Assembly: GCF_011393335.1 (NCBI RefSeq)
Contig: NZ_CP049865.1
Span: 2,250,722 to 2,314,721 of the forward strand
Origin: Propioniciclava coleopterorum
GTDB lineage: Bacteria > Actinomycetota > Actinomycetes > Propionibacteriales > Propionibacteriaceae
Length of the DNA stretch: 64,000 nucleotides
Reading direction: 5' to 3'
Translations under genes and position numbers: made by a program
Shown: in pieces, positions 1 to 64,000 of the stretch
Numbering within the stretch: position 1 is the stretch's first letter
Layout: each line of letters opens with the position of its first letter
The notes under the pieces: generated by a model
The model's database searches: none
The model's input: the letters and a program-made list of their open reading frames with translations, nothing else
Told to the model about the DNA's origin: nothing

Positions 1-590
1 GTCAGGTCGCCGGACTGGACCTGGCCCTCCTCGCCGGTGACCTTGTCGAAGTAGGTGGCGCCGTCCAGGCCGCTGATCGAGATCTTCGTGACGTCCCCGA
101 CGCGCAGGTACGTGTGCAGGGCCTCGTCGAAGGTGATGTCCTCGTCGCCGACGTTGTCGATCTGCAGTTCGAGGCCCAGGTACTCCGGGGTGAACTTCGC
201 CCGGAACCAGGCCTCGTAGCGCTGCGGCCAGTTCGGCTGGTCGCCGCTCATCGACTCGTCGAGCGTGTACTCGACGATGAGGCGGCCGTCGCGGTCGAGG
301 GTGTCCTTGACGTTGGACATGTGCCAGGTCTGGAGTCGGCCGAAGCCGTGGAGGGGCTGCAGGTCGCCGGAGCGTCCGGGGCCGAACCAGGGGAAGCAGA
401 TCGGGACGCCGCCGCGGATGGGCTGGCTGTCGGCGAACCACGACTTCTCGCTCATCCAGATGACCGGCTCGGCACCGTCGGGTCGCCAGGACCAGACCTG
501 GGCGCCCTGGTCGAAGATGCCGTAATGCCCGGACTGCCCCTGCGCGGCCTCGACGCCGCGAAGTGGATTGTCGGTGATCTCATGCGCCAT
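1..590 (-). CDS. D-hexose-6-phosphate mutarotase (aldose 1-epimerase family), 3' end beyond window
   Basis: The frame is open from an ATG at 590 to the window edge, so about 196 N-terminal residues are visible and the C-terminus is missing. The start is supported by AGGAGG nine bases upstream. Residues 59-70 read RGGVPICFPWFG and 80-85 read LHGFGR, both typical of the YeaD-like glucose-6-phosphate 1-epimerases; the His in LHGFGR is the expected catalytic residue. The family interconverts alpha and beta anomers of hexose 6-phosphates in the cytoplasm. A TAGGCT hexamer at 628-633 could be its -10 element. The substrate is inferred from family only. Confidence 0.88.
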   Translation of the reverse strand, partial: MAHEITDNPLRGVEAAQGQSGHYGIFDQGAQVWSWRPDGAEPVIWMSEKSWFADSQPIRGGVPICFPWFGPGRSGDLQPLHGFGRLQTWHMSNVKDTLDRDGRLIVEYTLDESMSGDQPNWPQRYEAWFRAKFTPEYLGLELQIDNVGDEDITFDEALHTYLRVGDVTKISISGLDGATYFDKVTGEEGQVQSGDL

Positions 591-627
591 CGGTAAGACC
601 TCCTGCTGTCGTTATGACTTTCCCTGG

Positions 628-633
628 AGCCTA
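628..633 (-). promoter_or_regulatory. Candidate -10 hexamer of the mutarotase gene
   Basis: TAGGCT on the minus strand lies 37 bases before the ATG. It would give a leader of about 30 bases that includes the AGGAGG ribosome site. No convincing -35 element is visible. Confidence 0.4.
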
Positions 634-722
634 GTCCGGGCGACCATCGCTGGGCGACCGGTTCGCCAAACTGTCGGCGCCGGATTGCGGGGCCGCATTC
701 GGGCGGACGCCACCGTCCGGGT

Positions 723-2021
723 TCAGCCGCGAATCCGCCGGCATTCCAGGTAGAACCGCTTGTCACGGGCGTGTCCCATCGAGAATGTCTTGCGCGGGAA
801 GGGCCCGTCCACGGCCACCGAGGCGAAGAAGTCCTCCTTGGCGATCGCCGGCAGCAGCACGCCGAGGGCGTCCGGACGCCGCCCCAGGTCGTCGACGACC
901 TCGCCGTCGTGCACGTAGTCGGCCTCCGCGCCCGGATGCTCGGGCAGCCACCGGTCCAGGAAGGCCTGGACCGTGCCCACCGCCAGCTGGTGCGTGGGCG
1001 CCGTCGCCTCGACGACGCGGACGCCGTCGGCGTCCACGAGCGCGAACGCCTGCCCGGACGCCGCGGCGACCGCAACCTCCGCCGCCGCGGTGTCGGTGAC
1101 GGGCCGGACGGAGCCGCCGACCGCGGCGACCAGCGCCTCGGCCAGCCCGGGCGCCCCGGTCACGAGCCGGTGGATGGGCTCGAAGTGCAGCGACGGGTCG
1201 TGCAGGTTCACCAGCTCCACCAGCGCGTGCCGCCCGGGATGGTCCGGGCCCGCGCCCGCGGCCTTGAGCGCGGACCAGATCGTGGCGGCGGCCGCGAGCG
1301 AGTGGTTGCCGTCGCCGACCGCCAGCAGCAGCGGCGCGTCGGCGTCCAGGCCGTAGCGGGACGCGTACGCCTCCGGGGTGACGAGATCGGCCAGCGCCGC
1401 GAGGACGGCGTCCTGGACGCCGGCGTCGGCGATCAGCGCCCCGGCGATGTGACCCGAGCCGCCCATCAGGTCGGCGTCGTAGGCCGGCACCAGCCCGTCG
1501 CGGGCCGCGTCCACCGCGGCCAGGACCGTGCCGTCGGGGTCGTCGTACAGCACCAGCACGTGGGGGAGTTCGAGGTCGGCGTCCCGGCGGACCGCGATGC
1601 GCGGCGGCAGCCGGTCGATCACCGTCCCCTCGGTCGACCGGATCGGGCTGGTCGCCTGCGGGCTGAAGTCGTAGGCGTCCAGGTCGATCTCGACCAGCAG
1701 GCCCCGCTGGACGCCGCGGCTCACCTCGCGCTCCACCAGCACCAGCGCCTCGTGCTCGACGAACAGGCCGTCGGCCTCGTAGCGCCGCATCGCCTCCTGG
1801 CAGGCGGCGATCCGCGCCTCCACGTCGGCGGCGTGCAGGTGGAGCTCGGGCAGGATCATCCGCAGCGTGGAGGGCGCGTCCCCGACGGCCGCCTCCGCGG
1901 CGTCCCAGTAGTCGGGCTGCGCGGTGAACTGGTCGCAGGCGATCACCGCCCAGCGCGCCACATCGACGTCCGGACGCGGCAGCAGGACGAGCGGCACCCG
2001 GACGGCCGCCGGCGCGTTCAT
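723..2021 (-). CDS. DUF1015 family protein
   Basis: This 432-residue protein begins MNAPAAVRVPLVLLPRPD at an ATG (2021) preceded by GAGGGGG. It shows the features of DUF1015: an N-terminal segment around ARWAVIACDQFT, then VLYDDPDGTVL and a central AVGDGNHSLAAAATIW stretch. The open frame continues upstream past 2021, but that part reads as a shadow of rmlB. DUF1015 proteins are widespread and often sit near serine or sugar metabolism genes, but no function is securely established, and none is inferred from the neighbours here. Confidence 0.88.
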   Translation of the reverse strand: MNAPAAVRVPLVLLPRPDVDVARWAVIACDQFTAQPDYWDAAEAAVGDAPSTLRMILPELHLHAADVEARIAACQEAMRRYEADGLFVEHEALVLVEREVSRGVQRGLLVEIDLDAYDFSPQATSPIRSTEGTVIDRLPPRIAVRRDADLELPHVLVLYDDPDGTVLAAVDAARDGLVPAYDADLMGGSGHIAGALIADAGVQDAVLAALADLVTPEAYASRYGLDADAPLLLAVGDGNHSLAAAATIWSALKAAGAGPDHPGRHALVELVNLHDPSLHFEPIHRLVTGAPGLAEALVAAVGGSVRPVTDTAAAEVAVAAASGQAFALVDADGVRVVEATAPTHQLAVGTVQAFLDRWLPEHPGAEADYVHDGEVVDDLGRRPDALGVLLPAIAKEDFFASVAVDGPFPRKTFSMGHARDKRFYLECRRIRG

Positions 2022-2054
2022 GCGGCCCCCTCGAAGCTGGATTCCATGCGCTCG

Positions 2055-3152
<1,098 letters not shown>

Positions 3153-3177
3153 CCGCCAGCGACGATCAGGAGCGCCC

Positions 3178-4560
3178 ATGAGCGAGTTGAGCATCGAGAC
3201 CACGCCCGTCCCCGGGCTGCTGGTTCTGACCCTGCCCCTCCACCAGGACGCCCGCGGCTGGTTCAAGGAGAACTGGCAGCGCGCCAAGATGGTGGCGCTG
3301 GGGCTGCCGGACTTCGGGCCGGTGCAGAACAACATGTCCTACAACGAGGAGGTCGGCGTCACGCGCGGCCTGCACGCCGAGCCGTGGGACAAGCTCATCG
3401 GTCTCGCGCAGGGCCGGATCTTCGGCGCGTGGGTGGACCTCCGCCCGGGCGACTCCTTCGGGGCCTCCTTCTCGCTGGAGATGGGGCCCGACAAGGCCGT
3501 GTTCGTGCCCCGCGGCGTCGCCAACGGCTACCAGGCCCTCGCGCCGCACACGACCTACTCCTACCTGGTCAACGACCACTGGAGCCCCGAGGCGCGGGCG
3601 TCCTACACCTACCTCAACCTGGCCGACGAGACGGCGTCGGTGCCGTGGCCGATCCCGGTGGAGCAGGCGATCATCTCCGACGCCGACCTGGCGCACCCCC
3701 GGCTGGCCGAGGTCGTCCCCATGCGCCCGCCCGCCACGGTCATCCTCGGCGCGTCCGGCCAGTTGGGTCGCGCCCTCCAGGCGATGCTCCCGGACGCGCG
3801 CGCGGTCGACCAGGCCGAGCTCGACCTCACCGACGCGGCCGCCGTCGCCGACTTCGGATGGCAGGGCGTCGGCACCGTGATCAACGCCGCGGCGTGGACC
3901 GCCGTCGACGCCGCCGAGACCCCCGAGGGACGCCGTGCCGCCTGGCGGGTCAACGTGGACGCCGTCCGGCACCTCGTCGACGCCGCCGGTGAACACGGGT
4001 TCACCCTCGTCCACGTGTCCAGCGACTACGTGTTCGACGGGGAGGCGACCACCCACGCCGAGGACGAGCCGTTCAGTCCGCTGGGGGTCTACGGCGCCAC
4101 CAAGGCGGCCGGCGACGCGCTCGTGGCCACGCTGCCCCGGCACTACATCGTCCGGACGAGCTGGGTGATCGGCGACGGCGGGAACTTCGTGCGGACGATG
4201 GCCCGGCTCGCCGCCGACGGGGTCGCCCCGTCGGTCGTCGACGACCAGATCGGCCGCCTGACGTTCACCGACGATCTCGCGGCCGGCATCGTCCACCTGA
4301 TCGACTCCGGCGCGGGCTTCGGGACGTACAACCTCACCAACGAGGGCCCGCCGGCCTCGTGGTTCGAGGTCGCCCGGCGCGTCTTCGAGCTCACCGGCCA
4401 CGACCCGGCCTCGGTGTCGCCGCAGAGCACCGCCGAGTTCGCCGCGGGGCGCGTCGTCTCGCCGCGGCCCCGCCACAGCACGCTGGAGCTGGCGAAGATC
4501 CGGGCGACGGGCTTCCGCCCGCGCGACGCGGACGCCGCCCTGGTGGACTACCTGCGCTGA
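3178..4560 (+). CDS. rmlCD: Bifunctional dTDP-4-dehydrorhamnose 3,5-epimerase / dTDP-4-dehydrorhamnose reductase (RmlC-RmlD fusion)
   Basis: One 460-residue chain carries both last steps of dTDP-L-rhamnose synthesis. Residues 1-180 are a cupin RmlC domain with the catalytic-base motif RGLH at 63-66 and Lys72. Residues 184-460 are an RmlD reductase with the NADPH loop GASGQLG at 191-197 and the YGATK pair at 305-309. A start ATG follows AGGAGCGCCC. There is no stop or frame change between the domains, so this is a true fusion, presumably channelling the unstable keto sugar. Such fusions occur in some actinobacteria. It lies between rmlB and rmlA in the same direction. Confidence 0.94.
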
Positions 4561-4628
4561 TCGGCGTCCGAAACGCCGGTGCGGGGAGGGACTTGGCCGA
4601 CTCGGCGGGGGCACGCGAAGATGGCCGC

Positions 4629-5501
4629 ATGCGCGGAATCATTCTGGCCGGCGGCTCGGGTACCCGGCTGCACCCGATCACCCAGGCGACCTCGAAGCAG
4701 CTCGTGCCGGTGTACGACAAGCCGATGGTGTACTACCCGCTGACCACGCTGATGTTCGCGGGGATCCGCGACGTGCTGGTGATCACCACCCCGCACGAGA
4801 GCGAGGCGTTCCAGCGCCTGCTCCAGGACGGCTCGCAGTTCGGCATCGACATCAGCTACGCCACCCAGCCCGAGCCCAAGGGGCTGGCGCAGGCGTTCAC
4901 CATCGGCCGGGACTTCGCGCGCGGCGAGAAGTGCGCGCTCGTCCTGGGCGACAACATCTTCTACGGGCCGGGGCTGGGGCGTCAGCTCCACAAGTACAAC
5001 GACCTCAGCGGGGCGGCCGTCTTCGCCTACTGGGTGAACGACCCGACCGCCTACGGCGTCGTCGAGTTCGACGACGAGCGCCGCGCCATCTCGATCGAGG
5101 AGAAGCCGGCCCATCCCAAGTCCAACTACGCCGTCCCCGGCCTGTACTTCTACGACGAGCAGGTCACCGACATCGCGGCGGACCTGCAGCCCTCGGCGCG
5201 CGGGGAGTACGAGATCACCGACGTCAACCGCGTCTACCTGGAGCAGGGGGCGCTGCAGGTCGAGGTGCTGACCCGGGGCACGGCGTGGCTCGACACGGGC
5301 ACCTTCGACTCGCTCAACGACGCGAGCAACTTCGTCCGGACCATCCAGGCGCGCCAGGGCCTCCAGGTGGGGTGCCCGGAGGAGGTCGCGTGGCGCCAGG
5401 GCTTCCTGTCCGACGACGGTCTGCGCGAGCGCGCCGAGAAGCTCACCAAGTCGGGCTACGGCGACTACCTGCTCAACCTGCTGGCGCGCGCGGCCCAGTA
5501 G
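4629..5501 (+). CDS. rmlA: Glucose-1-phosphate thymidylyltransferase
   Basis: The 290-residue nucleotidyltransferase makes dTDP-glucose from dTTP and glucose 1-phosphate, the first and regulated step of the rhamnose pathway. The signature [10 protein letters not shown] is at residues 7-16, followed by [17 protein letters not shown] and, later, the sugar-binding EEKPAHPKS. The ATG at 4629 was chosen because the protein should begin with MRGIILAGG; the frame is open further upstream but that part is noise. The gene ends next to the convergent msrA. The spacer from rmlCD (68 bases) may hold its own start signal, as GAAGAT sits six bases before the ATG. Confidence 0.95.
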
Positions 5502-5504
5502 CCG

Positions 5505-6137
5505 TCAGCCGCAGGCCACCCCGGTGGCGTGGATCGGGCAGTAGCCCGCGGGGTTCTTGAACAGGTACTGCTGGTGGTACGGCTCGGCGTAGTAGAACGC
5601 GGGGGCGTCCACCACCTCGGTGGTGATCGGGCCGTAGCCGGCCTCGGCGAGCTTCGGCTGGTAGGACGCGATGGTCGCCAGCGCCGTCGCGCGCTGCTCC
5701 CCGTCGACGGGGAAGATCGCCGAGCGGTACTGGCTGCCCACGTCGTTGCCCTGCCGGTCGCCCTGGGTGGGGTCGTGGTTCTCGAGGAAGATCCGCACCA
5801 GGTCGGCGTAGGACACCACCGCCGGGTCGAAGACGACCTTGACGGTCTCGGCGTGGCCCGTCAGCCCCGAGCAGGCCTCCTCGTAGGTGGCGTTCGGGGT
5901 GAAGCCGCCCTGGTAGCCGACGGCGGTGTTCACGACGCCGGGGGTCGACCAGAACAGCTTCTCGGCGCCCCAGAAGCAGCCCAGGGCGAAGTAGGCGACC
6001 TCGGCGCCGGCGGGGACGTCGGTGACGTCGATCCCGAAGATGTCGTGGCGGACGCCCGCGGGCAGGATGCCGGTGGAGCGGCCGGGGAGCGCGGTGGCCG
6101 CGTCGGTGGGACGTGGAGGAGTGCGGAAGCCGAACAT
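5505..6137 (-). CDS. msrA: Peptide-methionine (S)-S-oxide reductase
   Basis: The enzyme repairs methionine-S-sulfoxide in proteins. The catalytic GCFWG places the reactive Cys at residue 54, and C-terminal cysteines at 200 and 209 can serve as resolving residues for thioredoxin recycling. The length of 210 is normal for the long, E. coli-like type. The start at 6137 (MFGFRTPPRP) was preferred over an in-frame upstream start at 6176 because a TACCGT hexamer sits six bases before it. It converges on rmlA with only three bases between the stop codons. Confidence 0.94.
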   Translation of the reverse strand: MFGFRTPPRPTDAATALPGRSTGILPAGVRHDIFGIDVTDVPAGAEVAYFALGCFWGAEKLFWSTPGVVNTAVGYQGGFTPNATYEEACSGLTGHAETVKVVFDPAVVSYADLVRIFLENHDPTQGDRQGNDVGSQYRSAIFPVDGEQRATALATIASYQPKLAEAGYGPITTEVVDAPAFYYAEPYHQQYLFKNPAGYCPIHATGVACG

Positions 6138-6143
6138 GTTCCC

Positions 6144-6149
6144 ACGGTA
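6144..6149 (-). promoter_or_regulatory. -10 hexamer TACCGT, leaderless start of msrA
   Basis: TACCGT on the minus strand ends six bases before the msrA ATG at 6137, which fits a leaderless transcript. Confidence 0.4.
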
Positions 6150-6340
6150 CCCAGCCGATGCCCTGACCCCCAGCACGGGGAAGGCTCAGGGTCTGGGGGT
6201 GGTGCTCCGGGGTTGTGGGGTTCTGCCGCGCCGAGCAGACTGAAGACACAGCCCGGGAGGTGCCGGCACAGGGCCGGCTCCGTCGAACAGACGACTGCCG
6301 AGACCACAGGTCGCTCCCGGTGACGCAGGACAGGAGTGAC

Positions 6341-7003
6341 ATGACTGATCAGCCCAACGAGCAGGATCGCCACCACGAGGCGCAGGACGCCGCGGCCCAC
6401 ACGCCCGACGCGGCCGCCGAGGAGACGAGCGCCCGTCACGACGAGGTGCACGCCTCGGCCAAGGACCACGACCCGACGCTGACCCAGGGCGAGAAGTTCA
6501 CCCCGGAGAAGCTCGGCGACGCGGCCATCAAGTTCGCCACCGAGACGGTCTACGCCGCCGCGGGCCTGGCCAACGTGCTCGCGGAGAAGGCCAAGGAGCT
6601 CTACGACGCGCAGCGCAAGCAGATCGCCGACAACACCCCCGAAGGTGTCGACCCGAACTTCCGCAAGTTCGTCGACTCCATGCCCGACCAGTTCAAGACG
6701 TTCATGGACGACGCCAACAAGGCGTTCCACGACCTGTCCGAGCGCGGCCGCACCACGATGGCCGACTTCCAGGACCAGGTGCAGCACGCGTGGAAGCAGT
6801 GGGAGGAGCAGCGCGAGCAGGACGAGAAGACCGGCGCGTTCGACCTGAAGGACGCCGCGGAGGCGACCCAGGACGCCGAGGCCGCCGTCGCGCCCGAGTC
6901 CCCGGCATCGCCGATCGTGCCCGACACGCACGCCGCGGGCGACTCCGACCTCCACGTCGGTGAGTACCCGGGCGAGTCCAAGGGCGACGTCCGCAACGAC
7001 TGA
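6341..7003 (+). CDS. Hypothetical acidic, helical cytoplasmic protein
   Basis: I do not recognise a family for this 220-residue protein. The ATG follows CAGGAGTGAC, a good ribosome site. There is no signal peptide or membrane segment. Residues 1-45 and 170-220 are disordered and rich in Ala, Asp, Glu, His and Gln. The middle, about residues 50-165, is amphipathic helix with regular Phe/Trp spacing (FRKFVDSMPDQFKTFMDD, FQDQVQHAWKQWEEQ), reminiscent of phasin-like or apolipoprotein-like helices, but that resemblance is only visual. A strong hairpin terminator follows, so it is probably a single-gene transcript. Confidence 0.75.
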   Translation: MTDQPNEQDRHHEAQDAAAHTPDAAAEETSARHDEVHASAKDHDPTLTQGEKFTPEKLGDAAIKFATETVYAAAGLANVLAEKAKELYDAQRKQIADNTPEGVDPNFRKFVDSMPDQFKTFMDDANKAFHDLSERGRTTMADFQDQVQHAWKQWEEQREQDEKTGAFDLKDAAEATQDAEAAVAPESPASPIVPDTHAAGDSDLHVGEYPGESKGDVRND

Positions 7004-7019
7004 CACGTCCGACCGAGCA

Positions 7020-7053
7020 CACGGCCCCGCATGCCCCGGCATGCGGGGCCGTG
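7020..7053 (+). terminator. Hairpin terminator after the helical hypothetical gene
   Basis: An inverted repeat with 15-16 paired bases (CACGGCCCCGCATGCC and its complement) and a tiny loop lies 17 bases after the stop codon. It has no U tract, as is common for actinobacterial terminators, and it separates this gene from the nanE promoter. Confidence 0.75.
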
Positions 7054-7093
7054 GCGCGTCCGGCGCCGCTTCGGGGCGTGTCTCCCGTTGTGG

Positions 7094-7124
7094 TTGCGCG
7101 ATCGCCCGCCAGTGGTGCTACAGT
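7094..7124 (+). promoter_or_regulatory. Candidate promoter of the nanE-PTS operon
   Basis: TTGCGC (7094-7099) and TACAGT (7119-7124) are 19 bases apart. Transcription would start near 7131, about 20 bases before the antiterminator site and 110 bases before nanE. Confidence 0.45.
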
Positions 7125-7150
7125 CGCCACGGCGCATCGCGCCAAGGTCA

Positions 7151-7179
7151 TCGGGATTGTGACCCACGGCAAAACCCGA
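7151..7179 (+). promoter_or_regulatory. Ribonucleic antiterminator (RAT) site for the BglG/LicT-type regulator
   Basis: The leader contains GGGATTGTGAC and, four bases later, CGGCAAAACCC. This matches the conserved halves of LicT/BglG RAT sites (GGATTGT...GGCAAAACC). It can fold with TCGGG/CCCGA as lower stem, TTGT/GGCA with A pairing as middle stem, and both sets of conserved internal-loop bases; the upper stem is shortened to a C-G pair with a CCAC loop. The cognate RNA-binding protein is encoded at 10125-10994. Downstream, GAGACGTGTG (7178-7187) can pair imperfectly with CACGCACGTTTCT (7215-7227), a possible terminator that the RAT fold would prevent; that part is less certain. Confidence 0.75.
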
Positions 7180-7242
7180 GACGTGTGCCCGCACCACCGA
7201 CGGTCCGGGCGTTCCACGCACGTTTCTGCCGAGGAAGTGACG

Positions 7243-7935
7243 ATGACACGATCATCTCTTTCGGAGCGTCTCGCGGGCGGCCTCGTGGTCTCCTGCCAGG
7301 CACTGCCCGGTGAACCGCTCCACACCGAGACCGGCGGCGTCATGCCGCTGATGGCGATCGCCGCGCAGCGCGCCGGCGCCGTCGCGATCCGCTCCAACTC
7401 CGCCCGCGACGTCGCCCAGATCAAGGACGCCGTCGACCTGCCCGTCATCGGGCTCATCAAGCGCGAGTACCCGCCGTTCGAGCCGTTCATCACGGTGACG
7501 ATGGAGGAGGTGGACGCGCTGGTCGAGGCCGGCGCGGACGCCATCGCCCTGGACTGCACGCTGCGCGAGCGTCCGGACGGCCTCACTCCGGCCGCGTTCG
7601 TCGCCCGGATCCGGGAGCGCCACCCCGGCGTCCCGCTCATGGCCGACATCGCCACCTACGAGGAGGGGATCGCGGCCGCCGAGGCGGGCGTCGACCTCAT
7701 CGGCACCACGCTGAGCGGCTACACGCCGCAGTCGGCCGGCGCACCGATACCCGATCTCCCGCTGGTGGAGCGGCTGGCCCGCGACACCGAGGTGCCGATC
7801 GTGGCCGAGGGGCGCATCCGGCGACCCGAGCAGGCGCGGGCGGCCCTGGACGCCGGCGCGCACTGCGTGGTCGTCGGCGGCGCGATCACGCGTCCGCTGG
7901 AGATCGCGACCGAGTTCGTGGACGCCCTGCGCTGA
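7243..7935 (+). CDS. nanE: N-acylglucosamine-6-phosphate 2-epimerase
   Basis: The 230-residue TIM-barrel enzyme converts ManNAc-6-phosphate to GlcNAc-6-phosphate. Family features include ETGGVMPLMAIAAQRAGAVA, the central VIGLIKREYP, then DCTLRERP and the C-terminal phosphate site VVGGAITRP. The ATG follows GAGGAAGTGACG. It is the first gene of an operon with a PTS permease, suggesting that the imported sugar is ManNAc or an aminosugar entering as ManNAc-6-phosphate. No nagA or nagB lies in the window. The leader carries a RAT site, so expression should depend on the antiterminator three genes downstream. Confidence 0.92.
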   Translation: MTRSSLSERLAGGLVVSCQALPGEPLHTETGGVMPLMAIAAQRAGAVAIRSNSARDVAQIKDAVDLPVIGLIKREYPPFEPFITVTMEEVDALVEAGADAIALDCTLRERPDGLTPAAFVARIRERHPGVPLMADIATYEEGIAAAEAGVDLIGTTLSGYTPQSAGAPIPDLPLVERLARDTEVPIVAEGRIRRPEQARAALDAGAHCVVVGGAITRPLEIATEFVDALR

Positions 7936-7941
7936 CCCGTC

Positions 7942-7992
7942 GACGCCGACGGGCACCACCGCCCGAGGCGTCCGCTCCGGCCTGTCGGCCGG
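7942..7992 (+). promoter_or_regulatory. Two hairpins in the nanE-PTS spacer
   Basis: GACGCC/GGCGTC enclosing CGGGC/GCCCG (7942-7972), then CCGGCC/GGCCGG with a TGTC loop (7977-7992), fold in the 131-base spacer between nanE and the permease gene. They could stabilise the upstream message or partly terminate it. No RAT-like sequence is present here. Confidence 0.5.
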
Positions 7993-8066
7993 CGCACCCC
8001 CTCGCCCGCAAGGGCACACGATCCGCCGCCCGGCGACGCGCGGCGCGAAGAGAAAGACGACAACCC

Positions 8067-9611
8067 GTGTTCAAGACACTCCAGAAGGTCGGCAAGGCGT
8101 TCATGCTGCCGATCGCCATCCTCCCGGCGGCGGGCCTGCTGCTGGGCATCGGTGGCGCCCTGTCCAACCCCAACACCGTCGCGGCGTTCCCGGCGCTCGG
8201 CGTCCCCGCGCTCCAGGTGGTCTTCCAGATCATGGCGGCCGCGGGCAGCGTCGTGTTCGCCAACCTGCCGCTGCTGCTGTCGATCGGCCTGTGCATCGGG
8301 CTGGCCAAGCGCGACAAGGGCACCGCCGCGCTGGCCGGCATCACCGGCTACCTCGTCATGGTCGGCACCATGGAGGCCCTGGTCACCCTCAACAACCCCG
8401 AGGGCTCGATCGACACCGGCGTGGTGGGCTCGCTCGTCATCGGCGCCGTCGCCGTGTGGCTGCACAACCGCTACTACAACATCCAGCTGCCGGCCATCCT
8501 GGGCTTCTTCGGCGGATCGCGCTTCGTCCCGATCGTCACGGCTTTCGCGGCGATCTTCGTGGGCGTCGCGTTCTACTTCATCTGGCCGCCGATCCAGCAG
8601 GGCATGGTCGCCGCCGGCACCGCGATCGCGAGCTGGGGCCCGATCGGCACGTTCTTCTACGGCTTCCTGATGCGCCTGTCGGGCGCGGTCGGCCTGCACC
8701 ACGTCATCTACCCGATGTTCTGGTACACCCCGCTCGGCGGCACCGAGATCGTCAACGGCGTCAGCATCTCCGGCGCCCAGAAGATCTTCTTCGCCCAGCT
8801 GGCCGACCCCAACCACGTCGGGCTGTTCACCGAGGGCACGCGGTACTTCGCCGGCCGCTTCGCCACCATGATGTTCGGCCTGCCGGGCGCCTGCCTGGCG
8901 ATGTGGCAGTGCGTGCCGAAGGATCGCCGCGCCCGGTACACCGGCCTGTTCCTGTCCGTGGCGCTCACCTCGTTCGTCACGGGCATCACCGAGCCGATCG
9001 AGTTCATGTTCCTGTTCGTGGCGCCGTGGCTCTACGTGATCCACGCCTTCCTCGACGGTGTCTCGTTCTTCATCGCCGACGTGCTCAACATCAACATCGG
9101 CAACACGTTCTCCGGCGGCGTCATCGACTTCCTGTTGTTCGGCGTCCTGCAGGGCGAGGACCGGACGCACTGGCTGTACCTCATCCCCATCGGGCTGCTG
9201 TGGTTCGGCCTGTACTACGTGACGTTCCGCTTCCTGATCACCCGCTTCAAGGTCGCCACCCCCGGCCACCTCGACGACACGCTGGCGGCGGCGGCCACCG
9301 ACGCGGGCCAGGCCGTGAAGGGCTCGGACGCCGACGCGGCCCCCGCCGAGGGCGAGGGCACGGCGCTGGAGCAGGAGGCCGACCAGGTGCTCACCGCCCT
9401 GGGCGGACCCGACAACCTCGAGGACCTCGACGCCTGCATCACCCGACTGCGGGTCTCGGTCAAGGACCCCGCGCAGGTCGACAAGGCGGCGCTGCGCCGC
9501 ATCGGGGCGGCCGACGTGTTCGAGGTGCGGGGCGGCGTCCAGGCGGTGTTCGGCGGGAAGGCCATCCTGTACAAGAACATCATCAACGAGAAGCTCGGCA
9601 TCGAGGACTGA
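8067..9611 (+). CDS. PTS system EIICB component, glucose/N-acetylglucosamine family
   Basis: This 514-residue permease imports and phosphorylates a hexose or aminosugar using phospho-EIIA. Residues 1-400 are the EIIC membrane domain (about ten segments) with ITEPIEFMFLF, the conserved substrate-site Glu motif of the Glc/GlcNAc family. An acidic Ala/Glu linker follows, then an EIIB domain from about 445 with the phospho-accepting Cys457 in DACITRLRV. The start is GTG with a weak GAAGAGAAAG upstream. EIIA is encoded separately next door. GlcNAc or ManNAc specificity is inferred from nanE and cannot be read from the sequence. Confidence 0.92.
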   Translation: MFKTLQKVGKAFMLPIAILPAAGLLLGIGGALSNPNTVAAFPALGVPALQVVFQIMAAAGSVVFANLPLLLSIGLCIGLAKRDKGTAALAGITGYLVMVGTMEALVTLNNPEGSIDTGVVGSLVIGAVAVWLHNRYYNIQLPAILGFFGGSRFVPIVTAFAAIFVGVAFYFIWPPIQQGMVAAGTAIASWGPIGTFFYGFLMRLSGAVGLHHVIYPMFWYTPLGGTEIVNGVSISGAQKIFFAQLADPNHVGLFTEGTRYFAGRFATMMFGLPGACLAMWQCVPKDRRARYTGLFLSVALTSFVTGITEPIEFMFLFVAPWLYVIHAFLDGVSFFIADVLNINIGNTFSGGVIDFLLFGVLQGEDRTHWLYLIPIGLLWFGLYYVTFRFLITRFKVATPGHLDDTLAAAATDAGQAVKGSDADAAPAEGEGTALEQEADQVLTALGGPDNLEDLDACITRLRVSVKDPAQVDKAALRRIGAADVFEVRGGVQAVFGGKAILYKNIINEKLGIED

Positions 9612-9629
9612 GGGAGAAGGAGTCGCATC

Positions 9630-10115
9630 ATGTGGAACCCGTTCGCCAAGGCATCCGCCAAGGACATGGAGTCGGTCCACCGCCCCGTCGAGGGTCGGCT
9701 GCTGCCGTTGGAGGAGGTGCCCGATCCCGTGTTCGCCAAGCGCACCATGGGCCACGGCTTCGCCGTCGAGCCGACCGGAGGCACCTTCCGCGCCCCCGTC
9801 GCCGGTGAGCTGATCCTGCTGGCCAAGACGCTGCACGCGTACGCGATCCGCACCGACGCCGGCGCCGAGGTGTTGGTGCACGTGGGCATCGACACGGTCA
9901 CCCTGAGGGGCAAGGGCTTCGCGGCCCTCGCCGCGACGGGGGACCGCGTCGAGGTCGGCGACCCGATCCTGACCTGCGACCTCGACGCGGTGGGGCAGCA
10001 GGTGCCCTCGCTCATCACGCCCGTGGTCCTCACCAACGGGAAGGCGTTCACCCTGTCCGAGCCCGACCTGACGGCGGGTCCGGACGCACCGGTCGCCACG
10101 CTGGCGAAGGTCTGA
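9630..10115 (+). CDS. PTS EIIA component, glucose type
   Basis: The 161-residue cytoplasmic protein passes phosphate from HPr to the adjacent EIICB. The active His84 is in VLVHVGIDTV, and His69 in TLHAYAIR is the partner His of the EIIA-Glc fold. The gene starts 18 bases after the EIICB stop behind GGGAGAAGGAG, so the two are translated from one message. In this operon it probably serves the local permease. Whether it also takes on a global role like Crr cannot be told from sequence. Confidence 0.93.
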   Translation: MWNPFAKASAKDMESVHRPVEGRLLPLEEVPDPVFAKRTMGHGFAVEPTGGTFRAPVAGELILLAKTLHAYAIRTDAGAEVLVHVGIDTVTLRGKGFAALAATGDRVEVGDPILTCDLDAVGQQVPSLITPVVLTNGKAFTLSEPDLTAGPDAPVATLAKV

Positions 10116-10124
10116 CCGGCGGCG

Positions 10125-10994
10125 ATGATGCGCGGGGGGCGCGCGACGGTCACGATCCGCCGCATCTACAACAACAACGTGGTGTTGGGGGCCGACCCCG
10201 ACGGCACGGAGGTGGTGCTGCTCGGTAAGGGGCTGGGCTTCCAGCGGAAGCCCGGCGACCGCGTGGACCCCGCCGGCGCGCAGCGGTTCGTGGCGCAGGG
10301 GCCCTACAAGGCCGCGGCGGTCGCGACCCTGCTCAGCGACGCCACCCTGGAGGAGGCGGCGACGGCCCGGGACATCGTGGCGCTCGCCCACGAGCGGCTC
10401 CGGGTGCCGGTGAGCCAGGGCTTCCTGCTGCCGGTGCTGGACCACCTGTCCTTCGCCGTGCGGCGCGCCCGGGAGGGGGTGAAGGTCGACATCCCACTGC
10501 GCTGGGAGGTCGCCCAGCTCTACCCGCGCGAGGCCGAGGTCGGACGCGAGGCGGTGGCCCTGGCCGGCGACCGCCTCCGCGTCCGGCTGCAGGAGGACGA
10601 GTGGGTCGCGTTCGCGCTGCACTTCATCAACCAGCAGTGGGTCGGCGGCGACCTGAGCAAGACGGTGGCGATGACGGACGCCATCACCGGAACGTTCGCC
10701 CTGCTGGAGGAACTGTGGGGGCGTCCGCTGGACCAGACGTCGGTGAGCTCGGCCCGGTTCGTGACGCACCTGCGCTACCTGTTCGTGCGGGCGATCGAGG
10801 GGCGGCAGCTGGTCGGCTCGGGCATCGACGTGATGGGCGCGGTCCAGAGCGTCTACCCCGAGGCCGCGGAGGCGGCCCGCCGGGTTGCCCAGCTCATCGA
10901 CGCCTCGGTCAAGGGCAGCCTCACGACCGAGGAGGTCGCCTACCTCGCGCTCCACACGGGACGGCTGTACGCCGAGGTGCACTACCCGGGCTGA
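10125..10994 (+). CDS. BglG/LicT-type transcriptional antiterminator with PRD domains
   Basis: The 289-residue regulator has an N-terminal CAT RNA-binding domain (residues 9-48; IRRIYNNNVVLGADPDG then LLGKGLGFQRKPGDRVD), followed by PRD1 (about 70-170, with DHLSFAVRR and ALHFINQQ) and PRD2 (about 180-285, with FVTHLRYLFVRAI and YLALHTGRL). PRD His residues are present for phosphorylation by HPr and the EII proteins. Family knowledge says that the dimer binds RAT hairpins and blocks terminators when sugar is present; a matching RAT lies at 7151-7179 in this same operon. Two ATG codons in a row occur at the start, and the spacer from EIIA is only nine bases. Confidence 0.93.
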   Translation: MMRGGRATVTIRRIYNNNVVLGADPDGTEVVLLGKGLGFQRKPGDRVDPAGAQRFVAQGPYKAAAVATLLSDATLEEAATARDIVALAHERLRVPVSQGFLLPVLDHLSFAVRRAREGVKVDIPLRWEVAQLYPREAEVGREAVALAGDRLRVRLQEDEWVAFALHFINQQWVGGDLSKTVAMTDAITGTFALLEELWGRPLDQTSVSSARFVTHLRYLFVRAIEGRQLVGSGIDVMGAVQSVYPEAAEAARRVAQLIDASVKGSLTTEEVAYLALHTGRLYAEVHYPG

Positions 10995-11018
10995 CCGAGA
11001 TCGCCGACGCCGGGCGGA

Positions 11019-11585
11019 TCAAAGGGCGGTGGACGGCAGCGCGCGAGCGAGGCCGTCCACGCGTTCGGCTCCGGGCAGCCCCAGCAGGGTGGCCGCGGGC
11101 ACGAACAGCTTCGAGCCGCGGATCCCCGACCCGACGCACAGCCAGTCCTGGTCCGCGACCGCGCCGTCGACCCAGATCGGCCAGTCGGCGGGTGCGCCCA
11201 CGGGGGTGATGCCGCCGAACTCCATGCCGGACAGCGCCACCGCCTGCTCGCGCGGCGCGAAGGACGCCTTGCGCGCGTCCAGCCGCTTGCGGACGACGGT
11301 GTTCACGTCGACGCGGTGGGTGGCCAGCGTCATGCACACGGCGAACCGCTCGACCTCGCCGCGCACCCCGCGCACGACGACCGCGTTCGCCGACGCCTCC
11401 AGCGGGACGCCGTAGCGCGCGCAGAAGTTCTCCGTGTCGGCCAGGTGGGGGTCGATCGGGGTGACGTACGCGTCCAGCCCGGTCGCGGCCAGCGCGGCGC
11501 GCACGGGCTCGGCGAGCAGATCGGGGCGATCCAGGGCGGGGGCGGCCTCGAGGCTGCCCAGGACGTCGGCGGGTGGAAGGCTCAC
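11019..11585 (-). CDS. YbaK/EbsC family protein, probable aminoacyl-tRNA deacylase
   Basis: The 188-residue protein ends in the YbaK signature (ALSGMEFGGITPVG and later GSGIRGSKLFVPA). Members of this family hydrolyse mischarged tRNAs such as Cys-tRNAPro, or the related INS substrates; the exact substrate here is unknown. The start is GTG, with CAGGAT seven bases ahead, which may be a leaderless -10 element. It converges on the antiterminator gene and is divergent from the acetyltransferase gene. Confidence 0.85.
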   Translation of the reverse strand: MSLPPADVLGSLEAAPALDRPDLLAEPVRAALAATGLDAYVTPIDPHLADTENFCARYGVPLEASANAVVVRGVRGEVERFAVCMTLATHRVDVNTVVRKRLDARKASFAPREQAVALSGMEFGGITPVGAPADWPIWVDGAVADQDWLCVGSGIRGSKLFVPAATLLGLPGAERVDGLARALPSTAL

Positions 11586-11670
11586 CCGCCCGATCCTGCC
11601 ACGCGGGGCACGCGCCGCCCGGGTCGGCGTCCGAGGCGAGAAACACCGGCCTGGCCTCGGGCCGCGTCCC

Positions 11671-11676
11671 TAGGCT
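11671..11676 (+). promoter_or_regulatory. -10 hexamer TAGGCT, leaderless start of the acetyltransferase gene
   Basis: TAGGCT ends seven bases before the ATG at 11684, and no ribosome site is visible. Confidence 0.5.
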
Positions 11677-11683
11677 GGCCGGC

Positions 11684-12268
11684 ATGGGATTCCTCGACCC
11701 GGTGACCCTGCTCGGACGCGAGGTGCGGCTGGAGCCCCTCACCTCCGATCACGCGGGCGGGCTGGCGGACGCGGCCCGCCTCGATCAGGTGTGGGGGCTG
11801 TGGTACACCTCGGCGCCGGAGGCGGACCGGATGCGCGCCGACATCGACGCCAAGCTGGCGCGGGCCGCGACGGGCGAGATGCTGCCGTTCGCGGTGCTGC
11901 GTCCCGACGGCGTCCCCGTCGGCGTCACGACCTACCTGCACCCGCTCCCCGCCGTGCCCGCGGTGGAGATCGGCATGACCTGGCTGGCGGCGTCGGCGCG
12001 GCGCACCGCCATCAACACCGAGGCCAAGAAGCTGCTGCTGGGCAACGCCTTCGAGGCGTGGGGATGCCGCCGGGTGGCGTTCCGCACGACCTGGCTCAAC
12101 CTGCGCTCGCGGGAGGCCATCGAGCGGATCGGGGCGACGTTCGAGGGCCGGATCCGCAACGACCGGGTCATGCGCGACGGCACCGTCACCGACAGCGCGC
12201 AGTACTCGATCACCGATGCCGAGTGGCCGGCGGTCAGGCAGCATCTGCGGCACCTGCTCAGCCGCTGA
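11684..12268 (+). CDS. GNAT family N-acetyltransferase (RimJ/RimL-like)
   Basis: The 194-residue protein starts MGFLDPVTLLGREVRLEPL and shows the GNAT order of motifs: VEIGMTWLA (beta4), NTEAKKLLLGNAFEAWG (helix 3) and RVAFRTTWLNLRSREAIERIG (acetyl-CoA loop and Asn-containing C-terminus). This subgroup modifies N-terminal amines of ribosomal proteins or small molecules; the acceptor is unknown. The start at 11684 is fixed by a -10 hexamer seven bases upstream; longer in-frame starts would run into the divergent YbaK gene. Confidence 0.88.
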   Translation: MGFLDPVTLLGREVRLEPLTSDHAGGLADAARLDQVWGLWYTSAPEADRMRADIDAKLARAATGEMLPFAVLRPDGVPVGVTTYLHPLPAVPAVEIGMTWLAASARRTAINTEAKKLLLGNAFEAWGCRRVAFRTTWLNLRSREAIERIGATFEGRIRNDRVMRDGTVTDSAQYSITDAEWPAVRQHLRHLLSR

Positions 12269-12280
12269 CGGCGCGTCCAC

Positions 12281-12832
12281 TCAGGCGCCGGAGCGCTTGA
12301 CCAGGCCGCGGATCCGCAGGGCCGCCACGATCGCGGCGATGCCGTACACGAGGGCGAACGCGCCGAACATGATGGCCGCGGTCGCCAGCGTCGCGCCCGG
12401 GGCGAACATCGTCAGGACGCCGCACAGGATCCCCAACACGCCCACGACGATCAGCATCCACTCGCCGGTGACGGCCTTGCGGATTCTGATGGCGGTGGCG
12501 ATCTGGGCGATGCCGGAGGCGAAGAACCAGACGGCCAGGATGACGGCGATCGCCGATAGCGCGGCGTTCATGTTCGCCAGCGCGATGCCGCCCGCGACGA
12601 CGCTGACGATGCCGAAGACCGCCAACAGGGCGCGGGTGCCCCCGCCGGCCAGCGGGATGGTGAACGCGTTGATCAGGAGGCCGACGCCGTCGGCGATCAG
12701 CCAGATCCCGATGAGGATGGCCAGGGTGGCCAGAGCGATGCCGGGCTGGACGATGGTGATGAGCCCGGCCAGCACCGCGACGATGCCGCGGGCCAGGATC
12801 CAGGGCCAGGTACGTGCTGCGAAGTGGAGCAT
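12281..12832 (-). CDS. DUF308/HdeD-like membrane protein
   Basis: The 183-residue protein has six predicted membrane helices in three pairs, each with the repeated pattern of DUF308 (GLITIVQPGIALATLAILIG, then LLAVFGIVSVVAGG, then MLIVVGVLGILCGVLTMF). HdeD of E. coli is linked with acid resistance, but for actinobacterial members the role is unproven. The gene stands alone; the region upstream (12833-13048) holds no coding sequence. Confidence 0.85.
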   Translation of the reverse strand: MLHFAARTWPWILARGIVAVLAGLITIVQPGIALATLAILIGIWLIADGVGLLINAFTIPLAGGGTRALLAVFGIVSVVAGGIALANMNAALSAIAVILAVWFFASGIAQIATAIRIRKAVTGEWMLIVVGVLGILCGVLTMFAPGATLATAAIMFGAFALVYGIAAIVAALRIRGLVKRSGA

Positions 12833-12981
12833 GAGGGTGGCTCTCTGCGTGGGGATGGGTGCTTCTCACGCTACGCCGACCAGCGTGGGGGAGGAAGCCG
12901 CTCCGGGGTCCTTGTGGCGAAGGGCGCCGGCCGAAGTCGGGCCGACCCTGCCAGAGGGGGAACTGGGCGGAGCCGGCGGAG

Positions 12982-13011
12982 GGAGTGGGCCCGCAATGAC
13001 GGACCCACTCC
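12982..13011 (-). terminator. Hairpin terminator of the uxuA-TRAP operon
   Basis: GGAGTGGG pairs with CCCACTCC, with an inner CCG/CGG stem and a CAATGA loop. It lies 38 bases beyond the uxuA stop codon in a 216-base non-coding stretch between uxuA and the DUF308 gene. I see nothing else in that stretch. Confidence 0.7.
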
Positions 13012-13048
13012 TGCGCGGCCCCGATGAGGGGGTCGACGCGCGCCACGC

Positions 13049-14116
13049 TCAGTGGGTGCGTCCGAGCGCCTCCCACAACCCCAGAAGGTAGGTGATGCCC
13101 AGGGCCCGGTCGTGGAGGCCGTAGCCCGGGCGTCCGCGTTCGCCCCAGATGTCACGGCCGTGGTCGGGCCGGACGTACCCGTCGAAGCCCGTCTCGTGAA
13201 GTGCCTCCACGATGGCGAACATGTCCAACGATCCTTCCGACGACGGGTGGGCCGTCTCCCGGAACGTCCCCGGCCCGGTGTGCAGGATGTTGCGCAGGTG
13301 CACGAACGGCACCCTCCCGAGGGCGCTGAACTCCCGCATCAGGGACGGGACGTCCGTGTCCGGGTCGCTCCCCAGCGAGCCCGTGCAGACGGTGAACCCG
13401 TGGTACGGGGAGTCCGTGAAGGCGGCGATGGCCCGCATGTCCTCCGCGCCTTTGACGATCCGGGGCAGCCCGAAGACGGATCGGGGAGGATCGTCGGGAT
13501 GGACGGCCATCCGGACGTCGTGAGCGCGACAGGCGTCCAGGATCGCGTCGATGAAGTAGGCGAAGTTCGCCCGCAGCCCATCCTCGTCCACGTCGCTGTA
13601 GGCCTCGAACAGCGCCTCGATCCCCGCGAGCCTGTCCTCCTCCCAACCCGGCAGCCGGAAGCCGTCGGCGCCGCCCTGCACGCGGAGCATGACGTCGCGG
13701 AACGAGCCGGACACGATCTGTTGGTCGTAGGCCATCGAGAAGGAACCGTCGGGTGCTTCCGACCGCAGGTCGGTGCGGATCCAGTCGAACACCGGCATGA
13801 AGTTGTAGCAGATCACCTTCACGCCGTGCCGGGAGAGGTTACGGATCGTCGCGATGTAGTTCTCGATGTGGCGGTCGCGCTCCGGCAGCCCGATCTTGAT
13901 GGCGTCGGAGACGTTGACGCTCTCGACGACCTCCAGGAGCAACCCGGCCGCCTCGATCGCCTCACGCAGGGCGGCGATCCTGGCGAGCGGCCACTCCGCG
14001 CCCGCGGGCAGGTCGTGGAGGGCTCCGACGACGTGTCGCACGCCGGGGATCTGGCGCACGTGCGCGAGGGGGATCGGATCGTCCTCCTCGCCGAACCAAC
14101 GGAATCCCATCTTCAT
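13049..14116 (-). CDS. uxuA: Mannonate dehydratase
   Basis: The 355-residue enzyme dehydrates D-mannonate to 2-keto-3-deoxygluconate in hexuronate breakdown. Diagnostic segments are MGFRWFGEEDDPIPLAHVRQIPG at the N-terminus, VVESVNVSDAIKIG, GVKVICYNFMPVFDW, the metal-site MAVHPDDPPRSVFGLPRIV and the C-terminal VRPDHGRDIWGE; the expected His and Cys ligands are in place. It lies 13 bases downstream of the TRAP large-permease gene in the same operon, so the transporter probably brings in a hexuronate or aldonate. UxuB, UxaC, KDG kinase and KDPG aldolase are not in the window. Confidence 0.95.
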   Translation of the reverse strand: MKMGFRWFGEEDDPIPLAHVRQIPGVRHVVGALHDLPAGAEWPLARIAALREAIEAAGLLLEVVESVNVSDAIKIGLPERDRHIENYIATIRNLSRHGVKVICYNFMPVFDWIRTDLRSEAPDGSFSMAYDQQIVSGSFRDVMLRVQGGADGFRLPGWEEDRLAGIEALFEAYSDVDEDGLRANFAYFIDAILDACRAHDVRMAVHPDDPPRSVFGLPRIVKGAEDMRAIAAFTDSPYHGFTVCTGSLGSDPDTDVPSLMREFSALGRVPFVHLRNILHTGPGTFRETAHPSSEGSLDMFAIVEALHETGFDGYVRPDHGRDIWGERGRPGYGLHDRALGITYLLGLWEALGRTH

Positions 14117-14129
14117 GGCGTGCTCCCGG

Positions 14130-15422
14130 TCACGTGTCGAGCCAGCCCAGCGGCACCATGACGAGCGCCGGGAACAGCGCCAACAGGAACACCAGCACCG
14201 TCTGGGCTATGAAGTAGGGGATGACGGGTCTGATGATCTCGTCCATCTTCACCTTCCCCGTGGCGCAGGCCACGTTGAGTACCGGCCCCACCGGGGGCGA
14301 GGTCAGCCCCAGCACGTTGGCGAGCGTGAACACCACGCCGAAGTAGATCGGACTGATGCCCGCGGCGTTGAGCAGCGGCAGCACGATCGGAGTGAGGATC
14401 AGGATGGTGGGGACGACGTCCATCGCCGTTCCCACGAGCAGGACCACGATGACGAGGACCACCATGAGCAGCGTCGGGTTCTCCACCAGGGGATCCAGCA
14501 GGCCCGTGATGAGCCGGGGGAGGCCGCCGATCGTCATGTAGTAGGCGGCCACCTGCGCCGCAGCGGCCAGGAACATCACGACGGCCGACATCTTGGCCGC
14601 CGACCGGAGACCCTGGAAGATCACCGGCAGATCGAGTTCGCGGTAGACCACCGTCCCGACGATCAGGGCGTAGACCACGGCGACGACGCCGGCCTCGGTG
14701 GCGGTGAAGATCCCGCCCCGCAGCCCCAGCAGGATGATGACGGGGAGCAACAGCGCCCAGATCCCGTCCAGGACGGTCTTACCGGCTTCCTTCAGGGTCG
14801 GCGTCGGCTCGTTCGACCGGACGCCGTCCTTGCGGGAGACGAAGAACCAGATCAGGCACATGATGAGCGTCAGGTAGATCGCCGGTGCGATGCCGCCGAG
14901 GAACAGCGACTTGATCGAGACCCCGGCGGTCACGCCGTACACGATGAACGGCACCGAGGGCGGCATGATGGGGGAGACCAGGTTGGCGCTGGCGACGAGG
15001 CCGGCGGACTTGGCCCGGTCGTAGCCGGATCGGACCATCATCGGGATGAGGATCGCGCCGAGTGCCGCCGTGCTGGCGACGGCCGAGCCCACCAGGCTGG
15101 CGAACAGCAGGCAGGCCAGGATCGTCACGTAGCCCAGGCCGCCGCGGACGCGACCCACGAAGATGTTGGCGAAGGCGATGATCCGGTGGGTGAGCCCGCC
15201 GCGGTTCATGAGTTCGCCGGCGAGGACGAAGAACGGCAGGGCCATCATCGCGACCGAGTCCGTGCCGCGCATGAGTTGGGCGGCGAGGATCTGCGGGTCG
15301 GCGGCGGCGCCCCCCATGTGGACGCCGACCGCCGCGCCGGCCAGGAGCAGTGAGAAGGCGATCGGGACGCCGAGCAGGATGGCGACGATCAGGTAGGTCA
15401 GGAAGAGCAGCAGCAGAAGCAC
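14130..15422 (-). CDS. TRAP transporter large permease (DctM type), island 1
   Basis: The 430-residue protein has about twelve membrane helices and the DctM signatures (PFFVLAGELMNRGG, ASLVGSAVASTAALG, LVSPIMPPSVPFIVYG). It is the ion-coupled translocation subunit of a binding-protein-dependent secondary transporter. The start was set at GTG 15422, preceded by GAGGGGAACG; the open frame beyond it overlaps dctQ and is not coding. It works with the small subunit just upstream and the periplasmic protein at 16016-17037. The substrate is inferred to be a sugar acid because uxuA follows. Confidence 0.93.
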   Translation of the reverse strand: MLLLLLFLTYLIVAILLGVPIAFSLLLAGAAVGVHMGGAAADPQILAAQLMRGTDSVAMMALPFFVLAGELMNRGGLTHRIIAFANIFVGRVRGGLGYVTILACLLFASLVGSAVASTAALGAILIPMMVRSGYDRAKSAGLVASANLVSPIMPPSVPFIVYGVTAGVSIKSLFLGGIAPAIYLTLIMCLIWFFVSRKDGVRSNEPTPTLKEAGKTVLDGIWALLLPVIILLGLRGGIFTATEAGVVAVVYALIVGTVVYRELDLPVIFQGLRSAAKMSAVVMFLAAAAQVAAYYMTIGGLPRLITGLLDPLVENPTLLMVVLVIVVLLVGTAMDVVPTILILTPIVLPLLNAAGISPIYFGVVFTLANVLGLTSPPVGPVLNVACATGKVKMDEIIRPVIPYFIAQTVLVFLLALFPALVMVPLGWLDT

Positions 15423-15433
15423 GGTCGTTCCCC

Positions 15434-15961
15434 TCAGTCGATCTCGGCGAGCGGGTCGGCGCCGTCGTCGCGGATGGTGGTGAGGTCGTCGACCGAGCGA
15501 CGGGCGACGAACACCTGGTAGAGGTTGCCCACGGCGACGAGGATGATCGCCACCCCGGTCACGACGCCGACGCCGTAGACCAGGGCACGGGGGAACTGGG
15601 TCGCCACCCAACGGTCGTTCAGGTTCTGCACGGCCAACTGCCAACTCCCGACGGCGAGCAGGCCCATCATCCAGATGATGACGAGCTGGATGCCGGCGTA
15701 GAGCACGCGACGGGGGCGCTCGGGCAGCCGTGTGAGCACGGTGTCCACGCCGAGATGCCGGTTGTCGCGGAACGCGCCGATCGTGCCGAAGTAGACGAGG
15801 TAGATGAACGCGAGCCGCGCCACCTCCTCCGACCAGACCAGCCCGGTGGAGAAGACGTACCGCAGCACGACGTTGAGGAAGAACAGGGCGATCATGAGTG
15901 CCAGGAAGACCGCCATCATGATGTCGACTCCGCGGAAGAGCCGATCGAGGAATGTGGACAT
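15434..15961 (-). CDS. TRAP transporter small permease (DctQ type), island 1
   Basis: The 175-residue protein has four membrane helices and the DctQ core (NVVLRYVFSTGLVWSEEVARLAFIYLVYFG). It supports the large permease. The ATG at 15961 is preferred to a GTG nine bases upstream because GAAGG is correctly spaced for it. Eleven bases separate its stop from the dctM start. Confidence 0.92.
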   Translation of the reverse strand: MSTFLDRLFRGVDIMMAVFLALMIALFFLNVVLRYVFSTGLVWSEEVARLAFIYLVYFGTIGAFRDNRHLGVDTVLTRLPERPRRVLYAGIQLVIIWMMGLLAVGSWQLAVQNLNDRWVATQFPRALVYGVGVVTGVAIILVAVGNLYQVFVARRSVDDLTTIRDDGADPLAEID

Positions 15962-15980
15962 GGGCCGCACCTTCGGTCAG

Positions 15981-16006
15981 GGGGCGGGTCGCGACGGACC
16001 CGCCCC
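15981..16006 (-). promoter_or_regulatory. dctP-dctQ intercistronic hairpin, island 1
   Basis: A perfect ten-base stem, GGGGCGGGTC with its complement and a six-base loop, lies in the 54-base spacer between dctP and dctQ. It probably lowers read-through or protects the dctP message so that binding protein exceeds permease. The second TRAP operon has a hairpin in the same place. Confidence 0.65.
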
Positions 16007-16015
16007 GGGGTTCCG

Positions 16016-17037
16016 TCAGCTCACCGCTCGGATCTTGTCGGTCAGTTCGCGTGCCCAGGCGTTGTCCGCGTAGAGCTTGTCGGTCACCGGCTTGATCTTC
16101 TCGATCATCCGGTCACGGTCGGCGGGGGTCAGTTCGGTCACTGTGAGGCCCTTGTCCTTCAGCGACTGGCGGTCGGTGTCCACGCTCGCGATGTACTGGT
16201 CCCACGCCTGCGTCGACGCCTTCGCGGCCGCGTCCCGCACCACCTTCTGCTGCGCCTCGCTCAGCCGGTCCATGGCCGCGTCGCTGGCGACGATCTCCAG
16301 CGTCGCGATGATGTGGTTGGTCTCGTAGATGTAGTCCTGCACCTCGTTGAGGCCCTCGCTGATGACCGTGACCATGCCGTTGTCCTGGCCGTCCACGACG
16401 CCGGTCTCCAACGCCGAGAACAGTTCGCCGAGCGGGATCACTTGGGCGCTACCACCGAGGTTCTCCGCCAGCCCGATGTGGATCGGGTTGTTCGGCATGC
16501 GGAACTTCTGGCCGGCGAAGTCCTCGATCGTCGTGAGCTTCTTGCTGCTGGTGAACGTGCGGGCGCTGTTCGGGCCCCAGCCGAGCACCTGGACGGTCGG
16601 GAACTTCTCCTCGAACTTCTGGTTCACCTCGGCGGCGATGTCCCCGGTCCAGACCTTCTTGGCGTGCTCGAGGTCGCGGTACAGGAACGGCCAGTCCGAG
16701 ATCAGCATCGTGGGGAACTCCTGGTTCATCGGGGTCCCGACCACCGCCACCTCGATCGTGCCGTTGCGGACGCCGTCCCACAGATCGGCCTCGTTGCCGA
16801 GGGTGCCCGAGTGGTAGACCTCGACCTGGATCGCCCCGTCGGAGCCCTGCTCGACCTCGGGCTTGAACACCTCGTCGAGGACCTTGGCCATCGGGTGCGT
16901 CGCGCCCCAGTTGTCGCCCACCTTCAGGGTGATCGGCTGGTCCTTGGACGCGCCCCGGGGGCCGCCGCGCCCAGGTTGCACCCGGCCAGTGCCAGCGCCA
17001 ACGCTCCGGCCAATGCGACCGTCGTTACCTTCTTCAT
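16016..17037 (-). CDS. TRAP transporter substrate-binding lipoprotein (DctP type), island 1; one-base frameshift
   Basis: The start codon at 17037 has a good GAAGGAG site and opens a lipoprotein signal peptide ending in LAGC (Cys20). The mature DctP domain (LKVGDNWGATHPMAK, VEVYHSGTLGNEADLW, later the substrate-site RMPNNPIHIG and FSALETGVVDGQDNG) is read in a different frame. The switch lies at CCCCGGGGG (16953-16961). Adding one G or C gives LAGCNLGAAAPGGASKDQ and a normal protein of about 340 residues. I treat it as a functional gene with a probable base-calling error, but a real mutation is possible. It is the first gene of the operon with dctQ, dctM and uxuA. Confidence 0.88.
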
Positions 17038-17207
17038 CTCACCTGACTCCTTCGATCGGCGGGCTCCGGTGCCCGTCCTGCTCCGTCATCCTGGGAGGCG
17101 TCCGGGCGGCTGCTCCGATCGGATCGCCCCCGGGTCGTGTGCGGGGGTGTGCGCGACGTCGCCGTCGCGGCCCGGCGTCGAAAAGCGGGGTTTTCAAGGC
17201 AGGACGC

Positions 17208-17241
17208 TTGTATACAAACGAAGTATGGAAGAAGCGGTCAA
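17208..17241 (-). promoter_or_regulatory. Promoter and GntR operator of the TRAP-uxuA operon
   Basis: TTGTATACAA (17208-17217) is a perfect ten-base palindrome of the kind bound by FadR-subfamily GntR regulators. On the minus strand TTGACC (17241-17236) is 18 bases from TTGTAT (17217-17212), so the palindrome overlaps the -10 element of the dctP promoter. Repression by the divergent regulator at 17281 is inferred. The transcript would have a leader of about 170 bases. Confidence 0.6.
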
Positions 17242-17268
17242 GGTCGATTTTTGCCACCCTCGTTGCCC

Positions 17269-17274
17269 TAGGGT
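17269..17274 (+). promoter_or_regulatory. -10 hexamer TAGGGT, leaderless start of the gntR gene
   Basis: TAGGGT ends six bases before the ATG at 17281. The operator palindrome lies about 60 bases upstream. Confidence 0.5.
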
Positions 17275-17280
17275 GGGCGC

Positions 17281-18006
17281 ATGGCGAAGAGGGGGGTGGT
17301 GGCCGCGGTGCCGTGCAACGCGCGCGACCGGGCGTACGAGGACCTGCGTCGCCGCATCGTCATGGTGGAGCTGCCTCCCGGCGCCGCCCTGTCCGAGAAC
17401 GAGATGGCCGTCGCGCTGGGGGTCTCCCGCACGCCGGTGCGGGAGGCGCTCCTGCTCCTGGCCAACGAGGGCCTCGTGCGCGTCTTCCCCAAGGTGGGCA
17501 CGTTCGTGTCGCGGGTGGACGCCGAACAGGTCTCGGAGGCGCAGTTCATGCGGGAGGCCGTCGAGCTCGCGGCACTGGAGTCGATCCGCTTCCCGGTGTC
17601 CGCCGACGCGCTGCGGGCGCTCGAGGCGAACGTGGCCGAGCAGGATCGCGTGGGGGACGACCCCGCGCGGTTCTTCGAACTCGACGAGGCGTTCCACCGT
17701 GGCCTCATGGAACTCGGCGGTCATGGCCTGTCGTGGTCCTTCGTCGCGGCCGCGAAGGCGCACCTCGATCGGGCGCGGATGCTGGGCGTGACCCTGCTGC
17801 CGATCCTCGAGCCGCTGCGCCGCGAGCACCGCGCGATCTACGAGGCGGTGCGCGACGGTGACGGCCCGCGGGCGGCCGCCGCGCTCCGGGCTCACCTGCG
17901 CACCGTCTTCGACGACATCCAAACCATCCGTGCGCAACGGCCGGAACTGTTCCTCGCCGACCCGGACTCGCTCCCGACCCGTCGCTCGGTGGCCGTCTGG
18001 GAGTGA
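17281..18006 (+). CDS. GntR family regulator, FCD (FadR-type) subfamily, island 1
   Basis: The 241-residue regulator has a winged helix-turn-helix at about residues 15-75 (ENEMAVALGVSRTPVREALL, then GLVRVFPKVGTFVS) and a C-terminal FCD ligand domain with FFELDEAFHRGLMELG and EHRAIYEAVRDGDGPRAAAALRAHL. The metal or ligand-site residues of FCD proteins (Asp and His in these motifs) are present. It is divergent from the dctP-dctQ-dctM-uxuA operon, and the shared spacer holds TTGTATACAA. It is most likely a repressor relieved by a hexuronate or its breakdown product; the effector is not known. Confidence 0.92.
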   Translation: MAKRGVVAAVPCNARDRAYEDLRRRIVMVELPPGAALSENEMAVALGVSRTPVREALLLLANEGLVRVFPKVGTFVSRVDAEQVSEAQFMREAVELAALESIRFPVSADALRALEANVAEQDRVGDDPARFFELDEAFHRGLMELGGHGLSWSFVAAAKAHLDRARMLGVTLLPILEPLRREHRAIYEAVRDGDGPRAAAALRAHLRTVFDDIQTIRAQRPELFLADPDSLPTRRSVAVWE

Positions 18007-18051
18007 CCTTCGGTTGCCGGGCACCCCGGGAATACCCGGGGCGTCCCCGGG

Positions 18052-18072
18052 GTTGAGTCTGGTGAACTCAAC
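18052..18072 (+). promoter_or_regulatory. HAIR operator 1 of the dnaK operon (HspR site)
   Basis: GTTGAGT, seven bases (CTGGTGA), ACTCAAC: a match to the HspR-associated inverted repeat CTTGAGT-N7-ACTCAAG, differing only at the outermost base pair. The same arms occur in front of clpB. Confidence 0.88.
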
Positions 18073-18079
18073 TTCTCGG

Positions 18080-20007
<1,928 letters not shown>

Positions 20008-20017
20008 TGCCGAGGCG

Positions 20018-20061
20018 CCGGCTGGGTAGGCTCCGGGTGACCGGGCGGCCTGCCCAGCCGG
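20018..20061 (+). promoter_or_regulatory. dnaK-grpE intercistronic hairpin
   Basis: CCGGCTGGG pairs with CCCAGCCGG around a 26-base loop, in the 85-base spacer. It may act as a partial terminator or message stabiliser, giving more DnaK than GrpE. Confidence 0.5.
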
Positions 20062-20092
20062 TGCCGCGCATGTGCGAGGAAGTGGAGCGAAC

Positions 20093-20644
20093 GTGAACGA
20101 CCAACACCCTGACGACCTGCCCCAGGACGAGGGCACCGAGCACCGGGACGAGTTCCAGGTGCCCGACGACGCGTCGTCGATCACCGAACCCGCCGCGGAC
20201 GCCGCGTCCGAGGAGGCCGACCAGCTCAGGCAGCAGCTCGCCGAGCGCACGCTGGACCTGCAGCGTCTTCAGGCGGAGTACGTGAACTACAAGCGGCGCG
20301 TGGACCGCGACCGGCACCTGGCCCGCCAGGCGGGGGTCGACCAGGTCGTCAACGACCTGCTGCCCGTGCTGGACGCCATCGACGCGGCCCGCCACCACGA
20401 GGAGCTCGAAGGCGGCTTCAAGCTCGTCGTCGACGCCCTGGAGAAGGTCGCCGGCAAGTACGGCCTGGTCGCCTACGGCGAGGTCGGCGACGAGTTCGAT
20501 CCCACCATCCACGAGGCCCTCATGCAGGTCCCGTTGGAGGGCGACCACCAGCATCAGGTCGTGTCGTCGGTGATGCAGAAGGGGATCAAGCTCGGTGATC
20601 GTGTCCTGCGCCCGGCGCGCGTCGGCGTCGCCGACCCCAACTGA
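20093..20644 (+). CDS. grpE: Nucleotide exchange factor GrpE
   Basis: The 183-residue protein releases ADP from DnaK. An acidic disordered N-terminus is followed by a long coiled coil (about residues 40-80, [25 protein letters not shown]) and the beta domain with [24 protein letters not shown] at 20093 was chosen because GTGGAG lies eight bases upstream; a GTG at 20072 is in frame but has no ribosome site. It lies between dnaK and dnaJ in one operon. Confidence 0.95.
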
Positions 20645-20677
20645 CGACCGCGCGGCCCGGACGCGAGAGGAGGCGCC

Positions 20678-21853
20678 GTGAGTACCAAGGACTACATGGA
20701 GAAGGACTACTACAAGACGCTGGGCGTCTCCAAGGACGCCAAGCCCGAGGAGATCAAGAAGGCGTTCCGCAAGCTGGCCCGGGAGAACCACCCCGACCAG
20801 CACCCCGGTGACGCGGCCGCCGAGAAGCGCTTCAAGGAGGTCTCGGAGGCCAACTCGGTGCTCTCGGACCCCAAGAAGCGCAAGGAGTACGACCAGCAGC
20901 GTTCGATGTTCGGCGGGGGCGGCTTCCGCTTCCCCGGCGGCGGCGGCCAGGGCGCGCCCGGCGGCTTCGGCGGCGCGGGCGGACCGTCCATGGACGACCT
21001 GTTCCGCAACGCGACAAGCGGCGACCAGAACATCTCCGACCTGTTCGGTGGCCTGTTCGGGCAGTCCACGTCGTCGCGGCGCACCACGCGCAACGCGTCC
21101 CGGCGCGGCAGCGACATCGAGGGCGAGGTCACGATCGACTTCGACCAGGCGGTCAACGGCACCACGGTGACGATGCAGACGATCTCGGACACCCCCTGCG
21201 CGGCCTGCCGGGGCACGGGGGCGGCGCCGGGCACGTCGCCCGAGATCTGCCCGACGTGCCAGGGCTCCGGAACCAAGACGACCCAGACGTCCGGCGGCTT
21301 CAGCGTCGGCGAACCGTGCCCGACCTGCCACGGACGCGGCCTGTACGTCGAGGATCCCTGCCCGGTCTGCCACGGCTCCGGCCGCGGGCAGTCGACCAAG
21401 ACGATGCAGGTGCGGATCCCGGCGGGCGTCGAGGACGGCCAGCGGATCCGGCTCAAGGGCAAGGGCGGTGCCGGCGAGAACGGCGGACCGTCCGGCGACC
21501 TGTACGTGCTGGTCAACGTCACCCCGCACCGCATCTTCGGCCGCAAGGGCGACAACCTGACCCTGACCGCGCCGGTCACCTACGCCGAGGCCGCCCTGGG
21601 TGGCGACGTCGAGGTGCCGACGCTCAACGGCCAGCGGGTCAAGCTCCGGATCCCGCCGGGCACGCCCAACGGCCGGACCTTCCGGGTCCGCGGACGCGGG
21701 GTGGCGAAGAAGAACGGCGAGAAGGGCGACCTGCTCGTCACGACCGAGGTCCAGGTGCCCAGCACCATGAGCGACAAGGCGACCGAGGCGCTCAAGGCGC
21801 ACGCGGACGCCCTCGGCGCGAGCGACCCGCGCGCGGACCTGTTCAAGAAGTGA
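20678..21853 (+). CDS. dnaJ: Chaperone DnaJ (Hsp40), zinc-finger type
   Basis: The 391-residue co-chaperone stimulates DnaK ATPase. It has a J domain (about residues 10-75) with HPD at 38-40, a Gly/Phe-rich linker, four CxxCxGxG zinc motifs (CAACRGTG, CPTCQGSG, CPTCHGRG, CPVCHGSG) and the C-terminal substrate domains. The start is GTG after GAGAGGAGGCGCC. The position directly before hspR is the usual actinobacterial arrangement. Confidence 0.97.
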   Translation: MSTKDYMEKDYYKTLGVSKDAKPEEIKKAFRKLARENHPDQHPGDAAAEKRFKEVSEANSVLSDPKKRKEYDQQRSMFGGGGFRFPGGGGQGAPGGFGGAGGPSMDDLFRNATSGDQNISDLFGGLFGQSTSSRRTTRNASRRGSDIEGEVTIDFDQAVNGTTVTMQTISDTPCAACRGTGAAPGTSPEICPTCQGSGTKTTQTSGGFSVGEPCPTCHGRGLYVEDPCPVCHGSGRGQSTKTMQVRIPAGVEDGQRIRLKGKGGAGENGGPSGDLYVLVNVTPHRIFGRKGDNLTLTAPVTYAEAALGGDVEVPTLNGQRVKLRIPPGTPNGRTFRVRGRGVAKKNGEKGDLLVTTEVQVPSTMSDKATEALKAHADALGASDPRADLFKK

Positions 21854-21860
21854 CCTCCCG

Positions 21861-22280
21861 ATGAGCGAACGCCTGCCCGCCAACCTCGACGTCGACGCAC
21901 CGCTGTTCACGGTGTCGGTGGCGGCGAGGTTGGCGGACATGCACCCGCAGACACTGCGCGGCTACGACCGGCTCGGCCTGGTCGTCCCGGTCCGCAACCG
22001 GGGCCGGGGCCGCCGCTACTCGCTGCGCGACGTGGCCCGGCTGCGGCACATCCAGCACCTGTCGCAGGAGGAGGGCATCAACCTCGAGGGGATCCGGCGC
22101 ATCCTCGCGCTGGAGACCGAGCTGGACGAGGCCAACGCGCACATCGACCGGTTGATCTCCCTGCTGGAGGAACGCCAGCTGCCGCTGGCGCCGCGGACCT
22201 TCACCGTGGGGCAGGGGACCGTGCACCTGGGCCGCACGGTCCGCACCAAGCCCGCCCGCGCCCTCACCGCCGGCGACTGA
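21861..22280 (+). CDS. hspR: Heat-shock repressor HspR (MerR family)
   Basis: The 139-residue regulator has a MerR-type winged helix (residues 15-80, ARLADMHPQTLRGYDRLGL, then GRGRRYSLRDVARLRHIQHL) and a coiled-coil dimer helix (about 95-118). In Streptomyces and Mycobacterium HspR binds HAIR sites with DnaK as co-repressor; three HAIR sites occur here, before dnaK (two) and clpB (one). It starts seven bases after the dnaJ stop, so the operon is self-regulated. Confidence 0.95.
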   Translation: MSERLPANLDVDAPLFTVSVAARLADMHPQTLRGYDRLGLVVPVRNRGRGRRYSLRDVARLRHIQHLSQEEGINLEGIRRILALETELDEANAHIDRLISLLEERQLPLAPRTFTVGQGTVHLGRTVRTKPARALTAGD

Positions 22281-22287
22281 GCGCGCC

Positions 22288-23031
22288 TCATTCCCGGAGG
22301 TGGCGCAGGAAGCGCTCCGGGTCGGCCAGGAAGTACCGCTCGTTGACGACCAGGTCGAGATCCTCCCAGGTCGTCGCCTCCATTCCGTGCTGCCCCAGCT
22401 GCCAGATGGCCGCCCCGGGCAGCGCCGCGAAGATGGGGGAGTGCGTGGCCATCAGCACCTGCACGTTGCGGTGCTTGAGCAACTCCACCAGCGTGGCGAG
22501 CGCGTGCAGCGACGACGTGAACGACAGGGCGGACTCGGGCTCGTCCAGCACGTAGAGCCCCGGCCGGACGACGCCGCGGCCCGTCCGCGTCCGGCTGTCG
22601 AGGATGGCGCGGAACGACTCGCCGTGCGACAGGCGGTGGAACGGGTCGCCGCCGGTCGCGTCCAGGTAGCTGAACAGCCCGTGCATCGTCTCGGCGCGCA
22701 GGAAGTACCCGCCGCGCGCGGCGCCGGCCCCGCGCACCAACTGCAGCGCCTCGGCCAGGGGCGACTCGGTCGCCGCCGTCGAGAACCGCGCCCCCGTCGA
22801 CCCGCCCTCGGGGTTGAAGCCGTACGCCTCCGCGACGGCCTCCAGGATCGTGGACTTCCCCGAGCCGTTCTCGCCGACGAGGATCGTGGCCTGGGACAGC
22901 TCCAGCCCCGACTCCAGCAGCCGCCCGACGGCCGGGATGTTGTACGGCCACACGCGGGCGTCCCACTCCGCGCCGCGGCGGGCCTCGACCGCGCGGACGG
23001 GCCGATCGGTCTCCACCAGCTTGCGTCCCAT
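22288..23031 (-). CDS. Stand-alone AAA/ABC-type ATPase
   Basis: The 247-residue cytoplasmic ATPase has a Walker A GENGSGKST (about residue 41), a signature-like LSHGES, Walker B GLYVLDEPESALSF and an H-loop ATHSP. There are no membrane segments and no coiled-coil arm, so it belongs to the RecF/SMC-like or YbbL-like single-domain group annotated only as AAA family ATPase. Members are often linked to ion or phage stress, but nothing here proves a role. The start at 23031 is supported by TAGCCT seven bases upstream. It is divergent from an unknown gene at 23150. Confidence 0.82.
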   Translation of the reverse strand: MGRKLVETDRPVRAVEARRGAEWDARVWPYNIPAVGRLLESGLELSQATILVGENGSGKSTILEAVAEAYGFNPEGGSTGARFSTAATESPLAEALQLVRGAGAARGGYFLRAETMHGLFSYLDATGGDPFHRLSHGESFRAILDSRTRTGRGVVRPGLYVLDEPESALSFTSSLHALATLVELLKHRNVQVLMATHSPIFAALPGAAIWQLGQHGMEATTWEDLDLVVNERYFLADPERFLRHLRE

Positions 23032-23038
23032 GACCCCG

Positions 23039-23044
23039 AGGCTA
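23039..23044 (-). promoter_or_regulatory. -10 hexamer TAGCCT, leaderless start of the ATPase gene
   Basis: TAGCCT on the minus strand ends seven bases before the ATG at 23031. The divergent gene at 23150 begins 106 bases further along. Confidence 0.45.
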
Positions 23045-23149
23045 GGGCGCCGCTCCGACACGAATCGCCGCCACGGCCTGCCGTACGCCCGGACGCTGTG
23101 GTTGAATCGGCTCAGAACGGACTCGGCGAACCGGCGGAAAGGGTGGCGC

Positions 23150-24049
23150 ATGAGCGGAACCGCGGCGTCCACGAAGATTTGGCGACGCCTTGGCTCGCAC
23201 GCCCGCGACGCCCTCCTGCGGGGTCTGACCGCGATCGAGCTGCGCACGATCCTGGCCGACGTGGCCCGGGCGCGCGCGGCCGCGCTGACGCCGGCCGACA
23301 TCATCAAGCGCTGGCGCGAGGACCGCACGCTGGCACCGTCGACCGCCGACCCGCGCGCCGTGCTGGCGCTCACGCAGCGGCTGTGGGAGGCCGTCCCCTC
23401 CGACTTCGCCGGCGTCACGCTGTCCCCGCTCACCGCGCTGGGCACCGGCGCGCACCTGGGCGGACGCGGCCAGAACCGCGTCATCACCACCATGCGCGGC
23501 ACCGAGCTGATCGCGGACCCGACGCACGCGCTCGCGCTCGAGGCGTCCCGGCAGCGGCGCAACGGCCACGCCCGCGTCCACCTGGCCACGCACGCGCGGG
23601 CCACGCACGCGCCCGACCCCGAGGACGACGCGGCCCACCACCTGATGTTCGCGCTGTGCTCCAGCGCGCCCGACGGCGGCGGGATGAGCACCGAGGCCGA
23701 ACTGCTCGACCTGCACCTGGATTTCTGGCGCGAGGTGATGGGGGCGACGGTGCCGCACGGCCGCGTCCAGCTGGTGGTGTGGGACGCGACCCTGGCGCAG
23801 CTGTTGGAGGCGCGGGGGTCCCGCGACGACCTCATCGTGGTGAAGGGCCCCGACAAGACGCCGTGGCGCAACCCGTACGCGGCCGCCGCGTTCCGGCTCG
23901 TGGTCGACGGCAAGGAGCCGGTGGTGCTCGGGGACGGCGGGTTCGTGCCGTGGACCCAGGCGCTGACCCGCAACCGCAAGGACCGCTGCCTGGTCTCGGG
24001 CATCAGCGTCGACGCGCTGGTCGAGCAGCACTGGATCGCCGCCCAGTAG
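23150..24049 (+). CDS. Conserved-looking hypothetical protein
   Basis: I do not recognise this 299-residue protein. The ATG follows GGAAAGGGTGG. It has no signal peptide or membrane segment. The middle, SPLTALGTGAHLGGRGQNRVITT followed by MRGTELIADPTHALALEASRQRR, resembles the nucleotide-binding core of class II aminoacyl-tRNA synthetase-like proteins (a motif 2-like Arg, then a Gly-rich stretch), but this is only a visual impression. Residues 180-230 contain two His-rich stretches (HARVHLATHARATHAP). The adjacent ATPase is divergent, not an operon partner. It ends 13 bases from the convergent ABC exporter gene. Confidence 0.75.
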   Translation: MSGTAASTKIWRRLGSHARDALLRGLTAIELRTILADVARARAAALTPADIIKRWREDRTLAPSTADPRAVLALTQRLWEAVPSDFAGVTLSPLTALGTGAHLGGRGQNRVITTMRGTELIADPTHALALEASRQRRNGHARVHLATHARATHAPDPEDDAAHHLMFALCSSAPDGGGMSTEAELLDLHLDFWREVMGATVPHGRVQLVVWDATLAQLLEARGSRDDLIVVKGPDKTPWRNPYAAAAFRLVVDGKEPVVLGDGGFVPWTQALTRNRKDRCLVSGISVDALVEQHWIAAQ

Positions 24050-24062
24050 AACCTCCGGCCGT

Positions 24063-25907
24063 TCAGCCGGTGATGTCGTAGGTGGCCAGCTTCTTCCTGC
24101 TCCGCCGCGTCGAGGACGCCTGCAGCGCCAGCAGTTCGGCGTAGATGCCGCCCGAGGCCGCGAGCTCGTCGGGGGTCCCGATCTCGTCGATGCGGCCGTC
24201 CTTGAGCGTGATGATCCGGTCGACGGAGCTGATCGTGGAGAGCCGGTGCGCGATGATCAGGCTCGTCCGGTCGGCCATCAGGTCCTCCAGGCCCGCCTGC
24301 ACCAGGCGCTCGGAGCGGGAGTCCAGCGCGCTGGTGGCCTCGTCCAGGACCAGCACCGGCGCGTCCTTCAGCATGGCGCGGGCGACCGCGATCCGCTGCT
24401 TCTGGCCGCCCGACAGCCGCACGCCCCGCTCCCCGATGAGGGTGTCGTACCCCTGGCCGAGCCGCGCCACGAACTCGTGGGCGTGCGCCCGGGACGCCGC
24501 CGCCTCCAGCTCGCCGGCGCTCGCGCCGGGGCGCCCGTAGGACAGGTTCTCCGCGACCGTGCCCGAGAACAGCGACGCGTCCTGGAACACGACGCCGATC
24601 TCGCGCCGCACGTCGGCCAGCGGCGCCTCGGCGGTGTCGACGCCCGCCAGGTCGATCTCCCCGGCGTCCGGGCGGTAGAGGCCCAGCAGCAGGTTGACCA
24701 GCGTCGTCTTGCCGCCGCCGGACTCGCTGACGAGGGCGACCTTCTCACCGCGCCCCACCTCGAAGCTGATGCCGTGGAGCACCTCCTCGTCGGCGTCGTA
24801 GCCGAAGCTGACGTCGCGGAACGCGATGGCCGGCGCGCCCGGCACGGCGGGCCACGCGGGGGAGGGCTCCGGCTCGGCGGGCGGCTCGTCGCCCCCGTCC
24901 AGGCGCGGGGAGGCCACCGCGGAGACGGCCGCGTGCGGCTCGGGCTCGGCGTCCATCACCTCGAAGTAGGACGCCGACCCGGCGATCGCGTGCTGGGAGG
25001 AGTCGACCAGGAAGCTCATCATCATGACGGGGGTGCGCGCCATCGCCACCAACTGCAGCAGCAGGACCATGTCGCCGATGCTGAAGGCGCCCTGGGCCGT
25101 CCGGGCGAACACGATGAGGTAGATGCCGAAGAAGATGACGTTGAGCGAGCCGCGGCGCAGGATGTCCATCGAGTGCCACCAGCGCGACTGCTCGGTCGTG
25201 GTGGCCACGACGCGGCGGTAGTGGCCGTCGAAGGCGTCCAGCTCGGAGCGCTCCCGCACGAAGCTCTTCACGACCTTGATCTGGCCGACCACCTCGGCGA
25301 ACCGGCCGCCCGCGGCGTCCAGCTCGGTGTTCTTGACCGCCTCCAGGCGCTGCCACCGCTTCGAGGTCAGCGCCGTCAGCCAGGTGAACAGCGGGTAGAT
25401 CAGCACCAGCAGCACCGCCAGCGGCCAGCTGTAGAACGCCGAGATCGCCACGACCGCGATCACGGTGATCAGCGTCGGGAAGAAGCTGTTGGCGAACATC
25501 TGGAGGAACTGCGTCACCTCGGAGATCGACCGCTGCAGCCGGTTGATGACCGCTCCGGTGAGCTGGTTGTCGAAGTAGCGCTGCGGCAGCGACAGCAGCT
25601 TGGCGAAGTAGCGCGAGCTCAGGATGGCGCGCAGCCGCATCGCCATGGTGTCGCCCAGGTAGCCGCCGAGGTTCGTCAGCACGGTGTTGAGCAGTTCGGC
25701 GACCAGCAGCGCCAGCGCGAGCCACAGCAGCGGCGCCAGGCCGCCCCCGCCGCCGCCGATCTGGGCCACGACCTCGTCGGTGGCCCGCGCGATGATGAAC
25801 GGCGTCGCCAGCGACGTCAGCGCGACGCCGATGGAGGTGAGGATGATCCCCAGGTACCACGGCCACAACTCGCCGGCCGTGCGCAGTACGCGGACAAGCG
25901 CACCCAC
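24063..25907 (-). CDS. ABC exporter half-transporter (membrane-ATPase fusion)
   Basis: The 614-residue protein has a six-helix exporter membrane domain (residues 1-310), a Pro/Glu-rich linker (330-360) and an ATPase domain with Walker A SESGGGKTT, signature LSGGQKQRIAVARA, Walker B VLVLDEATSALD and H-loop IIAHRLS. It should homodimerise, since no second half-transporter is nearby. The Walker A begins SES where most exporters have GPS or GHS, an unusual but non-catalytic change. GTG at 25907 was chosen over an upstream in-frame start because GGAAGGAA precedes it. Substrate unknown (drug, lipid or peptide). Confidence 0.9.
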   Translation of the reverse strand: MGALVRVLRTAGELWPWYLGIILTSIGVALTSLATPFIIARATDEVVAQIGGGGGGLAPLLWLALALLVAELLNTVLTNLGGYLGDTMAMRLRAILSSRYFAKLLSLPQRYFDNQLTGAVINRLQRSISEVTQFLQMFANSFFPTLITVIAVVAISAFYSWPLAVLLVLIYPLFTWLTALTSKRWQRLEAVKNTELDAAGGRFAEVVGQIKVVKSFVRERSELDAFDGHYRRVVATTTEQSRWWHSMDILRRGSLNVIFFGIYLIVFARTAQGAFSIGDMVLLLQLVAMARTPVMMMSFLVDSSQHAIAGSASYFEVMDAEPEPHAAVSAVASPRLDGGDEPPAEPEPSPAWPAVPGAPAIAFRDVSFGYDADEEVLHGISFEVGRGEKVALVSESGGGKTTLVNLLLGLYRPDAGEIDLAGVDTAEAPLADVRREIGVVFQDASLFSGTVAENLSYGRPGASAGELEAAASRAHAHEFVARLGQGYDTLIGERGVRLSGGQKQRIAVARAMLKDAPVLVLDEATSALDSRSERLVQAGLEDLMADRTSLIIAHRLSTISSVDRIITLKDGRIDEIGTPDELAASGGIYAELLALQASSTRRSRKKLATYDITG

Positions 25908-26089
25908 GTCGGTTCCTTCCTGACTGGACGGGCGCGCGGGGAGGGACGTTGGCCGTCCGGACACGGCGCCGACGTCCCACCCTACGTCGACCGGGATCCG
26001 GTGGCGAGCGGCCGTCGCGGTGGCTGGCAACCCGAATCCGTGTTCTGCGGCTTCGATGGAACAATGGGGCGTCTGAGAAAGGTTCGGTC

Positions 26090-26851
26090 ATGTTGTTCCG
26101 CGCTCCCGCACCCCGTCCAGGATTCCGCGTCCTGACCTTCGAGCTCCCCGCCGATCACCCCGCCGGTCGGATCAGCGTGGTCGGCACCTTCAACGGCTGG
26201 ACGCCGGGGGCCGATCCCTTCGTCGCCGACGGCCCCGTCCAGCGGGTGGCCGTGACGGTCCCCGCCGACGTGGAGACGTCCTTCCGCTACCTGGGGGAGC
26301 ACGGGTGGTGGTTCGACGACCGGTCCGCCGACTGGATCGACGACCGCGGCTCGCACGTCGCCCCGGCGCCCGCCGCCGAGGTGGCCGACGCTCCGGCGTC
26401 CGAGCCGGTCGAGCCCGCCGCACCGGTGGAGCCCGCCGCACCGCTCGAGCCCGCCGAGGCCGTGGACGGCCCGGCTCACTCCGACGAGGCCGGGGAGCAG
26501 ATCGAGCCCGAGGACGCACCCGCAGCACCCGCCGAACCCGCCGAACCCGCCGAGGTCGCGGACGCGGCGCCCGAGCCGGGGGAGGGCGACGCCGAGGCGG
26601 CCGCCCCGTCGGAGGACGCCGGCCCCCGCCGGGCGGCCGGACACGCGACGCTGAGCGCGGCCGAGTACGCGGTCGAGGTGGCCGACAAGCGGCGCCGTAA
26701 GGCCGAGAAGACGGCGCGCAAGGCGGCCGACAAGGCCCGCAAGAAGTCCGCGAAGGCCGCCGAGAAGCTGCGCAAGCACGCCGAGAAGGCCGAGAAGGTC
26801 GCCCGCCGGGCGATCCAGGACGCCCACGGGGATCGGTCCGAACGCGCGTGA
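26090..26851 (+). CDS. CBM48/AMPK-like glycogen-binding domain with a basic helical tail
   Basis: Residues 1-80 of this 253-residue protein look like an isoamylase-N/CBM48 domain (FELPADHPAGRISVVGTFNGWT, later RYLGEHGWWFDDRSADW), the fold that binds glycogen or starch. Residues 85-185 are an Ala/Pro/Glu-rich disordered linker with EPAAPVEPAAPLEPAE repeats. Residues 195-250 are a Lys/Ala/Arg-rich helix (KRRRKAEKTARKAADKARKK) like histone H1 or HU tails. No catalytic domain is present. It may link polysaccharide or a sugar signal to nucleic acid or another anionic surface, but that is conjecture. Its TGA overlaps the GTG of the MFS gene. Confidence 0.8.
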   Translation: MLFRAPAPRPGFRVLTFELPADHPAGRISVVGTFNGWTPGADPFVADGPVQRVAVTVPADVETSFRYLGEHGWWFDDRSADWIDDRGSHVAPAPAAEVADAPASEPVEPAAPVEPAAPLEPAEAVDGPAHSDEAGEQIEPEDAPAAPAEPAEPAEVADAAPEPGEGDAEAAAPSEDAGPRRAAGHATLSAAEYAVEVADKRRRKAEKTARKAADKARKKSAKAAEKLRKHAEKAEKVARRAIQDAHGDRSERA

Positions 26852-28062
26852 AAATCTCCTCCACGAGCGCCCGTCTCTGGTGGGCGCTGATCGCGATCGT
26901 CCTGTTGTCCCTCAACCTGCGCCCGGGCGCCACGTCGCTGGGCCCCGTGCTGGCCGAGGTGAAGGCCAGCCTCGGCATGGGCGGCACCATGGCGGGTCTC
27001 ATCACCGCCCTCCCCGGGCTGTGTTTCGCCGTCTTCGGCGCCCTGGCCGTCACCCTGAGCCTGCGGCTGGGGCTGGCCGGCGCGCTGGCGGCCGGCGTCA
27101 CGGCGACGGCGATCGGCCTGCTGGTCCGCCCGTTCGTCGGCTCGGTGGCGCCGTTCGTGGCGCTCAGCGTCTTCGCGTTCGCCGGGATGGCCGTCGGCAA
27201 CGTCCTGATGCCCGCCTTCGTCAAGAAGACCTTCCCCAACCGGCTGGCCGGCGTGATGTCGGTCTACACGATCGCGCTGGCGATCGGCGCGACCACCGCC
27301 TCCATGATCGCGGTCCCGCTCGCGTCGGGCGGCCCGGAGGGGTGGCGCGTGTCGCTGGGCGTCTGGGGTGCCGTCGCCGCGGTGGCCGCGCTCGTGTGGC
27401 TGCTGCTCGCGGCGTCGGAACGCCGGCGGCGCCTCCCCGTGGACGCCGACGCGCCCCGGCGCTCCGGGTCGGTGTTCGCCGTCATGGGCTCGCGCAAGGC
27501 GGTCGGCATGGCGGTGTTCTTCGGCACCCAGTCGATGCAGGCCTACGTCCAGTTCGGCTGGATCGCGCAGATGTACCGCGACGGCGGGCTGGACCCGCTG
27601 CAGGCGGGCATCATGGCGTCGATCATCCCGGGCTTCGGCATCCCCGCGGGGTTCATCATGCCGACGGTGGCGCAGCGGATGAAGGACCCGCGCCCCATCG
27701 TCATCGTCCTGGGCCTGCTGCTGGTGGCCGGCTACACCGGCATCTGGCTCGCGCCCACGGCCGCCCCGATCCTGTGGGCGGTGCTCCTGGGGCTGGCCGG
27801 GTTCTCGTTCCCGTTCGCGCTGGCGCTGTTCACCATCCGCACCCGCGACCCGCACGTCACCACGCAGGTGTCGGGCTTCGCCCAGTCGGTCGGCTACTTG
27901 TTCTCCGCCGCCGGCCCGTTCATCGTGGGCATGCTGTTCGAGGTGACCGGCAGCTGGACGATGCCGCTGTGGTTCCTGCTCTTCACCGCCTTCCTGGTCA
28001 CGGTGTCGGGTCTGGTCGCCGCCAAGCCCGGCTACGTCGATGACGAACTCGCCCGCGCCTGA
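26848..28062 (+). CDS. MFS transporter, cyanate/nitroimidazole (CynX/NimT)-like
   Basis: The 404-residue protein has twelve membrane helices and the N-terminal LLSLNLRPGATSLGPVLAEV typical of the CynX/YycB/NimT group. The GTG start overlaps the preceding stop codon by four bases, so translation is coupled. Members of this group include 2-nitroimidazole and cyanate transporters; the substrate cannot be predicted here. Confidence 0.88.
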   Translation: MKISSTSARLWWALIAIVLLSLNLRPGATSLGPVLAEVKASLGMGGTMAGLITALPGLCFAVFGALAVTLSLRLGLAGALAAGVTATAIGLLVRPFVGSVAPFVALSVFAFAGMAVGNVLMPAFVKKTFPNRLAGVMSVYTIALAIGATTASMIAVPLASGGPEGWRVSLGVWGAVAAVAALVWLLLAASERRRRLPVDADAPRRSGSVFAVMGSRKAVGMAVFFGTQSMQAYVQFGWIAQMYRDGGLDPLQAGIMASIIPGFGIPAGFIMPTVAQRMKDPRPIVIVLGLLLVAGYTGIWLAPTAAPILWAVLLGLAGFSFPFALALFTIRTRDPHVTTQVSGFAQSVGYLFSAAGPFIVGMLFEVTGSWTMPLWFLLFTAFLVTVSGLVAAKPGYVDDELARA

Positions 28063-28402
28063 CGCCCACGACCGCGTCGTGCTGGCCGTGAGCCTCGTCC
28101 CGGCGGGGCGGGTCGCCAGCTACGGCGACATCGGCCGGCTGACCGGCGTCGGCCCCCGCCAGGTCGGGGCGATCCTGCGGGACACCGACGTCGAGGTGCC
28201 CTGGTGGCGGATCCTCGGCCACGACGGCGTCCTCGCACCGCTGGCGCGGGCGCGTCCGCACTGGGACGCCGAGGGCATCGAGGTCCGTCCGAACGGCCGC
28301 GGCTGCCGGATCCGCGCCCACCGCGCCGACCTGGCCGACCTCGCGACCGAGTATCTGCTGGCCGCCGCGGCGCGGGGCTGGCCGGTGACCGAGCCGGACT
28401 GA
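28040..28402 (+). CDS. Alkyltransferase-like protein (ATL, MGMT family)
   Basis: The 120-residue protein has the helix-turn-helix DNA-binding domain of O6-alkylguanine transferases (RVASYGDIGRLTGVGPRQVG), but the reactive Cys of PCHR is replaced: residues 54-57 are PWWR, with Trp55 at the Cys position. ATL proteins cannot remove the alkyl group but bind the lesion and hand it to nucleotide excision repair. The gene starts 23 bases inside the MFS gene, so translation is coupled even though the functions seem unrelated. Confidence 0.92.
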   Translation: MTNSPAPDAHDRVVLAVSLVPAGRVASYGDIGRLTGVGPRQVGAILRDTDVEVPWWRILGHDGVLAPLARARPHWDAEGIEVRPNGRGCRIRAHRADLADLATEYLLAAAARGWPVTEPD

Positions 28403-28454
28403 GTACGGCGCTCCGGGCTTCGTGGGCCGGCCGCGTCCGGCTCCGACGGCCGCC

Positions 28455-28470
28455 GGCGGGCCGTCCCGCC
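28455..28470. terminator. Shared hairpin between convergent genes
   Basis: GGCGGG-CCGT-CCCGCC in the 80-base gap between the ATL gene and the symporter gene could end transcription from both sides. Confidence 0.5.
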
Positions 28471-28482
28471 GCCCCGGCAGGA

Positions 28483-29691
28483 TCAGGCCCCGACGGTCTC
28501 CGGCTCGCCGATCACCGGCGGCTGTTCTCCGATGCGGCCCTTGCTGAGCCGGTCCACGATGAGCGCGATGGCGCCGTCGCCGGTCACGTTGGTGGCCGTG
28601 CCGAAGCTGTCGATGGCGATGTAGGTCGCGATCATCAGGCCCACCTGCGCCTCGTTGAAGCCCAGCATCGAACTCAGCAGTCCCGCGGCCGTCATGATGG
28701 CGCCGCCCGGGACGCCCGGGGCCGCCACCATCGCGATGCCCAGCATGCACACGAACCCGACCATGGTGAGCGGGTCGATCGGCATGCCGCTGAGCACCAT
28801 GATCGCCACCGAGAACGCGGTGATCTTCACGGTGGAACCGGCCAGGTGGATGGTGGCGCACAGCGGGATCACGAACGAGGCCACCGGCGGGTTGACGCCG
28901 GCCTTGATGGCCTGGCGCAGCGTGACCGGGATGGTGGCCGCCGAGGACGAGGTCCCCAGGGCCGTCGCGTACGCCGGCAGCATCGTGGCGAGCGCCCGCA
29001 GCGGGTTGCGGCGGGCGACGGCGCCCGCGATCCCGAACTGCACCAGGAGCACCACGACGGTGAGGGCGAACACCAGGGCGATCACCGCGACGAACGTCAC
29101 GATGATGCTCCACACCTGGCCGGCGACCGTCATGTTCAAGAAGATGCCGAAGATGTAGAGCGGCAGCAGGGGCAGGATCACCCCGGAGATGACCTTCTCC
29201 ACGATGGCGCGCAGTTCGACGAACCCGCGCTGCATCGTCGCCGACGGCACGAACGTCATGCCGAGCCCGACGACGAACGACAGCACCAGCGCGGTCATGA
29301 CGCCGAACACGGGCGCCATCTCGACGGTGAAGTAGGGCGCCAGGAGGGCGTCCTCGGGGTTGCCCAGCGAGCCGGGCGCGTTGGTCGGGTCGAGGATGAG
29401 CGGGAAGACGGCGCCGCCGACCACGAGCGCGAGCAGCCCGGCGAACAGGGTGGACGCGTAGGCGATGGCGGCGGTGATCCCCAGCCACCTGCCGGCGCCG
29501 CGGCCCAGCTCGGAGATGGCCGGCGTGATCAGCGCCACGATGATCAGCGGGATGATGAACGTGAGGAAGTTGCCGAACAGGCCGTTGAAGGTGACGAAGA
29601 CGCGTGCGAGGGCCGGCGGGAAGAACAGGCCGCACACGATGCCCAGGGCCAGCGCGATCAGGATGCGCGGCAGCAGGCCGATCTTTCTCAT
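28483..29691 (-). CDS. Dicarboxylate/amino acid:cation symporter (DAACS family)
   Basis: The 402-residue carrier has eight membrane helices plus re-entrant loops with family motifs (the Ser-rich hairpin ALGTSSSAATIPVTLR, then VNPPVASFVIPLCATIHLAGST, and ATNVTGDGAIALIVDR). GltP, GltT and SstT belong here, so glutamate, aspartate, serine/threonine or C4-dicarboxylates are possible. The ATG follows GAGGAGC. It is transcribed in the same direction as, and after, an MFS gene 33 bases upstream. Confidence 0.92.
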   Translation of the reverse strand: MRKIGLLPRILIALALGIVCGLFFPPALARVFVTFNGLFGNFLTFIIPLIIVALITPAISELGRGAGRWLGITAAIAYASTLFAGLLALVVGGAVFPLILDPTNAPGSLGNPEDALLAPYFTVEMAPVFGVMTALVLSFVVGLGMTFVPSATMQRGFVELRAIVEKVISGVILPLLPLYIFGIFLNMTVAGQVWSIIVTFVAVIALVFALTVVVLLVQFGIAGAVARRNPLRALATMLPAYATALGTSSSAATIPVTLRQAIKAGVNPPVASFVIPLCATIHLAGSTVKITAFSVAIMVLSGMPIDPLTMVGFVCMLGIAMVAAPGVPGGAIMTAAGLLSSMLGFNEAQVGLMIATYIAIDSFGTATNVTGDGAIALIVDRLSKGRIGEQPPVIGEPETVGA

Positions 29692-29724
29692 GGATGCTCC
29701 TCGGGGGTGGTGCCTGAGGACACG

Positions 29725-31005
29725 CTAGGCGCTGATGAGGGCTTCCGCAGCCCCGACCGGCCGCTTGGGGATCGTCAGGACAGTCAGCGCCGCGACGGCG
29801 CACAGTGCGGCCGCCAGGAACCAGGCGCTCACGTAGCTGCCGCTGGTCATCCGCCACAGCCCCGCCGTCGTCGCCCCGATCCCGGCCCCGATCATGTGGG
29901 AGGCGAACACCCAGCCGAACACCACGCCGGAGCGGGCCATGCCGAAGTGGAGGCGGCACAGCGCGACGGTGGGCGGCACGGTCGCCACCCAGTCCAGGCC
30001 GTAGAACACGATGAAGAACCACAGGCCCCACTCGACGCCCGGCCCCATCACCAAGGGCAGGGCGAGCAGCGACAGGCCGCGTCCGGCGTAGTAGACCAGC
30101 AGCAGCAGACGCGAGTCGACGCGGTCGGTGAGCCAGCCGGACAGCAGCGTCCCGATGATGTCGAACGCGCCGACCATCGCCAGCAGGGTCGCGGCCAGCG
30201 TCGCGTTCATGCCGTAGTCGTCCGCGGCCGGGATGAAGTGGGTCTGGATCAGCCCGTTGGTGCTCCAGCCGCAGACGAAGAACGACAGCACCAGGGCCCA
30301 GAAGGTCCACGTGCGGGCGGCGTCCCGCAGCGTCGCCAGGGCGACCCGCACGGGGTTGGCGGCGTCGTTGGCCGGTGGCAGCGGGGCGTCGAGCGTCAGG
30401 TCGGTGGCCCCCAGCGGGCGCAGCCCGACGTCGGAGGGGCGGTCCTGCAGCAGCACGAGCACCAACGGCACCAGCGCCAGGGACGCCGCGGCGACCGACC
30501 AGGCCGCCCAGCGCCAGCCCGGCCCCTGGGCCAGCACGGCGATGAGCGGCAGGAAGCTGAGCTGCCCGGTGGCGTTCGCCGCGGAGAAGATGCCCGTGAC
30601 CAGGCCGCGGTGGCTGTCGAACCACCGGTTCGCGACGATGGCCCCCAGGACGAGCGCCATCGATCCCGTCCCGATGCCGATGAACCCGCCCCACAGCAGC
30701 CACAGCTGCCACGGCGCCGTCATGACCGAGGTGAGCGCGCTCGAGACCCCCACCACCGTCAGGGACGCCGCGACCGTGCGTCGCACGCCCCATCGCTCCA
30801 TGATCGCGGCGGCGAAGGGGGCGGTCAGCCCGTACAGCACGAGGTTGAGGCTCACCGCGCCCGAGGTCACGGCGCGGGACCAGCCGAACTCGGTCTCGAT
30901 CGGGATGAAGAGCACGCCGGTGCTCGACCGGAAGGCGGCGGCACAGACCAGGGCGAGCAGGGTCACGAACGCGACCCACCAGGCGCGATGGACCGAGCGC
31001 GGCAT
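29725..31005 (-). CDS. MFS transporter, oxalate/formate or monocarboxylate-type
   Basis: The 426-residue protein has twelve helices. RSSTGVLFIPIETEFGWSRA and the central loop between helices 6 and 7 resemble oxalate:formate antiporters and monocarboxylate carriers. The start MPRSVHRAWW at 31005 is preceded by GGGAGG; the open frame extends upstream without sense. Together with the adjacent DAACS carrier this may be a carboxylate-uptake pair; that is inference. Confidence 0.86.
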   Translation of the reverse strand: MPRSVHRAWWVAFVTLLALVCAAAFRSSTGVLFIPIETEFGWSRAVTSGAVSLNLVLYGLTAPFAAAIMERWGVRRTVAASLTVVGVSSALTSVMTAPWQLWLLWGGFIGIGTGSMALVLGAIVANRWFDSHRGLVTGIFSAANATGQLSFLPLIAVLAQGPGWRWAAWSVAAASLALVPLVLVLLQDRPSDVGLRPLGATDLTLDAPLPPANDAANPVRVALATLRDAARTWTFWALVLSFFVCGWSTNGLIQTHFIPAADDYGMNATLAATLLAMVGAFDIIGTLLSGWLTDRVDSRLLLLVYYAGRGLSLLALPLVMGPGVEWGLWFFIVFYGLDWVATVPPTVALCRLHFGMARSGVVFGWVFASHMIGAGIGATTAGLWRMTSGSYVSAWFLAAALCAVAALTVLTIPKRPVGAAEALISA

Positions 31006-31124
31006 GGGCGGACCTCCCGGGGGCGAGCGGCGCCGATCCGCGCCGCGGTGTGCATTCTGGCACCACGGGCGGCGGCGCGACACGGGCGCACCGCCCCGCG
31101 GAAGGGAGTGGTTCAAGGATCCAC

Positions 31125-31274
31125 TACAATGGTGGGTAGCGATCCGCTTCAGTCTTGCCTCGGGTCGCATGATGATGCGATCGTCCACCTCCCGATCGCG
31201 GGTCGCGCCGCAACGATCACCCGATCGGCCCCTGCGTCAGCGCGCCGGGCGAGACGCCCAGGAAATCAGGACAC
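31125..31274 (+). promoter_or_regulatory. -10 element and long leader of the DEAD-box helicase gene
   Basis: TACAAT at 31125-31130 is a near-consensus -10 hexamer. It predicts a leader of about 138 bases before the GTG at 31275, long for this genome, where leaderless starts are common. Long leaders before RNA helicases are often cold-responsive or self-regulated. The leader holds an imperfect repeat (CGATCGTCCACCTCCCGATCG), but I could not define a single fold. Confidence 0.4.
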
Positions 31275-32729
31275 GTGACTTCAGCTTTCGCACGCCTCGG
31301 CGTGCCCACCAACCTCGCCGACGTCCTCGCCGGACGCGGCATCGACACCCCCACCCCGATCCAGGCGGCGACGCTGCCCGACTCGCTCGCCGGCCGCGAC
31401 GTGCTCGGCCGCGGCCGCACCGGCTCGGGCAAGACCTACGCCTTCTCGCTGCCGCTGGTCGCGCGGCTCGCCGCCGACCGCCGCAGGCCGGCGCCCGGGC
31501 GTCCGCGCGCGCTCGTGCTGGCCCCGACCCGCGAGCTCGCCTCCCAGATCGCCGACTCGCTGCGCCCGCTGGCCGCCGCCGACCGGCTGTCGCTGCTCAC
31601 CATCTTCGGCGGCGTCAACCAGAACCCGCAGGTCCGCGCCCTGCGCGGCGGGATCGACATCCTCGTCGCGACGCCGGGCCGCCTGCTCGACCTGCGCGAC
31701 CAGGGCCACCTCAGCCTCGGCGACGTCGAGGTCACGGTGATCGACGAGGCCGATCACATGAGCGACATGGGCTTCCTGCCCGGCGTGAAGAAGATCCTCG
31801 CCGACACCCCGAGCCGGTCGCAGCGGCTGCTGTTCTCGGCGACGCTCGACAACGCGGTGAACGTGCTGGTCAAGCAGTTCCTGCACGACCCGGTCGTCCA
31901 CGAGGCCGACTCGGCGCAGTCGCCGGTGGCGACGATGGACCACCACGTGCTCACCGTCACCCCGGACGAGCGCCTGGACGTGATCGCGGACCTGGCGGCC
32001 GCCCCCGGTCGCACCATCCTGTTCACGCGGACCAAGCACGGCGCCAAGAAGCTCGCCAAGCAGCTCATCGGGCGCGGCATCCCCGCGGTCGACCTGCACG
32101 GCAACCTGGCCCAGAACGCCCGCACCCGCAACCTCGAGGCCTTCGGGTCGGGCCGGGTCGAGACGCTGGTCGCGACCGACATCGCCGCGCGCGGCATCCA
32201 CGTCGACGACGTGGCGCTGGTCGTGCACGCCGACCCGCCCACCGAGCACAAGGCCTACCTGCACCGCTCCGGGCGCACCGCCCGCGCCGGGTCGTCCGGC
32301 ACCGTCATCACGCTGGCCACCCCCGACCAGCGCCGCGACGTGCAGGGCCTGATGCGGGCCGCCCGGATCAAGCCCGAGGTGACCGCCGCCACGACCGAGG
32401 TGCTGCAGGGACTCGCGCCCGGTGCGCGGCACGTGCTGTCCGCCGAGCAGGTGGCCGAGCGTCTGCCGGTGACCCCGGTGCAGCAGCAGTCGTCCGGGGG
32501 CGGCGGTGGCCGCTCGCGTCGCGGGCGCGGCGGCTCCGCGGGCTCGGGCTCCGGCTCGCGCGGCTCCGGCTCGGCCGGCCGCCCGGCGTCCGGCGGCAAG
32601 CAGGCGCCGAAGAGCTCCGGCCCTCGGGGCGGGGCGAAGAAGACGGCCGGCGTGGTGCCGGCGGGCAGCTCCCGGGGCGTGGCCGCCTTCTCGGCCTCGG
32701 CCGGGCGCAGCAGCCGCCGCTCCCGCTGA
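31275..32729 (+). CDS. DEAD-box RNA helicase
   Basis: The 484-residue ATP-dependent RNA helicase has a Q motif (TPTPIQAATLP), Walker A GRTGSGKT at 47-54, DEAD at 157-160, SAT, then a helicase C domain with TDIAARGIHVDDV and HRSGRTARAG. The last 90 residues are Gly/Ser/Arg-rich (RSRRGRGGSAGSGSGSRGSG), a tail typical of actinobacterial and cold-shock helicases that binds RNA non-specifically. The role is probably ribosome assembly or mRNA decay. The start is GTG behind CAGGACAC. Confidence 0.95.
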   Translation: MTSAFARLGVPTNLADVLAGRGIDTPTPIQAATLPDSLAGRDVLGRGRTGSGKTYAFSLPLVARLAADRRRPAPGRPRALVLAPTRELASQIADSLRPLAAADRLSLLTIFGGVNQNPQVRALRGGIDILVATPGRLLDLRDQGHLSLGDVEVTVIDEADHMSDMGFLPGVKKILADTPSRSQRLLFSATLDNAVNVLVKQFLHDPVVHEADSAQSPVATMDHHVLTVTPDERLDVIADLAAAPGRTILFTRTKHGAKKLAKQLIGRGIPAVDLHGNLAQNARTRNLEAFGSGRVETLVATDIAARGIHVDDVALVVHADPPTEHKAYLHRSGRTARAGSSGTVITLATPDQRRDVQGLMRAARIKPEVTAATTEVLQGLAPGARHVLSAEQVAERLPVTPVQQQSSGGGGGRSRRGRGGSAGSGSGSRGSGSAGRPASGGKQAPKSSGPRGGAKKTAGVVPAGSSRGVAAFSASAGRSSRRSR

Positions 32730-32744
32730 GGCCGCACGGCTGAG

Positions 32745-32767
32745 CCCTCGGCGTCCGACGCCGGGGG
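32745..32767. terminator. Bidirectional hairpin between helicase and ydcF-like genes
   Basis: CCCTCGGCGTC pairs with GACGCCGGGGG (one base in between) 16 bases after the helicase stop and before the convergent gene. Confidence 0.6.
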
Positions 32768-32806
32768 CCGGCCGCGGCCATCCTGCGCGAGGACGCGCGG
32801 GGGCCG

Positions 32807-33838
32807 TCAGATCGGCCAGACGGCCAGCCCGAGCAGAGCCAGGTAGCCCAGGAGCACCACGGCGACCACCGCGAGGTTCCACACCCGGTTCTGCGCCATG
32901 ACGGCCACGAACTCCCGCAGCAGCGCGCTCGGGTAGTAGTAGCGGGCCGTCGGGGCGCCGACGACCTTGGCGTCCAGGCCGACCGAGCGCGTGAGCATGG
33001 CCGCCCGGAAGGCGTGGTAGTTGCTGGTCACCACCACCACGGGCGCGTCCGGGTCCGGCAGCAGCGCCCGCGACAGCACCAGGTTCTCCCGGGTGTTCCT
33101 GGACGCCGTCTCGGCGACCACGAGCTCGGCGGGGGTGCCCGCGTCGATCACGTGGCGCCGCATGGCCTCGCCCTCCGGCAGCGTCTCGTCGGGCCCCTGC
33201 CCTCCGCTGGTGATCAGCAGCGGACGCGGATCGTGCGCCTCCTGCACCTCCCGGGCCTTCGCCAGGCGCCCGGCGAGCAGGGGCGGCACGCGGTCGCCCA
33301 GCAGCCCGGCGCCCAGCACGATGACCGCCTCGGGGTGGGTCCGCAGCGGGAGGCGCCGGTACAGCCACGACGTGCCCGCGAACACCACGAAGCAGAGCGC
33401 GACGTAGCCGGCCAGGGCCATGATGCACAGGTACAGGCCGGTCAGGGCCGCCTGCACCCCGATCGGCCAGTCGGTCGGCCACGTCAGGCGCGGCAGGAAC
33501 GTCAGGCCGAGCATCGCCAGCCCGGCCAGCAGCGACAGCATGTTGCCCGGCGTCCGGGACTCGCGCCGCCACATCATCACGCCGTTGACGAGCAGGAACA
33601 CCATCAGCACCGGATAGCTGACGAACGTCACCACGAACAGGGTGCCCAGCAGCGCGGCCAGCGGCAGGTACCAGCCGCGTTCGGCCAGCAGGACGCCGAC
33701 GCTGAACAGCGTCAGGCCCAGGCCCCCCATGAGCATCAGCCCGTAGAGGATCCGACGCCCGTCGGCCAGCATGCGCCAGAGCCCCCAGCCGAAGCACAGC
33801 AGGCCGATGACGAGCAGGGGGTAGAGCAGCCAGGACAT
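32807..33838 (-). CDS. YdcF/DUF218 family membrane protein
   Basis: The 343-residue protein has five or so N-terminal membrane helices (residues 1-165), a DUF218 domain (170-310; AVIVLGAGLLGDRVPPLLAGRL, ITSGGQGPDETLPEGEAM, ETASRNTRENL, VVTSNYHAFRA) and a C-terminal helix. The ElyC/SanA/YdcF group is linked with envelope integrity and carrier-lipid metabolism. The helix-rich N-terminus and 343-residue length match the large actinobacterial type. Confidence 0.9.
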   Translation of the reverse strand: MSWLLYPLLVIGLLCFGWGLWRMLADGRRILYGLMLMGGLGLTLFSVGVLLAERGWYLPLAALLGTLFVVTFVSYPVLMVFLLVNGVMMWRRESRTPGNMLSLLAGLAMLGLTFLPRLTWPTDWPIGVQAALTGLYLCIMALAGYVALCFVVFAGTSWLYRRLPLRTHPEAVIVLGAGLLGDRVPPLLAGRLAKAREVQEAHDPRPLLITSGGQGPDETLPEGEAMRRHVIDAGTPAELVVAETASRNTRENLVLSRALLPDPDAPVVVVTSNYHAFRAAMLTRSVGLDAKVVGAPTARYYYPSALLREFVAVMAQNRVWNLAVVAVVLLGYLALLGLAVWPI

Positions 33839-33872
33839 GCCTCCACCCTGTCACGGCCGTCCGTGCGAACGG

Positions 33873-33937
33873 GTGACCCGGGCGGCAACCCGTGGAATAC
33901 TGAGCCCGTCGGCCAGGTTGAGTCTAGTGAACTCAAC
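33873..33937 (+). promoter_or_regulatory. clpB promoter with HAIR operator
   Basis: GTGACC (33873-33878), 17 bases, AATACT (33896-33901) form a plausible promoter. GTTGAGT-CTAGTGA-ACTCAAC (33917-33937) follows and has the same arms as HAIR 1 of dnaK. HspR bound just past the start site would block clpB transcription. Confidence 0.8.
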
Positions 33938-33965
33938 TTTCCTACCACCCCGCGAAAGGACCGCC

Positions 33966-36545
<2,580 letters not shown>

Positions 36546-36556
36546 CCCGGTCGCCA

Positions 36557-36587
36557 GGGCCCGACCCGCACCCCGCGGGTCGGGCCC
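36557..36587 (+). terminator. clpB terminator
   Basis: A perfect 13-base stem, GGGCCCGACCCGC with its complement and an ACCCC loop, begins 11 bases after the clpB stop codon. There is no U tract. Confidence 0.8.
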
Positions 36588-36663
36588 CGTCGCGTCCGGA
36601 GGGTGCCCCCGCGGCGTGCGCCTCGCTAGGCTCGGGGCAGGCCACGCGCGTCGAGGAGGAGCC

Positions 36664-37494
36664 ATGCCGTACTTGACCATCCCCGGGGAGAGCCCCATCC
36701 AGCTCTACTACCGCGACAGCGGCGGGGAGGGCCGCCCGATCGTGCTGATCCACGGTTGGCCGCTGTCCAGCGAAGCCTGGGCCGAGCAGATCCCCGACCT
36801 GGAGCGCTCCGGCCACCGGGTGATCGCCTACGACCGCCGCGGCTTCGGCAAGTCGGCCAAGACGCCGGACGGCTACGACTACGACACCCTGGCCGCCGAC
36901 CTGGATCAGTTCATGACCCAACTCGACCTTCGGGACGCAGTGCTCGTCGGGTTCTCGATGGGCGGCGGCGAGGTCGCCCGCTACGTCGGGCGCTACGGCG
37001 AGGACCGGCTCGCCGGCGTCGTGTTCGCCGCGGCGATCACCCCGGCGCTGTGCGTCACGCCCGACAACCCCGACGGCGCGATGGGCATCGAGGGGTTCAT
37101 GGACCTGCGCCAGCAGTGCCGGGCCGACCGGGACGCGTTCGTGCCGACGTTCATGACCTGGTTCTTCAGCAACCCCAGCGAGCTCGCGGTGACGCAGCAG
37201 CAGTTCCAGGACGCGCTGGCGATCGGGGCCCAGGGCTCCGACACCGCGCTGCAGGACTGCATCGTCGCCTGGGCGGCCGACTTCCGCGAGGACGTGAAGA
37301 AGATCGGCGTCCCGACCCTGGTGATCCACGGCAACGCCGACAACAACGTGCCCTTCGAGGCCTCCGGCGCGCGGATGCCGGACATGATCCCGGGTGCGCA
37401 GCTCGTCGAGATCGACCACGGCCCGCACGGGATCAACGTGAGCCACGCGGGCGAGTTCAACGCGGCGCTGCTGTCCTTCCTGATGACCCTGTGA
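36664..37494 (+). CDS. Alpha/beta hydrolase, cofactor-free haloperoxidase-like
   Basis: The 276-residue enzyme has an oxyanion HGWPLSS (from residue 30), the nucleophile Ser98 in GFSMGGGEVARYVG, an acid in IHGNADNNVP and the catalytic His255 in DHGPHGINVSH. Its closest relatives are arylesterases and so-called non-heme chloroperoxidases. The true activity is probably ester or lactone hydrolysis. The ATG has GAGGAGG upstream, with TAGGCT about 30 bases earlier as likely -10. Its stop codon overlaps the next start. Confidence 0.9.
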   Translation: MPYLTIPGESPIQLYYRDSGGEGRPIVLIHGWPLSSEAWAEQIPDLERSGHRVIAYDRRGFGKSAKTPDGYDYDTLAADLDQFMTQLDLRDAVLVGFSMGGGEVARYVGRYGEDRLAGVVFAAAITPALCVTPDNPDGAMGIEGFMDLRQQCRADRDAFVPTFMTWFFSNPSELAVTQQQFQDALAIGAQGSDTALQDCIVAWAADFREDVKKIGVPTLVIHGNADNNVPFEASGARMPDMIPGAQLVEIDHGPHGINVSHAGEFNAALLSFLMTL

Positions 37495-38315
37495 GCCCGG
37501 ACCATCGAGCGAGGGTCGAGAACGACCCGTTCCACGGCGGCGCCTTCCGCGTCATGGCCGGCGACACCGCCCAGTCCTGGGTGGTGCCCGAGGATCCGCT
37601 GCACCTGGAGTTCGAGTACGTGCAGCGGATCTGCGAGACGCTCGACGCCACCGTGCTCGCCCGACCCGCCGACGAGCGGCTCCGGATCGTGCACCTGGGC
37701 GGCGGCGGGCTCACGATTCCGCGCTACGTCGCCGCGCGGCGGCCACGCACCGCGCAGGTCGTGTGCGAGCCGGACGCCGACCTGGTCGAGGACGTCCGGC
37801 GCCTCATCCCGCTGCCGCGGCATTCGGGCATCAAGGTGCGCACGGTGGACGGGCGCGCCGGGCTCGAGGCGATGCCGCCGGACTACCACGACGCCCTGAT
37901 CCTGGACGCCTTCGACGGCGCCCGAGTCCCGCCCGCGCTGGCCACGGCCGAGTTCCTGGCCGAGGTGGCCGCGCGGCGGCGTCCGAACGCGGTGTTCGTC
38001 GCCAACGTGACCGACCGCGCCCCGTTCGGCTGGGCGCGCCGCTTCGTGGCGGGCGTCCGGGCGGTGCACCGCTCGCTGATCATCAGCGCCGAGACGCCGG
38101 TGTGGAAGGGCAGGCGGTTCGGCAATCTCGTCGTGGTCGCCTCCAACGGACCCCTGCCGGCCACCGAACTGTCGCGCACGGCCGCGCGCGCCGCGTTCCC
38201 GTACCGGTTCCTCGCCGGCCGCGAGGTGGTGGACTGGATCGGCGACGCCGAGCCGTTCACCGACGCGGACGCGCAGGCGTCCCCGGTCCCGCGCCGGGGC
38301 ACCTGGTTCTCCTGA
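37491..38315 (+). CDS. Spermidine-synthase-like methyltransferase-fold protein
   Basis: The 274-residue soluble protein has the polyamine-synthase Rossmann core: RIVHLGGGGLTIPRYVAARRP for cofactor binding, then VVCEPDADLVEDVRR and DALILDAFDGARVPPALATAEF. Many actinobacteria carry such proteins without polyamine pathways, annotated as spermidine synthase-like or fused MFS/spermidine synthase; this one lacks the membrane part. The GTG start overlaps the hydrolase TGA, so the two are translationally coupled. True substrate unknown. Confidence 0.85.
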   Translation: MSPDHRARVENDPFHGGAFRVMAGDTAQSWVVPEDPLHLEFEYVQRICETLDATVLARPADERLRIVHLGGGGLTIPRYVAARRPRTAQVVCEPDADLVEDVRRLIPLPRHSGIKVRTVDGRAGLEAMPPDYHDALILDAFDGARVPPALATAEFLAEVAARRRPNAVFVANVTDRAPFGWARRFVAGVRAVHRSLIISAETPVWKGRRFGNLVVVASNGPLPATELSRTAARAAFPYRFLAGREVVDWIGDAEPFTDADAQASPVPRRGTWFS

Positions 38316-38323
38316 CCCACTGG

Positions 38324-38329
38324 CATACT
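38324..38329 (+). promoter_or_regulatory. -10 hexamer CATACT, leaderless start of the sortase-like gene
   Basis: CATACT ends seven bases before the GTG at 38337. Confidence 0.4.
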
Positions 38330-38336
38330 CGCACCC

Positions 38337-39011
38337 GTGACCTCCGATCCCGCCGGCCCCGCGCGCGCCGTCGACGCGCCGCCGCGGCGCCGCCGGCCGC
38401 GGGCGATCACGCTGACGGGCCTGGTCGTGTTGGTCCTGGCGCTGGGCGCGCTCGGCTGGTCGGTGTGGGACCTGGTCCTGCGCCCACCCGTGCCGCCCGC
38501 GGACGCCGACCGCACGGTCGCCGGGCTGCGCGCCGACTGGGAGGCCGGCCGCGCCGGTCGACCCGACCCCCTGGCGACCGGCTCCGCGATCGCCGTGCTG
38601 AGCGTCCCCGCTCTGGGCGGGCAGGAGTGGCCGGTGCTCGTCGGCGCGGACGCCTCGATCCTGGGGCGCGGCGTCGGCTGGTACCCCGGGACGGCCGCGC
38701 CGGGCGAACTGGGGAACTTCGCGGTGGCGGGTCACGGCGGGGTGTCCGGCCCGTTCTCCGGCCTGGCGCGCCTCGCCCCCGGCGACGAGATCGTCGTGGA
38801 GACCGCCACGCACCGCTTCACGTACCGGGCCGCCGACCCCGCGGTGGCCTCGGTCGCGACCGGCGACACCTGGGTGATCCAGCCGGTCCCCGGCCGTCCC
38901 GAGGTGCGCCCGACCCAGGCGCTCCTGACCCTGACCACCGCGCACGACCTGGTCGGCTCGGCCTCGCGGACCGCGGCGTTCGCGACGCTCACCGACGCCG
39001 CGCAGAAGTAG
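38337..39011 (+). CDS. Class E sortase-like protein lacking the catalytic cysteine
   Basis: The 224-residue protein has a basic cytoplasmic N-terminus, one membrane helix (about 24-45) and an external sortase barrel. The catalytic His is present (FAVAGHGG, His133) and Arg211 is correctly placed. The motif that should read TLTTC is TLTTA: residue 202 is Ala (codon GCG, 38940-38942), nine residues before the Arg exactly as Cys is in class E enzymes. It therefore cannot do sortase transpeptidation by the known mechanism. It may be a structural or regulatory pseudoenzyme. No LPXTG or LAXTG substrate gene is nearby. Confidence 0.86.
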   Translation: MTSDPAGPARAVDAPPRRRRPRAITLTGLVVLVLALGALGWSVWDLVLRPPVPPADADRTVAGLRADWEAGRAGRPDPLATGSAIAVLSVPALGGQEWPVLVGADASILGRGVGWYPGTAAPGELGNFAVAGHGGVSGPFSGLARLAPGDEIVVETATHRFTYRAADPAVASVATGDTWVIQPVPGRPEVRPTQALLTLTTAHDLVGSASRTAAFATLTDAAQK

Positions 39012-39029
39012 GCGGCCGCGGCCTCGCAC

Positions 39030-39035
39030 TAGGCT
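39030..39035 (+). promoter_or_regulatory. -10 hexamer TAGGCT, leaderless start of pyrE
   Basis: TAGGCT ends seven bases before the pyrE ATG. Confidence 0.5.
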
Positions 39036-39042
39036 GAGCGCC

Positions 39043-39585
39043 ATGTCCGACCGCAGCGCGCTCATCGACCACATCTCCGACCTCGCCGTCGTCCGCGGCA
39101 AGGTGATCCTGGCCTCGGGCCGCGAGGCCGACTACTACGTCGACCTGCGCCGTGTGACGCTCGACGGCGCCGCGGCACCCCTCGTCGGCAGGGTGATGCG
39201 CGAGCTCGTGGCGGACTGGGACTTCGAGGCGGCGGGCGGCCTGACGCTGGGCGCCGACCCGGTCGCGGTCGCCATGCTGCACGCCGCCGCCGCGGCGGGG
39301 GAGCGCCTCGACGCGTTCGTCGTCCGCAAGGAGTCCAAGGCCCACGGCCTGCAGCGCCGCATCGAGGGCACCGAGGTCGCCGGACGTCGCGTGCTGGTCG
39401 TCGAGGACACCTCCACGACCGGCGGCTCGGTCATGCAGGCCGTCGAGGCGGTGCAGGAGGCCGGCGGCATCGTCGTCGGGGTCGCGACCATCGTGGATCG
39501 TGACACCGGCGTCCGGGAGAAGATCGAGGCCGCGGGGCTGCCGTACCGGTTCGCCGTCGGTCTGGACGACCTCGGGCTCGCCTGA
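39043..39585 (+). CDS. pyrE: Orotate phosphoribosyltransferase
   Basis: The 180-residue enzyme joins orotate and PRPP to give OMP in pyrimidine synthesis. It shows the PRPP-binding VLVVEDTSTTGGSVMQ, the flexible-loop VVRKESKAHG and GADPVAVAMLHAA. It stands apart from other pyr genes. The short form is the normal actinobacterial type. Confidence 0.94.
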   Translation: MSDRSALIDHISDLAVVRGKVILASGREADYYVDLRRVTLDGAAAPLVGRVMRELVADWDFEAAGGLTLGADPVAVAMLHAAAAAGERLDAFVVRKESKAHGLQRRIEGTEVAGRRVLVVEDTSTTGGSVMQAVEAVQEAGGIVVGVATIVDRDTGVREKIEAAGLPYRFAVGLDDLGLA

Positions 39586-39682
39586 GGCGCCCGGCTCGGG
39601 GGCTCACCTGAGGCGTCCCGCCCGGGAAAGGATCCGGGGCGTGTCCTGGACGCGGCCGTGTCGCCGCCGGAGGCGCACCGGC

Positions 39683-39688
39683 TAGTGT
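39683..39688 (+). promoter_or_regulatory. -10 hexamer TAGTGT, leaderless start of the LemA gene
   Basis: TAGTGT ends six bases before the ATG at 39695. Confidence 0.45.
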
Positions 39689-39694
39689 GACGCC

Positions 39695-40747
39695 ATGGAG
39701 TTCCTATTGATCCTGATCCTCGTCGTGGTCGTCGCCGGCGGTGCCTGGGCCTTCGCGGCCTACAACGGCTTCATCCGGGAACGCAACCTGATCCAGGAGT
39801 CCTGGCGTCAGGTCGACGTCGAACTCAACCGTCGCTACGAGCTGATCCCCAACCTGGTGGAGACGGTCCGCGCCTACGCCGCGCACGAGCGGAACACGCT
39901 CGAGGGCATCGTCCGGCTGCGCTCGCAGGCCCAGCAGCTCGCCGCTGCCGAAGGTGGCGCGGCCCCGTCCGCGGCCCGGTCGCAGGCGGAGGAGCAGCTG
40001 AGCACCGCCGTCCGCGGCCTGATGGTCAGCGTGGAGGCGTACCCGGAGCTGCGCAGCAACCAGAACTTCATCGAGCTGCAGCGCCAGTTGGCCGAGACCG
40101 AGGACCGCATCGCAGCGGGCCGCCGGTACTACAACGCCAACGTGCGCAACTACAACACGCGCATCGAGTCGGTGCCGACCAACGTCATCGCGAACATGTT
40201 CAAGTTCGAGAAGGCGACCTACTTCGAGGTCAACGAGCCCGAGGTGCGGCGCGCGCCGGACGTGAACTTCGGTGAGATCTCCTACCGGGGCGACACGCCG
40301 CAGCAGCAGGGGCAGGTGGGCGCCCAGCACGGCAACGAGCTGCCCAACCCGCAGAACGACCCGTCCCGCTACGGCCAGCAGGCCCCGAACCTCGGCCAGC
40401 CGGCCCCCCAGGAGCAGTACCAGGCGCCGAACTACGGCCAGCAGCCGCCGCAGCAGCAGGGTTACCAGGCTCCGAACTATGGCCAGCAGCCGCCGCAGCA
40501 GCAGGGTTACCAGGCTCCGAACTATGGCCAGCAGCCGCCGCAGCAGCAGGGCTATCAGGCTCCGAACTACGGCCAGCAGCCCCCGCAGCAGGGTTACCAG
40601 GCCCCGGACCAGGGTCAGCAGAGCCCGCAGCAGCAGGGCTACCAGACGCCGAACTACGGCGCGCCGTCCGACCAGCCCCAGGGCGGGACGCCCGAGGGCG
40701 GCGACACCCCGACGGACCCGCGCCCCGAGGGCGGCCCGCAGCGGTGA
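39695..40747 (+). CDS. LemA family membrane protein with a Gln/Pro/Tyr repeat tail
   Basis: The 350-residue protein starts with a membrane helix (residues 1-25) and the LemA core (about 30-190; RNLIQESWRQVDVELNRRYELIPNLVETV). After the core, residues 205-350 are low-complexity, with five copies of a 15-residue unit based on YQAPNYGQQPPQQQG and a Gly/Pro/Thr end. LemA proteins are membrane-anchored helical bundles of unclear function, often with TPM-domain partners; none is seen here. The tail resembles phase-separating or surface-adhesive disordered domains. It converges on the giant MFS gene with no spacer. Confidence 0.9.
   Translation: MEFLLILILVVVVAGGAWAFAAYNGFIRERNLIQESWRQVDVELNRRYELIPNLVETVRAYAAHERNTLEGIVRLRSQAQQLAAAEGGAAPSAARSQAEEQLSTAVRGLMVSVEAYPELRSNQNFIELQRQLAETEDRIAAGRRYYNANVRNYNTRIESVPTNVIANMFKFEKATYFEVNEPEVRRAPDVNFGEISYRGDTPQQQGQVGAQHGNELPNPQNDPSRYGQQAPNLGQPAPQEQYQAPNYGQQPPQQQGYQAPNYGQQPPQQQGYQAPNYGQQPPQQQGYQAPNYGQQPPQQGYQAPDQGQQSPQQQGYQTPNYGAPSDQPQGGTPEGGDTPTDPRPEGGPQR
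40421..40657 (+). repeat. 45-base tandem repeat inside the LemA gene
   Basis: Five copies begin at 40421, 40466, 40511, 40556 (42 bases) and 40598, with a partial sixth at 40643. Copies 2 and 3 differ at only two bases, copies 4 and 5 more. They encode YQAPNYGQQPPQQQG. Near-identity of adjacent copies suggests recent expansion, so the copy number may vary between strains. Confidence 0.9.
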
Positions 40748-43700
40748 TCAACCGCGCGGGCGTCCGACGAGCGTGAGGGCGCCCAGCGCGGCGATGGACG
40801 AGCCGCCCAGCAGGAGGTAGATCCCGGCGAAGCCGCGGTTCAGCCCCTGCTGGAACGCCTGCTCGACCTGCGGCCCGGCCGCCCGGATCTCGGACCGGTA
40901 GGCGACCAGCGCCTGGTCGAACGTCCCCGGCACCGCATCCCGCAACTCGACGAGCTGGCCCCGCGTGGTGGCCAGCTCGTCGCGCTTCTCCAGGAGGGCG
41001 GCGCGGCTGGCGGCCAGATCGTGACGGGCCTGCTCGACCGATGTGCGTCCGGCCCGCAGGTCGTCCCGCGCGCCGGCGAGCGCCGCGCGTCCCTGCTCCA
41101 GCTGCGCGCGGGCGGACGCCAGTTCGGCGCGCTGCGCGGTGACGGTGGCCAGCTGGCCGCGCAGGACGTCCCGCTGGGCGGCCGCGGCGTCGCGCTGCCC
41201 CTGCAGGTCGGCGATCGCCGCGCGCAGCCCGTTCAGCTGGGCCATGGCCTGTTGCAGGTCGGGCATGCCGGCGGGCGGGCCGGCCGGTGTGGTCGGCGCG
41301 GGCGCGGTCGGGGCGCCCGTCGGCGTCGCGGGACCGGTCGGCGTGGGGGAGGCTGTGGGGGACGGCGTGGGCGTGGCCGTGGGTGTCGGCGTGGGCGTGG
41401 CGGTCGGCTTCGGGTGGGTGTGGCGGTCGGCGTGGGCGTCGGAGTGGGGCTCGCCGTCGGCGTGGGCGTAGCCGTGGTGCTCGGCGTCGGAGTGGCCGTG
41501 GCGCTCGGTGTGGCTGTCGCGCTCGGCGTCGGTGTTGCGCTCGGGGTGCGCGTCGGCGTCGGAGTGGCGGTGGCGCTCGGCGTCGGGGTCGGGCTGGACG
41601 TCGGGGTCGGGGTGGCGGTCGCGCGCGGCGTCGCCGTTGCGGTCGGGGTGGGCGTCGCCGTTGCGGTGGGCGTCGGCGTCGCCGTGGCGGCGTGCGGGCT
41701 CGCGGTCAGCGGCGGCCGGGATCCGTCCCGGGTCGCGCGGAGCGGGGCGGCCGTGGGGGCCTGGATGCCTGTGGGGGGCTGCGGGGCGGCGCCGGGAGCA
41801 CCGGGCATGCCGGGCGTCCCCGGGATCGAGGCGGGCGGCCCGGCGTGCGCGGCGGCCGCGGCCTGGGCGGCGGCGATGCCCCGCTCCGCCTGGGCGAGGG
41901 CGGCCCGCTGCTGGGCCAGGCCGGCGTCCATGCCGGCCACGGCGCGGTCGAGCCCGGCCACGCCGGCGCGCATGCCGGACGCGGCGGAGTCCAGGCCCGT
42001 CACGCCCCGGGACATCTTCGCGAGGGCGGCGTCCATGTCGGACAGCTTGCGGGTCATCTGGTCGATGCCGTCGGTCATGCCGGGGAGCTTGTCGTCCATG
42101 TCGGACAGTCCGTCGGCCATGTCGGAGGCCGCGGCGTCCATGCTCGTCACGCCGGAGTCCAGCCCGTCGATGCCGGACTGCACCCCCGCCTGGATCGTGG
42201 CGACCGTGGCGGGCGTCTCCTGGTCGAACATCGTCTCGGCGACATGCTCGGACACCCCGACGATCGTCGTGACGTCGGCGTTGCGCAACTCGTCGGTGAG
42301 GTCCTGGGGCAGCGAGCCGCCGCCCGCGGTGTCGATGGTGACCTCGGTGGTGTCGAGGGCGGACAGGTCGATGCCCGCGACCTTGTCCTTGAGGTCGGGG
42401 TCCTGCTGCCAGGCGGTCAGCGTGCGCTTCAGCTCGGCCGCATGCGGCAGGGCGGGGACGGCGACCCGGGTGGGCAGCACGCCGGTGACGTCGTCCTGGA
42501 CGACCACGCCGGCCTGGGCCAGGAACCCGACCATCACCGCGGGGGCCAGCGTCGTGCCGATCGAGCGGACCAGCGACAGGGTGGCCAGCGCGGAACTGGA
42601 CTCCTCCTCGCGCGTCCGCTCCAACATCATGTAGTTGAGCGGCGAGCCGATGACGAAGCCCAACCCCAGCCCGACCAGGCCGAGCGAGACCATGACGCTG
42701 GTCAGCGACGGGGACGGGATCGCCCACCAGACGATGCAGGCGGCGGCGATCGCGCTGACGAGCAGGCCGAAGCCCAGGACGGGCTTGGCGCCGAACCGGT
42801 CGGTGAGTCGCCCCGAGAGCGGAGCCCCGATGCCGGACGTCAGCCCGAGCGCGATGACCACGTAGCCGCCGCTGCCCGCGGGCAGGCGCAGCGAGTTCTC
42901 GGCGAACTGGGGCACGAACACCACGCCCATCAGGATCACGCCGCTGAGCAGCGAGAGCAGCAGCGTCAGGGCGATGCCGCGATCGGTGAAGTAGCTCAGG
43001 TTGAGCACCGGGTCGGCCGCGCGCCGCTCGACCAGGATCAGGATCGGCAACAGCACGACGAACGCGGCCAGGTAGGGCCACACGTCGGTGCTGGTCACGC
43101 TGCCCGTCACGTCCAGGTAGTCCAGGTTCCGCAGCCCGTAGAGCAGCGCCAGGATCATCGCGACGAGGAGCATGCTGCCCCACACGTCGATGGGTGTCGG
43201 CTCGCCGCGGTGGTTCGGCAGCAGCAGAACCCCGGCGCCCACGATAGCCAGGGAGATGGGGACGTTGACGTAGAAGATCCACTGCCAGTTGTCGTTCCCG
43301 ACGATGTTCAGGATCAGGCTGCCCGCCGACGCGCCGAAGATGTTCGCCACGCCGTAGACGGCCCCGACCAGGCCCAGTGCCAGGCCCCGGCGCTCCTTGG
43401 GCACCTCGGTCCCGATCTCGGCGGTCGCGATGGGGAGGATGCCGCCGCCGCCGACGGCCTGCAGGGCGCGGGCGGCGATGAGCATCTCGAAGCTCCCGAC
43501 GTCCTGGGACAGGCCGCACAGCAGCGAGCCGACGCCGAACAGCGAGATCGAGAGCAGGTAGATCGGCTTGCGTCCGTTGCGGTCGGCGAGCTTGCCCATG
43601 ATCGGGATGGCCGCCGCGTAGGCGAGCGTGTAGATCGTGATCATCCAGATGCCGGAGGCCTCGTCCACCCCGAGGTGGGTCGCGATGATCGGACGCGCCG

Positions 43701-43806
43701 GCGTCACGATGCCGGTGTCGATGGCGCCCATGAAGATGCCCAGAAGGTAGAGCGTCATCGGGGCTGCCCAGAGCTTGTTCGCCGATGTGGTCACGCGCCC
43801 GAGCAT
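40748..43806 (-). CDS. DHA2-type MFS exporter with a giant insert and C-terminal coiled coil; one-base frameshift
   Basis: Residues 1-460 form a multidrug exporter domain (PARPIIATHLGVDEASGIWM, GKLADRNGRKPIYL, RALQAVGGGGILPIA). Then come an extracytoplasmic part with Met/Asp-spaced helices like YhgE/Pip proteins (SDMADGLSDMDDKLPGM), a Thr/Pro repeat, a coiled coil and a last membrane helix (FAGIYLLLGGSSIAALGALTL), which may be transmembrane segment 14. The frame changes in the Thr/Pro tract at the GGG run 41412-41414; one added G/C restores about 1019 residues. Both frames look coding on their own sides. The start at 43806 is uncertain (GTG 43794 is possible). marR is 41 bases upstream. Confidence 0.85.
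41336..41690 (-). repeat. Thr/Pro-coding repeat tract in the giant exporter gene
   Basis: Degenerate GGCGTG/GGCGTC hexamers on the plus strand code on the minus strand for alternating Thr-Pro and Ala-Thr-Pro units. The tract holds the frameshift. Such short-period repeats are prone to slippage and to assembly error. Confidence 0.8.
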
Positions 43807-43816
43807 ACGCGCGATC

Positions 43817-43847
43817 GTTCAAAAACTGAACGGTTCGAGGATTGAAC
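43817..43847 (-). promoter_or_regulatory. Operator pair between marR and the exporter gene
   Basis: GTTCA-AAAAC-TGAAC (43817-43831) is a perfect inverted repeat, and GTTC-GAGGATT-GAAC (43833-43847) follows directly, ending at the marR stop codon. This AT-richer island lies just before the exporter start. A MarR dimer binding here would control an internal promoter of the exporter. Confidence 0.6.
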
Positions 43848-44383
43848 TATTCGGGCAGGTTCCGCCCGAAGTCCGTCAGCGACGCGTTCACGTCGGCCAG
43901 GAACCGGACGCACAGGGCCAGGTCGTCGGTGCTGTACGCCGCCAGGGCGTCCTCGTGGATGTGCCGCAGCGGGCCGAAGAACGCCGTCGCGACCTCGAGG
44001 CCCTTCTCCCCGATGCGCAGCCGCACCCGGCGCCGGTCGTGCGGGTCCGGATCGCGCCACACGTGCCCGGACTCGGCGAGCCGGTCGACCAGGTAGCTGA
44101 CCGCCGCCGGCGTCAGGTGCAGCTCGTGGGCGAGCTGGCCGCCCGTCAGGGGGTGGCCGTCGCGCTCGGCGCGGTGGATCGCGGTCAGGGCGCGGAAGTC
44201 GGACTTCGCCAGCGACTGCCGGGAGGCGAAGGCGGCGCCGATCTGGTCCGCCACCAGCGAGAGCCCCTGCAGCTGGCCCACGATCCCGCCGATGAGCGCC
44301 TCACGGGGCGGCGTCGGGTCGCCGGGGGCGCCGGGACGCGCGCCCGTGTCGTCGGGGTGCGTGACCGCGGCTTCGGCGTCCAT
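43847..44383 (-). CDS. MarR family transcriptional regulator
   Basis: The 178-residue protein has a winged helix (residues 60-125; SDFRALTAIHRAERDGHPLT, QLAHELHLTPAAVSYLVDRL, then RDPDPHDRRRVRLRI wing) between dimerising helices. The gene directly precedes the giant exporter, with paired inverted repeats in the gap, so it probably represses the exporter until a toxic ligand binds. TAGCAT six bases before the ATG suggests a leaderless transcript. Confidence 0.93.
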   Translation of the reverse strand: MDAEAAVTHPDDTGARPGAPGDPTPPREALIGGIVGQLQGLSLVADQIGAAFASRQSLAKSDFRALTAIHRAERDGHPLTGGQLAHELHLTPAAVSYLVDRLAESGHVWRDPDPHDRRRVRLRIGEKGLEVATAFFGPLRHIHEDALAAYSTDDLALCVRFLADVNASLTDFGRNLPE

Positions 44384-44389
44384 GGGGGC

Positions 44390-44395
44390 ATGCTA
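44390..44395 (-). promoter_or_regulatory. -10 hexamer TAGCAT, leaderless start of marR
   Basis: TAGCAT on the minus strand ends six bases before the ATG at 44383; the divergent helicase promoter begins about 40 bases away. Confidence 0.45.
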
Positions 44396-44432
44396 GTCCG
44401 GCCGCCGCGGCGAAACTGTCGGACCCCGCGCC

Positions 44433-44438
44433 TAGCGT
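44433..44438 (+). promoter_or_regulatory. -10 hexamer TAGCGT, leaderless start of the helicase gene
   Basis: TAGCGT ends seven bases before GTG 44446. This spacing favours GTG 44446 over the in-frame GTG 44437, which overlaps the hexamer. Confidence 0.5.
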
Positions 44439-44445
44439 GACCACG

Positions 44446-46461
44446 GTGATGACGAACGACTGGTCCGAGGGCCTCGACGGCCCGCAGCGCGAGGCGGTCG
44501 AGCACGGCGACGGTCCGCTCATCGTCGCGGCCGGAGCCGGCACGGGCAAGACGCGGGTGCTCACGGCGCGGGTGGCGCGGCTGCTGGACGCCGGCGTGCC
44601 GCCCGAGCGCATCCTCCTGCTGACGTTCACGCGCCGGGCGGCGGCGTCGATGACGAGCCGGGCCGCCGCGCTGTGCAGCGACCCGCAGGCCGCGCAGCGG
44701 ATCGCGGGCGGCACCTTCCACGCGGTCGCGCACCGGGTGGTCGCGGAGTACGCCCAGCACCTGGGGCTGCGCGACGTCACGGTGCTCGACCCCGACGACG
44801 TCATCGACCTGCTCGACCTGCTGCGCGACGAGCACGGCCTAGACGGCACGCAGCGTCGGCTTCCGACGACCCGGGCGATCGCCGACATCTGCTCGCGCGC
44901 CGTCAACACCGGGACGCCGGCCCGCGCCGTCATCGCCGACCAGTTCGGCTGGGCCCTGGACAGCGCCGACCAGATCGTCGAACTCCTGCGCCACTACGCG
45001 GCCCGCAAGCGCGAGCGCGGCCTGCTCGACCTGGACGACCTGCTGGTCGCGTGGCGCGCCCTCGTCCGGGATCCCGGCGTGGGGGCCCGGCTGCGCGCCC
45101 GCTGGGACTGGGTGCTGGTCGACGAGTACCAGGACGTCAACCAGCTCCAGGTCGACATCGTCCACGGGCTGGCCCCCGACGGCACCGGGCTCACGGTCGT
45201 GGGCGACGACGCCCAGGCCATCTACGGGTTCCGCGGCGCGAGCGCCGGGCACCTGCTCACCCTCGCCGACTCGTTCCCGGGCTCGCGCCTGGTCACGCTG
45301 CAGCGGAACTTCCGCTCGACCCAGCCGATCCTGGATCTCGCCAACGAGGCGCGTCCCGGCGACCTCCCGATCCGGCTGCTGGCCGACCGCGCGGCGCGCG
45401 GGGAGCGGCCGGGGCTGGTGGTGTGCGAGAACGGCGACGACGAGGCGCGCACCGTGGCCGACCGCATCCTGGCCGCCCACACCGACGGCCTGCCCCTGCG
45501 CGAGCAGGCCGTCCTGATGCGCACGGGCAGCCACAGCGCGCTGCTGGAGGTCGAGCTGAAGGTGCGCAACATCCCCTTCGTGAAGTTCGGCGGGATCGGC
45601 TACCTCGAGACGGCGCACGTCCGGGATCTGCTCGCGTCGTTCCGCGTCGTGCTCAACCCCGCCGACGAGGTGTCCTGGTACCGGCTGCTGGGGCGCCACC
45701 GCGGCATCGGCAAGGTGCACGCCCGCTCGCTCGCCCGGATGCTCGCCGACGGCGGCACCGAGCGGGCGGCCGAGGCCGTCGCCGAGGCGCCGGCCCGCGC
45801 CCGGACGGGCCTCCAGGGCACCCTGACGCTGCTGGGCTCGGTGGACGCCGCCACGGCGGTCCCCGCGATCGTGGACGCCTGCCACGGGGCGGTCGACCCG
45901 CTGCTGCGGCAGCACTACCCCGACTGGCAGCGCCGCGTCACCGATGTGGACGGCGTCGCCCGCGCGGCGGCCCAGCACGCCGACCTGCGGGCGTTCGTGG
46001 GCGAGCAGGCGATCGACCCGGTCGACCTGGCGGGCGACTGGGCCAAGGATCCGCACCTGGACGAGGACTGGGTGACCCTGTCCACCATCCACTCCGCCAA
46101 GGGGCTGGAGTGGGGGGCCGTGCACCTGATCCGGGGCTGCGACGGCGCCCTGCCCTCCGACATGGCGCTGGGCAGCGACGACGGCCTGGCCGAGGAGCAG
46201 CGGCTCTTCTACGTGGCCCTCACCCGGGCCCGCGACACCCTGGACGTGTACGTACCCGCGCGCCTGCCCACGCATCCCACGAGCTTCAACGCCCGGTTCA
46301 TTATGACCAAGCCGAGCCGGTTCCTCGCGCCCGAGGCGCGCGCGCTCATGGACGAGACCGACACGCGGGCGTCCCGCGGCGAGGTCCCCGCCCAGGGCGC
46401 CGAGGCGCCGCCGGCGGTGGCGCGGGTGCGGCTCGACGAGTTCGACGACCTGTTCGCCTGA
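44446..46461 (+). CDS. UvrD/PcrA-like superfamily 1 DNA helicase
   Basis: The 671-residue 3'-5' helicase has a Q motif (GLDGPQREAVEHGDGPLIV), Walker A AGAGTGKTR, VDEYQDVNQLQ (motif II), GDDAQAIYGFRGA (III), LQRNFRSTQPILD (IV), STIHSAKGLEWGAVHL (V) and RLFYVALTRARDTL (VI). It is shorter than PcrA and lacks the Tudor tail, so it fits the actinobacterial UvrD2-like or stand-alone repair helicases. It is divergent from marR, presumably independent. Confidence 0.93.
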   Translation: MMTNDWSEGLDGPQREAVEHGDGPLIVAAGAGTGKTRVLTARVARLLDAGVPPERILLLTFTRRAAASMTSRAAALCSDPQAAQRIAGGTFHAVAHRVVAEYAQHLGLRDVTVLDPDDVIDLLDLLRDEHGLDGTQRRLPTTRAIADICSRAVNTGTPARAVIADQFGWALDSADQIVELLRHYAARKRERGLLDLDDLLVAWRALVRDPGVGARLRARWDWVLVDEYQDVNQLQVDIVHGLAPDGTGLTVVGDDAQAIYGFRGASAGHLLTLADSFPGSRLVTLQRNFRSTQPILDLANEARPGDLPIRLLADRAARGERPGLVVCENGDDEARTVADRILAAHTDGLPLREQAVLMRTGSHSALLEVELKVRNIPFVKFGGIGYLETAHVRDLLASFRVVLNPADEVSWYRLLGRHRGIGKVHARSLARMLADGGTERAAEAVAEAPARARTGLQGTLTLLGSVDAATAVPAIVDACHGAVDPLLRQHYPDWQRRVTDVDGVARAAAQHADLRAFVGEQAIDPVDLAGDWAKDPHLDEDWVTLSTIHSAKGLEWGAVHLIRGCDGALPSDMALGSDDGLAEEQRLFYVALTRARDTLDVYVPARLPTHPTSFNARFIMTKPSRFLAPEARALMDETDTRASRGEVPAQGAEAPPAVARVRLDEFDDLFA

Positions 46462-46494
46462 GACGGCCCATGACCCGTTCCGGGTGGCCCGGAG

Positions 46495-46500
46495 TATGGT
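46495..46500 (+). promoter_or_regulatory. -10 hexamer TATGGT, leaderless start of the MFS gene
   Basis: TATGGT ends seven bases before GTG 46508, which therefore is preferred to the in-frame ATG 46484. Confidence 0.45.
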
Positions 46501-46507
46501 CCCTTCG

Positions 46508-48703
46508 GTGACGACGGGTGCGCAGGAGTTCGATTTCGCGAAGATCAGGTGGATCTACTTCGGCCTGCTGATCGGCATGTTCACCTCATCGATCAGCCAG
46601 ACCATCGTGAGTCCGGCCATCCCGCGGATCGTGTCGGAGCTCGGCGGCGTCCAGTACTACTCGTGGCTGTCCACGATCGTGATGCTCGTCTCGGCGATCA
46701 TCACCCCCGTGAGCGGCAAGTTGGCCGACATGTTCGGACGCAAGCGGTTCTACGTCCTCGGCCTGGTCGTCTTCCTGTTCGGCTCGATCCTGTCCGGCGC
46801 CGCCCAGACCTTCACGTGGCTGATCGTGTCGCGGGCGATCCAGGGCGTGGGCATGGGCGTGCTCATGCCCCTGTCCCAGACGATCCTGGGCGACATCATC
46901 CCGCCCCGGCAGCGCGGCAAGTACGCCGGGTACATGGGGGCGCTGATGGGGGCCGCCCAGGTGGCGGGCCCGCTGATCGGCGGCATCATCACCGACCTGT
47001 CCACGTGGCGCTGGCTGTTCTACGTCAACCTGCCCGTCGGCCTGTTCGCGCTGTTCCTGGTCATCCGGTTCATGAACGTGCCCGAGCTCGACATCCCGCG
47101 CCGGGTCGACTACGCGGGCATCACGACCATGACCATCGGCGTCTCCTCGGCGCTTCTCGGCATCAGCTTCGGGGGCACGCTGGGCTGGCTGGACCCGATG
47201 GTCGTGGCGCTGCTGCTGGTCGGCGCCGTCTTCCTGGTGGCCTTCGTCTGGGTCGAGGGTCGCGCGGCGGAGCCCATCGTGCCGCTGCACCTGTTCCGCA
47301 ACTCGATCTTCACGTGGTCCGTCGTGGCCTCCTGCTTCATGAACATGGGGCTGATGGCCCTCATCATCTACACCCCCGTGTACGCCCAGGGCGTGCTGGG
47401 GGTCTCGGCGACCGAGTCGGGGCTGATCCTCATCCCGATGAACGTCGGGCTGTTCGTCATGGGCATCGTGATCGGCAACCTCACGACCCGGACGGGCCGC
47501 TACAAGTCGTTCATGGTGGCCGGGGTGGTCCTGATGGGGGTCGCGACGGTCCTGATGACGCGCCTCACCGCCGACTCGACGTCGCTGCAGCTCACCGCGT
47601 TCACCACGCTGTTCGGGCTCGGCGTGGGCATGGCCTTCCAGCTCTACGTGCTCACCGTGCAGAACGCGGTGCAGCGGCGCGATCTCGGGCCCGCGACGTC
47701 GTCGCTGCAGTTCTTCCGCAACGTCGCCAACACCCTGGGCACGGCGGTCGCCGGCACGATCATGACCTCGCAGCTCCAGTCGGGCATCAACTGGCGGATG
47801 ACCCCCAAGGCCCGCTCCGAGGCGCCGCCCGGCGGCATCGACCCCAACGTCGTGCTCAACCACGAGGCGCTGTCCAAGCTCCCCGAGTCCGTCGTCATCA
47901 TCCTCAAGGCCGCGCTGGCCGATGCCATGCACAGCATCTACGCGCTGCTGCCGTGGCTCGCGCTGGTCGTGCTGGCCGCGACCCTGGCCATCAAGGCGAT
48001 CCCGCTGCGGGACTCCCTGCCTCCGCTCGAGCCCGAGAAGGCCCTGGACTCCGCCACGATGAGCGCCGCGGACCCGAACACGCTGCCGCTCACCGAGGAG
48101 GAGTTCCGCGCCCGCAGCACCGAGCGCATGATGGCCGCCCACCTCATCCTGCTCATCGAGCAGGTCAAGCGCGGCGAGAACGAGATGCTGCGCGCCGCCG
48201 TCGCCGAGTACGGGGACGGGGACCTGCAGCGCGGGCTGCAATTGCTGCGCTCGACGAGCACGATGCTGCTGGCCGAGGACCCCGCGGTCATCGACGAGCA
48301 CGAGGAGTTCGCGGTCGAGCTGTCCGACCGTGGGCAGAAGCGGGAGATGCTCAGCCGCGACATCACCGACGAGCTGAACCGGATCGCCGCCCAGGTGGCG
48401 CGGCACGCCGGGCCGGCGGGCCCCGCGGTGAAGCCGCGACTCGGCACGTCGCGGGGGATCGACGCCCGCGCGCTGCAGCGGGCCGTGTGGATGCTGGACA
48501 CCGCGCTGGTCGCGGACTTCGCCGAGCGACGCTGGAACGCCGTGGACGACACCGACGGCCCCGAGCCGATCATCGCCGTCGACGACGAGACGCCGGTCGA
48601 CCGCTGGCCGGTGTCAGAGGCGACACCGGGCGAGGGGCCCGACGGCGACGAGGGCCCGGACGGCGACGAGGGCCCGGCGGCGCCCGAGGCGTCCGGGCGC
48701 TAG
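46508..48703 (+). CDS. DHA2-type MFS exporter with a C-terminal cytoplasmic domain
   Basis: The 731-residue protein has fourteen membrane helices in residues 10-500 (SQTIVSPAIPRIVSELG, GKLADMFGRKRFYVLG, RAIQGVGMGVLMPLSQTILG), as in EmrB/QacA drug exporters. Residues 505-731 form a soluble tail: EFRARSTERMMAAHLILLIE, then a helical region with EYGDGDLQRGLQLLRSTSTMLL, and a disordered acidic end with DGDEGPDGDEGP. I do not recognise the tail domain. Length and helical content suggest a regulatory or partner-binding role. The gene ends against the convergent DUF368 gene. Confidence 0.9.
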   Translation: MTTGAQEFDFAKIRWIYFGLLIGMFTSSISQTIVSPAIPRIVSELGGVQYYSWLSTIVMLVSAIITPVSGKLADMFGRKRFYVLGLVVFLFGSILSGAAQTFTWLIVSRAIQGVGMGVLMPLSQTILGDIIPPRQRGKYAGYMGALMGAAQVAGPLIGGIITDLSTWRWLFYVNLPVGLFALFLVIRFMNVPELDIPRRVDYAGITTMTIGVSSALLGISFGGTLGWLDPMVVALLLVGAVFLVAFVWVEGRAAEPIVPLHLFRNSIFTWSVVASCFMNMGLMALIIYTPVYAQGVLGVSATESGLILIPMNVGLFVMGIVIGNLTTRTGRYKSFMVAGVVLMGVATVLMTRLTADSTSLQLTAFTTLFGLGVGMAFQLYVLTVQNAVQRRDLGPATSSLQFFRNVANTLGTAVAGTIMTSQLQSGINWRMTPKARSEAPPGGIDPNVVLNHEALSKLPESVVIILKAALADAMHSIYALLPWLALVVLAATLAIKAIPLRDSLPPLEPEKALDSATMSAADPNTLPLTEEEFRARSTERMMAAHLILLIEQVKRGENEMLRAAVAEYGDGDLQRGLQLLRSTSTMLLAEDPAVIDEHEEFAVELSDRGQKREMLSRDITDELNRIAAQVARHAGPAGPAVKPRLGTSRGIDARALQRAVWMLDTALVADFAERRWNAVDDTDGPEPIIAVDDETPVDRWPVSEATPGEGPDGDEGPDGDEGPAAPEASGR

Positions 48704-49657
48704 CTACCGGCCCCCGGCGTCGATGGCCTCGCGCTCGCCGGAGTAGCGGTCCTCGACCTTGCTGAAGGCCCAGGACGCCAGGACGCCCAGCGCGAGCATG
48801 ACCGCGCAGCTGAGGAGGAAGACGGGCAGCGACAGCCCGCTCTTGTCGATCGCCGCCTGCGTGAACACGACGGTGGGGAAGATGGCCAGCGACGAGCCGA
48901 CCACCATGCCGAGGATGAAGTGGTACATCGCCGAGTAGTGGTGGGCGAAGGCCCAGTCGGCGCCCTTGGCGAACAGCAGGACGCACAGCACCAGGCCGAC
49001 GAACAGCGGGAGGAAGACGCCCGGGTCGAAGTCCTTGATGCCGGCGGCCATCTTGTCGTACAGGCCGAAGTAGATGAGGAAGTTGGACGGGCTCATGCCG
49101 GGCACGATGACGCCCAGGCCGATGAGCGCGCCCGACCCGAGCCACACGCCGATGTTCGGGGTCACGCTGAGGTCGGACTGGCCGCCCACCAGCATGATCG
49201 CGAAGATCGCGACCGCGGCGACGGCGAGGATGATCCAGTCCTTGGTCGAGCGGCCCTGCTTGCCCGCCTGGCGCCACAGCGACGGGAACGTGCCGATCAC
49301 GAAGCCGATGAACAGCGTGACGAACGCGGCCTCGTAGCGGCCGAACGCGGCGGCCACCACGATCGAGAACAGCACGACGCCGATGACCCCGCCGATCCCG
49401 ATCGGGATGAAGTAGCGGACGTTGGCCCAGAAGCGGTGGCGCAGGTTGGCCAGGAACCGGATCATCGGGTCGTAGACCTTGAAGATCACCGCCAGCACGC
49501 CGCCGGACAGGCCCGGCAGGATGAAGCCGATCCCGATCGCGATGCCCTTCAGCAGCCGGACGATCCAGGCGCCGGCCGACTCGGGGACGTCGAGGTAGGC
49601 GTCCTGCGAGGGGGACGGCGTCGCGCCGGTGGCGTCGGGGGACGGGGTCTGCGACAT
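48704..49657 (-). CDS. DUF368 family membrane protein, possible undecaprenyl-phosphate translocase
   Basis: The 317-residue protein has eight or nine membrane helices and DUF368 signatures (GIAIGIGFILPGLSGGVLAVIF, GLGVIVPGMSPSNFLIYFGLYD). Published work assigns DUF368 (PopT) and DedA proteins to recycling of carrier lipid undecaprenyl phosphate; the assignment to this gene is by family. GGAAAGTGAG lies upstream of the ATG. Its stop directly abuts the MFS stop codon. Confidence 0.9.
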   Translation of the reverse strand: MSQTPSPDATGATPSPSQDAYLDVPESAGAWIVRLLKGIAIGIGFILPGLSGGVLAVIFKVYDPMIRFLANLRHRFWANVRYFIPIGIGGVIGVVLFSIVVAAAFGRYEAAFVTLFIGFVIGTFPSLWRQAGKQGRSTKDWIILAVAAVAIFAIMLVGGQSDLSVTPNIGVWLGSGALIGLGVIVPGMSPSNFLIYFGLYDKMAAGIKDFDPGVFLPLFVGLVLCVLLFAKGADWAFAHHYSAMYHFILGMVVGSSLAIFPTVVFTQAAIDKSGLSLPVFLLSCAVMLALGVLASWAFSKVEDRYSGEREAIDAGGR

Positions 49658-49829
49658 GGTCTGCGCTCACTTTCCGGGGACGAGGCCCTGATCGAGGGTA
49701 CCCGGGCGCCCCTGCGCCGCCGAAGTCCCCACCCGGACGGTTGCAGGGTCCGCCCGGCAACGTCCGGCGGGGCCGCCGTGGTGGCCGACGGCCGTGGGGC
49801 GGCGGAGACGCCGGCGCGCGGAACGCCAC

Positions 49830-49835
49830 TAGGGT
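49830..49835 (+). promoter_or_regulatory. -10 hexamer TAGGGT, leaderless start of the TrmH-type gene
   Basis: TAGGGT ends eight bases before the ATG at 49844. Confidence 0.45.
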
Positions 49836-49843
49836 GAGCCGCG

Positions 49844-50536
49844 ATGAACGAGCCAGTCCCGCCCGCCGCGTCCCTCGTCGACCCGGACGCCGTCCCGGAG
49901 GATCCCACCGCGGCGTCCGTCGGCGTCGGGCCGCACCCGCGCCCCTGGCCCGACGACCCGCGGCTCGACCCGGAGCTGCTGGCCGAGGGGGACCGGCGCA
50001 ACGTGCTGGACCGGTACCGCTACTGGTCGGTCGAGGCGATCGTCGCCGACCTGGACGCGTCCCGCGCGCGGCTGCACGTGGCGATCCAGAACTGGGAGCA
50101 CGACTTCAACATCGGCTCGGTGGTGCGCACCGCCAACGCCTTCAACGTCGCGGGCGTCCACATCCTCGGACGCCGGCGCTGGAACCGCCGCGGCGCGATG
50201 GTGACCGACCGGTACCTGCACGTCTTCCACCACCCGACCGCGGCCGACTTCGCCGCCTGGCTCGTCGAGCACCGGGTCACGGCCGTCGGCGTGGACAATC
50301 TGCCCGGCTCGGTGCCGCTCGAGGGCGTCGAACTGCCGCGCGACTGCTGCCTGGTCTTCGGCTCCGAGGGGCCCGGACTGACCGACGAGGTGGTGGCGCT
50401 GTGCTCCTCGCTGGTGGCCATCACCCAGTACGGCTCGACCCGCTCGCTGAACGCGGGGGCCGCCGCGGCGATCGCCATGTACCAGTGGTCGCTGCAGCAC
50501 CGCGCCCGACCCCCGCTCACGACCCGGGGAGCATGA
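49844..50536 (+). CDS. TrmH/SpoU family RNA 2'-O-methyltransferase
   Basis: The 230-residue protein has the SPOUT fold with its three motifs: NWEHDFNIGSVVRTANAF (motif 1), CLVFGSEGPGLTDEVV (motif 2) and ITQYGSTRSLNAGAAAAIAMY (motif 3, knot). It should methylate a ribose in tRNA or rRNA; the target is not predictable. The N-terminal 60 residues are Pro-rich and probably flexible. The pyrE/trmH/fba proximity recurs in related genomes to my recollection. Confidence 0.9.
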   Translation: MNEPVPPAASLVDPDAVPEDPTAASVGVGPHPRPWPDDPRLDPELLAEGDRRNVLDRYRYWSVEAIVADLDASRARLHVAIQNWEHDFNIGSVVRTANAFNVAGVHILGRRRWNRRGAMVTDRYLHVFHHPTAADFAAWLVEHRVTAVGVDNLPGSVPLEGVELPRDCCLVFGSEGPGLTDEVVALCSSLVAITQYGSTRSLNAGAAAAIAMYQWSLQHRARPPLTTRGA

Positions 50537-50582
50537 GTCCCCTGTTCGCCCCGCGGGAACGGGGCGGGACGGAGGTGCCCGG

Positions 50583-50588
50583 TAAGCT
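50583..50588 (+). promoter_or_regulatory. -10 hexamer TAAGCT, leaderless start of the next gene
   Basis: TAAGCT ends seven bases before the ATG at 50596. Confidence 0.45.
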
Positions 50589-50595
50589 CGCCGCC

Positions 50596-51153
50596 ATGGA
50601 CGTGCTCAGCTACCCGGTGCTCATGGATCCCGAGCCCGCGGTGCTGCGCTGGCGCGCGCGACGGGGCCGGGTCATCAGCCGCGTGATCGGGCTGGTCATC
50701 TCGGTCGCGATCTGGGCGGTCATCTGGTGGCTGAACCGGGAGAACCTCTGGCAGGGCTTCTGGTGGATCCTCGGGATCAGCCTGGGCATCTCGGTGGCCC
50801 TGCTGCTGTGGTCGGCGATCACCGCGCACCTTGCCAAGCGCGACGTCAAGGCGCTGCACGAGGGGCTCGCGCTGGGCCTGGGCCGCGACGGCATCTACCT
50901 CGACGGGCCGGTGCCCTGGGACGCGATCCGCGCCTTCCTGGTGAAGCCGGGCCGCCTGAAGGGGAGCGCGACGCTCGTCGTCGTCTCGAAGGCCGGCACG
51001 TGGCGGACGCTGCCGCTGCAGTGGCTCGACCAGACCCCCGCGGCGATCGACAACGCCATCCGCGCGCTGTCGGCGAACCGCCTCCGGATCGACCTCGCCC
51101 CGATCGACCGCGACGTCACGGTCGCGCACGAGTGGAGCGTGGCGGCCGCCTGA
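50596..51153 (+). CDS. Hypothetical two-helix membrane protein
   Basis: The 185-residue protein has two adjacent membrane helices (about 29-47 and 53-72) with a short loop, followed by a roughly 110-residue soluble region with PH-like strands (GRDGIYLDGPVPWDAIRAF, TLVVVSKAGTWRTLPL). That layout is like YcxB-type proteins, but I cannot name a family. The start is fixed by the -10 hexamer. Spacing and direction suggest its own transcript. Confidence 0.75.
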   Translation: MDVLSYPVLMDPEPAVLRWRARRGRVISRVIGLVISVAIWAVIWWLNRENLWQGFWWILGISLGISVALLLWSAITAHLAKRDVKALHEGLALGLGRDGIYLDGPVPWDAIRAFLVKPGRLKGSATLVVVSKAGTWRTLPLQWLDQTPAAIDNAIRALSANRLRIDLAPIDRDVTVAHEWSVAAA

Positions 51154-51175
51154 GCGCCGGGCCGCCCCAGAGCGC

Positions 51176-51332
51176 TAGACTCACAGGAGTCCGACGCGTT
51201 GTAGTACTCGTTGTCCGGCCCGTGGGCGTCGCCGTCTCGGCGGCCCCGGTCCACCGGTCGACCGGGCTGCGACGCGCACCAAGATGCGACAGAATAGAAG
51301 ACGTAGAAACTGTCTTCCGTGAGGAGAAGAAA
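51176..51332 (+). promoter_or_regulatory. fba leader region
   Basis: This 179-base gap before fba has TAGACT (51176-51181) and CAGAAT (51290-51295) as possible -10 elements, and GAGGAGAAG right before the ATG. The second would give a leader of about 30 bases. I found no clear riboswitch or repressor palindrome. Confidence 0.35.
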
Positions 51333-52352
51333 ATGCCGATCGCAACGCCCGAGGTGTACGCCGAGATGATCGATCGGGCGAAGTCGAAGGGCTTCGCCTA
51401 CCCGGCGATCAACGTCACGTCGTCCCAGACCCTGAACGCGGCCCTGAAGGGCTTCGCCGACGCCAACAGCGATGGCATCATCCAGTTCTCGACCGGCGGC
51501 GCGGAGTACGCGTCCGGCCAGGCCGTCAAGAACATGGTGACCGGCGCCGTCGCGCTGGCCGAGTTCGCCCACGTCGTCGCCGAGCAGTACCCGGTGAACA
51601 TCGCGATCCACACCGACCACTGCCCCAAGGACAAGCTGGACACCTACGTGCGCCCGCTGCTCGAGGTCTCCGCCGAGCGCGTCAAGGCCGGCAAGAACCC
51701 GCTGTTCCAGTCCCACATGTGGGACGGCTCGGCCGTGCCGCTGGACGAGAACCTCGCCATCGCCGAGGAGCTGCTCGCCAAGACGTCGGCCAACCACCAG
51801 ATCCTCGAGATCGAGGTCGGCGTGGTCGGCGGCGAGGAGGACGGCGTCGCCCACGAGATCAACGAGAAGCTGTACTCGACCATCGAGGACGGCCTGGCCA
51901 CCGCCGCGGCGCTCGGCCTGGGCGAGAAGGGTCGCTACATCACGGCGCTGACCTTCGGCAACGTGCACGGCGTCTACAAGCCCGGCGCGGTGAAGCTGCG
52001 CCCGGCCGTCCTGAAGGAGATCCAGGACGCGGTCGCGGCCAAGTACGGTCGTGAGCGCCCGTTCGACCTGGTGTTCCACGGCGGCTCCGGCTCCAGCCCC
52101 GAGGAGATCGCCGAGGCGGTCGCCAACGGCGTCATCAAGATGAACGTCGACACCGACACCCAGTACGCGTTCACGCGTCCGGTCGCCGGCTGGATGATGA
52201 GCAACTACGACGGCGTCCTCAAGATCGACGGCGAGGTCGGCAACAAGAAGAAGTACGACCCGCGCGCCTGGGGCAAGGAGGCCGAGGCCGGCATGGCGGC
52301 CCGCATCGTCGAGGCCTGCCAGGACCTGGGCTCGGTCGGCACGCACGTCTGA
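51333..52352 (+). CDS. fba: Class II fructose-bisphosphate aldolase
   Basis: The 339-residue zinc enzyme splits fructose 1,6-bisphosphate in glycolysis and joins trioses in gluconeogenesis. Zinc and substrate motifs are visible: IAIHTDHCPKDKLD (two His), EVGVVGGEEDGV, TFGNVHGVYKPGAV and VFHGGSGSSPEEI, ending with MNVDTDTQYAFTRP. The length is that of the FbaA (class IIA) type. A strong GAGGAGAAG ribosome site and lysine- and GC-optimal codons suggest high expression. Confidence 0.97.
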   Translation: MPIATPEVYAEMIDRAKSKGFAYPAINVTSSQTLNAALKGFADANSDGIIQFSTGGAEYASGQAVKNMVTGAVALAEFAHVVAEQYPVNIAIHTDHCPKDKLDTYVRPLLEVSAERVKAGKNPLFQSHMWDGSAVPLDENLAIAEELLAKTSANHQILEIEVGVVGGEEDGVAHEINEKLYSTIEDGLATAAALGLGEKGRYITALTFGNVHGVYKPGAVKLRPAVLKEIQDAVAAKYGRERPFDLVFHGGSGSSPEEIAEAVANGVIKMNVDTDTQYAFTRPVAGWMMSNYDGVLKIDGEVGNKKKYDPRAWGKEAEAGMAARIVEACQDLGSVGTHV

Positions 52353-52373
52353 GCCGACCCGACGCACGACCGC

Positions 52374-52401
52374 GGCGTCCGCCCCCTCGGGGACGGGCGC
52401 C
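52374..52401. terminator. fba terminator, shared with the convergent zinc-ribbon gene
   Basis: A 12-base stem with one mismatch and one G-U pair (GGCGTCCGCCCC with GGGGACGGGCGCC) follows the fba stop by 21 bases. Confidence 0.7.
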
Positions 52402-52410
52402 GTCGGCGTC

Positions 52411-52605
52411 TCAGGAGCGCGCCAGCTCCGCGGTGATCGCGGCCGCGATCGAGCCGTCGAGGTTGCGGGGCGTCCAGCCCTCGGTGCGCACCCACTCGCT
52501 CGTGCAGCCGGAGCAGGCGAAGACGAGGTCGCCGTCGCGCTCCTCTCCGGTGGGGGACCAGTCGCAGCGGGACTGGCACGGTTCCTGGCGCAGGGCGTGT
52601 GGCAT
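52411..52605 (-). CDS. Small zinc-ribbon-like hypothetical protein
   Basis: The 64-residue protein has paired cysteines at 10/14 and 31/34 (CQSRC, CSGC), suggesting one metal site, and a C-terminal helix with DGSIAAAITAELA. I cannot assign a family beyond this. It is convergent with fba. Confidence 0.65.
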   Translation of the reverse strand: MPHALRQEPCQSRCDWSPTGEERDGDLVFACSGCTSEWVRTEGWTPRNLDGSIAAAITAELARS

Positions 52606-52664
52606 GGGGCCATCATCCCAAGTCCGCGGGTCGCGCGGGCCGGGATCAGGCAGCCCGGACGGCC

Positions 52665-53609
52665 TCAGGTCGTCTCGCTGATGTAGGCGGCCAGCGCGTA
52701 GCGCTGGTGCTGCAGGCCGAAGCCGCCCGCCAGATGCCGGGTCAGCGGGTGCAGGAGCCGTCCCAGGACGCCGAAGGTGCGGTAGCCGTATTCGTGCACC
52801 AGGTCCGTTCCGCCGGGGCCGTCCGTGAGCGTGAAGCGGTGGTAGCCCAGCGGCTCGCCGGCGTGGCGGGGCGCCTGCAGGATCCGCATGGTCCAGGTGA
52901 GCACGTCGCGTCCGGGCTCCTCCTCCCGGCCGAGTTCGGCGCCCAGCGTCATGGACCGGGAGCCGCGGGCGAGCTCCGCGCTCAGCCCGTCGGGGGCGAC
53001 GTCGCCCTCGCCGAACGCCGAGAAGTAGGGCAGCGCGGCGGGGGCGGCGAGCAGGTCCGCGGCCCGGGCGCGCGGCGTGGACACGTACGAGCCCACCGCG
53101 CGGGCGAAGGCCGGGGCGGGCAGGAGGCCCGGGGCCACGGGGACGGTGGCCGCCGCGAACGGGTCCGTCGACCCCTCCTTCAGGGGCGCCACCAGCTCCT
53201 GCGGCGCGACGCCGTCGGCGTTCACCAGCCGCCGCACCGCCCCCGAGGGCTCCTGCAACAGCGCGACGAGCAGCGCGAAGGTGTCGGGCGCCCTGGAGGC
53301 CGCGTCGGTGATCGCGCGGGCGCGCGCCGTCTCCTTGTACCCGCCCGTACCGGTGGCCGCGAAGGGCAGGGGCTCGGGCAGGGCGTCGGACGCGAGGCCG
53401 AGCCCGGCCAGGTCGTCGCTGAGGGCCTCGCGCGCCCGCTCGCGGGCCGAGGCGAGCGTGATCCCGTGGCCGCCGAGCAGTCTGGCCGCGGCGCCGCCGA
53501 CGCCGAGGAGCCCGAGGTACTGGTGGTCGACGTCCACGGCGTCCGCGCGCTGACGCTCGGCCTCCCGCCAGGAGGCGCTCAGCCAGGCGTGGGTGAGGGA
53601 GGGCTTCAT
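52665..53609 (-). CDS. Clp N-domain protein fused to an SRPBCC-like domain
   Basis: The 314-residue protein begins with two repeats resembling the ClpA/ClpC N-terminal domain (VDHQYLGLLGVGGAAARLL, then TFALLVALLQEPSGAVRRLV), without any ATPase part. Residues 155-314 resemble an SRPBCC/polyketide cyclase-type barrel (TWTMRILQAPRHAGEPLGYH, GTDLVHEYGYRTFG). It starts with ATGA overlap on the HTH gene, so the two are translated together. The Clp N-domain part may bind proteins or peptides; the barrel may bind a hydrophobic ligand. Function unknown. Confidence 0.82.
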   Translation of the reverse strand: MKPSLTHAWLSASWREAERQRADAVDVDHQYLGLLGVGGAAARLLGGHGITLASARERAREALSDDLAGLGLASDALPEPLPFAATGTGGYKETARARAITDAASRAPDTFALLVALLQEPSGAVRRLVNADGVAPQELVAPLKEGSTDPFAAATVPVAPGLLPAPAFARAVGSYVSTPRARAADLLAAPAALPYFSAFGEGDVAPDGLSAELARGSRSMTLGAELGREEEPGRDVLTWTMRILQAPRHAGEPLGYHRFTLTDGPGGTDLVHEYGYRTFGVLGRLLHPLTRHLAGGFGLQHQRYALAAYISETT

Positions 53610-53842
53610 CGCGGGGTCCTTCCGGGGAGCGGGAATCGTTTGGCGTACTTCTTGTGGACGGCCTGCCGGGTCACCCCGAGGGCGGCGGCGATCTCCACCC
53701 AGCCGCGGCCGGCGCGCAGGGCGTTCTCGACCTGCTGCGACTCGAGCATGTCCGCGACCCGGCGCAGCGAGGCCACCGCGCGCAGCCCGGCGAGGGGGTC
53801 GGCCGCGTCGGCCGCCGTCCGGGCGATCTCGGCTGGTTCCAT
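53606..53842 (-). CDS. Small helix-turn-helix regulator of the ClpN-SRPBCC operon
   Basis: The 78-residue protein has a helical N-terminus and a C-terminal helix-turn-helix, RGWVEIAAALGVTRQAVHKKY, followed by a basic tail. TAGGTT ends seven bases upstream of the ATG, so the message is leaderless. The palindromes in front of the gene suggest autoregulation. Small HTH genes paired with Clp N-domain proteins occur in other actinobacteria. Confidence 0.82.
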   Translation of the reverse strand: MEPAEIARTAADAADPLAGLRAVASLRRVADMLESQQVENALRAGRGWVEIAAALGVTRQAVHKKYAKRFPLPGRTPR

Positions 53843-53848
53843 GTCCAG

Positions 53849-53890
53849 CAACCTAGGTTGACCAGCCCCGCGGTGTCAACTCAGGTTGAC
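53849..53890 (-). promoter_or_regulatory. -10 element and two CAAC-N4-GTTG operators of the HTH gene
   Basis: CAACCTAGGTTG (53849-53860) is a perfect 12-base palindrome and contains the -10 hexamer TAGGTT. GTCAACTCAGGTTGAC (53875-53890) has the same arms with two more base pairs; the centres are 28 bases apart. The adjacent small HTH protein is the obvious candidate to bind both. Confidence 0.65.
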
Positions 53891-53913
53891 GTCGACCCCG
53901 CGGGGACGCGGAA

Positions 53914-53942
53914 GCGCCCGCCCCGAGAGCCGGGACGGGCGC
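53914..53942 (-). terminator. Terminator of the kduI operon
   Basis: A 12-base stem with one mismatch (GCGCCCGCCCCG with CGGGACGGGCGC) and an AGAGC loop lies 15 bases past the kduI stop codon. Confidence 0.65.
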
Positions 53943-53956
53943 CGCGTGGGACCGGA

Positions 53957-54771
53957 TCAGCGCAGCTGGGTGATGGTGCGGTGGTCCATGTCGTCGAAGT
54001 CCTGGTTCTCGCCGGCCATCGCCCAGACGAACGAGTAGGCCCGCGTGCCGACGCCGGAGTGGATCGACCAGCTCGGGGAGATGATCGCCTGCTCGTTCGC
54101 GACGATCAGGTGGCGGGTCTCCTCGGGCTCGCCCATCAGGTGCACCACCCGCGCGTCGTCGGCCACGTCGAAGTAGAGGTAGGCCTCCATGCGGCGGTCG
54201 TGCGTGTGGGCGGGCATGGTGTTCCACATGCTGCCCTCGGCCAGCTCGGTGACGCCCATCGAGATCTGGCACGACCGGATGCCGTCCGGGTGGATGTAGC
54301 GGTTGAGGGTCCGCTTGTTCGACGTCGCCTGCTCGCCGAGCTCGCGCTTGTCGCCCTCGCCGGGCTGCACGAGGGTCGTCGGGTAGGACGCGTGCGCGGG
54401 CGCCGAGTACAGGTAGAAGCGGCCCGGGGCGGCGAAGGTGATCTCGCCGGCGCCGCGGCCCACGTACAGGCAGCCCTTGTTCTTGATGGCGTACTCGGTG
54501 CCGTCGACGGTCACGACGGCGTCCTGCCCCACGTTCACGATGCCCAGCTCGCGGCGGTCGCAGAAGTTCTGCGCGCGCAGCTCGGCCGGGACCGGCAGGG
54601 TCAGCGGGCCGTCGGTCGGGACGGCGCCACCCAGGATCACGCGGTCCTGGTGGCTGTAGAGCAGGTGCACCTCACCGTCGCTGAACAGGTCCTCCACCAG
54701 GAAGCGCTCGCGCAGCTCCTCGGTGTCCATCCGCTTGACGTGCTCGGGGCACAGGAATAGCGATTCTCCAT
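53957..54771 (-). CDS. kduI: 5-dehydro-4-deoxy-D-glucuronate isomerase; one-base frameshift near the start
   Basis: KduI isomerises 5-keto-4-deoxyuronate to 2,5-diketo-3-deoxygluconate in pectin, alginate-type or glycosaminoglycan breakdown. The cupin carries the zinc site PAHTHDRRMEAYLYFD. The open frame begins at an internal ATG (54730, MDTEELRERFL) with no ribosome site. Upstream, ATG 54771 has an excellent AGGAGAACG site and codes MENRYSCAP, which becomes continuous with EHVKRMDTEEL if one C is added to the GGGG run (plus strand 54746-54749). That restores the family N-terminus and about 271 residues. Probably a base-calling error. Confidence 0.9.
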
Positions 54772-54789
54772 CGTTCTCCTCTTTCTCCT

Positions 54790-55689
54790 CTAGTGGTGTT
54801 CGTCGATGTAGCGCTGCATCACCGCGATGTCGGCGTCGCCCAGGCCGGCGGCGTTGAGCCCGTCGTAGAGCGTCCGGAGGAACGCGGTGAGGGGGGTCGG
54901 CGTGTCGGTCTTCGCCCCGGCCTCCGCGGCGAAGCGGAGGTCCTTGGCCATGAACTTAGCCGGGCCGGACGCCGAGTACTCGGCGTTCGTCAGCTTGTCC
55001 CGCTTCTGGTCCAGCACGCGCGAGGCGGCCAGGCCGCCCGACAGCGCGTCGAACAACTGGGCCAGGTCGATGCCCGCGTCGCGGGCCAGCAGGGACGCCT
55101 CGGACAGCGCCGCCACCTCTGCGCCGACGATGAGCTGGTTGCAGGCCTTGGCGACTTCGCCGGCGCCCAGGGGGCCCAGGTGCATCGGCGTCCCGCAGGC
55201 CTCGAGCACAGCACGCGCGGCCGCGACGTCGGCGTCCGAGCCGCCGACGAGGATCGACAGGGTGCCGTCCGACGCCTTGGCGACGCCGCCGCTGACCGGC
55301 GCGTCCACGACGCGCACCAGGCCGCCGGTGTCGGAGGCGGCCCGCGCGGCGAACGCCTGCACGGCGGCGGGGGAGACCGTCGAGCACACCACCAGCACGG
55401 TGGGGGCGGCGACGCCGGCCCACAGCCCGTCGGGGCCTTCGAGCAGCGCCTCCAGGTCGGGCAGGTCGGGCAGCATCGCGATGATGACGTCGGCGCCGTG
55501 CGCCGCTTCCCGCGGGGTGGCCGCGGGGGACAGGTTCTCGCCCGTCAGGGCGGTGGCGGCCTCGGGCCGCCGCGCCCACACCGCGGTGGGGAACCCGGCC
55601 GCGGCGATGTGCGACACCATCGGTGCGCCCATCAGCCCCGGTCCCAGGAACCCCACGCGCGGCGTGGACGAGGAGGTGTGCTGCGTCAC
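54790..55689 (-). CDS. 2-hydroxy-3-oxopropionate reductase/3-hydroxyisobutyrate dehydrogenase family
   Basis: The 299-residue NAD(P)-dependent enzyme has a Rossmann start VGFLGPGLMGAPMVSHIAAAG, DAPVSGGVAKASDGTLSILVGG (substrate loop) and the catalytic Lys in AGEVAKACNQLIVG. GarR-like enzymes reduce tartronate semialdehyde to glycerate after aldarate cleavage; related ones act on other beta-hydroxyacids. The GTG at 55689 overlaps the preceding gene's TGA. In this operon it likely processes a sugar-acid intermediate. Confidence 0.88.
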   Translation of the reverse strand: MTQHTSSSTPRVGFLGPGLMGAPMVSHIAAAGFPTAVWARRPEAATALTGENLSPAATPREAAHGADVIIAMLPDLPDLEALLEGPDGLWAGVAAPTVLVVCSTVSPAAVQAFAARAASDTGGLVRVVDAPVSGGVAKASDGTLSILVGGSDADVAAARAVLEACGTPMHLGPLGAGEVAKACNQLIVGAEVAALSEASLLARDAGIDLAQLFDALSGGLAASRVLDQKRDKLTNAEYSASGPAKFMAKDLRFAAEAGAKTDTPTPLTAFLRTLYDGLNAAGLGDADIAVMQRYIDEHH

Positions 55690-56708
55690 TGCTCGTCGGC
55701 TCCCCACACCTGGACGAGCACCTTGCCGGACGCCTGGGAGTCCTTCGCGACCGCGAAGGCGCCGACGGCGTCCTCGGCGGACACGACGTGGGTCACCACG
55801 GCGTCCACCTCGGGATGCGAGGCGAGCAGCTCGATCGCCTCGTCGATCTCGTTGTCGAACCGGAAGCAGCCGACCCAGGTGATCTCCCGCGAGACCAGCG
55901 CGCTGAGGTCCAGCGCGATGGGCTTGGCGGGCAGCATGCCCACCTGGGCGAGCACGCCGCGCGGCTTGAGGCTCGCCAGGCAGGTGGCGATGGACGCCGG
56001 CGCCGAGCTGCACTCGAACGCCACGTCGAACGCCCCCGCGGGCAGGCCGTCCTCGCCGGCCTTGAACACCTCGTCGGCGCCCACCTTCGCGGCCCGCTCG
56101 AGCGGGCCGTCCAGGACGTCGGACGCCGACACCGACGCCGCTCCGCGCGCCTTGGCCGCGAACGCGGTCAGCAGCCCGATCGGCCCGGCGCCGGAGACGG
56201 CCACCTTCTTCCCGGTCAGGTCGCCGGCCATGGTGCACGCGTGCAGCGCGACCGCCAGCGGCTCGGCCAGCGCGGCGCGCTGCAGCGACAGCCCCTCGGG
56301 CAGGACGCGGAGCATGTCGCGCCCCACCAGCAGGGTCTCGGCGAGCGCCCCCTGGGTGTGCGGCCAGGTGGACGCGCTGCCCAGGTAGGAGCCGCCCGGA
56401 CGCAGGTGGCGCATGTTCTCCATGCCCGCCACGTCCGGACCGAAGGTCGCTGGGTGCACCGTCACCGGGGTGCCGGGCGCCAGTTCGCCGCTCGGATCCA
56501 GGTCCACGACCGCGGACAGCTCGTGGCCGGGCGCCAGCGGCTCCCGGACCACGAACGCGCCGTTGGCACCGTGGAAGTAGTAGTGCAGGTCCGAGCCGCA
56601 GATGCCGACGTACTGGACGCGGATCCGCACCTGGTCCGCGCCGGGCTCCGGCGTGGGGACCTCCTGGACGGAGGCGTCCTCGGCACCGGAGATCATGAAC
56701 TGCTTCAT
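55686..56708 (-). CDS. Zinc-dependent dehydrogenase, L-idonate 5-dehydrogenase-like
   Basis: The 340-residue medium-chain dehydrogenase has the catalytic zinc ligands Cys37 (GICGSDLHYYFHG) and His62-Glu63 (APGHE), and the NAD(P) loop SGAGPIG. The four cysteines that usually hold structural zinc are missing: the lobe reads VHPATFGPDVAGMENMRH. Idonate, sorbitol or gulonate oxidation at C5 is the family expectation. It shares an operon with TRAP transport and kduI, so oxidation of an aldonate or uronate is plausible. Confidence 0.88.
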   Translation of the reverse strand: MKQFMISGAEDASVQEVPTPEPGADQVRIRVQYVGICGSDLHYYFHGANGAFVVREPLAPGHELSAVVDLDPSGELAPGTPVTVHPATFGPDVAGMENMRHLRPGGSYLGSASTWPHTQGALAETLLVGRDMLRVLPEGLSLQRAALAEPLAVALHACTMAGDLTGKKVAVSGAGPIGLLTAFAAKARGAASVSASDVLDGPLERAAKVGADEVFKAGEDGLPAGAFDVAFECSSAPASIATCLASLKPRGVLAQVGMLPAKPIALDLSALVSREITWVGCFRFDNEIDEAIELLASHPEVDAVVTHVVSAEDAVGAFAVAKDSQASGKVLVQVWGADEQ

Positions 56709-56718
56709 GGGTGACCGC

Positions 56719-58029
56719 CTACCTGATCAGGCCGGCCTGGCGTGGCAGCCAGAGCGACAACTCGGGGACGAACTGGATGACCAGCAGCATGATGATCAGG
56801 CCGATGAAGAAGGGCATGAGCGGGCGGATGACCGTCTCGACCTTCTGGCCCGCGACTCTTGCTCCGACGAACAACACTGGTGCTGATGGCGGCGAGATCA
56901 CCGCGATGCACATGTTGAAGATCATCATCATGCCGAAGTGCACCGGGTGGATGCCGTAGTACTGCTCGGCGATCGGCAGGAAGATCGGCGTGAAGATCAG
57001 CACCGCGGGCGTGGCGTCCAGCGGGATGCCGATGATCAGGAGCATCACCATCATGATGAGCAGGAAGATGACCTTGGAGTCGGTGACCGACACGAGCCAC
57101 TGCCCCAGCAACTTGGGGATGCGGGAGTAGGTCATGACGTAGCTCATGATCGTGCTCAGCGCGATCAGGAAGATCACGACCGAGGACGTGCGGGTCGCGT
57201 CCAGCAGGATCTTGGGCAGGTCCTTGACGCCGATCGTGCGGTAGAGGAACGACAGGGTCGCCGCGTAGAGCACCGCGATGGCCGCGCCCTCGGTCGGGGT
57301 GAAGATGCCGCCCACGATGCCGCCGATGACGACGACGATCAGGCCGAGGCTGGGGATCGCGCGCCAGGTGGAGAGCAGCGCCTCCTTTGGCGTGGCCCAA
57401 CGCGCCCCGCGCAGCGCGGGGTTCTTGCGGGTGTACCACCAGACGATGACCGCGCAGGTCAGCGCCCACAGGATGCCGGGAATGTAGCCGGCCAGGAACA
57501 GCGCGCCGATCGAGGCCTGGGAGACCAAGCCGTACACGATCGTCGTGTTGGACGGCGGGATCAGCATGCCGGACGGCGCGGAGGCGACGTTGGCCGCCGC
57601 GGCGAACCGCATGTCGTAGCCCTCCTTGCGCTGCGCCGGGGCCATGATCGAGCCGACGGCCGAGGCGCCGGCGAGCGCCGACCCGGAGATGGAGCCGAAC
57701 AGGGCGTTGGCGATGATGTTGGTCTGCGCCAGGGAGCCGGGCATCCGGCCGGTGAGCGTGCGGGCCAGATCGATCAGACGTTGGGCGATGCCGCCCTTGT
57801 TCATGATCGTTCCCGCCAGGACGAAGAACGGGATCGCGAGCAGCGGGAACGAGTCGATGCCGCCGTAGATCTTCTGGGCCGCCGTGATGACGCCCTTGTC
57901 CGCGCCGACCAGCACCACCAGGGCGACGGCGGAGGGGAGGCCGATGGACACCGAGACGGAGACGCCCAGCGACATCAGCACGAACATGCCGAGGATGAGG
58001 ATCAACCCCACGACGAGTGGTGCGTTCAT
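56719..58029 (-). CDS. TRAP transporter large permease (DctM type), island 2
   Basis: The 436-residue protein has about twelve helices and DctM signatures (PFFVLAGTIMNKGG, GSISGSALAGASAVG, SAPSGMLIPPSNTTIVYG). Its ATG overlaps the dctQ stop by one base (TGATG). It provides the ion-coupled path for the lipoprotein-bound substrate. It is clearly distinct from the island 1 permease, so the two are not recent duplicates. Confidence 0.94.
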   Translation of the reverse strand: MNAPLVVGLILILGMFVLMSLGVSVSVSIGLPSAVALVVLVGADKGVITAAQKIYGGIDSFPLLAIPFFVLAGTIMNKGGIAQRLIDLARTLTGRMPGSLAQTNIIANALFGSISGSALAGASAVGSIMAPAQRKEGYDMRFAAAANVASAPSGMLIPPSNTTIVYGLVSQASIGALFLAGYIPGILWALTCAVIVWWYTRKNPALRGARWATPKEALLSTWRAIPSLGLIVVVIGGIVGGIFTPTEGAAIAVLYAATLSFLYRTIGVKDLPKILLDATRTSSVVIFLIALSTIMSYVMTYSRIPKLLGQWLVSVTDSKVIFLLIMMVMLLIIGIPLDATPAVLIFTPIFLPIAEQYYGIHPVHFGMMMIFNMCIAVISPPSAPVLFVGARVAGQKVETVIRPLMPFFIGLIIMLLVIQFVPELSLWLPRQAGLIR

Positions 58030-58571
58030 CAGATCGACTCCTCCGTCAGGTCGGTCAGGTCCATCTCGTTGGGGTCGACCACGGTCGGCGCCGGCTTGTA
58101 GATGGTCTGGATGATGTGGATCACCGAGTAGAGGGCGATCAGGCCGCCCGCGATCGGCAGCGCCATGTAGATGACGCCCTGGGAGACGGGCAGCAGCTGG
58201 ACGACGTCGTCCATCGTGTTGGCGGCCAGCCGGCCGCCGCCGATGCACATCACCCAGATGGCGAAGAAGGCGACGATGGAGTGGGCCAGGATCTGCATGG
58301 CCTTCACGCCGCCGCCGGGCAGCTTGCTGACGAGGAAGTCGATGGCGACATCGTCCTTCTCGCCGATGACGTAGGCCGCACCGATGAGGCCCTGCCAGAT
58401 GAACACGATGCGCGCGAGCACTTCGGTCCACTCCTGGCCGGAGAGCGGCAGCACCTGCCGGACGAAGACCTGCCAGGTCACCAGCAGGACGAGCACGACG
58501 AAGAGGATGATGCAGAACCAGCGCAGGAAGACGTCCAGCCCGCGCTTGAACGCTTCGATGGCGTTGAGCAT
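58029..58571 (-). CDS. TRAP transporter small permease (DctQ type), island 2
   Basis: The 180-residue protein has four membrane helices with the DctQ pattern (VTWQVFVRQVLPLSGQEWTE, ARIVFIWQGLIGAAYVIG). It is translationally coupled to dctM and separated from dctP by 85 bases that hold a strong hairpin. Confidence 0.93.
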   Translation of the reverse strand: MLNAIEAFKRGLDVFLRWFCIILFVVLVLLVTWQVFVRQVLPLSGQEWTEVLARIVFIWQGLIGAAYVIGEKDDVAIDFLVSKLPGGGVKAMQILAHSIVAFFAIWVMCIGGGRLAANTMDDVVQLLPVSQGVIYMALPIAGGLIALYSVIHIIQTIYKPAPTVVDPNEMDLTDLTEESI

Positions 58572-58598
58572 GGGGTTCCTTTCTCGGGAGGGTCAGCA

Positions 58599-58633
58599 AT
58601 GCCGGCCGCCGCCTGAGGGGCGGCGACCGGCAT
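58599..58633 (-). promoter_or_regulatory. dctP-dctQ intercistronic hairpin, island 2
   Basis: ATGCCGG/CCGGCAT (outer) and CGCCGCC/GGCGGCG (inner) stems with one mismatch between them and a TGAGG loop form a 14-pair hairpin. Its position matches that in island 1. Confidence 0.7.
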
Positions 58634-58656
58634 CGCGGGGACCGTCCGGCTAATGC

Positions 58657-59679
58657 TTAGCCGTTGGCCTTCTGGACCGCGTCGTACAGCTTCTGGCGGA
58701 CCGGGTTGTTGATCGAGGCCTTGACCAGCGACTCGGTCGCGGCCTTGAAGGCGGACGTGTCGACGTCGTCGTTGAACTTCGCGCCGGTCTTCTCCGAGGC
58801 GGCCTTCGACTCCTCGACGAACTCCATGAAGCCCTTGTTGGCGGCGTCGATGGTCTCGGGGATCAGCTCGAGCAGGGCCGTGCGGTCCTTCTCGTCCATC
58901 TTGTTCAGCACCTCGGTGCTCATGAGCAGGTAGTCCGGGATCATGAGGTGACGGGTGTAGGAGTAGTACTTCGCGACCTCATCGTGCTTCAGCGCGTTGA
59001 AGACGGTCTCGTTGTTCTCCGCGCCGTCGAGGACGCCGGTCTGCAGCGCGCTGTAGACGTCGCCCTGGCCCATCGGGGAGGCCACGCCGCCCATGTCCTG
59101 GATCATCTTGACCTGGGAGTCGGACTGCTGGACGCGGATCTTCATGCCGGCCAGGTCGGCCGGGGACGTGACCGGCTTCTTGGCGTTGTAGACGTTGCGG
59201 ACGCCGGCGTGCAGCGCACCCAGGACCGTGATCTTCTTGCTGCCCTCGATCGACTTCTTGAGGTCGCCCATGACGGCCTCGTCGGCGAAGACCTTGGCCT
59301 GCGCCTCGGGGGAGTCGAACACGTAGGGCAGGTTGAACACGATGAAGTCCTGGTTGAAGGACTCCATGACCGGGCCACCGATGTACATCATGTCGACGGT
59401 GCCATCGGACACCTGCTGCACGACCTCGTTCTGGGAACCGAGGGTCTCGTTGGCGAAGACCTCGATGGTGTAGCGGCCGTCGGTGGCCTGCTCGAGCTTC
59501 TTGCCGAGCTCCTCGGCGGCCTTGAACTGCGGGTGGGCCTCGGTCTGGTTGAACGCGAGGCGGAAGGTCGTCTTCTCGCCACCTCCGGTGCCGCCTCCCC
59601 CAGCGGGGCTACCACAAGCGGACAGAGCCAGCGCGGTGATTCCCGCGACGACGGCCGCGGCGATCTTCTTGGCTTGCAT
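58657..59679 (-). CDS. TRAP transporter substrate-binding lipoprotein (DctP type), island 2
   Basis: The 340-residue protein has a lipoprotein signal ending LSAC (Cys22), a Gly-rich tether, and a DctP fold (RLAFNQTEAHPQFKAAEELG, VFANETLGSQNEVVQQVSDG, KIRVQQSDSQVKMIQDMGG, YSALQTGVLDGAENNE). The Arg of KIRV that normally salt-bridges the substrate carboxylate is present, so a sugar acid or other organic acid is expected. AGGAGATG lies upstream of the ATG. A 149-base spacer precedes it. Confidence 0.95.
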   Translation of the reverse strand: MQAKKIAAAVVAGITALALSACGSPAGGGGTGGGEKTTFRLAFNQTEAHPQFKAAEELGKKLEQATDGRYTIEVFANETLGSQNEVVQQVSDGTVDMMYIGGPVMESFNQDFIVFNLPYVFDSPEAQAKVFADEAVMGDLKKSIEGSKKITVLGALHAGVRNVYNAKKPVTSPADLAGMKIRVQQSDSQVKMIQDMGGVASPMGQGDVYSALQTGVLDGAENNETVFNALKHDEVAKYYSYTRHLMIPDYLLMSTEVLNKMDEKDRTALLELIPETIDAANKGFMEFVEESKAASEKTGAKFNDDVDTSAFKAATESLVKASINNPVRQKLYDAVQKANG

Positions 59680-59828
59680 TTAGTTTCATCTCCTCATGCT
59701 TCGTTGCAAAGTGCCCCTACCGGACGTACGGGCTTCCAGGACCGTGGGTGACTACAAGGATCGCCGCACGTTCTGCTGGTCTTCTGGGTGGACGACGCCG
59801 GAGGTGGAGCGTCGGGTCGGGGCGCGCA

Positions 59829-60830
59829 TCAGGCGCTCGCCCCCGGGTCGAGGTTCCGGTTGCGACCGGGCGCACCGAGGACCTCGGGGTTGATGATGTT
59901 GCGGGGGACGCGGCCGGCGATCAGGTCGGCGGCGTTCTCGACGGTGCGGCGCTTCAGCTCGCCGTAGCTCTCCTCGGAGTACCACGCCATGTGCGGGGTC
60001 ACCGTGAGCTGCGGCAGCTCCAGGAGCGGGTCGTCCGCCGGCAGCGGCTCGGTCTCGGTGACGTCGAGCGCCGCGCCGCGGATGGTACCGGCACGCAGGG
60101 CCTCGCCCAACGCCGCGGTGTCCACGATGGGGCCGCGGGCGGTGTTGACCAGGATGGCGTCGGGGCGCATGGACGCCAGCGCGTCCGCGTCGATGAGGTG
60201 GTGGGTCAGCTCGGTGAGCGGCGTGTGGATGGAGACCACCTGGCTGCGGCGCAGCAGTTCGTCGAGGCTGACGTGGGGGTAGCCGCGGAACTCGTCGGCG
60301 TCCCCGGCGAGGATGTCGTGGCAGATCACCTGGAAGCCGAGGCCGGCGGCCTTGCGTGCGGTGGCGGAGCCGATCAGGCCCAGCCCGACGATGCCGAAGA
60401 CCCGTTCGCCGACCAGGTGCATGGGGCGGACGCCGGGGAAGTCCACCACACCGGCGCGCAGGCCGCGGTCGAGGCGGGTGACCTCCCGGGCGGCGTTCAT
60501 CGCCAGCGCGATGGCGTGGTCGGAGACCGCCTCGGTGCCGTAGTCGGGGACGTTGCAGACGGCGATCCCGCGCTCGGTGGCCGCGGGGATGTCGACCGAG
60601 TCGACGCCCACGCCGTAGCGCGAGACGACCTTCACGTTCGGGAGGGCGTCCAGGATCTCGCCGGTGATCGACGCGTACTGCACCACCAGCGCGTCGGCGC
60701 CCTCGGCGCTGGCGATGAGCTCGCCGGGCGTCAGGGAGTTCGCGATGACGAGTTCGTCGCCGGACGCAGCCACGACGGCACGCTCTTGCTCGAACGCGTC
60801 GTGGTCGCAGTCGGTGATGACGATCCGCAT
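59829..60830 (-). CDS. D-2-hydroxyacid dehydrogenase family (phosphoglycerate dehydrogenase-like)
   Basis: The 333-residue NAD-dependent enzyme has GIVGLGLIGSATARKA for NAD, NTARGPIVDTAAL (catalytic Arg), a Glu in ETEPLPADDP and the catalytic His in VTPHMAW, the family triad. It lacks ACT regulatory domains, so it is not a normal serine-pathway SerA. A hydroxypyruvate, glyoxylate or keto-aldonate reductase role is likely given its place as first gene of island 2. AAGGAGG lies well placed before the ATG. Confidence 0.9.
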   Translation of the reverse strand: MRIVITDCDHDAFEQERAVVAASGDELVIANSLTPGELIASAEGADALVVQYASITGEILDALPNVKVVSRYGVGVDSVDIPAATERGIAVCNVPDYGTEAVSDHAIALAMNAAREVTRLDRGLRAGVVDFPGVRPMHLVGERVFGIVGLGLIGSATARKAAGLGFQVICHDILAGDADEFRGYPHVSLDELLRRSQVVSIHTPLTELTHHLIDADALASMRPDAILVNTARGPIVDTAALGEALRAGTIRGAALDVTETEPLPADDPLLELPQLTVTPHMAWYSEESYGELKRRTVENAADLIAGRVPRNIINPEVLGAPGRNRNLDPGASA

Positions 60831-60877
60831 CAGCCCGCCTCCTTGTGGGGAAATGCCTGTGGTGCGAACGTTGTCAC

Positions 60878-60892
60878 AAAGGTCTAACCTTT
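60878..60892. promoter_or_regulatory. Operator palindrome between the divergent hydroxyacid dehydrogenase and gntR genes
   Basis: AAAGGT-CTA-ACCTTT is a perfect 15-base inverted repeat, containing the GGT-NNN-ACC core common in FadR-type GntR operators. It lies in the 115-base divergent spacer, 48 bases from one start and 54 from the other. Confidence 0.6.
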
Positions 60893-60945
60893 CGCAACAA
60901 CGGCGGCACGTCGTTACTTGATCGAAGCCTTGGACGGAGGTGTCC

Positions 60946-61665
60946 ATGCCCGCACCCGTGGCCTACCAGCATGTGCTGGAGGTGCTCGGCCTCGCGATCG
61001 CATCCGACGAAGTGGGGGCGTCCTCGATCATCCTCATCGAGGAGGTCGAGGCCCGCTTCGCGGTGTCCCGCAGCGTGGCCCGCGAAGCCCTGCGCATCCT
61101 CGAGTCGCTGGGGATGGTTGCCATGAAGCGCCGGGTGGGTTGCATCGTGCAGCCGCGCGCCGGGTGGAGCGTCACCGACCCGCGGGTGATCCACTGGCGG
61201 ATCTCGGGCCCCCACCGGGTGCAGGAACTGGACCAGTTGATGCAGCTGCGGGCCGGCGTCGAACCCATCGCCGCGCGCCTGGCCGCCGGGTCGGCCCGCA
61301 CCGTCGGGCTCGTGCTGCTCGAGCACGCCGAGGAGATGCGGTCGCTGGCGTCCCAGGAGCGGGGGCACACCGCGGAGTTCCTGGCCGCGGACGTCGCCTT
61401 CCACAAGGCGCTGCTGACGGGGTCGGGCAACGACCACTTCGCCGCGATGGGGGAGGTGGTGGCGGCCGTCCTGACCGAGCGCAACCGCCTGGGACTGCTC
61501 GAGCCGAAGCCGGACCCGCGCGCCGTGCAGATGCACGTGCGGATCGCCACCGCCATCCTCGAGGGCCGGATCGAGTTGGCCGAGGCGAGCGCGCGCGGCC
61601 TGGTCGACGTGGTGGCCGCCGAGGTGCTGATGGCCGGCGGCCTGGAGGTCGTGGCCGGGGGCTGA
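60946..61665 (+). CDS. GntR family regulator, FCD (FadR-type) subfamily, island 2
   Basis: The 239-residue protein has a winged helix (residues 20-75; EEVEARFAVSRSVAREALRI, LGMVAMKRRVGCIVQ) and an FCD domain (FLAADVAFHKALLTGSGNDHF, ending in VQMHVRIATAILEGRIELAEA). The ATG at 60946 is preceded by GGAGG. It is divergent from the island 2 operon and is likely its repressor through the nearby palindrome. It differs clearly in sequence from the island 1 regulator. Confidence 0.92.
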   Translation: MPAPVAYQHVLEVLGLAIASDEVGASSIILIEEVEARFAVSRSVAREALRILESLGMVAMKRRVGCIVQPRAGWSVTDPRVIHWRISGPHRVQELDQLMQLRAGVEPIAARLAAGSARTVGLVLLEHAEEMRSLASQERGHTAEFLAADVAFHKALLTGSGNDHFAAMGEVVAAVLTERNRLGLLEPKPDPRAVQMHVRIATAILEGRIELAEASARGLVDVVAAEVLMAGGLEVVAGG

Positions 61666-61722
61666 CCCGCCGCGCCACCCCGCCGGTTGTCGCCCCGCGC
61701 GGGTCGGTGGGCGTCGGCCCGC

Positions 61723-62967
61723 TCAGGGCTGGGGCTGGTCGTAGGGCCGCGCCGGCACGACGGGCACGCGGCGCATCGACACGGCCAGCGCGATCGCGAC
61801 CAGCACGAGGCCGCCGGTGAGCGCGGCGACGGCCGGCCAGCGACCCATCGACCAGGCCTGGCCCGCGAGCGCGCCGCAGACCGAGGAGCCGGTGTAGTAG
61901 AAGGCCAGATAGAGCGACCCCGCCATCCCGGTGCCGCGACCGCGACTGGCCGCCCGCGCGGTGACCCACCCGCTGGTGGTGCCGTGCGCGGCGAAGAAGC
62001 CGAACGTGATGAGGCCGACGCCGCCGACCACGGCGGTGAGGTGGTCGACCAGCGTGAGGGCGACCCCCGCCGCGAAGATCGCCAGGGCGACCGGCACCAC
62101 CGTCCGCGAACCGAACCGGGCGGCGAGCCGGCCCGCCCACGGCGAGCTGAACGACCCGATCAGGTAGGTGACGAACACGAGGCTGGCGACGCCGACGCCC
62201 AGGTCGAAGGGCGGCGCGACGAGACGGAACGAGAGTCCGTTGAACGCCGCGACGAAGGCGCCCATGGCGCAGAAGCCCAGGGCGTACAGCGTCAGCAGGC
62301 CGCGGTCCAGCAGCATGCGCCGGGCGTTGTCGGCGAGTTCGACGCGGTTGAGCGGCGTCGGGACGAAGCGGCGCGCCGGCGGCAGCAGCACGCCCAGCGC
62401 GACCGCGATCGCCAGCGCCATCGCGGCGATCCCGGCCAGCGCCGCCTGCCAGCCGAAGGCCTCGGCCAGCAGCCCGGTGAGGAGGCGTCCGGACATGCCG
62501 CCGATGGCGGTGCCCCCGATGTAGAGCCCCGTCGCCGCGGTCGCCCAGTCGCCGTGGATCTCCTCGCGGAGGTACGCCGTCGCCACCGCGGGCAGCCCCG
62601 CGACCGCGAACCCCAGCGCGCCGCGCAGGAGCAGCAGCAGCCCCCAGGTCGGGGCGAAGGCGGACGCGACGGCGATCAGCGCCGCGACCAGCAGGGTGAC
62701 GCGCATCAGCGTGAGGCGGCCCAGCGCGTCCGACAGCGGACCGAAGACCAGCAGCGCGGCGCCCATCGAGATCGTCGTCACCGACAGCGCCAGGGTCGAG
62801 GTAGCCGGCGAGACCCCGAAGGCGTCCGCGAGCAGCGGCAGCAGGGGCTGGGTGCAGTAGACCAGCGCGAAGGTGGCCAGCCCCGCCAGGAACAGCGCGA
62901 ACGTGATGCGGCGGTGGGCCGGTTCGCCCGGCGTCCACCCCGGCGGCGGGGCGGAGACGGGCGGCAT
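61723..62967 (-). CDS. MFS transporter, YnfM/arabinose-efflux type
   Basis: The 414-residue protein has twelve helices with ATFALVYCTQPLLPLLADAFG, GPLSDALGRLTLMRV and, in the second half, ITFGFFAAHGTTSGWVTARAA. The start at 62967 (MPPVSAPPPGW) was chosen because the upstream frame is a reverse-strand artefact. It is convergent with gntR. Substrate unknown; export of a sugar or drug is the family norm. Confidence 0.87.
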   Translation of the reverse strand: MPPVSAPPPGWTPGEPAHRRITFALFLAGLATFALVYCTQPLLPLLADAFGVSPATSTLALSVTTISMGAALLVFGPLSDALGRLTLMRVTLLVAALIAVASAFAPTWGLLLLLRGALGFAVAGLPAVATAYLREEIHGDWATAATGLYIGGTAIGGMSGRLLTGLLAEAFGWQAALAGIAAMALAIAVALGVLLPPARRFVPTPLNRVELADNARRMLLDRGLLTLYALGFCAMGAFVAAFNGLSFRLVAPPFDLGVGVASLVFVTYLIGSFSSPWAGRLAARFGSRTVVPVALAIFAAGVALTLVDHLTAVVGGVGLITFGFFAAHGTTSGWVTARAASRGRGTGMAGSLYLAFYYTGSSVCGALAGQAWSMGRWPAVAALTGGLVLVAIALAVSMRRVPVVPARPYDQPQP

Positions 62968-63103
62968 GCGGCCATTCTTCCACCGTCGTCGGCGCCGCGG
63001 GTTCGGGCGGTCGCGGCGCTGCCCGCCGCTCAAAAACCTTGTTGTGCAGCGTCCGTGGAACGTTTTCGCCGTGTTGCGCACCGTTGCAGGGCCGGGACTG
63101 TCC

Positions 63104-63109
63104 TAGGGT
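63104..63109 (+). promoter_or_regulatory. -10 hexamer TAGGGT, leaderless start of the DUF3151 gene
   Basis: TAGGGT ends seven bases before the ATG at 63117. Confidence 0.5.
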
Positions 63110-63116
63110 GAATCGC

Positions 63117-63572
63117 ATGGCCGAAGACGCGCGCACCCTCCTCTTGGCCGCCCCCGTCGGGCGGACTGAGCTGCCGGAGGACCCGGCCCTCGCCGACCTG
63201 CTGACCGCCGGGGACGAGGCGTTCCTGGACGTCGTCGCCCGGCACCCCGACTCCTCGCTGGTGTGGGCGCTGCTCGCCGAGGCGTCCCTGCGCGCCGGGA
63301 ACGTGCAGGGCGACCTCACCGCCTACGCGTTCGCGCGCACCGGCTACCACCGCGGCCTCGACGCGCTCCGCCGCGCGGGCTGGCGCGGCAAGGGCCCCAT
63401 CCCGTGGGCGCACGAGCCGAACCAGGGCTTCCTGCGGGCGCTGTGGGCGCTGGCGTCGGCGGCGCGCCGCATCGGCGAGCAGGCCGAGTACGAGCGCTGC
63501 GTCCTGTTCCTGCTGGAGGCGTCCGAGGAGGGCTACGTCGCCCTCGTGACCTCCCGCCCGTTGTCCCTGTGA
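63117..63572 (+). CDS. DUF3151 family protein
   Basis: The 151-residue cytoplasmic protein shows the family's HPDSSLVWALLAEASLRAG, YAFARTGYHRGLDALRRAGWRG and WAHEPNQGFLRALWALA. DUF3151 is confined to actinobacteria to my knowledge and has no assigned role; it often lies close to fba or purA. The TPR-like helical repeats suggest a binding protein. Confidence 0.9.
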   Translation: MAEDARTLLLAAPVGRTELPEDPALADLLTAGDEAFLDVVARHPDSSLVWALLAEASLRAGNVQGDLTAYAFARTGYHRGLDALRRAGWRGKGPIPWAHEPNQGFLRALWALASAARRIGEQAEYERCVLFLLEASEEGYVALVTSRPLSL

Positions 63573-63628
63573 CGCGCGACGCGGGCCGCCCAGGGACCGG
63601 ACCCTGGGCTCCCGGACGCCCCGCCCGC

Positions 63629-63679
63629 TAGAATCAGGGTGTAAGAGCCCGGATCGCACTTGCGCCGGGCTTTCCGTTT
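63629..63679 (+). promoter_or_regulatory. purA promoter and leader hairpin
   Basis: TAGAAT (63629-63634) is a near-consensus -10, predicting a start near 63641. The transcript then folds at once: GAGCCCGG (63645-63652) pairs with CCGGGCTT (63665-63672) around an inner CGC-ACTT-GCG stem, followed by TTTCCGTTT. This looks like an intrinsic terminator placed inside the purA leader, or the terminator of the upstream gene lying over the purA promoter. purA begins at 63696 behind GAGAGGCG. Confidence 0.6.
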
Positions 63680-63686
63680 GCAGTGA

Positions 63687-64000
<314 letters not shown>

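Follow-up and report, generated by a model that had tools for sequence, protein, structure and literature searches.

Against which downstream element does the RAT antitermination site in the nanE leader of Propioniciclava coleopterorum act? The first-pass annotation of the 64,000-nt stretch of DNA analyzed here (the window) proposed that this leader holds both halves of a LicT/BglG RNA target with a shortened upper stem, that the fourth gene of the operon encodes the matching CAT-PRD-PRD protein, and that the site opposes a transcript-end hairpin. Judged from the letters of the DNA, the RAT and its regulator are real. For the group of related leaders as a whole, our modelled folds suggest that the freeing of the first gene's ribosome site by LicT is a better-supported reading than a terminator.

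The nanE operon and its compact RAT

The features of the leader and of the operon are as follows:

7116..7124, + strand: weak extended -10-like promoter element, TGC-TACAGT (read from the sequence)
7131..7143, + strand: 5' hairpin GGCGC-AUC-GCGCC, close behind the expected transcript start (alignment, RNAalifold)
7147..7182, + strand: extended compact RAT hairpin (leader alignment, RNAalifold, and model R1, which gives 57.1 bits and to whose building the window leader contributed)
7154..7176, + strand: RAT core GGATTGTGACCCACGGCAAAACC (sequence, pattern search of the window's own genome, relatives)
7181..7223, + strand: anti-RAT helix P2, ACGUGUG (7181-7187)/CGCACGU (7217-7223) (RNAfold)
7223..7227, + strand: UUUCU, the sole U-rich stretch after P2, with 4 T in the best 8-base window (T counts)
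7227..7231, + strand: UGCCG, putative anti-Shine-Dalgarno strand, complementary to CGGCA at 7167-7171 in the loop and 3' half of the RAT (MFE fold)
7231..7237, + strand: Shine-Dalgarno sequence of nanE, GAGGAAG (sequence)
7243..7935, + strand: nanE, N-acetylmannosamine-6-phosphate 2-epimerase (Pfam PF04131, E 1.8e-65; NCBIfam PRK01130, E 7.7e-87)
8067..9611, + strand: PTS EIICB, glucose/GlcNAc family (PF02378/PF00367; best match TIGR02002 with 474 bits, below its cut-off of 591.8)
9630..10115, + strand: PTS EIIA, glucose family (PF00358, E 8.2e-44)
10125..10994, + strand: LicT/BglG-type regulator, CAT-PRD-PRD (Pfam CAT_RBD, PF03123, and two PRD, PF00874)

The four genes follow the order nanE-ptsBC-ptsA-licT, with the regulator as the last gene. 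The CAT-PRD-PRD assignment of its product was confirmed by matches to the Pfam families CAT_RBD (E 1.9e-14) and PRD (E 3.2e-23, in two stretches), both over the cut-off, and its best NCBIfam match is LicT (8.8e-60; the 202 bits of this whole-length match lie below the equivalog cut-off of 300). Six solved structures are related to the regulator by sequence (e.g., 6twr, LicT 1tlv/1h99, and 3rio), and these relatives take in LicT, SacY, and a ptsGHI antiterminator. The genome of the window encodes four CAT-domain proteins. By eye, we identified histidines in the regulator segments DHLSFAV, ALHFIN, THLRYL, and ALHTG, which we take to be the phosphorylatable PRD histidines of PTS control. Phosphorylation of the PRDs by the PTS inhibits proteins of the LicT family, and the presence of substrate ends this inhibition.

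Both RAT halves, GGATTGTGAC ... GGCAAAACC, are found within 23 nt at 7154-7176, 89 nt upstream of nanE, and the conserved halves GGATTGT and GGCAAAACC fold into a hairpin that contains two internal loops. As the first-pass annotation stated, the upper stem is short: in the window, as in the other leaders of an 11-leader alignment, a single C-G pair (7163/7168) and a 4-nt loop stand in place of a stem of several base pairs. The upper stem of a RAT is not known to be directly contacted by the protein. In the Arcanobacterium leaders, the same C-G pair closes a GNRA-type loop (GCAA or GAAA), which fits a single-pair upper stem. The lower stem is extended by GUC/GAC (7147-7149 with 7180-7182), and the extended RAT of the window reads GUC-A-UCGGG-A-UUG-U...C(CCAC)G-G-CAA-AA-CCCGA-GAC, with CCYGA as the 3' arm of the lower stem in the consensus of the 11 leaders.

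Across these 11 leaders, the lower stem and UUG/CAA are 100% paired with one-sided changes only, and the single two-sided change that RNAalifold detects in the RAT replaces U-A by C-G in the GUC/GAC extension of the Micropruina leader L012. The bound-state structure was formed in 89.5% of cells as compared to 30-50% when the partners were slid by 1-3 columns. Pairing of GUCAU with AUGAC was rejected as the cause of the conservation of GUCAU, because RNAalifold pairs GUC with GAC in the lower stem of the RAT and because GUCAU is also present in Arthrobacter-type leaders, which have no AUG at that place. No Rfam family matched the leader at E<=5. Upstream of the RAT, the 5' hairpin is paired in 90.7% of cells over the 11 leaders and shows two-sided changes at two of its five pairs. 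A consensus promoter scan of the leader found no promoter, and several relatives present TATGTT or TACGTT at a place similar to that of the -10-like element. Downstream of the RAT, P2 encloses an inner hairpin, GCCCG (7187-7191)/CGGGC (7206-7210), with G7187 fitting either helix; the equivalent of P2 in the relatives is GAGACG/CGUCUU. The ribosome site carries CCGAGG in 10 of the 11 aligned leaders and CCGAAGG in L019.

Distribution of the leader across genomes

The pattern GGNTTGTNNCN{2,12}GGCAAAACC matched only once in the 3,671,901 bases of the window's genome, at the RAT itself, and the reversed-pattern control did not match at all. The same exact pattern was found in 4 of 147 genomes of the family, with one control match in another genome. 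With a looser RAT pattern, 34 of 391 genomes of the order were matched, with no control match among the matches listed, and a second site was found preceding another PTS/LicT operon in the window's own genome. Few genomes carry the compact pattern: it occurs in 1/296 genomes of the class, this one being the genome of the window, in 1/299 genomes of family f39, which we judged to be a chance match, in 2/198 genomes of one genus, and in none of the genomes of the other sets (0/80, 0/15, and 0/16). A model of the compact RAT matched 23 places in 21 of 198 family genomes at E <= 0.001, and 12 of the 21 readable matches carry a T-run. RAT-like sites are not rare in this family.

We gathered 32 loci with relatives of the regulator. 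As anticipated by the first-pass annotation, the motif is conserved upstream of orthologous nanE operons in several genera, and the same compact RAT leader was found in Micropruina (locus L012, which has no EIIA match), Aeromicrobium, Cryobacterium, Pseudarthrobacter, and another genus of the window's family. The later-found nanE leaders are L092, from the genus to which the Pseudarthrobacter leader belongs, L098, from a second genome of the genus of L006 and L012, and L105, L106, L109, and L110, all from the said other genus of the window's family. L006 and L093 were removed as duplicates of L012 (identical place) and L016 (identical leader), respectively. The leader is kept without nanE in three Arthrobacter-type loci (L019, L020, and L022) and in two Arcanobacterium loci, and L118 keeps the RAT leader with an internally shortened nanE. 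Read from a near-cognate ACG, L019 and L022 have an open frame that continues into the PTS gene. The record of L019 (NZ_JADHDY010000007.1) is named Sporosarcina (Bacillota), yet it groups with Arthrobacter in the LicT tree and is perhaps a contamination or mislabelled.

The regulator tree contains 22 sequences, the window and 21 of 29 loci (L009, L010, L025, L026, L027, L033, L036, and L041 were left out, and L092 and the later-found loci lie outside it). The window clusters with 14 other regulators from loci without a T6 run in the leader (support 100/99); L011 and L021, which have different RAT tops, belong to this clade. Among the seven rows outside the clade, a RAT was found only at L032, so this tree is no evidence for classical RATs in the outgroup.

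Several other candidates were discarded by eye. L091 was a chance match, and L077, the sole match of a loose motif among 17 further places scanned on both strands, is not a leader. The motif GGATTGTGACTC...CTTGCGGCAAACC of L044-L050, from seven genomes (7.4-9.7 Mb) of one genus, has flanks that are not RAT-like; these flanks are similar among the seven genomes, and the motif is RAT-like by its letters only.

Terminator or ribosome site downstream of the RAT

All seven nanE leaders from the RAT-model search of the family presented 3-5 T in their best downstream 8-base window, and 12 of the 14 other readable matches presented 6-7 T; the remaining two belong to a second type of LicT operon and have 3-4 T. 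This count is unselected and covers 21 of the 23 places matched by the model, with L115 and L117 outside since the pattern could not read them. Similarly, the 15 leaders scored as nanE-type show 4-5 T in their best 8 bases; nine of these stand directly before nanE, and L019, L020, L021, L022, L023, and L034 have no adjoining nanE. The 6-8 T of the 19 leaders that we call classical are not an independent finding, because these leaders were picked for carrying a T-run. The longest T run among the nanE-type leaders is TTTTT, after the inner hairpin of the Micropruina leader L012, and L014 has TTTT after its own. The hairpin at 7178-7227 that the first-pass annotation had named exists as a fold, but only 4 T accompany it, no intrinsic terminator with a U-tract overlapping the RAT 3' half was found in the window, and a consensus terminator scan after the RAT returned no terminator-like site. 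This last negative is weak because the same scan overlooks the clear T6 terminator of L009, and the T counts are the better evidence.

L009 constitutes a built-in positive control: a classical RAT and a T6 run (4856, + strand) lie upstream of another CAT-domain gene of the same genome. Classical leaders of the family can be textbook-like, as in GGGGCAAGACCTGAGATGCAC...GTGCGTCTCGGGTCTTTTTT. The second LicT operon of the window's genome (L011) encodes a PTS IICBA and a LicT that is 59% identical, with a RAT at 9569-9607 on the - strand (G000:C1 750568-750606). In L011 and its counterpart L052 in genome G316 (L094 in the wider set), the RAT top is CTGAAGAAG and there is no T-run. Both share a downstream hairpin, GCTCGG...CCGGGC, which does not overlap the RAT, and neither showed a significant ribosome-site effect against 60 foreign sites. 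Two long-stem RATs, L032 (2221, + strand) and L053 (1501, - strand), are likewise without a T-run of at least 4 in the next 75 bases.

Most relatives do form an alternative fold, but it lies over the ribosome site and not over a terminator: in unconstrained folds, L012 excepted, the nanE ribosome site is enclosed in one long hairpin of which the RAT strand is the 5' arm. The opposition of the RAT to a transcript-end hairpin is not supported by these folds, nor by the low T counts of all seven leaders. We then used a swap test in which each leader received the ribosome sites of other genes in place of its own (100 sites, or 150 for five later leaders), and the opening of the ribosome site upon forcing the RAT was compared to this foreign-site null for 3' ends at +6 and +25. 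Because the foreign pool also contains the nanE sites of these loci, the test errs slightly on the conservative side. Opening was significant (p<=0.05) in 10 of 17 nanE-type leaders at +6 (8 of the first 11, L092, and one of the later five) and in 10 of 17 at +25 (seven, one, and two, respectively), although these leaders are related and the independent cases are nearer three lineages than seventeen. None of 17 classical leaders was significant at either end (the 19 minus L054 and L061, since only 17 yielded a start that passed the filter), with a median opening of -0.10 (+6) and -0.11 (+25) as compared to +0.43 and +0.40 for the first 11 nanE-type leaders. An earlier swap test with 200 foreign sites gave the same picture.

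L092 and the five later leaders (L098, L105, L106, L109, and L110) were found after the hypothesis had been framed. L092 opened by +0.43 (p 0.01) at +6 and by +0.35 (p 0.03) at +25. The p values at the two ends were 0.000/0.033 for L110 and 0.053/0.047 for L105, and opening was not significant at either end for L106 (0.27/0.06), L109 (0.15/0.10), and L098 (0.13/0.17), nor was any RAT-induced opening seen for L012. The arrangement is most clear-cut in L105, L106, L109, and L110: in all four, the RAT segment AACUUUCGGCAAU, comprising the loop and the 3' half, pairs with GUUGCCGGAGGU over the Shine-Dalgarno sequence in an uninterrupted helix of 11-13 pairs (compared to about 307 foreign sites, p 0.000, 0.000, 0.000, and 0.003), and their ribosome sites are unusually closed in the unbound state at +25 (p(free) 0.013, 0.013, 0.007, and 0.000).

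Other tests of complementarity were less uniform. A first plain duplex test of the RAT arm against the ribosome site gave p<0.05 in 2 of 11 leaders (L016 and L019), and in a later one, 7 of 17 leaders reached this level with one or both of the two arms (34 tests, uncorrected). The alternative structure was formed in 84.9% of cells, compared to 26-48% when slid. The long-range helices with the ribosome site showed no two-sided compensatory change in the aligned leaders, where the RAT side cannot vary freely, and RNAalifold on the 11 leaders returned only the 5' hairpin and the RAT and not the alternative fold. The pairing persists in the Arthrobacter-type leaders L019, L020, and L022 over a near-cognate start (ACG or GTG), with nanE gone, which a pure model of nanE translation does not explain.

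In the window, the energy advantage of the alternative fold over the RAT at +6 is larger than that obtained with foreign sites (gap of 8.4 kcal/mol, p 0.01; p 0.11 at +25). Opening induced by the RAT was not significant (0.12 at +6, p 0.12; 0.00 at +25); depending on the 3' end chosen, the start codon becomes more open or more closed, and the Shine-Dalgarno sequence opens at none of them. The pairing consists of CGGCA/UGCCG and of pairs at the start codon, and its duplex p values of 0.088 and 0.244 against about 307 foreign sites are not significant. Because this signal is weak, we infer from the relatives that the window works as they do, with a short pairing of its own.

Alternatively, the leader might be a case of canonical antitermination at a U-poor terminator, in which P2 and the inner hairpin (7181-7223) would stop transcription before nanE, possibly helped by a Rho-like or NusG-type factor, and RAT-bound LicT would prevent this. 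We regard this explanation as possible but somewhat doubtful. P2 sits where the terminator stem of classical leaders sits (CCTGAGACG...CTCAGGTCTTTTTT) and overlaps the extended RAT stem, and it is followed by UUUCU in the window, while L012 has T5 after a hairpin and L014 has TTTT. The persistence of the leader without nanE in Arthrobacter-type loci is also compatible with a terminator, and the LicT family is known for antitermination, BglG/LicT proteins being described as transcription antiterminators (PMC12502629, PMC9981650). However, the U-tract is weak or absent in all seven nanE leaders of the family and in the 15 nanE-type leaders, the window's own genome retains T6 after a classical RAT in L009, and the complementarity to the ribosome site would be left unexplained.

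This same complementarity makes it improbable that LicT binding to the RAT mainly alters the stability of the mRNA or the processing of the leader by an RNase, since anti-Shine-Dalgarno pairing is not predicted by such a role; the base-paired 5' hairpin at the expected transcript end would suit it, and in the NagY system, a RAT leader is reported to be processed by RNase III (PMC12502629). We consider it very improbable that the motif arose by chance or is a functionless remnant in this genome. The window's own pairing to the ribosome site is weak, as a remnant would have it, but the exact pattern matches the genome only once, the full operon with licT is kept, and the RAT letters and the lower stem are conserved across families. 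In the window, either a translation switch or a U-poor terminator may operate, and it is the relatives that tilt our reading toward the former.

A candidate translation switch and known systems

We propose that the nanE leader is a CAT/RAT two-state switch that has been rewired to translation initiation and responds to the operon's own LicT-type protein, a reading to which, from modelled folds, we give a little better than even credence. When LicT is inactive, the RAT-forming strand would pair downstream: its 3' part would be taken up into a long anti-RAT hairpin, and the nanE ribosome-binding site would be paired with its 5' arm, with its loop and 3' half, or with both, such that nanE would be poorly translated. 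This effect would presumably extend to the PTS genes and licT by coupling or polarity. In the presence of substrate, the inducer being probably ManNAc or a related amino sugar, the PTS would stop phosphorylating the inhibitory PRDs of LicT, and the LicT dimer would then clamp the compact RAT and free the ribosome site. More broadly, a clade of actinobacterial LicT proteins may have left antitermination, with the compact RAT acting as an anti-Shine-Dalgarno strand, the protein activating translation initiation of nanE/PTS, and the ribosome site replacing the U-tract of an ancestral RAT-terminator; this wider scenario is tentative and we rate its chances at slightly under even.

The locus resembles the LicT/BglG/SacY/GlcT antitermination systems (Bacillus, E. 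coli, and Enterococcus nagY) in that a CAT-PRD-PRD protein is encoded beside a PTS, the RAT presents the halves GGATTGT and GGCAAAACC, and the alternative hairpin overlaps the RAT. It differs from them in its upper stem of one pair with a 4-nt loop, its GUC/GAC-extended lower stem, its weak or missing U-tract, and, in most relatives, an alternative fold that covers the ribosome site. The classical RAT leaders of the family (e.g., L056-L072 and L009) share with the nanE leaders the lower stem CAGG/CCUG and the place of the anti-RAT helix, but their upper stem is longer and they end in a terminator with a T-run. TRAP of Bacillus subtilis is a single RNA-binding protein that controls both transcription and translation through accessibility of the ribosome site (PMC4347634); its protein and RNA are unrelated to those studied here, and TRAP blocks the ribosome site whereas LicT binding would open it. 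RAT-like sites that mostly do not overlap terminators, and for which other roles were suggested, are attributed to Gordon et al. 2015 (doi 10.1159/000375263) in PMC12502629. Together with TRAP, such sites are the nearest published precedents that we found. Relative to the sites as summarized there, the nanE leaders have a defined alternative target, a ribosome site that lies beside the RAT and is paired in relatives. Among the matches listed in open-licence literature, we found no BglG-family protein that controls translation and no account of this nanE leader.

Masking of the ribosome site by the RAT strand would offer a concrete alternative role for RATs that lack a terminator, and the nanE leaders would be an example of how a terminator switch could become a translation switch. 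If true, this would be an unusual mode of action for the LicT/BglG family and would provide a short protein-responsive RNA part for GC-rich bacteria.

Finally, three loci (L099, L100, and L103) present short-top RATs of 25 nt in all that are accompanied by a full T7 run. It is possible that these represent intermediates between classical and compact RATs.
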